Assembly (NCBI GenBank): GCA_009839745.1
Contig: VXPE01000047.1
Coordinates: forward strand, 1 to 32,488
Direction: 5' to 3'
Source of the DNA: Candidatus Poribacteria bacterium
GTDB taxonomy: Bacteria > Poribacteria > WGA-4E > WGA-3G
Length of the DNA stretch: 32,488 nt
Shown here: positions 1 to 32,488 of the stretch, in pieces
How the letters are laid out: each line of letters begins with the position of its first letter
Numbering within the stretch: position 1 is the stretch's first letter
Position numbers and translations under genes: made by a program
Notes under the pieces: generated by a model
What the model saw: the letters and a program-made list of their open reading frames with translations, nothing else
Databases searched by the model: none
Told to the model about the DNA's origin: nothing

Positions 1-3
1 TAA

Positions 4-69
4 CCCCTAATGAGTGGGTAGGCAGCCACGTTACCAAGTGGTAACGCTCATTATGGCTGCCAACGTGAT
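4..69 (-). promoter_or_regulatory. Structured leader with interleaved inverted repeats (possible pseudoknot)
   Basis: Read on the minus strand just downstream of a consensus promoter. Three perfect inverted-repeat pairs interlock: TAATGAG (8-14) with CTCATTA (47-53), GGCAGCCA (21-28) with TGGCTGCC (54-61), and CGTTACCA (29-36) with TGGTAACG (39-46). In minus-strand RNA the order is GGCAGCCA, UAAUGAG, a CGUUACCA/UGGUAACG hairpin, UGGCUGCC, a 6-nt spacer, then CUCAUUA. That is an H-type pseudoknot topology, and almost every base from 21 to 61 is paired. The last strand abuts AGGGG (8 down to 4), which could be a ribosome-binding site for a gene beyond the left edge. The pairings are seen; a riboswitch or autoregulatory leader is inference, and a DNA operator or cruciform is the alternative. 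Confidence 0.45.
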
Positions 70-75
70 ACTATT

Positions 76-104
76 ATTATAGCATTTTTTTGTGTTTTTG
101 TCAA
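76..104 (-). promoter_or_regulatory. Consensus sigma70-type promoter reading leftwards
   Basis: On the minus strand TTGACA (104-99) is followed by exactly 17 bases and then TATAAT (81-76), a perfect match to both hexamers with ideal spacing. An A/T-rich stretch upstream of the -35 (105-125) could act as an UP element. Initiation is expected near 69, which puts the inverted-repeat block at 8-61 into the 5' leader of a gene lying left of the window. Confidence 0.8.
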
Positions 105-123
105 GGGGAAAAATGCTTTTTTT
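81..123 (+). terminator. Possible Rho-independent terminator (plus strand)
   Basis: AGCATTTTT (81-89) pairs perfectly with AAAAATGCT (109-117) across a 19-nt loop and runs into seven T residues (117-123). The stem is A/T-rich and overlaps the leftward promoter, so it may simply be part of that promoter's A/T-rich surroundings. It would end a plus-strand transcript arriving from the left of the window. Confidence 0.25.
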
Positions 124-194
124 AGACAACAGTTTGGTCTAATTAACAAGGGCGGGCATTCATCCTAAACCTAAAGGATTAGCCTTTCTGCCCG
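122..194. repeat. Two adjacent hairpins in the left intergenic region
   Basis: TTAGAC (122-127) pairs with GTCTAA (137-142). A longer hairpin has CGGGCA (153-158) pairing with TGCCCG (189-194) around an inner stem ATCCT (162-166) with AGGAT (175-179). The second shape resembles subterminal hairpins seen at ends of IS200/IS605-type elements, but no transposase or TnpB frame is present. I see no gene in 195-337. Confidence 0.4.
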
Positions 195-337
195 AATTTC
201 GGTAAACTAAATTGCGTGGAATCTTGAGCGATAGCCGAGAAACAACAGATGAAGAGTATCGGTATTATCAATCTCAGGAAGATAGAAATTCTCATATCAG
301 AACATATTGGAGCAATCTGGGACCATTGCTGTTCGGA

Positions 338-1516
338 TTAGAAGGGATCGATCTGCTTGTGAAACTGCTTTTCGCCATTTTTAATGGTGAAAATGACTGC
401 ACTTTTTGTTGGATGCCGGTTTTCGTCATAACTGGCGATCGGCGTTGCCCCGGTATAGTTTTCTGTTGTCGCTAATTCTGCCCGGATCGCTTCACCTTCC
501 AAACTTCCAGAACGCGCAATGGCGGCGAAAAGCAGTTGTACTGCGTCGTAACTGACTGCATGGCCGCCGATAGGAAGTTCTCCATAAACGGCTTGATAAG
601 TTTCCACAAACGCTTTCCCACTCGGTTGATCGGTTGCGGCTGAAAAATGCCCGCTGAAGAAGCTCCCTTCAATGTGCCTTGCTTCATTCATCAGTAGGTC
701 GGGATTGTCCCATGCATCTGTGCCGAGGAACAGTAGGGGTTCCCCTGCTGCATTTTGCAATGGAAGGGCTCTCGCTTGTTGCACTATAAGGGTGGTTTCT
801 TCTGATAACCCGGATACAAAGAGTGCTTCAGGCATAGCTGCAGCGATCTCGGTGAGGTGCTCGGTAAAATCTGTAGTGCCCTCTTCATAAAACACATTCG
901 CCGCGATGATGCCGCCTACGTCCGTGAAATTGGTAAGAAAGAATTCGGATATGCCTTCTGTATAGACTTCACCGCTTCGGGTGAGCAGGGCAGCAGTGGT
1001 CAGCTTAAGATCTTCTTTCGCAAACCGCGCCATGACGTTCCCTTGAAAACTGTCGGTGAAGGCTGCCATAAAGACAAAATCACCGGCACTTGTCACGTTT
1101 GGATTCGTTGCAGTTGTGGTAATCATCGGGATACTGTGTTGCTGGGCAACTGCGCCTACCGGAATAGCATGTGCAGAGCGGTTGGGACCCACAAGTGCGA
1201 CAATGTCGTCGTCAAGGATCATCCTTGAGGCGGCTTCAACAGCGGCTTCGGGCGTAAGAATTCCGACCTCGGTTACCAATTCAATGGGCATACCGAGTAA
1301 ACCGCCATCTGCGTTAATTTCTGCCACAGCTATCTGACCCCCATTTGGATATGTCACCCGACTCCCCGAAGCGAGGAACCCAATTTTAACAGTGTGAGTT
1401 GACTCTGGGACAACACCTTTTCCTGGCGTAACCACCTTTTGGATCCCGTCACATCCAATGAGTGCTGTTATCAACACCCAAAAACCAAACATTGCTATAG
1501 ATATATCTCTCACCAT
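338..1516 (-). CDS. ABC transporter substrate-binding lipoprotein, branched-chain amino-acid (LivK) type
   Basis: A 392-residue type 1 periplasmic binding protein that would capture a small organic ligand, classically an amino acid, for an ABC importer. The N-terminus has a hydrophobic signal and a lipobox (LIGC, Cys22), so it should be membrane-anchored. The fold shows in VKIGFLASGS near residue 44, the cofactor-independent NADGGLLGMPIELV stretch typical of LivK relatives, VGPNRSAHAIPVGAVAQQH, and GGHAVSYDAVQLLF near the end. The ATG is preceded by AAGGAG at short spacing. No permease or ATPase gene adjoins it, so it is an orphan binding protein here and the ligand cannot be named. It is divergent from the sulfotransferase operon, sharing a 133-bp intergenic region. 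Confidence 0.85.
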   Translation of the reverse strand: MVRDISIAMFGFWVLITALIGCDGIQKVVTPGKGVVPESTHTVKIGFLASGSRVTYPNGGQIAVAEINADGGLLGMPIELVTEVGILTPEAAVEAASRMILDDDIVALVGPNRSAHAIPVGAVAQQHSIPMITTTATNPNVTSAGDFVFMAAFTDSFQGNVMARFAKEDLKLTTAALLTRSGEVYTEGISEFFLTNFTDVGGIIAANVFYEEGTTDFTEHLTEIAAAMPEALFVSGLSEETTLIVQQARALPLQNAAGEPLLFLGTDAWDNPDLLMNEARHIEGSFFSGHFSAATDQPSGKAFVETYQAVYGELPIGGHAVSYDAVQLLFAAIARSGSLEGEAIRAELATTENYTGATPIASYDENRHPTKSAVIFTIKNGEKQFHKQIDPF

Positions 1517-1527
1517 GGCTCCTTATT

Positions 1528-1556
1528 TTGACTTTTTGCTTGTATTATCCAATGAT
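1528..1556 (+). promoter_or_regulatory. Possible promoter of the sulfotransferase operon
   Basis: TTGACT (1528-1533, five of six consensus bases), a 17-bp spacer and AATGAT (1551-1556, four of six) lie about 95 bp before the sulfotransferase start. The match is moderate and may be chance. Confidence 0.25.
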
Positions 1557-1649
1557 TTCTGTTAAAGTGCAGACAGCACCAAATACTTCTATGCATTATC
1601 CTTTAATTTCCTGAAATAAACAAGTGATTTCTATGTAACACTCTCTACT

Positions 1650-2408
1650 ATGGAAAGTTTAATCACAGTGATTGGGCGCGGTCATTCTGGGACGCGCGCC
1701 ATTTCTCATACGTTATACGCCAGTGGGGTTTTCATGGGAAGCCAGCTGAACCCCTCTGGCGATAAGATTCCACCGCACGCCATGTATGATGCCTGTCGAG
1801 TAATGGCGCAATATGTCAAATGGCAAGGTGGACTCTCGTGGGATTTTGAACCCCTGTTTACGATGCCGATCGATCCAGAATTTGAACGGCTCATCACTAC
1901 CTATCTTGAAGACGTGCTACAGAATCCGGCACCCCACAAAGGCTGGAAGATACCCGAGACAACGTTAGTCTATCCATGGATAATTCGGATGTTCCCTGAG
2001 ATAAAGTTCATTCACTGGATTCGGGATCCACGGGATTGTATCCGGGGTAGCCATAAAACCGATGACCTTCGCGATTTCGGGGTCTTCTATCCTGAAACGG
2101 ACGACATCTATGAAAGGCGGGCGATTTCTTGGATTTACCAGTATAAGCTTATGCAAGCGACCCCGATGCCTAAAAATGTTATCCACATCCGTTTTGAAGA
2201 CTTCGTCCTGAATCAGGAGGCAATACTCAAAAAACTGGAGGCGTTCTTGGAAATCCCTTTGGGTCGGATTATAGTGCGTCCAGATGCAGTCGAACGCTGG
2301 AAGAGAGACGTTAGGGAATTGGAACCCGGAGCATCGTTACCACAATACCAGTTTGCGTTTCTGAAAAAAGCAATCGTTGAAAACGGTTACCCCTTAACAG
2401 CAACCTAA
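1650..2408 (+). CDS. Sulfotransferase family protein
   Basis: A 252-residue PAPS-dependent sulfotransferase-like protein, expected to move a sulfuryl group from PAPS to a hydroxyl or amine of a small molecule or glycan in the cytoplasm. The 5'-phosphosulfate-binding loop is GRGHSGTR at residues 9-16, right after the first beta strand (LITVI). The 3'-phosphate site appears as FIHWIRDPRD (120-129) followed by RGSHK with Ser134. NVIHIRFEDFV near 175 is the usual strand and acidic motif downstream. The loop's closeness to Met1 supports this start, although no good Shine-Dalgarno precedes it. Only 17 bp separate it from the Gfo/Idh/MocA gene, so the two are probably co-transcribed. The acceptor is unknown. 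Confidence 0.8.
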   Translation: MESLITVIGRGHSGTRAISHTLYASGVFMGSQLNPSGDKIPPHAMYDACRVMAQYVKWQGGLSWDFEPLFTMPIDPEFERLITTYLEDVLQNPAPHKGWKIPETTLVYPWIIRMFPEIKFIHWIRDPRDCIRGSHKTDDLRDFGVFYPETDDIYERRAISWIYQYKLMQATPMPKNVIHIRFEDFVLNQEAILKKLEAFLEIPLGRIIVRPDAVERWKRDVRELEPGASLPQYQFAFLKKAIVENGYPLTAT

Positions 2409-2425
2409 CAAAGAAAGGAAATATT

Positions 2426-3445
2426 ATGTCAACTACTTATCGTGTTGGACTTGTCGGCGCAGGTGGCATTGCCAACGCACACGGCAACGCGTGCCAACAA
2501 GCCCCCAGTGCTGAATTGGCGGCGATCTGTGACGTGTCAGAAAACGCGTTAGCAAATTTCGGTGAACGATTTGACGTGGCTCCTGAAAACCGCTACCTCT
2601 CTTTAGAAGAGATGTTAGACGCTGAGAACTTAGATATAGCCGTTATTTGTACCTGGGGTGCTTTCCACGCTGAGGTCGGTATCCAGCTTTCTGAGTCCCG
2701 TCAAGTCAAAGCAATTTTATGTGAGAAGCCGTTCACGTCAACAGCTGCGGAGGCGGAAGCGTTCGTCAGTGCGGCGCAAGAGAACGGTGTGCTGGTGGCG
2801 GAAGCGTTTAAATTCCGGCATCATCCGATGCATCTCAAAGCGAAAGAACTTATTGATTCGGGGGCAATCGGGGACTTTAAGGCGATCCGCAGCACCTTCT
2901 GCACGGGTGGCGGCGGCGGCGGTCCCGAAACGCGACGCCCTGAGATGAATTGGCGGTTTAACAAAGCGAAGGGTGGGGGTAGTATTTACGATCTGGCGTG
3001 TTACAATATCCACCACGCTCGCTTCATGTTCGGCGCGGAACCGATTCGGGTGTCAGGAATGTCTCAAGCCGGATTAGAAGTAGACGATGGTTCCTATCTA
3101 TTGTTAGTATTCCCAGGCGAACGGGTTGCCCAGATTTCAACCGGTTTTAACTGTGCGGGTGGACAGTATGCCGAAATGTCAGGCACCGGCGGCATGTGCC
3201 GACTCGACCGGGTTTGGAACAATGAGAACACAGCAGTCAACATTGAGCTTACCACGCGAGAGGGCACAGAAATCATTGATTTTGAACCCTGTTTCCAGTT
3301 TGCATTGCAATTGGAGCACATGTGCGAGGTTGTAGGGACCGGAAAACCGCATCGTATCTCACCAGAGAGTTGCGTGAATCAGATGCGTGTCATTGATGCG
3401 GCATTTGAGGCAATGGCAACTGGACGCACGGTCGAATTGGGGTAA
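2426..3445 (+). CDS. Gfo/Idh/MocA family oxidoreductase
   Basis: A 339-residue NAD(P)-dependent sugar or cyclitol dehydrogenase-like protein. The N-terminal Rossmann fold opens with VGLVGAGGIANAHG (residues 7-20), and the conserved CEKPF motif with its active-site Lys is at 99-103. The C-terminal dimerising sheet follows (GGGGGGPETRRPEMNWRFN, then the GGGSIYDLACYNIHHARF helix with the usual D/H pair). Length is typical of the family. The start has a good AAAGGAAATATT leader. The poly-Gly run around 160 is encoded by a GGC/GGT repeat and is a likely flexible loop. It sits between a sulfotransferase and a HAD hydrolase, suggesting modification of a sugar-like compound; the substrate is not predictable. 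Confidence 0.9.
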   Translation: MSTTYRVGLVGAGGIANAHGNACQQAPSAELAAICDVSENALANFGERFDVAPENRYLSLEEMLDAENLDIAVICTWGAFHAEVGIQLSESRQVKAILCEKPFTSTAAEAEAFVSAAQENGVLVAEAFKFRHHPMHLKAKELIDSGAIGDFKAIRSTFCTGGGGGGPETRRPEMNWRFNKAKGGGSIYDLACYNIHHARFMFGAEPIRVSGMSQAGLEVDDGSYLLLVFPGERVAQISTGFNCAGGQYAEMSGTGGMCRLDRVWNNENTAVNIELTTREGTEIIDFEPCFQFALQLEHMCEVVGTGKPHRISPESCVNQMRVIDAAFEAMATGRTVELG

Positions 3446-3449
3446 CAGA

Positions 3450-4145
3450 ATGGCGAACCTTGCAGAGACGAAAGCACTTACATTTGACCTGTTCGGCACA
3501 ATTTTGGATTTAGGGGGTAGCCTCACCCCCTTTATTGACGAATCGCTGAAGGCACGCGCTGCGGATGTATCAGCGGATGAATTCTGGGCACAGTGGCGAT
3601 ATCGGCAGCGAATTGAACAGTATCAAGATACGATTGTGATGCTCGGGCATAGCGGTTACTTGGAGACGGTTCGGCGTGCGGTGCACTATGTTCTGAGGGC
3701 AAACGGCATTGCTGCTGACCCTGATACGGTAGCAGAATTTATGCGTGGCTGGCAGCGCCTTTCACCCTTTCCTGAAGTGTTGTCTGCACTTGAGAAGATG
3801 CAATCTCGGTATCAGTTGGTGGTGTTGTCCAACGGGGATCCATCGTTTTTAGAATATCTCGTCACGGAACGGGTTGCTTGGGATTTTGACGGTGTAATCT
3901 CGGTGACATCGGTCGGTGCGTTTAAGCCCCATCCAGCGGTTTACCGCGCCGCAGCGGGGAAGTTAGGGCTTGAAGTTAACGAGTGTATAATGGTATCTGC
4001 GAACTCGTTTGACATCATGGGGGCGCGAGCGTGTGGTCTTAGAGGTGCGTTTGTGAACCGTTATCGACTTCCGTATGAGGATACGCCTTACCAACCCGAT
4101 GTAACCGTGAACGATTTTACGGAGTTAGCAGAAGCGTTGCTATAG
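3450..4145 (+). CDS. HAD-superfamily hydrolase, haloacid dehalogenase type II-like
   Basis: A 231-residue HAD hydrolase. Motif I is TFDLFGT with nucleophile Asp13; motif II is VVLSNGD with Ser127-Asn128; motif III Lys159 sits in AFKPHP; motif IV is SANSFDIMGA (183-192). The S-x-N-x-x-D form of motif IV and the small alpha cap at 20-100 are those of type II 2-haloacid dehalogenases, but many relatives are phosphatases, so the reaction is open. The frame is open upstream to 3387 inside the preceding gene; I chose the ATG at 3450 because MANLAETKALTFD gives a normal family N-terminus and GGGG lies about 10 bases before it. It starts 4 bases after the Gfo/Idh/MocA stop, so it is translationally linked to it. 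Confidence 0.85.
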   Translation: MANLAETKALTFDLFGTILDLGGSLTPFIDESLKARAADVSADEFWAQWRYRQRIEQYQDTIVMLGHSGYLETVRRAVHYVLRANGIAADPDTVAEFMRGWQRLSPFPEVLSALEKMQSRYQLVVLSNGDPSFLEYLVTERVAWDFDGVISVTSVGAFKPHPAVYRAAAGKLGLEVNECIMVSANSFDIMGARACGLRGAFVNRYRLPYEDTPYQPDVTVNDFTELAEALL

Positions 4146-4494
4146 GAAACACGAACCCCGTCACTATGTTAATTTTGGATTTTCACGTCGCCCCACAACG
4201 TGTTTAAGAGCGACATCGATGGAGCAACTGGCAATGGCTTAGGTGCGAACCAATTACATGAAAACGCTTGCTTAATCCGAAATTGGGTTTGATACGTTTA
4301 GCCAAATCAAGGCTTGAAGAAATTCGACATCTTCCCCAAGAGGTGTAAGACTATTGCTCGCGGGTTGAACGGACGCAAATCATGTGCCGCATCTTACAAC
4401 CCATTTTTTCGCACCTCGTATTTTTGCCACGAATATGAACGGGGAAAGAACGTCCGAACGCCGATGAACACTGAAAACCAATAATTTTTGACGC
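4146..4494. other. Gene-free convergent intergenic region
   Basis: This 349-bp stretch lies between converging genes. No ORF with coding character, RNA gene or hairpin-plus-T terminator is visible. The segment around 4425-4480 (GCCACGAATATGAACGGGG and following) has the look of a degenerate dispersed intergenic repeat, but no second copy occurs in this window to prove it. Confidence 0.4.
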
Positions 4495-5199
4495 TTAGTA
4501 CCCGGCTTTGATTTCCCCCCATGAGGCAGCAAGCTTATCTGCCGGCTCAACAGCAAAGGGATTCCCAATCACCTTAACGTCAAGTTCGACGAACTCATAA
4601 GTCGGTGGGTCTGTTTTACTGGCTTCGTGTGAATGCCCACTTCCCTTATCGGTCCACGAATCCCACTCCGGCTCGTCCGGAATATCGGTGTTTGATTCAC
4701 GGGCAACTTCGACGCCGTTAATCCAAATCACACAACCATCGTCAAAGTCTGCTCCTAGCTCAACTTTGCTATTTGACCTGATGGACTTGACCTCGAAGAC
4801 AGCGCGGCTGTAGACCATTGCAAGGTCTCCTTTACCAATGACCAGATTGTCATCGTTGTCACCGTAACCGACACCGTATTCGCCCTTTTCCCAATCTTTA
4901 TCGTCAAATTTTGGTTGTGTCCAGCCGGTGGGATCTTTATCCGAAGGGATATTCTCCTCAGGCTGAATGGCAGTGCACTTGTGGCCTTCATCGACCACGA
5001 TTTTACCATCAATTTTCAACTGAATGATTAAGGTTAAATCACTACTGCCGGCTGAATCGTTGACAGCCGCTCCAGCAATGAGATTCTCTCCTCTGGCAAT
5101 CGGTGCCTTTTCACCACTTGCTTCAAGAGCGCATTTAGCGGCATTATTTAATGAGGCAATCATCAAAATAACGATGCCTGCCTGAATAATAAGTTTCAT
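4495..5199 (-). CDS. Secreted protein with jelly-roll/galactose-binding-like domain
   Basis: A 234-residue exported protein of unknown function. Residues 1-23 form a signal peptide (MKLIIQAGIVILMIASLNNA). Residues 75-185 carry the pattern WTQPKFDDKDWEKGEYGVGYGD ... ADFDDGCVIWINGVEVAR, written here in part, which resembles the galactose-binding-like jelly roll found beside lamin-tail and CotH modules in extracellular proteins. The conserved W..p.fdD..W..G..gvGYGd signature and the vWiNG strand are clear. The C-terminus ends KLAASWGEIKAGY, which may be a short lineage-specific tail. AGGAGG lies 8 bases before the ATG, so translation should be strong. It is monocistronic with an elaborate upstream region. 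Confidence 0.7.
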   Translation of the reverse strand: MKLIIQAGIVILMIASLNNAAKCALEASGEKAPIARGENLIAGAAVNDSAGSSDLTLIIQLKIDGKIVVDEGHKCTAIQPEENIPSDKDPTGWTQPKFDDKDWEKGEYGVGYGDNDDNLVIGKGDLAMVYSRAVFEVKSIRSNSKVELGADFDDGCVIWINGVEVARESNTDIPDEPEWDSWTDKGSGHSHEASKTDPPTYEFVELDVKVIGNPFAVEPADKLAASWGEIKAGY

Positions 5200-5272
5200 G
5201 ATTTTGTCCTCCTTCAGAATCAGCGGGACTTTAAGCCAAAATCCGTCCCTCTTAAATATTCATCAAACTCAC

Positions 5273-5278
5273 ATTATA
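5273..5278 (-). promoter_or_regulatory. -10 element of the secreted-protein gene
   Basis: A perfect TATAAT followed by G on the minus strand, about 75 bases before the ATG. No good -35 lies at 16-18 bp; the corresponding place is weak (AATGAG), which suits a promoter that depends on an activator bound at the palindrome and direct repeats just upstream. Confidence 0.4.
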
Positions 5279-5305
5279 AAACGGATGCTACCAACCTCAT
5301 TTGCC

Positions 5306-5349
5306 AATATGTTAACATATTTGTCAAAAAAATGTCAAGAAAATGTCAA
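5306..5349. promoter_or_regulatory. Operator-like block: 16-bp palindrome plus three 11-bp-spaced TGTCAA repeats
   Basis: AATATGTTAACATATT (5306-5321) is a perfect 16-bp palindrome. Directly beside it TGTCAA occurs at 5322-5327, 5333-5338 and 5344-5349, exactly 11 bp apart with A-rich spacers, so all three face the same side of the helix. Seven-bp direct repeats with 4-bp A/T spacers and a TGTCA core are also the layout of PhoB boxes. The block lies 28-71 bp upstream of the -10 of the secreted-protein gene. Pattern is seen; the regulator is unknown. Confidence 0.45.
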
Positions 5350-5504
5350 ACAATTCTTTTTACGGATTTTGCTTGGAATGGTAAACCGGTAATAGGGAAT
5401 GCCGTGAATTGGGCACGCTACGTCCAAAAATATTCGTAATCTGGACACATCACATTGGTTGTTGTAAGGCGTGAGGTATGCGATTGATTGTATCCAAGGG
5501 ATAA

Positions 5505-5523
5505 GCGGGGTTACGGACCCCGC
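5505..5523. repeat. Hairpin GCGGGGT/ACCCCGC in the intergenic region
   Basis: A perfect 7-bp stem (5505-5511 with 5517-5523) and 5-nt loop, 72 bp downstream of the 2OG-oxygenase stop. There is no T tract on either strand, so termination is uncertain. Apart from this hairpin and the operator block at 5306-5349, the gap 5200-5594 holds nothing gene-like. Confidence 0.35.
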
Positions 5524-5594
5524 CAGCAAATAAGAAGGCGTGGAAGGAAAGAAGCCGGAGATAGGTTCTTAGAGAAAAGAGAGAAGTGTGAGAT

Positions 5595-6431
5595 CTACGA
5601 CCACACGAACACTTCACCATCTTCGGGGGAGTATCCGATAAATACTGCCAAAACAATTCGGGCGCGCGTGCCTTGCACGGGTGGAACCTCGTGGATACAT
5701 CGCGTGTTGAAGAAGTAGAGATCTCCCTGATTCAGATCGACCTGATAGTTTTCTATCCCGTTGTCAGCGGCGTATTGATCAAAAGTTTCTTCAACGATAT
5801 GGGGTTGAATCTCATCAGACCAGAGGCAGCGATGCAAGAGAGCTTGCGTCCCTTTCCCGTTTTCATCCGCGTTTTGGACGCACAATACCCCTGCGAACTG
5901 ATGCTCAAAGCGGTAGACTTGATAATCGGTGCGATTCTCTCGGTATTTAACGTGATCGATGTGTGGCTTATAACTGTGCGTTTCGTAATGGACACGGAAG
6001 ATCGCTGGACCGTAAAGCGAACCGTCCGGTTCCCGCGCGACCTTTACCTCTTGTTTCGGGGAAAGTGCAGTCAGGGAATCGTAGATGAGATTGACAGGGT
6101 TATCCAATCCATCAAACAGAAACTTAAAAAGGTGATGTGTGGCTTTGGCGTGTGCCAGAAATTTCGTCTTATCCGCGCCACGATTACCGAGACTGGTTCC
6201 GATGTCGATACGGGTGCGCTTGTCAGGCGAGTTGATGTCGGCTTCGTCGCGCATCAATCCCATATTTGTAAATCGGTTGATAAGCCCTTGGCATTGCGCG
6301 GGTGAATAGGCGTTCCGAAGGATAATAGCGGGCATTTCTGCTTGGGAGAGTGCGTAAATCGGGTCGCTGTAAGTTTTACAAACCGTTTCGAGGTCAGGCT
6401 CAGCGGGGAGCCAATTGTTTTGGACGTTCAT
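5595..6431 (-). CDS. 2OG-Fe(II) oxygenase family protein
   Basis: A 278-residue double-stranded beta-helix oxygenase that would couple oxidation of an organic substrate to decarboxylation of 2-oxoglutarate. The iron ligands are visible as H157-x-D159 (PHIDHV) and H247 (RCIHEVP), and Arg256 or Arg258 just after can bind the 2OG carboxylate. FRVHYETHSYKPHIDHV and DLNQGDLYFFNTRCIHEVPP are the two core strands. The N-terminal third is helical and less conserved. Start: ATG with GGAGG five bases upstream. It is the most divergent of the three Fe/2OG oxygenases here and looks closer to prolyl-4-hydroxylase-like or 2OG-FeII_Oxy_3 proteins than to PhyH. Substrate unknown. Confidence 0.75.
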   Translation of the reverse strand: MNVQNNWLPAEPDLETVCKTYSDPIYALSQAEMPAIILRNAYSPAQCQGLINRFTNMGLMRDEADINSPDKRTRIDIGTSLGNRGADKTKFLAHAKATHHLFKFLFDGLDNPVNLIYDSLTALSPKQEVKVAREPDGSLYGPAIFRVHYETHSYKPHIDHVKYRENRTDYQVYRFEHQFAGVLCVQNADENGKGTQALLHRCLWSDEIQPHIVEETFDQYAADNGIENYQVDLNQGDLYFFNTRCIHEVPPVQGTRARIVLAVFIGYSPEDGEVFVWS

Positions 6432-6591
6432 AGTAGCCTCCGTCCTGAATTTTTTAACTCTTAAATCTGGACGATGCCTCCGTTGTCGGCATCGGTCTAT
6501 CCTTGATTCAAAACTTTTTTTAGGTTATGAAAAGTTTGTTAACAATTAGAAGTCTACAAGAACAACAGACGCAAAAACTCAGAAACACTCC

Positions 6592-7431
6592 TTAAAATCT
6601 CGGATTGAAAAGATAATCGTAATCGTCTATTTTTTCCTTAGTGAAGTCAAGGAACTCGGCATTATGGTCGAGATCGCTGTTTTCAAAAGCGGCTTCACAT
6701 CCGATTTTATACTTCAGGCGCCGGTCGGATTTCAGCCAACTCGCACGGTAAATCATTGCGATCATGTGTCGGGGTTGATCGGATGGGTTGGGGACACCGC
6801 GGTGCCACAAGCGTATGTCTCGAATCAAGGCACTCCCCTTTTTCGCGTTTCCACGGATAGGGGGTACGATTTTACGACGTGCTTCCTCTTCTTCAGGCTC
6901 TATTCGGCGTCCACTGACATCCAGATGTGAGCCGGGCCAGAGTTCTACACTGCCATTTTGCTCTGTCGTATCAAGTGGAGAAATATTAACGACGACTTCT
7001 GCTGTGGGATGCGCGACGTCGTGGTCTGGCCACAGGTGAGAACCGTCTCTGTGAAGCGGTTGGGTTATACTCCCCGGACAGTTTGTGTTGCCGTTGTAAA
7101 AGTTATTGTAGAGTCCGGGCCCCAGCAGTTCTTTCGTCACCTGCACCACATACGGATTGGCGACGACATCTCTAAACATGTAGGGGGCATAAGGTGGCGG
7201 TCCCTGCTGGAGGTGTCCTACGAGTCTGCCTGCACCGCCCCATTTTTCCGCATTAATAAGGACTTGTGAATCGGCATCCATCCGTTCGCGAAGAATGTCC
7301 AAGTGCTCATGGTTGACGACGTTCTCCAAAACAACGTAGCCGTCAACACGGATGGCTTTAAGGGCTTCTGCCACGTGTGCATCTGTCAGTTTTCCTGCTG
7401 CCAATTCTGCCGATTGAACGGTTATTTCCAT
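6592..7431 (-). CDS. Phytanoyl-CoA dioxygenase (PhyH) family protein
   Basis: A 279-residue Fe(II)/2OG oxygenase. The iron triad is H127-x-D129 (QPLHRDGSHLWPD) and H210 (IRLWHRGVPN), with Arg221 placed to bind 2-oxoglutarate. The N-terminal DGYVVLENVV strand is the usual PhyH opening, and NGSVELWPGSHL is the standard loop before the distal part. Bacterial PhyH proteins hydroxylate many small molecules, so the substrate cannot be given. An AAGGA lies 12 bases before the ATG. It lies downstream of the aspartate kinase on the same strand after a 153-bp gap, so co-transcription is possible but not certain. It has only distant resemblance to its neighbours at 5595 and 9004. Confidence 0.88.
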   Translation of the reverse strand: MEITVQSAELAAGKLTDAHVAEALKAIRVDGYVVLENVVNHEHLDILRERMDADSQVLINAEKWGGAGRLVGHLQQGPPPYAPYMFRDVVANPYVVQVTKELLGPGLYNNFYNGNTNCPGSITQPLHRDGSHLWPDHDVAHPTAEVVVNISPLDTTEQNGSVELWPGSHLDVSGRRIEPEEEEARRKIVPPIRGNAKKGSALIRDIRLWHRGVPNPSDQPRHMIAMIYRASWLKSDRRLKYKIGCEAAFENSDLDHNAEFLDFTKEKIDDYDYLFNPRF

Positions 7432-7584
7432 TTTTTAATTATTCCTTGCGGGTAAGTGACGCTAATTTGTGCTTTGAAGGTTTTCGTGTTCGAGTCACCC
7501 GCTCCGTTGTTGCGGGTTTGTATCTAAACGCACTGTAAATCCGAAATGTTTTAACTTCGGGTACCTCCACGCTGCTGCAATCCG

Positions 7585-8937
7585 TTACCCAAAAAATTCG
7601 GCATAGAGTGCTTGAACGGCGGTCTCCATATCATTGGATTTTATGCCGAACATCATACTCACTTCGTTAGAACCTTGGTTAATCATCTCAATGTTGACCT
7701 TCGATCCAGCTAACGCATTTGTCGCACGCGAGGCGATGCCGACGGTGTGACGCATACCTTCCCCCACAACCATGATGAGGGAGAGGCCGCGTTCTACGAA
7801 AATATCTTCGGGTGCGAGGGTCTGCCGAATCTGTTCGACAATTCGTTTCTCTTTCTGTGTAGATAGGTTATCCTCTCGGAGGATGACGGACATGTTATCT
7901 ATCCCAGAAGGGATATGCTCAAAAGAGATGTCTTCGGCTTCTAATATCTGCAACAATCGCCGCCCAAACCCAATTTGGCGGTTCATTAAGTATTTGCTGA
8001 GATAGATGCAACAGACGCTGTCCATCGCAGCGATACCGACGACCGGAATATCCGTCGACTTACGGTTTGGAACAATTAGTGTACCGTCCCCTTTCGGGTT
8101 ATTCGTATTGCGGATGTTGACAGGTACCTGCGCGCGGTAGACCGGTTCGAGTGCTTCATCGTGGAACACGGAAAAGCCTGCGTAAGAGAGTTCGCGCATC
8201 TCACGGTAGGTTAACTCGGCGATTGGTGCCGGATCCTTAACGATAGATGGATTCGCGGCAAACACGGAATCGACGTCTGTAAAGTTCTCATAGACTTCCG
8301 CCCGAACAGCACTGGCGAGAATAGCCCCCGTGATGTCTGAACCCCCGCGTGAGAAAGTTACAACGTGTCCCTGTTCCGAGTAACCGAAAAATCCTGGGAA
8401 AATGGTGATGCCGGGACGCTCGTGTAAATCACGCAGCCGGTTGTATGCTTCGGGTAACACTTGTGCGTTCCCGGGTTCGTCGGAAAGGAGCAATCCAGCA
8501 TCCTTCGGGTTCACATAATGTGCGTCTACACCGCGTGCCTGTAGCACTTGTGCGATGAGGCGTGCGCAGTTGTCTTCACCACCTGCCTTCATTGTATCCA
8601 TATAAAGGTCGGCATCGGTTGTGCTATTTTCCAAACGCTCCGTTAGATCACGAGCGATCGGCTCGACGACTTCGGGTGGAAGACTTAATTCGGAGGCAAT
8701 ACGCCTGTAGCGTTCAATCGCTTCAGCGCATTCCGAGGCACCGATTTTTCCTGTGAGCCGTTCTGATGCAGCAGCAATGAGTAAATCTGTTACTTTGATG
8801 TCTTGGCTATATCGTTTTCCGGGAGCAGAGACAACAATGAGTCGGCGTCCCGGATCGGCAGTGATGATATCGCAAACACGGCGGACCTGCTCCGCTGTAG
8901 CCAGGGAACTTCCGCCAAATTTTGATACTTTTAACAA
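7585..8937 (-). CDS. lysC: Aspartate kinase
   Basis: Aspartokinase (450 residues) phosphorylates aspartate to aspartyl-4-phosphate, the first step to lysine, threonine, methionine and diaminopimelate. The kinase domain opens with KVSKFGGSS (3-11) and contains RLIVVSAPGKR and the FSRGGSDITGA substrate loop. The last 150 residues carry two ACT domains (VVGIAAMDSVCCIYLSK; VGIASRATNALAGSKVNIEMI), implying feedback control. I start it at TTG 8937 because GGAGG (8949-8945) lies seven bases before it and the protein then begins MLKVSKFGGSS as in the family; an in-frame GTG at 8970 would add 11 residues and swallow that Shine-Dalgarno. It follows the PhyH gene at 9004 closely and probably shares its promoter. 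No other aspartate-pathway gene is nearby. Confidence 0.93.
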   Translation of the reverse strand: MLKVSKFGGSSLATAEQVRRVCDIITADPGRRLIVVSAPGKRYSQDIKVTDLLIAAASERLTGKIGASECAEAIERYRRIASELSLPPEVVEPIARDLTERLENSTTDADLYMDTMKAGGEDNCARLIAQVLQARGVDAHYVNPKDAGLLLSDEPGNAQVLPEAYNRLRDLHERPGITIFPGFFGYSEQGHVVTFSRGGSDITGAILASAVRAEVYENFTDVDSVFAANPSIVKDPAPIAELTYREMRELSYAGFSVFHDEALEPVYRAQVPVNIRNTNNPKGDGTLIVPNRKSTDIPVVGIAAMDSVCCIYLSKYLMNRQIGFGRRLLQILEAEDISFEHIPSGIDNMSVILREDNLSTQKEKRIVEQIRQTLAPEDIFVERGLSLIMVVGEGMRHTVGIASRATNALAGSKVNIEMINQGSNEVSMMFGIKSNDMETAVQALYAEFFG

Positions 8938-9003
8938 TCCAGATCCTCCAATTTTTATTTTTTGTAACACCGTGAAGCCGTTTGGAATTTCAGCGTGAAC
9001 ACA

Positions 9004-9723
9004 TTATTTTTTCAGATGTGAGACGTGTGTTCCTTCAGTTGGCTCAAACGGTTGTGAGTTCTCACCCATATAGTGGCATATAAAACTCCGTCGCCATCGG
9101 TCGGGCGTTTTATTCATGTAGGAACCGTGAATAACTTTCCCATCAAAGAAAAGGGTGTCCCCGGGCGCCATGTCTATTCCGAGTTCTTCGGTGTTTTTCG
9201 GTTTGACGGCTTGGACGTTTGTAAACGAAATAGCCGTATCTGCTGCTTCAACAGAGAGCAGCCCGCCTTGATGGGAACGTGGGATCAGCACCATGCGTCC
9301 AACTGCTGCGTCCGATGTATCTAATGCTACCCAAACGCCAATGATCGGCTCTATTGTGATATATTGTTCATCTTGGTGTAGAGCTTGCCCGCGCGCGCCG
9401 GGTGGTTTGAAATAGAGCATTGTTTGTAGCAGCACCGGCGTATCATCGATCAGTTTCTCAGTAACGGTAAGCAGGTTCGTATCCGCTGCCCATTCTTCGG
9501 TTAACTCGTCCCAGTTGTGCATATTAATCATGCGTGGGAATTGGTGATTTGGGTCATCGGCGTGGTCGGTTGTGCCACCGGTGTCACCGGGTTTCGGACC
9601 TTCTGCACGACGTTTCATATAATGCGCGCGCATCAATGTTACTGTGGCTGTATCAAAAAGATGTGGAATTACCACGAAGCCCTGCTCTTTGTAGTGGTCT
9701 CGCTGTTGGGCGGTTAAATGCAT
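9004..9723 (-). CDS. Phytanoyl-CoA dioxygenase (PhyH) family protein
   Basis: A 239-residue Fe(II)/2OG oxygenase. Iron ligands are H116-x-D118 (ALHQDEQY) and H199 (KVIHGSYMN), and the RWRRSF stretch ten residues later supplies the 2OG-binding arginine. The N-terminus has the usual YKEQGFVVIPHLFD strand, and GRMVLIPRSHQGG is the standard core loop. An in-frame TTG at 9729 is possible, but the ATG at 9723 sits nine bases after GGAG and is preferred. It is the first gene after a strong promoter and is followed 66 bases later by the aspartate kinase start. It lacks the long EctD signature of ectoine hydroxylases and no ectABC genes are present, so that role is not supported. Confidence 0.88.
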   Translation of the reverse strand: MHLTAQQRDHYKEQGFVVIPHLFDTATVTLMRAHYMKRRAEGPKPGDTGGTTDHADDPNHQFPRMINMHNWDELTEEWAADTNLLTVTEKLIDDTPVLLQTMLYFKPPGARGQALHQDEQYITIEPIIGVWVALDTSDAAVGRMVLIPRSHQGGLLSVEAADTAISFTNVQAVKPKNTEELGIDMAPGDTLFFDGKVIHGSYMNKTPDRWRRSFICHYMGENSQPFEPTEGTHVSHLKK

Positions 9724-9784
9724 GGACAATTTCTCCTGCAGGTTGCCTGTCCGTTTTGGATACTGTTTTCAAGCTTGTCTTTTA

Positions 9785-9813
9785 ATTTTATGGTAATTTC
9801 GGATATTTGTCAA
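9785..9813 (-). promoter_or_regulatory. Promoter of the PhyH-aspartate kinase operon
   Basis: TTGACA (9813-9808), a 17-bp spacer and TAAAAT (9790-9785) on the minus strand give a near-consensus sigma70-type promoter. Initiation near 9778 leaves a leader of about 55 nt, too short for a lysine riboswitch. Confidence 0.7.
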
Positions 9814-9865
9814 AGTTTTTTGTCTATAGGCACACAACCTTTGATTCTCCATAAATAGATTCGAC

Positions 9866-9894
9866 GTGACTTTCTCGGGGAAATGTGCTATACT
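9866..9894 (+). promoter_or_regulatory. Promoter of the ThuA-like gene
   Basis: GTGACT (9866-9871), a 17-bp spacer and TATACT (9889-9894) precede the gene; initiation would fall near 9901. That rules out the upstream in-frame start at 9883 and supports the ATG at 9934. The divergent PhyH promoter lies only about 50 bp away. Confidence 0.6.
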
Positions 9895-9933
9895 TATGCA
9901 AAATTTTACTTATGTATTGGAGTTTATTTTTTG

Positions 9934-10869
9934 ATGAAAAACGAATGGGTTGTTTACGAAGGAAACGAGGGTCCTGGAAAGGGCAAACACATTGTTCTCG
10001 TCAGTGGCGATGAAGAGTATCGCTCTGAAGAGGCTCTGCCGATGTTGGGGAAAGTGTTAGCGACACACCATGGGTTTACATGTACCGTGCTGTTTGCTAT
10101 TGATCCGGAAACAGGGGACATCGATCCGGAGGTGCAGACGAACATTCCGGGACTCCACCATTTAGAATCCGCGGATATGATGGTGCTGTTCACGCGTTTC
10201 CGCGAACTGCCCGATGAACAGATGAAATATGTCGTTGACTATACGAACGCCGGCAAACCTGTGATGGGACTCCGCACAGCCACACACGCTTTCAGTTACA
10301 GCCGGAATCTCGAGAGTCCGTATGCAAAATACAGTTTTGACAGTGAGGAATTTGAGGGTGGATACGGCAGACAAGTGCTCGGCGAGACGTGGGTTAACCA
10401 TCATGGGCATCACGGTGTAGAGAGTGCACGCGGTGTTATTGACGAAGCGATGCAAGACCACCCAATTCTCAAAGGTGTTGACGATGTTTGGGGACCGTCC
10501 GATGTCTACGGTATTAATGATTTAACGGGTGACTCGCAAGTGCTCATCCACGGACAGGTATTGGTCGGTATGGAACCGACAGATGCCCCCAAACCGGATA
10601 CCGTCACAATGCCGATGGTGTGGATTAAGACCTATACGGGTGATGACGGCAATACCTCACGCGTCCTCAATACAACGATGGGTGCCTCGGTTGACTTAGA
10701 AAGCGAAGGACTTCGCCGTCTTCTCGTCAATGGTTGTTATTGGTGCATGGGGATGGAGGACGCAATTCCTGATAAAAGCGTTGTTGACTATGTCGACGAT
10801 TATGCCCCAACGTTCTTCGGTTTCGGCACATTTACAAAAGGTGTCCGCCCAGAAGAGCATGCTCTATAG
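9934..10869 (+). CDS. ThuA-like domain protein
   Basis: A 311-residue protein of the ThuA / class I glutamine-amidotransferase-like fold. The signature HIVLVSGDEEYRSEEALP starts at residue 19, and MMVLFTRFRELPDEQMKYVVDYTNAGKPVMGLRTATHAF, given here only as a landmark for residues 84-122, is the nucleophile-elbow region, where no Cys is present. ThuA-type proteins are linked to disaccharide or sugar-derivative catabolism; the reaction is unclear for most. HHGHHGVESARGVI is a His-rich loop that might bind metal. The start is the ATG at 9934 (GGAG 11 bases upstream), supported by the promoter just before. A loose inverted repeat (10884-10892 with 10918-10926) lies just after the stop. Confidence 0.8.
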   Translation: MKNEWVVYEGNEGPGKGKHIVLVSGDEEYRSEEALPMLGKVLATHHGFTCTVLFAIDPETGDIDPEVQTNIPGLHHLESADMMVLFTRFRELPDEQMKYVVDYTNAGKPVMGLRTATHAFSYSRNLESPYAKYSFDSEEFEGGYGRQVLGETWVNHHGHHGVESARGVIDEAMQDHPILKGVDDVWGPSDVYGINDLTGDSQVLIHGQVLVGMEPTDAPKPDTVTMPMVWIKTYTGDDGNTSRVLNTTMGASVDLESEGLRRLLVNGCYWCMGMEDAIPDKSVVDYVDDYAPTFFGFGTFTKGVRPEEHAL

Positions 10870-10966
10870 GCATCGTCAGAGTTTCGTGTCTCGCTTGTTT
10901 ATTTTATTGATACGGGTGAGGCACGACATTTTGTTCTCTGCGTGCGCGTAAAATGGAGAATTCATT

Positions 10967-11098
10967 ATGAACACGTCATTTGAAAGACCCTATAGACCTG
11001 TGGACTTAAATACATCCGCAGGTGATGTCCTTCATAGTGTCTATGCCAACGAAGATAGCGCGTTTCTCGTTGTGATTGGTGGAAAGCAGCCTAAATAG
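10967..11098 (+). CDS. Small hypothetical protein (43 aa)
   Basis: A 43-codon ORF, MNTSFERPYRPVDLN to the end FLVVIGGKQPK, starting at an ATG nine bases after GGAG and ending with TAG at 11096. I do not recognise it. It is soluble with a hydrophobic C-terminal strand and no signal peptide or Cys. It follows the ThuA-like gene by 97 bases on the same strand and converges on the SDR gene 18 bases away. A good ribosome-binding site and a clean frame argue for translation; the short length means a gene remnant is equally possible. Confidence 0.35.
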   Translation: MNTSFERPYRPVDLNTSAGDVLHSVYANEDSAFLVVIGGKQPK

Positions 11099-11116
11099 CA
11101 CCTAATCGGATACTGT

Positions 11117-11881
11117 TTAGAGCGATAGAATTCCGCCCTCAACGAGCATCGGGGCACCTGTCATGTATCTGGATTCATCGGAGGCTAAATAGACCGCAGC
11201 CCAAGCGATGTCTTCGGGTTCACCGATGCCCAACGGGTGCATCTCTTTAATTTCTGTGTTGATCGCCTCTGGGTCTGGCTGCTTCGATAAAAATTCTTGG
11301 TAGAGTTCAGTGTTAATCGTGCCTGGACAGAGACTGTTGACTCGGATGTTGTCTTCGGCATACCGGACCGCCATGCTTCGTGTGAGATGCACGACAGCGG
11401 CTTTGGAGGAGGTATAGGCAGGGTGCATCGGGAACCCAACATAGGCAGATTCACTCGCCATATTGATGATCGAACCGCCCCCGGCTTCGCGCATCAACGG
11501 GATTATCGCCCGAGAAACGAGGTAGATGCTCTTCACATTAACGGCGTATTGGTGATCCCAGTCTGCTTCGGAGATCTCTTCTAATTCACCCACGACAGCA
11601 ATACCGGCGTTGTTGAATAGCACATTAGGGGTACCGAGTTCAGAGGTGACGTGGGCAACGGCACTCTCAATCTGTGCAGCGTCGGTCACGTCGCACTCAC
11701 AGAAAAGGGCATTTCCACCGGAGGATCGGATCTGCGCCGCGGCTGCTTCGCCGCGTTCTGTGTTCACGTCCCAGATAGCCACGGCTGCGCCTTCACCTGC
11801 AAAGAGTTCTGCGCTTTTCGCGCCGATGCCTCGCGCTGCGCCTGTGATAACGGAGATTTTGTCTTTGAGTCGGTTTGCCAT
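11117..11881 (-). CDS. SDR family NAD-dependent oxidoreductase
   Basis: A 254-residue classical short-chain dehydrogenase/reductase. It shows the TGAARGIG cofactor loop (13-20), Asp38 at the end of the second strand (predicting NAD preference), the NNAG motif (90-93), catalytic Ser143, Tyr156 and Lys160 (YTSSK), and the NSLCPG loop (182-187). The C-terminus (YMTGAPMLVEGG) is standard. The alcohol or ketone substrate cannot be deduced. Start: ATG with AAGGAA six bases upstream; that sequence is half of a perfect TTCCTTAAGGAA palindrome (11887-11898), so the ribosome-binding site could be hidden in a short hairpin. Confidence 0.92.
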   Translation of the reverse strand: MANRLKDKISVITGAARGIGAKSAELFAGEGAAVAIWDVNTERGEAAAAQIRSSGGNALFCECDVTDAAQIESAVAHVTSELGTPNVLFNNAGIAVVGELEEISEADWDHQYAVNVKSIYLVSRAIIPLMREAGGGSIINMASESAYVGFPMHPAYTSSKAAVVHLTRSMAVRYAEDNIRVNSLCPGTINTELYQEFLSKQPDPEAINTEIKEMHPLGIGEPEDIAWAAVYLASDESRYMTGAPMLVEGGILSL

Positions 11882-11923
11882 ATATGTTCCTTAAGGAAGG
11901 CTAAAAATCGGTAGCCTGCAACA

Positions 11924-11953
11924 ATACGCAGAAATACGCAGAAATACGCAGAA
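11924..11953. repeat. Short tandem repeat, three copies of ATACGCAGAA
   Basis: Three perfect contiguous 10-bp units in the gap between the SDR and dienelactone hydrolase genes. Just beyond, CCCAAGCAAA occurs twice between about 11957 and 11995. The period is near one helical turn. It may be replication-slippage material; no gene or promoter is evident in 11882-12071. Confidence 0.85.
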
Positions 11954-12071
11954 ATGCCCAAGCAAAGACCCCTATCAAAAACCCCAAGCAAAAACACGGA
12001 GGTGGATCTACGCGAATAACTTTTGTTTCTTCAATATCCCTGACCGAACCGCAAGGTAAAATTAAAAATCT

Positions 12072-12881
12072 TTAGAGTCCTCGAAGGAGGGATACCCACC
12101 GCTCCCATGCGGCTTTGGTGGCGGCTTTCTGTGCGTCGTTGGCATCTTCTGCCATACCGCGCCTCAGGAAGGCGTGACCGACACCTTCATAGATGACGGG
12201 GTCGTAGGTGACGCTTGCGGCATCCGCGGCGGCTTTGGTAGCATCGATCGTGGCGTTGATACGGTTGTCACTTTCTCCATAAAAGCCATACACGGGTGCC
12301 GATATTTTGGGAACATCTTCTATTGGGGCAGCACGACCGTAGAACACGAAACCAGCGGCGATTGTATCGGAATGGACGGCATAACTGAACGTTTGTCCGC
12401 CTCCCCAGCAGAATCCGGAGACCGCGACTTTCTCGTTGGTTGACGGTAGATCGCGGGCATATTTCTGGATGGTATCCAGATCAGATGTGACTTGGGACGG
12501 TGAAAGTTCACGGATAGTCCGTCGGACATCGTCACCGGAGCCAAAACTCTCCGTGCCACCACCGTCAGGTCCCATACCGGAAAGCAGGTCGGGGCAAATT
12601 GCCACGAATCCATCGGCGGCGAGCCTATCTGCCACGAGCCGGATCCAATCGGTGAGTCCAAAAATCTCGTGGATGACAATGATAGCCGTCGCGGGTTCCT
12701 TCACCTCTGGATACACAACAAATGTGTTGACGACACGTTCATCGGCGGTCGTTACTTTCACCCATTCGCCGTGGCGCGGTGATGCCTCGAGTTGCGTTTT
12801 GATACTGTCAGCACTTGTGTTTCCGATGAACAATAAACTGGCAAAAAAGAGGACTAACATGAAAGCGTGGTATATCTGCAT
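12072..12881 (-). CDS. Dienelactone hydrolase family protein, exported
   Basis: A 269-residue alpha/beta hydrolase. A signal peptide ends near NTSA (residue 24), so it should act in the periplasm, unlike typical cytoplasmic dienelactone hydrolases. The family triad is present: Cys158 in GFCWGGG, Asp205 in YGESDNR and His236 in VGHAFLR, with the assisting Glu72 in HEIFG. Known relatives cleave dienelactone or other esters and lactones; the substrate here is unknown. Start: ATG with AAGGAA upstream. It begins 10 bases after the RseB-like gene and is the last member of the sigma-factor operon, which suggests an envelope-linked job such as ester or damage hydrolysis under stress. Confidence 0.88.
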   Translation of the reverse strand: MQIYHAFMLVLFFASLLFIGNTSADSIKTQLEASPRHGEWVKVTTADERVVNTFVVYPEVKEPATAIIVIHEIFGLTDWIRLVADRLAADGFVAICPDLLSGMGPDGGGTESFGSGDDVRRTIRELSPSQVTSDLDTIQKYARDLPSTNEKVAVSGFCWGGGQTFSYAVHSDTIAAGFVFYGRAAPIEDVPKISAPVYGFYGESDNRINATIDATKAAADAASVTYDPVIYEGVGHAFLRRGMAEDANDAQKAATKAAWERWVSLLRGL

Positions 12882-12891
12882 AGCTGATTCC

Positions 12892-14001
12892 TTATTTTTC
12901 CTTTGTTTTGTGAATGATGGATTCTACGACTTTCTGCAGTTCAGAGGCAGGCATCGCGCCGAACAGGAAGAAGTGAATATCCGAACTGGACCAACTGAAG
13001 GCATACGTCGGTCCGCGTTGGTGTTTATGGACACGCGTGCCATCAAGTTCAATTACATCCGATCCTCTGCGTCTGTCACTGCCACGACGGGCGCGTTTGT
13101 CGGTTGTCTCAAATATGGAGAAACCCAACAAACCATCAGTGTAGATCAGATGGATGGTATTCTTTTTATCTTTTATACCGTGAATATCCTGGAGCTGGAA
13201 TCCCGGTGGCAGATATTCAGGCTGGATGGGTTTTGTTTTAAGTATATTTTCTCCGTCTGCAAGCGAGATTGAATAGCTGCGTTGCGGTTCGATTCTTATC
13301 TCTTTTTGAAAGGCTTTCCATTTCCGTTCTATGATTTCAGGATCGAAACTAATTCGGGTATAGACGGACATTGCCCGAAGGACACCTTCAGCGTCGAGTG
13401 CCTCTAATCGCAGGATAACTCCGTTTTCACGGGCAAAGAAAATTCGATGTGTCGGTCTGCCAGCGAATTTGGGAGTAATCGTTAGGAGGTCGGTTTCATA
13501 ATTCGCTATATCTTCTGTAGCAGCAGATTTTTCCAAGTCGTAATTTTGGACAATCAGTTCAACATCTTTTTCGGAAAATAGACCTCTCACTTGATGCCAT
13601 CTGTGACCTTCGTGCTCCGTATCTCGATCGTTTCTGCGATTCTCGTTCCGGTCACTTCTCCGATTATCTCTGTGCCTTTCGTCTCGACGTTCGTCGCCGC
13701 GGGGACCGCCGAACGACTTTCGCTCACCCACCACAGACAGTTCCTTTCCGTAGAAAATATCCGGGGATTTATGGATAACGAGTTCTTCAAACGTGCGAGT
13801 GCCTCTTGACGAAATGAACGTCTTTAAACGAATCCCTACGTAGTTGACTTCACGCTCGGCTGCTGCAATGCGTTCAAGCGTCCCGGTATCAGCCGAAAGG
13901 GGTTGAGGTGACCAGAGCAAAAACGCTAAAACTGGAATACAAAAGAGATAGTATATAGGTTTCAAGCCCTTGCGAAGGATAAAATATGTATAGATTCGCA
14001 T
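12892..14001 (-). CDS. MucB/RseB-like sigma-factor regulatory protein
   Basis: A 369-residue periplasmic protein with an N-terminal membrane signal (residues 17-38). Residues 40-220 resemble the LolA-like lipid-sensing domain of RseB/MucB (NYVGIRLKTF, DLLTITPKFAGRPTHRIFFARENGVILRLE), and 255-360 resemble the smaller C-terminal domain (QPEYLPPGFQLQDIHG, IYTDGLLGFSIFE). In sigma-E systems RseB binds the anti-sigma factor and blocks its cleavage until lipid or LPS-type signals arrive. Odd features are an Arg/Asp/His-rich low-complexity insert at about 100-135 and a smaller one (RARRGSDRRRGSD) at 303-315, both absent from classical RseB. Its place between the anti-sigma gene (31 bases) and the hydrolase supports the assignment, which rests on pattern rather than strong identity. 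Confidence 0.7.
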   Translation of the reverse strand: MRIYTYFILRKGLKPIYYLFCIPVLAFLLWSPQPLSADTGTLERIAAAEREVNYVGIRLKTFISSRGTRTFEELVIHKSPDIFYGKELSVVGERKSFGGPRGDERRDERHRDNRRSDRNENRRNDRDTEHEGHRWHQVRGLFSEKDVELIVQNYDLEKSAATEDIANYETDLLTITPKFAGRPTHRIFFARENGVILRLEALDAEGVLRAMSVYTRISFDPEIIERKWKAFQKEIRIEPQRSYSISLADGENILKTKPIQPEYLPPGFQLQDIHGIKDKKNTIHLIYTDGLLGFSIFETTDKRARRGSDRRRGSDVIELDGTRVHKHQRGPTYAFSWSSSDIHFFLFGAMPASELQKVVESIIHKTKEK

Positions 14002-14032
14002 AGATTCACCTGTTTGGTTCCTATTGCGTAAT

Positions 14033-14806
14033 TTAATTCCCTACATCCTCCAGATAGAGGTTGAGAAACAGTTCAGCGTCATCGGTTGTTTCTGCGGGTA
14101 AAGCGTCTTCCGAAGATGTTGTGCTAAAGGAGACACCGACGTTTGCATCATAAGTGTTATCTACCAATTGTTCGGTGTGAAGCCCGAAGTAGAAATCAAG
14201 TGTCTCTTCGTATTGCGATCCTGTCGGATTGTAAAAGTAGAGGGCACCCAAAATCAGGACGAGTGTCAGAATACCGGTTGCGCCTGCGGTAACAGGACGG
14301 AAAAACCAGCGTCCAAGGTCGGGTATCCAGCGTCTTATATCAGGTATCCATCCGGTGTGAGTGGATTCCTCTTTGCGTGTCTGTGCGGCTTGTTGGCGTA
14401 TTTTCGCCATCACTGTGCTCTGGATAGATGACGGTGCAGGATGCTGAATTGTTTTGATCCGCTCTCGATTTTGGCGGAACACCGAGAGCATATTGGAACA
14501 CTCGCTGCAGGAATGGAGGTGCGCTTCCATCCGATCGCGCATGTCATGCGCCAATTCGCCATCTAAATAGGCAGAGAGTTCATCTTGAAACTGCGTATGT
14601 ATTTTTGCCATCACCCCGTCTTTGAGTGTTGATGGCACTGGGTGCGCGATGTTTGCGACTCTCTGACGGTTCTCTTCAAACGCTGCCAGTATATCGGAAC
14701 ACTCGACGCAGGAACGCAGATGTGCTTCAATTTGCTTATGCCGACTCGGGCTTAATTCATTATCTAAGTAGGCGGATAATTCCTCTTGGATTTTTCGATG
14801 GTTCAT
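14033..14806 (-). CDS. Anti-sigma factor with two tandem zinc-finger (ZAS/HC2) modules
   Basis: A 257-residue anti-sigma factor that would hold the neighbouring ECF sigma factor at the membrane. It has two zinc-binding modules: residues 8-70 with H29-x3-C33-x2-C36 and residues 75-138 with H96-x3-C100-x2-C103. Both read ELSAYLD-E- ... EAHL-SC-EC and end in VMAKI, a 67-residue internal duplication. A single transmembrane helix follows (about 174-192), then a periplasmic tail of about 65 residues. One module is usual in such proteins. GGAG lies close to the ATG. The gene starts 30 bases after the sigma factor and precedes the RseB-like gene, exactly the rpoE-rseA-rseB order. Confidence 0.88.
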   Translation of the reverse strand: MNHRKIQEELSAYLDNELSPSRHKQIEAHLRSCVECSDILAAFEENRQRVANIAHPVPSTLKDGVMAKIHTQFQDELSAYLDGELAHDMRDRMEAHLHSCSECSNMLSVFRQNRERIKTIQHPAPSSIQSTVMAKIRQQAAQTRKEESTHTGWIPDIRRWIPDLGRWFFRPVTAGATGILTLVLILGALYFYNPTGSQYEETLDFYFGLHTEQLVDNTYDANVGVSFSTTSSEDALPAETTDDAELFLNLYLEDVGN

Positions 14807-14836
14807 ATCTCCAATCGAGGATCGTGGTAAAAGGTG

Positions 14837-15457
14837 TTACCACTCGACTCGCTCCAATTCTTTTTTTAGTGCTTTTCGGGCTTCATGTAATCGGGATTTA
14901 ACGCGTCCCAGTGTGCATCCCAGAATTTCAGATATTTCCTCATAAGGCAGATCACGCAGTTCTCTTAACACCAAAATCTCTCTATGACTGGTCCTGAGTT
15001 TTGCGAGGGCTGCGTGAACGATTTCCTTCTCTTCAGTGCGTAGTGTTTCCTCTTCAGGTGTCACCGTATCAAGAGGGACCCACGGTTGTGAATCATCAAT
15101 CTCCGTTGGATCGGTTTTTCGGCGTTGATACTGATCGATGTGGTTGAGACACTTATTTTTTACAATCCGATAGAGCCATGTGGAAAATCGGGAGCGGAAT
15201 TGAAATTTCCCGATATTTTCCCATGCGGAGAGGAAGGCATCTTGCGCGACATCTTCAGCGTCTTGGTGATGACCGAGCATACCGTAAGCGATATTGTAAA
15301 CCCAGTGTTGGTATTGAATCACAAGGGTTCCCATTGCATCGGCATCACCTTTTTGACAGCGCAAAACAATCTCACGTTCCTGTGCGAGATCCAATTCTTC
15401 TGTCTTGCTTATCTCCGAATAGGTTTCCATAGTAGTTGTCAGGGTCGCAACGGACAT
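14837..15457 (-). CDS. ECF RNA polymerase sigma factor (sigma-E/RpoE-like)
   Basis: A 206-residue group 4 sigma factor. Region 2 is at about 45-107 (VIQYQHWVYNIAYGMLGH, DAEDVAQDAFLSAW, FSTWLYRIVKNKCLNHID) and region 4 at about 150-200 (LRTSHREILVLRELRDLPYEEISEILGCTLGRVKSRL), both complete; there is no extra C-terminal domain. The frame is open to 15502, but ATG 15457 lies seven bases after GGAG and is the best start. It heads an operon with an anti-sigma factor, an RseB-like protein and a periplasmic hydrolase, so it probably answers envelope stress. Two GGAAC motifs upstream (15611-15607, 15592-15588 on the minus strand) could be autoregulatory -35 elements. Confidence 0.92.
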   Translation of the reverse strand: MSVATLTTTMETYSEISKTEELDLAQEREIVLRCQKGDADAMGTLVIQYQHWVYNIAYGMLGHHQDAEDVAQDAFLSAWENIGKFQFRSRFSTWLYRIVKNKCLNHIDQYQRRKTDPTEIDDSQPWVPLDTVTPEEETLRTEEKEIVHAALAKLRTSHREILVLRELRDLPYEEISEILGCTLGRVKSRLHEARKALKKELERVEW

Positions 15458-15587
15458 ACTTCTTCTCCAAACTGCCGGGATAAAGAACACGCCTTTATTC
15501 AATGCTTCAAAAGTGCTGATTTTCAGATCTCAGCTTTCGCTTAAATCAAGCAAAATTTTGAATAGCAATAAAATAAATGGCTTTCTT

Positions 15588-15624
15588 GTTCCATTACTAA
15601 ACTTTAGTTCCATTAGACATCTAA
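15588..15624 (-). promoter_or_regulatory. Possible autoregulatory promoter region of the sigma-factor operon
   Basis: On the minus strand GGAACT (15611-15606) and GGAACA (15592-15587) resemble the GGAAC core of sigma-E-class -35 elements. A 12-bp palindrome TTAGACATCTAA (15613-15624) adjoins the first. No convincing -10 is seen, so this remains a weak call. The region is A/T-rich and lies 130-165 bases before the start codon. Confidence 0.25.
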
Positions 15625-15647
15625 CAAAACAAAAAGTTCGTTTTACT

Positions 15648-18128
15648 CTATTTAACCATGTTTTCTTTACCCGGTGTGGTTTGGACCTGTTTGAGTGCGC
15701 CACTACCATTCGGCCATCTGCCGAGGGCAACATCCTTCTCCTGTTTATCAAACGTTACTGTATCAAGGACTTGATTGCCACGCGTATCGGTATCAACGAG
15801 CATTACAGTTTCGCCGTTACGGGACAACTTGAAGTTGGCGTGCAACCCTTCATCGGCTTTACCGTCTTCATCCAACCACACCAGGAGATAGCCTTGCGCT
15901 GGAATCGTCGTATTCTCAGGAAATGCCCATTTTTTAAGATTGTCTATCTTATCTGTGAGATACATCCCGGAGAGATTCACTCCATCGCTGGTGCGGTTGT
16001 GCAACTCAAGCCAGTCTTCGTATTGCCCTTGCGGATCGGCAAGTGTTTTGGTGTTGGACGCCATCAGTTCGTTAATGACGATCGGTGTCTCTTTTGCAAC
16101 GGGGACCCCAATTCGATACTGCGCTGCGCCTTGTTCAGCGCGCGCGGGTGAAAAGGCAGTTGTCCCGTGTGTTTTGACGGCGTTCGCTTCTACATAATAG
16201 TAAACTGTGGTGTTTGCTGGAAAACCGGGGATGTGTCCGACATAGCTATCCCCTTCTTTTGCCATTGCCGCTTGATTGAAAACGACATACCGATCAGTAC
16301 TATAATACAACAAAACCGAATCAACGGCAATTGATTTGTCAAGTGTCGCTTTAACGGAGACAGCCTGATTCGCGACAGGAGGCGTGCCAGATCCGATTTC
16401 AACCGAAACAATCTCTGGGACCGGCTGGCTGAGTTCAGGATGATTTATCAGATGCTCACGGCGTTGGTTCACAAACCGCTCAAGGTCGGCAGGAACACCG
16501 GTTGCAAATTCCTCATATCCATACAGTTTCTTATCGTCTTTCTGCACCTCTGTATCAATGAGTGCTTGATATTCCTTGATAATCGGCTCAAACACTTCCC
16601 AATCGAGCCATTCGTCCCTAACGGTTCGGACGTGTGCAAGATACCGTGCACGCCACTGCGGATTTGAGAGCAGCCGTTTAATCAACGGGCGTCCCGCATT
16701 GTCTTCATGCGCGATGGGAGATACCATTCCATTTTCCAAGTCTCCCCATGACCAGCCTCCGGGACCGCCACCTCCAGGACCGCCTCGACCTGATCGACCG
16801 AATCTGAGACTTTCATTGTTATCGTGCGGTACGAGGTGGAATCTACTGTTGACATCCTGATAAAGGGTATAATCGCCGCCTTTGTGGATGTAGCCATCGT
16901 CATCCATGAAGACGTTTGAAACGGCGAGTTGCCACAGGACTTGGTCAATGTTAAGAACAGCTGGGAGTTTCTGCGCAAGTTCCGCGTCAGATGTGGAATC
17001 GTCAAGCATTTTAGTGAGCTCAATCAGACCTTCCCATGGATTTTCTACATTGCTGGTTTTGAGTTGATACGTTTCTTGGTATGCCGATGGATCGTCTCCG
17101 GCATAAGTCAACGCACCGCCTCTACCGGGACCGACCTTCCAGCGGATCCCCCTTTTTGTGTCGAACCATTCAGCAAGAAAGTCCTTGTTGTATTGTTGGA
17201 GATTGATATAGACCCCCCAATTTTCACCGTTGATAACCAATTTCACGAAGTTCGTTTTCATCGCGGGGATGTAGTCACGCGAGATTTGATTGTAGAGGAC
17301 TTCACGCAGAAAAGAGGCATCAACGTGTCCGTTGAGTAGGTTCAGCGTTTTGTAGCCATAGAGGCGTTGTCCATCTTCAGCGTAATCAACAGCGATGTTG
17401 AAGGATTTTTTCTCCGATCCGACCGTAAAGTAGGAAGAAGTTCCGCGAAAATGGACACCGACTTCCGGATAAACCTTTCCATCAACAATTAGTTCTGCTG
17501 GAACTTCAATATCCGTGCGATAAAACGAGGACATCTGTTCGTACCAGTCTTCATGATGGAATCGGAGATAAAGGGTGCGAAGTGTTTGTGCGTTGTAGAG
17601 TGGCGGTGAGCCTTCTGGTGCCATATCAAGGCTTGTCTGGGCATCGTTCTGAACGCCCTCCTGCAAACTTTCCTGGCTCATGAGAGACAAACTTCCGCCC
17701 CCGCGCGCGTCCAACGCGGCTCGCCGTTCAGCACCCGTTAATTTTCCGTCCTTGTCTGTATCGAACTGTTTGACAAGTTTTTCTGGTGGTTGGGGACCCC
17801 CGCGTCCGCGTCCACCGCCAAACGGTGGCATTCCCCCAAATGGTGGCATGCCGCCGGGTCCACGCCCAAAACCTCTGTCAGGCTGCGGATTGTCTTGCAT
17901 CCGCTTGATTTCTTCGCTGCTGAGTTTGTTTCCAGTGAATGCTTCTAAGCCTGTGACCCGAAGTCTGAGCTCGTCCTCTTCGGTGCTGAGTTTGCCATCT
18001 CCATTGAGATCAAACCGCTTCTGTTCATCTGAGAGTTTTGGAGTTTCCTGATTGTCTTGAGCGTTCGTGTGTACCGCCCAGCCCATAATTATGAGCGCAA
18101 TGAGTGTTATTGATTTAAGGTGTTTCAT
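15648..18128 (-). CDS. CotH kinase family protein with EF-hand-like and lamin-tail domains
   Basis: An 826-residue exported protein. After a signal peptide (cleavage near TNA, residue 23) come two EF-hand-like calcium loops, DLNGDGKLSTEE (40-51) and DTDKDGKLTGAE (123-134), separated by a Gly/Pro-rich linker. The CotH atypical kinase domain spans about 180-545: LYLRFHHEDWY, VGVHFRGTSSY, KKSFNIAVDY, KLVINGENWGVYINLQQ and LVPHDNNESLRFG are its recognisable blocks. A beta-sandwich follows (570-690), then a lamin-tail domain (PIVINELMASNTKTL, EDWLELHN) to the end. CotH proteins can phosphorylate protein or other substrates at the surface; activity here is unproven. Start: ATG after AAGGAG. It lies 67 bases after the DUF4956 gene, its usual partner. 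Confidence 0.9.
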   Translation of the reverse strand: MKHLKSITLIALIIMGWAVHTNAQDNQETPKLSDEQKRFDLNGDGKLSTEEDELRLRVTGLEAFTGNKLSSEEIKRMQDNPQPDRGFGRGPGGMPPFGGMPPFGGGRGRGGPQPPEKLVKQFDTDKDGKLTGAERRAALDARGGGSLSLMSQESLQEGVQNDAQTSLDMAPEGSPPLYNAQTLRTLYLRFHHEDWYEQMSSFYRTDIEVPAELIVDGKVYPEVGVHFRGTSSYFTVGSEKKSFNIAVDYAEDGQRLYGYKTLNLLNGHVDASFLREVLYNQISRDYIPAMKTNFVKLVINGENWGVYINLQQYNKDFLAEWFDTKRGIRWKVGPGRGGALTYAGDDPSAYQETYQLKTSNVENPWEGLIELTKMLDDSTSDAELAQKLPAVLNIDQVLWQLAVSNVFMDDDGYIHKGGDYTLYQDVNSRFHLVPHDNNESLRFGRSGRGGPGGGGPGGWSWGDLENGMVSPIAHEDNAGRPLIKRLLSNPQWRARYLAHVRTVRDEWLDWEVFEPIIKEYQALIDTEVQKDDKKLYGYEEFATGVPADLERFVNQRREHLINHPELSQPVPEIVSVEIGSGTPPVANQAVSVKATLDKSIAVDSVLLYYSTDRYVVFNQAAMAKEGDSYVGHIPGFPANTTVYYYVEANAVKTHGTTAFSPARAEQGAAQYRIGVPVAKETPIVINELMASNTKTLADPQGQYEDWLELHNRTSDGVNLSGMYLTDKIDNLKKWAFPENTTIPAQGYLLVWLDEDGKADEGLHANFKLSRNGETVMLVDTDTRGNQVLDTVTFDKQEKDVALGRWPNGSGALKQVQTTPGKENMVK

Positions 18129-18195
18129 GGTATGCTCCTTTTTGGTTTTAGATTTGGACCAGATAGAAAAGTTCGGGATTCCTTGCTTGCTCTGT

Positions 18196-18855
18196 TCATT
18201 CCTTATCCATTTTTACGTCTGTGACATTTTCAATCCCTGAGAGTTCGTTAAAGAAAGCGAGCCATTCCTGCGGATTCGTCAATCTCACCCGAAATGTCAA
18301 TTCAATCAGCTGTGTTTTTTTAACGCGTTGTTCGAGTAGCCGTTCATAAATCAGATACTTATCGAAAATCGGACGATAGATAGTTTCGGGATCCTGATTT
18401 GTTGGTAGACAGAATTCGAGACTGAACTCGTTATCATTCCCAAAGCGTTGATGCCAATGGTATATACAGAGGATAATGATACCGATAAGGAAGGTCGCCA
18501 AAATCGCGACAGATGGGTTTCCAGCACCGACCGCCATCCCGATAGCTAAGGCGTAAAAAACGAAACCGATGTCGCGTGGATCTTGGATAGCGGTCCGGAA
18601 CCGAATGATAGACAAGGCACCGACAAGGCTAAACGCCCGCGCGATGCTATCACCAATCACCACCATCACCACAGAAATCAACATACATAGGATGATGAGT
18701 GTATCGGTAAACGATTTTTGTGGGACCTTGGCATGGGTCCAGAAATAGATGTTAACGATGAAAATGCCGAGGGCGAATGAGAGTAATACTCTAAGGGCAT
18801 CAGCACCGAGGTTTAGAAGTGGTGGGAGCGTTAAAAAATCGAAGAATATATGCAT
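18196..18855 (-). CDS. DUF4956 membrane protein
   Basis: A 219-residue integral membrane protein. Three to four transmembrane helices lie in residues 18-135, with the family block AFSLVGALSIIRFRTAIQDP and the following RDIGFVFYALAIGMAVGAG; the C-terminal 85 residues are cytoplasmic and ferredoxin-like (VKKTQLIELTFRVRLTNP). Function is unknown, but DUF4956 genes commonly sit with CotH and VTC-type polyphosphate polymerase genes, and the CotH gene follows directly here. No VTC gene is in the window. The ATG has only a weak ribosome-binding site (CCGGA). Confidence 0.88.
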   Translation of the reverse strand: MHIFFDFLTLPPLLNLGADALRVLLSFALGIFIVNIYFWTHAKVPQKSFTDTLIILCMLISVVMVVIGDSIARAFSLVGALSIIRFRTAIQDPRDIGFVFYALAIGMAVGAGNPSVAILATFLIGIIILCIYHWHQRFGNDNEFSLEFCLPTNQDPETIYRPIFDKYLIYERLLEQRVKKTQLIELTFRVRLTNPQEWLAFFNELSGIENVTDVKMDKE

Positions 18856-18889
18856 TCCGGTTTGCCAATTAGAAAATTGTGTTATGGTT

Positions 18890-19014
18890 AGGACTTACGC
18901 AGGGTTGCTTTTTTGGAGCATAAACTGTTAGTTTGGGTTTCCAGAAAGCCAACAGCGTTTTTTAGAGAAGTGCTATCTAACAGAACGCGCTACACTCAAA
19001 ATTGCGTAAGTCCT
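18890..19014. mobile_element. MITE-like foldback element
   Basis: A 125-bp segment bounded by perfect 12-bp terminal inverted repeats, AGGACTTACGCA (18890-18901) and TGCGTAAGTCCT (19003-19014). Inside, CTGTTAG (18925-18931) mirrors CTAACAG (18977-18983), and TTGGGTTTC/GAAAGCCAA form a central hairpin with one mismatch, so much of the element can fold. It has no coding capacity. Non-autonomous IS-derived elements look like this. A target-site duplication is not clear (flanks TTA and TGA). It lies directly upstream of the DUF4956-CotH operon. Confidence 0.6.
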
Positions 19015-19137
19015 GATAGTCTACCACAATTAGACAGACATGTGGAGAAAATGTTGAAAAAATTGTGTCAAAAAGTGAATTAAAGCAATTTACTGTGGTT
19101 CCACCCATTTGGACGTTCGGAAATTTTTGAACACCCC

Positions 19138-19569
19138 CTATTCGGTTGATGGACTTGATTCTGCGCCGTAAAGGACTATTCGATCAACCATCCCTATTGA
19201 TGATGATAACACGATGCGGATAGCATCTGTGGAGAGCGGTGCCCTAAGGATATAGGGTGATGTTCGGATCGGGGTTTTGACTGCCTTGACGACTCGCCAA
19301 TTATCTTCACCCATCCGAGCATAGACGGTCATATTCTTCAGCGGGTCAATCGGATCAAAGTGAATCTCAATGCGACTGATAGACCGTCTTTCGGGAAGTA
19401 TCCACTTCTGAATTGCCCCTGTGCCGCTCTCGGACATTTCAAATGTCTCCGTCATCCCCGCATCAACGCGCACTGTGTTCTGTGCTGCCATTGAAAGGCA
19501 ACCGAACATCACGAACGGAAGTAAGGCAAATGCGAAAGTGTTATAGATTGAGTTTTTGAGGTGTGTCAT
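19138..19569 (-). CDS. Small secreted protein of unknown function
   Basis: A 143-residue exported protein; the first 29 residues form a signal peptide, and Cys24 lies in MFGC, which is not a canonical lipobox. The mature part is all-beta in appearance (RVDAGMTETFEM, ISRIEIHFDPIDPLKNMTVYAR, AIRIVLSSSIGMVDRIVLYG) and recalls a discoidin or F5/8C-like sandwich, but I cannot name a family. AGGAG lies 10 bases before the ATG. It follows the iron permease by 36 bases on the same strand and is likely the last gene of that operon, so an accessory role in metal or surface binding is possible. Confidence 0.6.
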   Translation of the reverse strand: MTHLKNSIYNTFAFALLPFVMFGCLSMAAQNTVRVDAGMTETFEMSESGTGAIQKWILPERRSISRIEIHFDPIDPLKNMTVYARMGEDNWRVVKAVKTPIRTSPYILRAPLSTDAIRIVLSSSIGMVDRIVLYGAESSPSTE

Positions 19570-19605
19570 AATTTGTTTCTCCTATTGTCTTTGTAATGTT
19601 TGCGC

Positions 19606-21177
19606 CTATTCTCGTGCGTGTCCCTCATGACGAATCAGGACACCAACGAATATTCCTGAAAGCGCGAGAATCGCAAGCGCGTAAGGTGCGGCTTCGGCAA
19701 ACATCGCCTCTGATGTGTAACTCCAGACGTTGAGCGCGAGTGTTTCATATCCAGCGGGTGATAAAAGAAAGGTCAGCGGTAATTCTTTCATTGTCGCCAA
19801 AAAAACGAGTGCCGTGGCAGTCAGCATGCCACGCATGAGAATTGGGAGAAGTGCCCTGAAAAACGCTTGTATCCGTGAATAGCCAAGCGAGCGAGCGGCT
19901 TCTTCCAAATTGGGTGAGGCTTGATAAAGCGAACTCCGCACGGGTCCGATGGCTTCCGCGAGGAAATGTAGGGTACAGGCGTAGATCAATACAGGTAACG
20001 TTTTATAGATAAGGGTCATCGTATTTAAGACGAAAAAGATGAGGGACAGGGCAAAGGCGAGTGGCGGTATGGCGTAAACGATATAGGCGACACGCCCTAA
20101 CATGTTTGACAGACGCGATGGATGTCGCACACCTACATAGGCGAATGGAACCGCCAAAAACGCACACAGAATTCCGGCAGGTATTGCGATCGACAATGAA
20201 CCGATCAACGCATCCACAAGCCCTTCCAGCACAATAGGATCGAACCCTCTAAACATCCAGAGGAAGACGGCACCCGCGGGAACAACTACAGTCGCGAATG
20301 AAAGCATACCGAGATACAGGTAAGCGGAGACTCGCCACCTGCCGAGTGGAATCTGCAGGAGTTGCCGTGAAACCCCACTCCCTGCTCGATGGAGAACCAC
20401 CCGATTTAGCAACTTTGACTCAAGATAGAGCAGACATCCCGTAAATACAAGGAGCATGAGCGCAAGCCATGCTGCATAGATGTGCTCAAAAGAGAGCGTA
20501 TACTCTATGTAAAGTGCATAACTGAAGGTCTCATAACGCATCAATGACACGACCCCGAAGTCCCCGAGGACATGTAGGCTAATGAGTAAACCACTGGCAT
20601 AAAGGGCGGGCCGTAACTGCGGAAGGATAATATGAAAAAAAGTTTCGCGATATCGGTAGCCGAGACTCCGAGCGGATTCCTCAAGACTTGGATCGAGACC
20701 TAACAGGGCGGTCCGCAGATTCAAAAAGAGATAAGGACTCGTGTACGCGCTGAGTGCGAGGAGGGCACCCCAATAACCGCCGAGACGCGGGATGCTTTTG
20801 CCGAAAAATTGGGCGATGATACCCGTGTTCCCGCCGAGTGCCAACAGGGCATAAGCCATGACATAGCCTGGAATAGCGAGTGGTAAAGCGCACAGCACCG
20901 TAAAGAAACGTTTCCCCTTCAGATTCACTCTGGTTGTTAACCATGCAGCGGGGGTTGCCAAAAGCACATCTAATGCGAGAACACCGGCTGTCAGCAGGAG
21001 TGTGTTAAAGAAAAGCCGCGCGTTTCGCCAGCGGAAGACAATCTGCACAAGCGCAGTGCCTTCCGCAGAAAACGCTTTGACGAGCAGGTAAATCAGTGGG
21101 ATCAACCCGCCGGCACCTACGACAATTGCCGGTATGAGGAGATAGGGATTTATGTTTACTGTTTTTGGCTTTGACAT
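19606..21177 (-). CDS. Iron(III)-type ABC transporter permease, two fused permease domains (FbpB/HitB-like)
   Basis: A 523-residue inner-membrane permease with about twelve transmembrane helices in two homologous halves. Each half has an EAA loop that contacts the ATPase: LEESARSLGYRYRETFFHI (165-183) and LEEAARSLGYSRIQAFFRA (425-443). Fused double permeases of this length are typical of ferric-iron ABC importers. It starts 39 bases after the binding protein. The matching ATPase gene (FbpC) is not in the operon, which continues instead with a small secreted protein, so the ATPase must be encoded elsewhere. Confidence 0.9.
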   Translation of the reverse strand: MSKPKTVNINPYLLIPAIVVGAGGLIPLIYLLVKAFSAEGTALVQIVFRWRNARLFFNTLLLTAGVLALDVLLATPAAWLTTRVNLKGKRFFTVLCALPLAIPGYVMAYALLALGGNTGIIAQFFGKSIPRLGGYWGALLALSAYTSPYLFLNLRTALLGLDPSLEESARSLGYRYRETFFHIILPQLRPALYASGLLISLHVLGDFGVVSLMRYETFSYALYIEYTLSFEHIYAAWLALMLLVFTGCLLYLESKLLNRVVLHRAGSGVSRQLLQIPLGRWRVSAYLYLGMLSFATVVVPAGAVFLWMFRGFDPIVLEGLVDALIGSLSIAIPAGILCAFLAVPFAYVGVRHPSRLSNMLGRVAYIVYAIPPLAFALSLIFFVLNTMTLIYKTLPVLIYACTLHFLAEAIGPVRSSLYQASPNLEEAARSLGYSRIQAFFRALLPILMRGMLTATALVFLATMKELPLTFLLSPAGYETLALNVWSYTSEAMFAEAAPYALAILALSGIFVGVLIRHEGHARE

Positions 21178-21216
21178 TCAATTCCGGTTACCTCAACTGC
21201 CGACGGGTTGCTGTGT

Positions 21217-22227
21217 CTATAGAATCTCAACATCTCTCAACAGGTTAACCGTGCCGTCGAGATCGTCCATATGATTGAGATTGAAGGTCGGTGCCAATTG
21301 AAGCAGTTCAGAAAGGGGCAGTAGACTTGCGTGCGGTATTACGCCCTTGATGGCGGGATATTCAAAAACATCGCTGGTGAAGTACTGCTGTGCTTTAGAA
21401 GACAGCAGAAATTCCACAAATTTCAGTGCGGCCTCTTTATTTTTGCTGCTTTTCAGTAATCCGATACCAGCAATATTGACAAGGTTGCCTGGGTCACTCG
21501 ATTTAAAGAAGGTTTGTTCTACAGGAAAACCGGAGTCTTTGCTTTTGAAGCGAAGGAGGTAGTAGTGATTCGGCAAGCCGACATCTATTTCTCCAGCAGC
21601 GAGTGCCTCTATGATGGGTGTGTTCTTCGCATATTTTTTCACACCATTTGCTTTCATGCCTTTGAGCCATTCCGCTGTTTTTTCTTCACCTACCTGCACA
21701 CGCAGGGAAGTGACAAACGCCTGAAAAGACGCATTTGTTGGTGCCCAACCGACTCTACCTTTCCACATCGGTTTTGTTAAATCGAAGATGCTTTCGGGGA
21801 GTTCTTCCATCTTAACGCGTTCTGGGGAATATGCGAGTACACGCGCTCTACCGCTTGTTGCCACCCAAAACCCTTCGACATCACGGAAGCCTGAAGGCAC
21901 TTGTGTAAGGATGGATTCGGGCAATTTTTCAAACATCGCTTTTTTGCTAACGGCACCAAGGGCACCAGCGTCCTGTGCCCAAAAGAGGGCGGCAGGGCTT
22001 TTGTCGCCTTCTGTGAGAAGCGCGGCGGCGAGTTGGGTCGTCCCCCCGTAACTCACTTCCACTTGGATACCACTTTTCTCTTCAAATTGCTTAATAATCG
22101 GCTCAACAAGGCTCTTACTTCGTCCGGAATAGATAGTCAGTGTTTCAGCGTGAACCATCCCGATGAGGGTGAATAAGAGCAAAATAAGTGAACAGGAACT
22201 GAATAAACCGGATCGGTTGTTAAACAT
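21217..22227 (-). CDS. Iron(III)-type ABC transporter substrate-binding protein (FbpA-like)
   Basis: A 336-residue periplasmic binding protein with a signal peptide ending MVHA (residue 27). The mature protein starts ETLTIYSGR (Tyr33), and the paired tyrosines of ferric-binding proteins appear in LPNHYYLLR (Tyr222, Tyr223). AALFWAQDAGALGAV and GWAPTNASFQAFVT are also family blocks. It should bind Fe(III) and deliver it to the fused permease encoded next. Start: ATG with AAGGAG upstream. It lies 100 bases after the multicopper oxidase; that gap holds an 11-bp inverted repeat. Confidence 0.9.
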   Translation of the reverse strand: MFNNRSGLFSSCSLILLLFTLIGMVHAETLTIYSGRSKSLVEPIIKQFEEKSGIQVEVSYGGTTQLAAALLTEGDKSPAALFWAQDAGALGAVSKKAMFEKLPESILTQVPSGFRDVEGFWVATSGRARVLAYSPERVKMEELPESIFDLTKPMWKGRVGWAPTNASFQAFVTSLRVQVGEEKTAEWLKGMKANGVKKYAKNTPIIEALAAGEIDVGLPNHYYLLRFKSKDSGFPVEQTFFKSSDPGNLVNIAGIGLLKSSKNKEAALKFVEFLLSSKAQQYFTSDVFEYPAIKGVIPHASLLPLSELLQLAPTFNLNHMDDLDGTVNLLRDVEIL

Positions 22228-22262
22228 GATGTCTCCTTATACAATTCATAGACTGTTATCCG

Positions 22263-22297
22263 AATCAAATCTGGCATAAATTTAGTCAGATTTAATT
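22263..22297. repeat. Inverted repeat between the oxidase and binding-protein genes
   Basis: AAATCTG (22267-22273) pairs with CAGATTT (22287-22293), extending to 10 of 11 bases. The 13-nt loop contains the small palindrome TAAATTTA. It could be a processing or attenuation hairpin that sets the ratio of oxidase to transporter mRNA. No T tract follows. Confidence 0.4.
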
Positions 22298-22327
22298 GCG
22301 AAAGGTTCAAAGTTTTTAAATAGATGC

Positions 22328-23485
22328 TTAATGTGTGTTTTCTTGAGGTTTCGGGACCACTCGCCAACGCGTGTTCATCCCCGCCGTAATGTGATCAGCG
22401 ACATGGCAATGATAGAGCCAGTTGCCGGGAGTTTTCGCTGTCATATCTACCGTAACCATAGAGCCGGGAAGTAGATCCACCACGTCCGTGCGTTTTCCAG
22501 CGTTTAGCACTGTCTGACCGTGCCAGTGCGCGGTGTGCATATCCACCTCAGTGCCTAACCCAATAAGATACCAACGCACCTTATCGTGCTGTTCAATTTC
22601 CAACCCTTGTAGATTGCCGAAGATATAGCCGTTAATAGCATGTTTGAGATTCCCCTCTTCGGCTTCCTCGGGAGAATCATATTCCGCACTTTGTCCACTT
22701 TTGACGATAGTGCGCTCATTTTCATTGAAGACCAGAAACAGCGTCGTGAACGCTTTGTCGATATCTTTGGGACGTGGATCGTTCTCCGAGCGTTCCATCC
22801 CTTTTTTTGTGACAACAACGGTTCCAATCAAACCGTCGTAGACTTCGGTAACCGCATCAACATGCGAGTGGTAAAGCCAAACGATAGACGAGGGATCGTT
22901 CGGACCGGGAGCGGCATCACTATCGGCTTCCCAGTGATAAGTGAACTTTCCGCCTGGTGGCACGGCGGCACCCGACCCTTTCATATCCGCCCCTTCGTTC
23001 GCCTCGTCGTATTGTAATCCGTGGACGTGGATGCTCAGAGGTTTATCGGCGCGATTGAGAAAATGCACCCGGACGCTATCGCCTTCAACAGCGTGCAGTT
23101 GCGGTCCAAGAATACCCATCCACAAAGGTTGTTCAACCTGCATCGTGTAGGTATCATCGGTGTATTGGATGTAGCGGTATTTTTCGTATATGAGGGCTTT
23201 CCCCCAAACATCCAACCCCATCGCCGGTTTGATGAGATTCTGCCCACTGGGGGCATAGTTCCATTCGACCTTCTCAGCGGCGACCCAATACTCGCGTGTT
23301 GCGGCTTCAGCGGAACCGGCACAGAAGTAAAGGAGGACACTTACAAGGGGCAGAAACGTATAAGACGCGATTTGTAGGTTTCCCGGGCTGAGTCGGGAAC
23401 GGAATCGGTGGGTATTCCACATTGAACCCAATTTTATGATATTGAGACTCATTCTCAAAAACAAATCTTTTAAAGCAGACTCCAT
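22328..23485 (-). CDS. Two-domain multicopper oxidase
   Basis: A 385-residue exported copper enzyme. The four copper motifs are present: HVHG (153-156), YHSH (205-208), MHTAHWHG (316-323) and HCHVADHITAGM (359-370), with the type 1 ligands Cys360, His365 and Met370 in the second domain. Two cupredoxin domains and this length match small two-domain laccases, which trimerise so that the trinuclear centre forms between subunits. Next to an iron ABC importer, ferroxidase activity is an attractive guess; laccase activity is the alternative. The signal peptide runs to GSAEAA (about 62); ATGs at residues 12 and 22 are also possible starts, the latter giving a more normal leader. A consensus promoter lies 37 bases upstream. 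Confidence 0.9.
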   Translation of the reverse strand: MESALKDLFLRMSLNIIKLGSMWNTHRFRSRLSPGNLQIASYTFLPLVSVLLYFCAGSAEAATREYWVAAEKVEWNYAPSGQNLIKPAMGLDVWGKALIYEKYRYIQYTDDTYTMQVEQPLWMGILGPQLHAVEGDSVRVHFLNRADKPLSIHVHGLQYDEANEGADMKGSGAAVPPGGKFTYHWEADSDAAPGPNDPSSIVWLYHSHVDAVTEVYDGLIGTVVVTKKGMERSENDPRPKDIDKAFTTLFLVFNENERTIVKSGQSAEYDSPEEAEEGNLKHAINGYIFGNLQGLEIEQHDKVRWYLIGLGTEVDMHTAHWHGQTVLNAGKRTDVVDLLPGSMVTVDMTAKTPGNWLYHCHVADHITAGMNTRWRVVPKPQENTH

Positions 23486-23521
23486 AAAAAACTAAACCTC
23501 GCTGAGTTAAATTTGTATTGA

Positions 23522-23550
23522 ATTATACTACAAAAAGGAGGGCGTGTCAA
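23522..23550 (-). promoter_or_regulatory. Perfect consensus promoter of the multicopper oxidase-iron transport operon
   Basis: TTGACA (23550-23545), exactly 17 bp, then TATAAT (23527-23522) on the minus strand. Initiation near 23515 gives a leader of about 30 nt to the oxidase ATG. I see no obvious Fur-type palindrome over it. Confidence 0.8.
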
Positions 23551-23599
23551 AAAATTTTATATTTTGTTGTTTGTCCGCTCATACCAGCATCTTTTAACC

Positions 23600-24453
23600 T
23601 CAATCTATTTGCGGGTCAAGGGCATCTCGGAGCGCGTCCCCGAGCACATTGAAACCCAAGACAATCAGGAAAATAGCGATGCCTGGCGCCGTAACAGCCA
23701 AAGGGGCGCGGCGGATAAACTTGCGGTTTTCATTGAGCATCGCGCCCCATTCAGGCTCGCCAATCTCAGCACCCAGCCCGAGGAAACTCAGTCCTGCGGC
23801 ATCTAAAATCGCAGCACCGATGCCTAAAGTCGCTTGGACGATCAACGGCGCGATGCAGTTTGGGAGAACAGTCGTGAGAAGGATGCGCCCATTACTCGCG
23901 CCGATGCCCCTCGCAGCGACGACATAATCTAACTCCCGGACTTTCAGGACAGCGGCCCGCAAAATGCGGGCATATTGCGGGATATAGACGATAGAAACCG
24001 CGATAATTGCATTCGTAAGACTCTGTCCCAAAATAGTGACAATGACCATCGCCAAAAGGATACTCGGCATTGCAAGCATCATATCCATTACACGCATAAT
24101 TAGATTGTCGAGTTTTCCACCGTAATACCCCGCGATTGCCCCGAAGAAGGTTCCAAATCCTATGGAAAATGACATGGCGATGAGTCCGACCTTCAGAGAT
24201 ATACGCGTTCCGTAAACAATTCTGCTGAAGATGTCACGCCCAACCCCGTCCGTGCCGAGGTAGTGTGTATCCGACCCCCTTTGAGACGCTCAACGATGTT
24301 AGCATGCCTCGGATCGTGTGTTGCGATTAACGGTGCGAAGATAGCAACGATAACGAAGAACAGGATAATAGATGCCCCGATGGTGGCAGAACGGTGTCTT
24401 AAGAGTTTCCGAAGGACGTATTGTTGACTGGTGACGGGTGTTGCGTTGTTCAT
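23600..24453 (-). pseudogene. DppC-type ABC permease, frameshifted
   Basis: Two pieces of one peptide/nickel-type permease. The first (24453 downwards) gives the N-terminus with a membrane helix and reads ERLKGG before leaving frame; the second carries the rest, with GTDGVGRDIFSRIVYGTRIS, IAGYYGGKLDNLIMRVMDMM and the EAA-like loop DYVVAARGIGASNGRILLT. The break is at a run of five C on the plus strand (24275-24279); a sixth would restore one frame of about 284 residues, the normal length. It overlaps the DppB-type gene by ATGA. A sequencing or assembly error in the homopolymer, a real mutation or phase variation are all possible. If intact it pairs with DppB in an importer whose other parts are not here. 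Confidence 0.8.
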
Positions 24454-25472
24454 ATGGCTTCGTTTCCGACTCGAATGCGTGGGTCAAAGTAGGCATACAG
24501 CATATCCACGATAAGATTAACGAGCATAAAGACGGATGCGACGAAAAGCACACCCCCTTGCACCGCCCGAACGTCACGCGCTTCAACAGCGGCCCGCAGC
24601 CATGAACCGAGTCCGGGCCAGGAGAAGATGTGCTCGGTTAAGATCGCGCCGCCTAACAAATAGCCGAATTCTAAGCCAATAATTGTCAGAACGGGCACCA
24701 TACTGTTTTTCATTGCATGTTTACCAATAACCTTCCACCGCGGCAAGCCTTTCGCATAAGCGGTTGTAATGTAAGGCTGGTTTAGCACTTCAAGGAGGCT
24801 GGATCGGGTCATGCGTGCGATAATTGCTAACGGAATCGTGCCTAACGTTATCGCGGGGAGGATCAGGTGCGCGACGGCGTTCCGAAAGGCGGTGAAGTTT
24901 CCAGCAAGCAGGGTGTCAATAAGATAAAAACCTGTGCGCGACTGGATATCTAAATCCAATACAACATCCAGGCGTCCTGTGCTCGGCAGTATCGGCAGGA
25001 AATATGAAAAAAGCAGGATGAGCATCAATCCCAACCAGAAGATCGGCATAGAGATACCCGCGAGGGATATTGACATGGAAAAATAGTCCAAAAATGTTCC
25101 GCGAGAGACCGCGGCGATGATACCTGCTGCAATACCGAACAGGATCGAAAATGCCATTGCTGCGAGGGTCAGTTCAGCCGTTGCTGGGAAATAGCGTTTG
25201 ATTTCTTCAATAACGGGTTGCTTCGTTTTAAAAGAGCGTCCGAAGTCGAGGTGTGCGACGTCCCATAAGAATTTAGCGTATTGGTGATACAAAGGTTTAT
25301 CCAGTCCCATCTCTGCTCGGAGTTCAATGAGTGCCTTTTCAGTTGCGCGTTCCCCCAGAATAGCAACGGCGGCATCGCCGGGTATGAGATGCACCATCAA
25401 AAACACGAGGAGCGATACCGCCAAAAGGGATAAGCCGATCGAAAGAAAGCGTTGAAGGAGATACGAGAACAA
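24450..25472 (-). CDS. DppB-type ABC transporter permease (peptide/nickel family)
   Basis: A 340-residue inner-membrane permease with about six transmembrane helices. It shows the family N-terminus (FSYLLQRFLSIGLSLLAVSL, then FLMVHLIPGDAA), the long periplasmic region with ELRAEMGLDKPLYHQY, and the ATPase-contact loop YAKGLPRWKVIGKHAMKNS. The start codon is TTG at 25472, eight bases after GGAAGG; no ATG serves as well. It overlaps the DppC-type gene by ATGA, so the pair is translationally coupled. The substrate-binding protein and ATPases are not adjacent, so substrate is unknown. Confidence 0.9.
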   Translation of the reverse strand: MFSYLLQRFLSIGLSLLAVSLLVFLMVHLIPGDAAVAILGERATEKALIELRAEMGLDKPLYHQYAKFLWDVAHLDFGRSFKTKQPVIEEIKRYFPATAELTLAAMAFSILFGIAAGIIAAVSRGTFLDYFSMSISLAGISMPIFWLGLMLILLFSYFLPILPSTGRLDVVLDLDIQSRTGFYLIDTLLAGNFTAFRNAVAHLILPAITLGTIPLAIIARMTRSSLLEVLNQPYITTAYAKGLPRWKVIGKHAMKNSMVPVLTIIGLEFGYLLGGAILTEHIFSWPGLGSWLRAAVEARDVRAVQGGVLFVASVFMLVNLIVDMLYAYFDPRIRVGNEAI

Positions 25473-25493
25473 GGTTAAAACCTTCCGTATTTT

Positions 25494-25588
25494 TTAACGA
25501 TTCTGTCTGAGCGAGGATTTCCGTTGTCAACCGCGATCTAAAATCGTTAAGAAATCCTCTTTGGATTATCAATGGTTTCTTAACGATT
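25494..25588. repeat. 13-bp inverted repeat with a third partial arm upstream of the DppB-type gene
   Basis: AATCGTTAAGAAA (25542-25554) and TTTCTTAACGATT (25576-25588) are perfect inverted repeats with a 21-nt loop. A third arm, TTAACGATTCTG at about 25496-25507, repeats the right arm (followed there by CAG). The left arm could therefore pair with either, giving mutually exclusive hairpins in the region between the HTH-MBL stop and the dppB start. No T tract follows, so simple termination is not indicated. Confidence 0.55.
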
Positions 25589-25640
25589 CAGTATCTGCAA
25601 GGACAACGTCCGCAGCAGCTCATATTCAATAGTTAAAAAA

Positions 25641-26468
25641 TTAGAAAAATGGGTTGTGTGCTTTTTCTTCACCGACGGTGGTAGAGGGACCGTGTCCCGG
25701 AAAGAGCCTAACCCCATCTGGAAGGGACAACAGATTGTCTCGAACGCTGTCGATTTCATCCTGAAGGGAGATGTTAGGTCCTCCGACTGAGCCAGCGAAA
25801 ATGGCATCGCCAACGAACGCTACGTTCTCTGCGATGAAACTACATCCGCCGGGGGTATGTCCGGGTGTATTGACGACGGTTACTGTGAGTTCACCGACGG
25901 TGAGGGTATCTCCGTGTGCGACCTCGCGTAATCTCGTTTCGCTCCGCGGTTTCGGTTCATCCGTATGGATGTAAGTTTCGCATCCAGTAGCGGTCTGGAT
26001 CTTTGGTAACCCGTCGGTATGGTCGCTGTGGGCGTGTGTCAAAAGAATCGCTGTAGGCTTCACAGGACGCGCCTCTAACTGTTCCAAGATCAGGTCAGGA
26101 TGTGCAGCGGTGTCAACAATCGCAGCGGCATGGGTCGCTTGGCAGATCAGGAGATACGCATTGACGGGCCAACCGCCCACCGGCGCGCTGATTGTGATAA
26201 CCTCAAGGGGGGAAGTGCTTATCTGTTGCGGGGGTTCGGGTGCCCACTCTTCTGTCGCAATATCAAGGAGTTTGGTGCCATCTAAATTTAGGACTTCGGC
26301 GAGCCGAAGAACTTGCGTTTCTGTCGGTTTTAAGGTATACTGTTCCATACGAGAAAGTTCTGTCTCTGTGATACCTGCCGCAGCAGCGATTTGGCTGTGA
26401 GACAAGTCTTGCCCGCGTCGGGCTTTCCCGATGATGTCACCGAATTCGTCTTCAAGTGCATAAGCCAT
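25641..26468 (-). CDS. XRE-type HTH fused to metallo-beta-lactamase-fold hydrolase
   Basis: A 275-residue fusion. Residues 5-70 form an XRE-like helix-turn-helix (IIGKARRGQDLSHSQIAAAA, ITETELSRMEQ, PTETQVLRLAEVL). Residues 88-275 form a glyoxalase II-like metallo-beta-lactamase domain with a full metal set: H145-x-H147-x-D149-H150 (THAHSDH), His204 (TPGHTPGG), Asp221 (VGDAIFAGSVGG) and His259 (FPGHGPST). The hydrolase may split thioesters such as S-lactoylglutathione or a similar ester; the HTH suggests DNA binding or autoregulation. ATG 26468 has GGAG nine bases upstream; a TTG at 26483 would include that site and is rejected. It is divergent from the Uma2 operon. Confidence 0.88.
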   Translation of the reverse strand: MAYALEDEFGDIIGKARRGQDLSHSQIAAAAGITETELSRMEQYTLKPTETQVLRLAEVLNLDGTKLLDIATEEWAPEPPQQISTSPLEVITISAPVGGWPVNAYLLICQATHAAAIVDTAAHPDLILEQLEARPVKPTAILLTHAHSDHTDGLPKIQTATGCETYIHTDEPKPRSETRLREVAHGDTLTVGELTVTVVNTPGHTPGGCSFIAENVAFVGDAIFAGSVGGPNISLQDEIDSVRDNLLSLPDGVRLFPGHGPSTTVGEEKAHNPFF

Positions 26469-26498
26469 AGTAGTGTTCTCCAATAGTTATTGATTTAA

Positions 26499-26528
26499 GG
26501 AACATTGTAGCAAAAAATTCGGTATAAT
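26499..26528 (+). promoter_or_regulatory. Promoter of the Uma2-isomerase-glycosidase operon
   Basis: A perfect TATAAT (26523-26528) lies 40 bases before the Uma2 ATG. The -35 is poor (GGAACA at 26499-26504 with 18-bp spacing), so an activator may be needed. Confidence 0.45.
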
Positions 26529-26568
26529 ACAATTGAAAACGGCAGACATCAAAAACGGAGGAATTCTG

Positions 26569-27141
26569 ATGGACATTCCGAAAAACGGTCATGAACAAGC
26601 GGCAATATCCCTCACACCGTTAGAAACCGATATGACGTTGGAAGATTTCCTTGAGAGCGATTTAGAGGGATATGAATACGCGGAGGGAAAATTAATACCG
26701 ATGGCACCACCGACAATGGAACACGGTGAAATAAGCATGAGTCTTAGCTTACTTTTAGGTGTTCACATTCGTGAAAATAAGTTGGGACATTTGTATCCAG
26801 CGGATACAGACTTTAAATTAGAGGACCGATTGGTTAAACCCGATATTGCATTCGTTTCAACAGCGAGGTTACCTGAGAACAGACGCCAAGTATCCCCTGT
26901 GGCACCGGACTTAGCGGTTGAAGTCATCTCACCGTCAGATATTCAATATCGTGTTGTCGAAAAAGCACTCGCTTATCTCAATGCTGGAACTCACCTCGTT
27001 TGGATCATTGAACCTGTGGGAAAGACGGTAACCGTGTACCGTTCCCAAACAGACATCAAAACATTTACAATCAACGACACCCTCAGCGGCGAGGATGTTG
27101 TTGAAGGGTTTTCGTGTCGAGTGGCACAACTTTTTGAATAA
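26569..27141 (+). CDS. Uma2 family endonuclease-fold protein (DUF820)
   Basis: A 190-residue protein of the PD-(D/E)XK-like Uma2 family. Conserved residues are Asp92 in VKPDIAFV, Glu118 in DLAVEVISPSD and Lys132 in EKALAYLNAG, followed by HLVWIIEP. The N-terminal YEYAEGKLIPMAPPTMEHGEI is also typical. The family is abundant in cyanobacteria and other genomes; nuclease activity is predicted from the fold and its biological role is unclear. I chose ATG 26569, seven bases after GGAGG; a TTG at 26533 precedes it in frame. Nine bases separate it from the isomerase gene, an odd companion. Confidence 0.88.
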   Translation: MDIPKNGHEQAAISLTPLETDMTLEDFLESDLEGYEYAEGKLIPMAPPTMEHGEISMSLSLLLGVHIRENKLGHLYPADTDFKLEDRLVKPDIAFVSTARLPENRRQVSPVAPDLAVEVISPSDIQYRVVEKALAYLNAGTHLVWIIEPVGKTVTVYRSQTDIKTFTINDTLSGEDVVEGFSCRVAQLFE

Positions 27142-27150
27142 GGAGACCTT

Positions 27151-27909
27151 ATGAAACTTGGTTTAGTTACATATAATATGGCAAAAGATTGGGATGTCCC
27201 AACAATCATCGAAAATTGCGTAGAAACGGGGTTCTCAGGCGTGGAATTGCGGACGACGCATGCCCACGGCGTTGAGATCGACCTGTCCGCAAGTGAACGG
27301 GCGGCGGTAAAACAACAGTTCGCTGACTCTCCAATCGAGATTGCCGGTTTGGGATCGGCGTATGACTATCATGCCACCGATCAAGCAGTGGTTCGCCGGA
27401 ATATAGCAGGAACGAAGGCGTATTCTCAACTCGCAGCGGATGTCGGAGCACCCGGCGTAAAGGTGCGTCCGAATGGGCTTCCCAACGAAGTTCCCGTCGA
27501 AAAGACGTTGGAACAGATCGGGTTGGCATTGCGCGAGTGTGGCGAATTTGCAGCGGACCTCGGTGTTGAGATTCGGTTAGAAGTCCACGGGGGTGGCACT
27601 TCTGAACTTCCCCATATCCGCACGATTATTGATGTCGCTGACCACGATAACGTCTACGTCTGCTGGAATTCTAATTTTGGAGAGGTGGAAGACGGCTCTA
27701 TACTGAATAACTTCAACTATGCAAGAGGTAGAATCGGCTTGGTGCATATCACGGAACTCCATCGGCGCGAGTATCCGTGGCGGGAACTCTTTACATTGTT
27801 GAGAGAATCCGGATATTCGGGTTACACTTTGGCGGAGATTGCTGGAAGTTCCGATCCCATCCGCGTGATGAATTTTTATCGGGCGTTGTGGGAAGAATTG
27901 TCAAGCTAA
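27151..27909 (+). CDS. Sugar phosphate isomerase/epimerase (TIM-barrel, AP_endonuc_2 family)
   Basis: A 252-residue xylose-isomerase-like TIM barrel. Likely metal ligands and landmarks are Glu32 and following in GFSGVELRTTHAHG, RLEVHGGG, the VHITEL strand and YTLAEIAGS near the end. Relatives isomerise or epimerise sugars, inositols and hydroxypyruvate-like compounds, or break down modified sugars. AAGGAG lies just before the ATG. It is sandwiched between the Uma2 gene and a glycosidase, with 21 bases to the latter, which suggests a step in using the sugar that the glycosidase frees. Confidence 0.88.
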   Translation: MKLGLVTYNMAKDWDVPTIIENCVETGFSGVELRTTHAHGVEIDLSASERAAVKQQFADSPIEIAGLGSAYDYHATDQAVVRRNIAGTKAYSQLAADVGAPGVKVRPNGLPNEVPVEKTLEQIGLALRECGEFAADLGVEIRLEVHGGGTSELPHIRTIIDVADHDNVYVCWNSNFGEVEDGSILNNFNYARGRIGLVHITELHRREYPWRELFTLLRESGYSGYTLAEIAGSSDPIRVMNFYRALWEELSS

Positions 27910-27930
27910 TTTGAACAAGGATAGATACCG

Positions 27931-29877
27931 TTGTCCAAGATACTATTTCGCATTTCGTTATCTATAGGGATGTTTCTGCTGACTTTTATCGGTATGAGTG
28001 ACACACTTGAAAGCGTTCGTTTCAGCAACGCCGTTTGGGACGTTGAAATCTTTCCACAGTCGCTTGCCGTGAATGTCTATCCTGTGGGGACGGACATAAC
28101 AGTTCGGGTTTCATCGGGTCAGATAGGATTGGGTCCCGTGACGGATTTTTCTCATGAAGGTGAAGGTATCAGTTGGAGACTGCCGGAACGTGCCCTTACC
28201 GTTTACGTTGCATCGCTAAAGGATTCGCTAACGATTGAATTCATTCAAGACGATCCCGCAAACGACACGCGAAATTTCACGTGGCCCGTTATTGAAAATA
28301 CCGAATCCATCCACGGCTATATTTTTCCCTTTTTTGAGGGGAGTTACGTCCCGAAAGATGACCGCCCCTGGCGAGACTTCTTGTGCGATCGGGGACCGAT
28401 AAACACAACAGCGGGTCTCTCTATGCCGTTTTGGGGCTTGGACCTCGGTGAGAGAACACTTACCTATATTCTGACAAATCCGTTCAACAATCAAATCCAT
28501 TTCAGTGAGACGGAAACGTCTGACTTAGGTATGCGGGTATCACACGCCTTCACGCCGAATTGGGAACGGAAAAGGTATGGGGTGCGTCTTTCACTCGGTG
28601 CGGGATCACCGGTCGAGCCGGCGAAGCAGTATCGGCAGTGGCTGATCGAGAACGGTGCGTTTGTTTCGTTTGCTGAAAAGATCGAACAGGTTCCAGCGGC
28701 GGAAAAGTTGCTCGGTGCGGCGCACATCTACCTCTGGGGAGACGGCCCTTCTGTGAAACTCTTGGAGCGGTTTGCTGAGAGTGGATTGGATAGACTCTGG
28801 CTCGGTGTGGATTCATGGCAGGACGGATTTCGACACCCGACTGCCGTCGCGAAGGCGAGAGCACTCGGCTATTTGATTGGACCCTACGATTCTTATCATA
28901 GTATCCATCATCCGAATGAAAAGGATACATGGGAGACTGCACAGTTTGACCTGCCGCTTTATGAGACGGGTGCGATTGTCAACGCAGATGGCACGAAGAA
29001 TCGGGGGTTTAAAAAGAAGGGGTATCACTTAAGTCCGCTCGTGGCACAACCTTATGTCGAAGATCGCGTCAATGGCATCGTCGCACAGATGCCAACGGAC
29101 TTCAATACGTGGTTTATCGACTGCGACGCTTACGGTGAACTCTTTGACGACTATTCGCCATCCCATCCCGCGACGCAGTTGGATGATATGAATGCACGAC
29201 TTGCCCGTATCGCATGGATTCGGGACACGCACAATATGGTTGTCGGTTCAGAAGGCGGTGCCGCCTATGCTGCGGCGACCCTCCATTTCGCCCACGGAAT
29301 GACGACCCCTGTCATCGGGTGGGGCGATCCAGATATGAAAGAAAAAACTTCGCCTCACTACATCGGCGGGTACTGGCCCCCCGAAGGTCCAGCGATCCAC
29401 ATAAAACAGGTGCCTCTGAAACCGAACTATCTGCGTCTTTATTATGATCCACGTTTCCGGTTACCGCTCTATCAAATCGTGTTCCACGATTCAGTGGTGA
29501 CAACAAATCATTGGCACTCTGGAAGCCTCAAATTTGAGAATGCAATCGAGACGTTAGCACTGTTAGAGGTGCTCTACAACGTCCCGCCGTTATATCACCT
29601 GAATATGGCGGAGTTTACAAAACATAAAGCCTGGATACAGCGGCACTATGCGTTCTTTTCACCGCTACATCGGCAGATCGGCGGACAGACGATGACCGAG
29701 TTTGAGTGGTTGAGCGATAACAAGCAGGTCCAACGCACGGAGTTTGGGGATACTGTTGAGCTGTTCGCGAACTTCGGGACGAACCCGTTTGAATATGAAG
29801 GTATAGTAATTCCGGGCAAAAGTGTGCTTGCGCGGTGGATCGGAACTGGTGAGATTGAGGTGTTTGCCGTGGAATAA
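27931..29877 (+). CDS. Glycoside hydrolase, GH129/GH101-like TIM-barrel protein
   Basis: A 648-residue exported protein (hydrophobic signal, residues 1-22). An N-terminal beta-sandwich (to about 255) precedes a barrel that opens LLGAAHIYLWGDGPSVKLLERF. Likely catalytic residues are Asp397 in TWFIDCDAYGE as nucleophile and Glu441 in VVGSEGGAAYA as acid/base; sequence and spacing recall alpha-N-acetylgalactosaminidases of GH129 and GH101. A C-terminal beta domain ends the chain. Start is TTG 27931, nine bases after AAGGA; the first internal ATG is inside the signal. It follows the isomerase in one operon. The family call is my pattern recognition and could be a neighbouring uncharacterised clade. 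Confidence 0.65.
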   Translation: MSKILFRISLSIGMFLLTFIGMSDTLESVRFSNAVWDVEIFPQSLAVNVYPVGTDITVRVSSGQIGLGPVTDFSHEGEGISWRLPERALTVYVASLKDSLTIEFIQDDPANDTRNFTWPVIENTESIHGYIFPFFEGSYVPKDDRPWRDFLCDRGPINTTAGLSMPFWGLDLGERTLTYILTNPFNNQIHFSETETSDLGMRVSHAFTPNWERKRYGVRLSLGAGSPVEPAKQYRQWLIENGAFVSFAEKIEQVPAAEKLLGAAHIYLWGDGPSVKLLERFAESGLDRLWLGVDSWQDGFRHPTAVAKARALGYLIGPYDSYHSIHHPNEKDTWETAQFDLPLYETGAIVNADGTKNRGFKKKGYHLSPLVAQPYVEDRVNGIVAQMPTDFNTWFIDCDAYGELFDDYSPSHPATQLDDMNARLARIAWIRDTHNMVVGSEGGAAYAAATLHFAHGMTTPVIGWGDPDMKEKTSPHYIGGYWPPEGPAIHIKQVPLKPNYLRLYYDPRFRLPLYQIVFHDSVVTTNHWHSGSLKFENAIETLALLEVLYNVPPLYHLNMAEFTKHKAWIQRHYAFFSPLHRQIGGQTMTEFEWLSDNKQVQRTEFGDTVELFANFGTNPFEYEGIVIPGKSVLARWIGTGEIEVFAVE

Positions 29878-29895
29878 TATTAGGATAATCCATTG

Positions 29896-29924
29896 TTGAC
29901 AGTGAGCGTAAAATATGATACACT
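29896..29924 (+). promoter_or_regulatory. Promoter upstream of the HEPN-domain gene
   Basis: TTGACA (29896-29901), a 17-bp spacer and TACACT (29919-29924). Initiation near 29931 gives a leader of roughly 250 nt before the gene. That A/T-rich leader (29931-30183) holds no ORF with coding character. Confidence 0.55.
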
Positions 29925-29928
29925 CTTG

Positions 29929-29975
29929 GAAATTTAACGCGTTGTGCTAATTGACCATGTGTTTTGTTAAATTTC
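29929..29975. repeat. 10-bp inverted repeat at the predicted transcription start
   Basis: GAAATTTAAC (29929-29938) pairs perfectly with GTTAAATTTC (29966-29975) over a 27-nt loop, starting right at the expected initiation point of the promoter at 29896. It could be a repressor operator pair or a 5'-end stabilising hairpin. Confidence 0.5.
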
Positions 29976-30183
29976 ACAGTTGTTGGGTTTTCGTTGTAAA
30001 TTGAACCTTGATTCCATTGCCTCTTTGTTTTCATATAGAGACTTTGGTTTAAAAATGGGGCAGTATGAACCGAAGCTGTCAAATTACAAGTGGCAAAAGA
30101 TTAATACTGTGAAATCTAAATCTACAGAGAGTTAATTAGCACAAGCCGTAAATTTATTTACATGGAGGTTTACAAACGTTAAT

Positions 30184-32061
30184 ATGAAGGACTATCCTAA
30201 TGAGGAGGCACTCCGTAAAGCACACAGAATATACCTTGATGCGATGCGTGAATTCATTCATAAATGTTTAGAGAGTGTTCCGGGCACAACACCAAAAGAG
30301 TTAATCATGATGGCCTTGGATTGTGAACCGCGCAATGACTTTGAAGTTGAAATAGAGATTAATAATATTCCACATCTTATCAGAGAATACTGGGATGATT
30401 GTTTTCGCCAAAAGTTTGACCGTCACTATGATGTTCGCAGTGCAACAGGGCGAATAAAAGATGGTCGAAATTTTTGGGCACATCCAGGGATAGGGGATGT
30501 AGACCCCGAATCTACTCGAATGCATCTTTCTCTCGTCGCCGAGGCACTTGGTGAAATTAGTAAGGCAAAAGCAAAGACTGCAGTTGAAGAAATCCGAAAT
30601 CGGCTTTTTTCTGATGAACCTGAAGGACACCCAGCAGAAGCAGAGAATACTGATCTCAAGGAACGCCTCGCGGAAATGTCAGATCGACTGGCAGTGGTGG
30701 AAACAGAAAAGGCTGAATATAAGGAGTCCCACAAGGCTGAGTGGCAACGGCTAGAAGTAGAGAAAGCAGAGTATGCAGAACTCTTAGACACAGTGGAAAA
30801 AGAGAAAATTGAGATAGAAAAACAACTGGAGAGCGCGCAAACTCGGTTGAACGAACTGAAAGCGGAGAACACTGAATTGAAAGAACGTCTCTCGGAAACA
30901 GAGAATCGTCTAAAAGTTATTGAATTGGAGGGTGACGAACACGTCAAAACCTTGACGGATAAGACGGAGTTAGAGGAGCAATATGAAACTACTCCAATTA
31001 AGGAGTGGCGAAGGAAAATTTGGAAACAATTGTGCGACTATGCAGCTCAAAAGGACACTTCAGTTAGATTTAATAAACCGGGTTCGGAAAATTACTTAAA
31101 CGTTAGCAGAAGTTTGATAGATCTTACTGGCTTTTACATGAAGGTGTGGTTGGGCACGGACAATAGGGAAATTACCATCCGGCTTTATATGTCAAAACAA
31201 AATTTTTACATCCTCGAGAAACAGCGGACAGAAATTGAGCAGGAGTTTTGTGAATCTCTTGAATGGGAAGAATTACCTCAGCGTACGGATAGCCGGATAT
31301 CCTTACGTAAGGATATCATTGATCCGACAGATGAATCAGACTGGCAAAACCAGCACGAATGGGTTATCTCAAAACTTGAAAAATTCCACAAAAAGTTCAA
31401 TGAAGTCTTTCTACCGAGAATCCAAGAACTCAATACCTCCGATTCGCTACTCGAAGACGAGGAGTACCTGCCGTTAAATCCTGCTACACCTAATTCTGTC
31501 ACTTTTCAGGGGACCACCTTTGTAAAGCATTTAGACGAGTACCGTGTTGCGGGAGATGATATCACCCAAAATTTCTGGCACTATTGGCAATCACAAGGAC
31601 GCGAAGGTAAACAGGAAATGCGGAATGCCGGATGGAGTGTTGAGAAGATAGACGGAGAGTGGAAAGTGACGGTTTCTCCAGAAGATTTTCAGGCATGGAT
31701 AGAGAATGAAGTAACGGAGTTGAATAGCCTACTCAATTCATCACAAAACGAAGAATCTTCAACGCAACCTCCGCGTCTCTTCTATGGAAAAACGGTTCTA
31801 CCGACAGGTAAAGAAATGGAGCAACCTGCGCTTGAATTTCTTAGCGATGGAAGAGAATATCCCCGAATCGAGATCATAAATGTGCTTACCGAGCATTTTT
31901 CCCTTACCAAAAATCAGAGGGAGCAGTTAAGTCGAAGCGGAAGGGTGGAGCTTTACCTGAGAAACAAAGACTTGATAGAACGAACCAGAACAGGCTACTA
32001 CCGAATCACTGATCTCGGGCTTCAGGTCTTGAAGCAAAACTTGGATGATGTTCCATTTTAG
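30184..32061 (+). CDS. Multidomain HEPN - coiled coil - DUF4268-like - winged-helix (Mrr_N-like) protein
   Basis: A 625-residue cytoplasmic protein without close precedent that I can name. Residues 1-135 look like a Swt1-type HEPN domain, with the ribonuclease motif RNFWAH (Arg95, His100) and a flanking GRIKDG. Residues 152-268 are a continuous charged coiled coil. Residues 272-412 resemble DUF4268 (WLGTDNREITIRLYM, EQEFCESLEWEELP). Residues 440-515 form a small unassigned domain (FWHYWQSQGREGKQ). Residues 545-620 resemble the Mrr_N winged helix (PALEFLSDGREYPRIEII ... GYYRITDLGLQVL, abridged). The pieces are typical of anti-phage and restriction proteins; RNA cleavage on infection is inference. 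The ATG has GGAGG 15 bases upstream, unusually far. The gene is more A/T-rich than its neighbours. Confidence 0.75.
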   Translation: MKDYPNEEALRKAHRIYLDAMREFIHKCLESVPGTTPKELIMMALDCEPRNDFEVEIEINNIPHLIREYWDDCFRQKFDRHYDVRSATGRIKDGRNFWAHPGIGDVDPESTRMHLSLVAEALGEISKAKAKTAVEEIRNRLFSDEPEGHPAEAENTDLKERLAEMSDRLAVVETEKAEYKESHKAEWQRLEVEKAEYAELLDTVEKEKIEIEKQLESAQTRLNELKAENTELKERLSETENRLKVIELEGDEHVKTLTDKTELEEQYETTPIKEWRRKIWKQLCDYAAQKDTSVRFNKPGSENYLNVSRSLIDLTGFYMKVWLGTDNREITIRLYMSKQNFYILEKQRTEIEQEFCESLEWEELPQRTDSRISLRKDIIDPTDESDWQNQHEWVISKLEKFHKKFNEVFLPRIQELNTSDSLLEDEEYLPLNPATPNSVTFQGTTFVKHLDEYRVAGDDITQNFWHYWQSQGREGKQEMRNAGWSVEKIDGEWKVTVSPEDFQAWIENEVTELNSLLNSSQNEESSTQPPRLFYGKTVLPTGKEMEQPALEFLSDGREYPRIEIINVLTEHFSLTKNQREQLSRSGRVELYLRNKDLIERTRTGYYRITDLGLQVLKQNLDDVPF

Positions 32062-32096
32062 ATTGTGATCGGTCGTCGGAATCGACTTAATGTAAC

Positions 32097-32446
32097 TATA
32101 ACGTGAGTTTCTTGATAATAAAAATGTAAGTTTAGGAGTAGGTTGAGTTGACTCGACCGCATTTCTCGTATCGTTGCTATAAACCGTGAAGAGATTAAGA
32201 TCTATACTGATGTTATGCACGATTTTGCCAAAAATGATAGAAAGGTAGAAACTATGTTCATGCAGAAATTCAAAGCCACCTTTCAGTTTCTCGGAATTCT
32301 GTCAATGAGGGTTCTACTGGGCTGTGTCGCGGGAGTCTTATGGCTTGCTTTCGCCGCCTTTATCTCTCGCAACATAGTGGTCTGGATAGTAGAAAAGTTC
32401 GCTTATCGAGATCTGGATGGTAGTTATCATAGTATAACGTGAGTTT
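32097..32446. repeat. 14-bp direct repeats flanking a small membrane-protein gene
   Basis: TATAACGTGAGTTT occurs at 32097-32110 and again at 32433-32446, both followed within a few bases by TGATAA. The second copy overlaps the stop of the small ORF. The two may be ends of related insertion elements or the scar of a duplication; the window ends 42 bases later, so the right side cannot be read. A hairpin GGTTGAG-TTGA-CTCGACC lies at 32141-32158. Confidence 0.6.
32254..32442 (+). CDS. Small membrane protein of unknown function (62 aa)
   Basis: A 62-residue ORF starting MFMQKFKATFQFLGILS, with one long or two short transmembrane helices between residues 10 and 45 (LLGCVAGVLWLAFAAFISRN) and a polar C-terminus. 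I do not recognise it. ATG 32254 lies nine bases after AAAGG; an ATG at 32215 in the same frame lacks a ribosome-binding site. A TATACT at 32203-32208 could be its -10. It follows the HEPN-domain gene on the same strand by 192 bases, so a functional link is possible but unproven. Confidence 0.5.
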   Translation: MFMQKFKATFQFLGILSMRVLLGCVAGVLWLAFAAFISRNIVVWIVEKFAYRDLDGSYHSIT

Positions 32447-32488
32447 GATAAAAGTTTAGTCTTTAGAAAAGCACGGGTAAATCGTTGA

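Follow-up and report, generated by a model that had tools for sequence, protein, structure and literature searches.

HEPN RNases are common defence effectors, and HEPN domains commonly dimerise. The Swt1-like HEPN family (PF18731) was described by Anantharaman et al. (2013; PMC3710099), and in the portions of that survey covered here its members carry an R-X4-H motif and are joined to DUF499, PIN, WW, wHTH/Vsr, aegerolysin or TM partners. The HEPN-DUF499 arrangement, first noted in PMC3710099, is the core of Type-1 BR/Hma, where a HEPN-DUF499 ATPase is accompanied by a DUF1156 methylase and a helicase; phage defence by this system has been confirmed experimentally, and its HEPN domain has been proposed to act as a suicide effector (PMC12839542). 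CoCoNuT systems, predicted to target RNA, are assembled from coiled coils, wHTH domains and HEPN RNases together with a McrB GTPase, McrC and a helicase (PMC11090510). Outside the HEPN context, DUF4268 is found in the PADLOC candidate PDC-S11 and occurs also with GmrSD domains (PMC4619093), and the Mrr_N winged helix is a part of Mrr/Type IV restriction enzymes and GmrSD.

We analysed a window of 32,488 bp, the whole of contig C47 in the 5.04-Mb, 141-contig genome of a Candidatus Poribacteria bacterium (G000), and found a 625-aa protein that joins a HEPN head, DUF4268 and Mrr_N in one chain. The first-pass annotation had read a HEPN head, a coiled coil, DUF4268 and Mrr_N in this chain, an architecture which Pfam and an AlphaFold2 model (27 rows, pLDDT 84.7) both confirmed, the model opening with a helical head, which passes into a helix at aa 151-250 and then into an alpha/beta domain, a domain that we call X and a winged helix. 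Position 29896, where the span given in the first pass begins, is the -35 box of the promoter and not the gene start; the features as we now map them are collected in the table. The reading frame shows purifying constraint (dN/dS 0.09-0.57, depending on the segment) and is therefore no chance frame, and the gene is indeed A/T-rich, with a GC content of 43.1% compared with 48.4 +/- 2.1% in segments of equal size.

Features of the HEPN locus (window coordinates)
Feature	Position	Strand	Basis
Core GH129 glycosidase gene, left flank	27931-29877	+	PF11308 E 5.9e-121; in 36/38 genus genomes
Promoter TTGACA-17-TACACT (-35 29896-29901, -10 29919-29924)	29896-29924	+	Sequence; kept in relatives
Target-site duplication AAATTTA, left copy	29930-29936		Sequence
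213-bp MITE between promoter and start codon ("long leader")	29937-30149		Genomic copies, terminal inverted arms, absence in relatives
Target-site duplication AAATTTA, right copy	30150-30156		Sequence
GGAGGT, possible ribosome-binding site, 14 nt from ATG (long spacing)	30164-30169	+	Sequence
HEPN-coiled coil-DUF4268-X-Mrr_N gene, 625 aa	30184-32061	+	ORF, Pfam, AlphaFold2
HEPN (Swt1-like) head, aa 1-145	30184-30618	+	Pfam; all-helical model
R95-N-F-W-A-H100, HEPN active-site motif	30466-30483	+	R, H, W70, F74 in 39/39
Single long helix / coiled coil, aa 151-250	30634-30933	+	AlphaFold2
DUF4268 domain, aa 270-420; cassette exchanged recently, fold like that of YbjN/type III chaperones	30991-31443	+	Pfam, fold matches, third-position identity
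Unnamed domain X, aa 435-520	31486-31743	+	No Pfam match; X + Mrr_N common to 9 genes
Mrr_N winged helix, aa 544-618	31813-32037	+	Pfam, fold matches
Conserved right flank, kept in empty sites	32151-32436		Alignments to G061, G074, G083, G084
Probable end of multicopy insertion sequence, contig break there	32433-32488		Motif equidistant from several contig ends

Compared with the described systems, the protein shares with Type-1 BR/Hma a homologous N-terminal Swt1-like HEPN head, but neither its chain nor the genes alongside contain the ATPase, methylase or helicase; DUF499 gave no Pfam match in the chain, and the neighbours are unrelated to that system. It belongs by sequence to the fold family of the Swt1-like proteins, and neither DUF4268 nor Mrr_N was found as a partner among the architectures quoted in the covered portions of PMC3710099. 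Its DUF4268 half matches PDC-S11 (E 4e-23), although only over positions 160-311 of the 318 in that profile, the N-terminal half being replaced by the HEPN head and the coil. Unlike CoCoNuT, it lacks McrB GTPase, McrC and helicase parts (no McrB/AAA match in the chain, and other domains in the scanned flanking genes), its HEPN domain is N-terminal and its tail is variable. The Mrr_N winged helix is held in common with Mrr/Type IV enzymes and GmrSD, but no PD-(D/E)XK, DUF262 or DUF1524 domain was found in the protein. As the first-pass annotation had surmised, a search of the open-access literature returned no publication on such an architecture. No relative was found among IMG/VR viral contigs or in a phage collection, and plasmids yielded DUF4268 or Mrr_N parts only. 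The relatives that could be named all come from Candidatus Poribacteria, sponge symbionts, and a scan of genome contigs with two peptide patterns gave none outside this group.

HEPN_Swt1 matches the head slightly below the Pfam gathering score (E 0.0011 with the full-length protein, 3.2e-5 with the head alone) and matches 20 of 25 heads of the family (best E 4.4e-9), one relative lying above the gathering score (29.6 versus 27.5 bits). The motif RNFWAH (aa 95-100) conforms to R-X4-H, within the R-X4-6-H pattern, and the arginine and histidine on which the first-pass annotation had based its HEPN ribonuclease proposal are invariant in all 39 aligned heads, as are W70 and F74, while the heads at this site and those of the nearest off-site relatives share 34-91% identity with one another (median 47). 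The model of the head is all-helical; the winged helix filled the fold-match lists of the whole chain, no known HEPN structure being among the matches listed, which carries no weight either way, and the PDB gave no match in a single-sequence search and no credible one by profile. This is good evidence, drawn from sequence conservation, that the HEPN domain has been retained for catalysis, and we infer that it acts as an RNase. The coiled coil predicted to span 115 residues is present as one long helix, although of about 100 residues and with a weak heptad signal, the best period being 3.52 and an equally strong signal arising in 205 of 2000 shuffles, which is short of significance.

Both tail domains proposed earlier lie above their Pfam gathering scores, DUF4268 (PF14088) at aa 276-407 (E 4.6e-18, 66 bits versus 27) and Mrr_N (PF14338) at aa 544-618 (E 1.5e-11, 44.7 bits versus 29.5), while domain X has no Pfam match. 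The DUF4268 model aligned to YbjN/AmyR and to CesT and other type III secretion chaperones, with Z 8.5-8.7 over 123-127 residues and rmsd 3.1-3.3 (Foldseek E 0.01, probability 1.00); the match is of middling strength and agrees between two models. The predicted fold suggests a protein-binding domain. A nuclease role for DUF4268 was rejected on this fold and on the lack of a PD-(D/E)XK profile match, the Mrr catalytic domain being absent from a Pfam scan of the chain at E up to 10. The tail is thus of restriction type as to the associations of its domains, but not as to the fold of DUF4268. The Mrr_N part aligned to the winged helices of the regulators RosR, PadR and MarR (Z about 10) and to that of the Retron-Eco1 effector (Z 9.7).

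The gene occupies a fixed chromosomal site between the GH129 gene upstream and rhodanese/PhyH genes, which are the next named genes in its relatives; the window itself ends 427 bp past the gene. With regard to the adjacent antitoxin gene of HEPN-MNT toxin-antitoxin pairs, the neighbours considered were these named genes, the small ORFs further downstream not being among them. Across the genus, the site is occupied in 16 genomes and empty in 15. In 14 of the former the HEPN gene was read 3' of GH129 (G000, G062, G056, G082, G073, G080, G058, G069, G072, G075, G068, G048, G050 and G066), in G077 it runs off the contig, and G076 was judged by its other flank, its HEPN contig carrying ORFs of 129, 278 and 544 aa, the sizes of those in the right flank. 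Sites were called empty where rhodanese or PhyH was reached without a HEPN gene (G074, G053, G060, G061, G083, G079, G067, G064, G059, G065, G081, G063, G084, G071 and G070), and they include that of the nearest relative, G074, whose GH129 is the closest (92%). The right flank is retained in empty sites, lying 181 bp 3' of the GH129 stop in G061 and 1031 bp in G074 (32151-32321 in both) and 900 bp in G083; in G084 the match starts at 32250 and lies 51 bp 3' of that stop. Its neighbours at the site are GH129, Uma2-like, isomerase-like, rhodanese and PhyH genes, and no integrase was found. From the occupied and empty sites, this is an accessory insertion of one gene into a housekeeping neighbourhood. 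The acquired defence island first suggested for this position was rejected: the gene stands alone at its site, with no defence genes among its neighbours.

Comparison with the one full-length homologue, in G049, revealed changes in divergence along the chain. Third codon positions agree at 38-52% from the head into the coil as far as about aa 234, then at 88-95% within DUF4268 (aa 275-434) and at 42-55% towards the C-terminal end. For G076 the agreement is mostly 30-50% over the head, rises to 85-100% within DUF4268 and drops to 22-40% beyond it. In G000, G049, G076 and G082, DUF4268 is 84-93% identical, compared with 45-54% for their heads, and the left boundary of the exchange lies near aa 215-275. 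For nine genes, pairwise identities of the head and of X+Mrr_N are uncorrelated (r -0.17), and AU tests rejected the pair G049+G062 on the head (p 7.9e-5) and the pairs G056+G068 (p 0.0011) and G062+G080 (p 0.0036) on the tail, a fourth test giving p 0.059; the clades were picked after the identities had been seen, which makes these p-values somewhat flattering. The heads are near saturation, with flanking genes about 80-95% identical. Related heads are followed by tails of at least eight types, some of them unnamed: DUF4268, DUF4268+X+Mrr_N, X+Mrr_N, DUF4268+DprA_WH, HTH_31, a module common to G060, G048 and G076, UDG, DUF499 and, in proteins of 700-860 aa, a region with a weak helicase-C match. 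Judged by these identity patterns and tree conflicts, the HEPN genes are mosaics whose C-terminal cassettes have been exchanged by recombination. Such swapping of cassettes behind HEPN heads, at a site that stays fixed, is the main new point of our analysis and one that can be tested; together with the conflict between head and tail trees, it supports a conflict-type mode of evolution.

Off-site relatives of the head were found in several settings. In the same genome, a head 37% identical to that of the 625-aa protein (E 5e-23) forms one protein with DUF499, and the next gene encodes a DUF1156 methylase (locus L046, 9761-16678 of G000:C50), which is likely a Type-1 BR/Hma system. The full-length homologue of G049 (L037, 3-7129 of G049:C168) lies two genes from a 1292-aa candidate defence protein, PDC-M54A (E 1.8e-184), and one G076 copy adjoins an HNH nuclease gene. 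A related head is fused to a uracil-DNA glycosylase domain in G009 (L070, 9068-10231 of G009:C3; UDG, E 7e-21). HEPN-coil proteins of 700-860 aa, some with the weak helicase-C match, are encoded at loci L047-L053 and L071-L074. The association of homologues with defence genes thus fails at the site itself but is seen in part elsewhere, defence-like neighbours being confined to off-site copies. Restriction and toxin-antitoxin genes are enriched in sponge symbionts (PMC5649159).

We favour the reading, with a probability of roughly 0.55, that the gene encodes a stand-alone HEPN RNase effector whose sensing tails are exchanged at a fixed site and which is probably directed against phage. Shuffled tails on a retained cutting head at one spot are what would be expected of an evolving anti-virus gene. 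Also in favour are the invariant R95 and H100, the family heads that match HEPN_Swt1, the related head joined to DUF499 in the same genome, the pattern of occupied and empty sites and the neighbours of the G049 and G076 copies; against it count the lack of defence genes around the gene, the second conserved location of same-head relatives, the failure to find the whole protein in phages or plasmids and the middling fold match of DUF4268. The protein would dimerise through its HEPN heads and long helix to form a composite R-X4-H active site, and the tail (DUF4268, X and the winged helix) would keep the RNase off until a trigger is met. DUF4268 is apparently built for binding a protein or peptide and the winged helix could bind nucleic acid; the trigger would most likely come from a phage or another invader, either as one of its components or as its nucleic acid. 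Once triggered, the RNase may cut cellular or invader RNA and stop the infection, possibly by cell arrest. As a more tentative extension, it is tempting to speculate that Poribacteria keep one receptor locus, a HEPN RNase with exchangeable tail cassettes renewed by recombination whose breakpoints lie in and after the coil, so that each species of sponge symbiont could equip a common killing head with invader sensors of its own. If the favoured reading is true, the exchange of cassettes between species at a fixed site amounts to a natural domain-swap series, in which many head and tail combinations already exist, with known neighbours and with empty sites as controls. The sensing and killing modules would become testable separately, and attention would turn to DUF4268 as a chaperone-like domain that probably binds protein.

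Alternatively, the protein could be a regulatory or stress RNase acting on the cell's own RNA, its winged helix tying it to DNA or transcripts while the head trims specific RNAs, with tail diversity reflecting relaxed or niche-specific regulation. The housekeeping neighbours at the site and the closeness of the winged helix to RosR, PadR and MarR are consistent with this, and a regular cellular role would also suit the same-head relatives of 700-860 aa, which in several genomes of the genus lie in another conserved gene setting (common, by ORF sizes, to L047-L050, those checked). Presence in about half of the genus, near-saturated heads and recent cassette exchange would be unusual for a housekeeping regulator, however, and we consider this role doubtful. 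The protein might instead belong to a system whose other genes lie elsewhere, for example as an added RNase whose HEPN domain pairs with that of the DUF499 protein of Type-1 BR/Hma or with the HEPN-helicase-like paralogue. Several HEPN heads of one family occur in one genome and dimerisation is common among such domains, but heads that are only 34-91% identical to one another are ill-suited to a fixed partner, which makes this arrangement unlikely. A toxin cassette that is selfish or addictive, has no sensing role and spreads by homologous recombination in its flanks would account for a single accessory gene with its own conserved promoter at a fixed site; we regard it as quite improbable, as among the named neighbours in occupied sites there is no obvious antitoxin-like partner and tails of several hundred residues are kept by purifying selection. 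A catalytically dead HEPN serving as scaffold or RNA binder, for which the inferred inactivity of the eukaryotic Swt1 HEPN in the covered portions of PMC3710099 offers a precedent, is hardly credible for heads that have kept R and H in 39 of 39 cases while the remainder diverged so far.

The gene does have its own promoter, the segment 29896-29936 being 83-85% identical 5' of the HEPN genes in G058 and G082 and partly so in G056 and G066, but the long leader noted in the first pass is an inserted element and the operator-like inverted repeat is a by-product of its insertion. In G056, G058 and G082, the match that ends at 29936 joins the match that starts at 30150 directly, about 35 bp 5' of the start codon, and the element is absent 5' of the relatives' HEPN genes. 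Six other copies in the same genome (on C42, C86, C21 and C41, with two on C129) are 90-100% identical, five of them being near-identical, and most carry 7-9 bp target duplications of their own; the 213-bp element is therefore a MITE, and probably a recently mobile one. We rejected the 10-bp inverted repeat as an operator: its first arm extends into the target duplication, and its partner arm belongs to the MITE, whose other copies carry different left flanks.

Repeat-flanked DNA had likewise been taken as a sign of an acquired island; the repeat exists downstream of the gene, but it looks like the end of an insertion sequence. The motif TATAACGTGAGTTT is present at 32097 (32097-32110) and again at 32433, and its 13-base core has 19 genomic copies, several of which are equally far from the end of their contig. 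Of the 19 genomic occurrences of ATAACGTGAGTTT, six, including that at 32433-32446, have a contig end about 42-56 nt away. Because this motif recurs near contig ends, the contig most likely breaks within an insertion sequence, of which the downstream repeat is probably the end.
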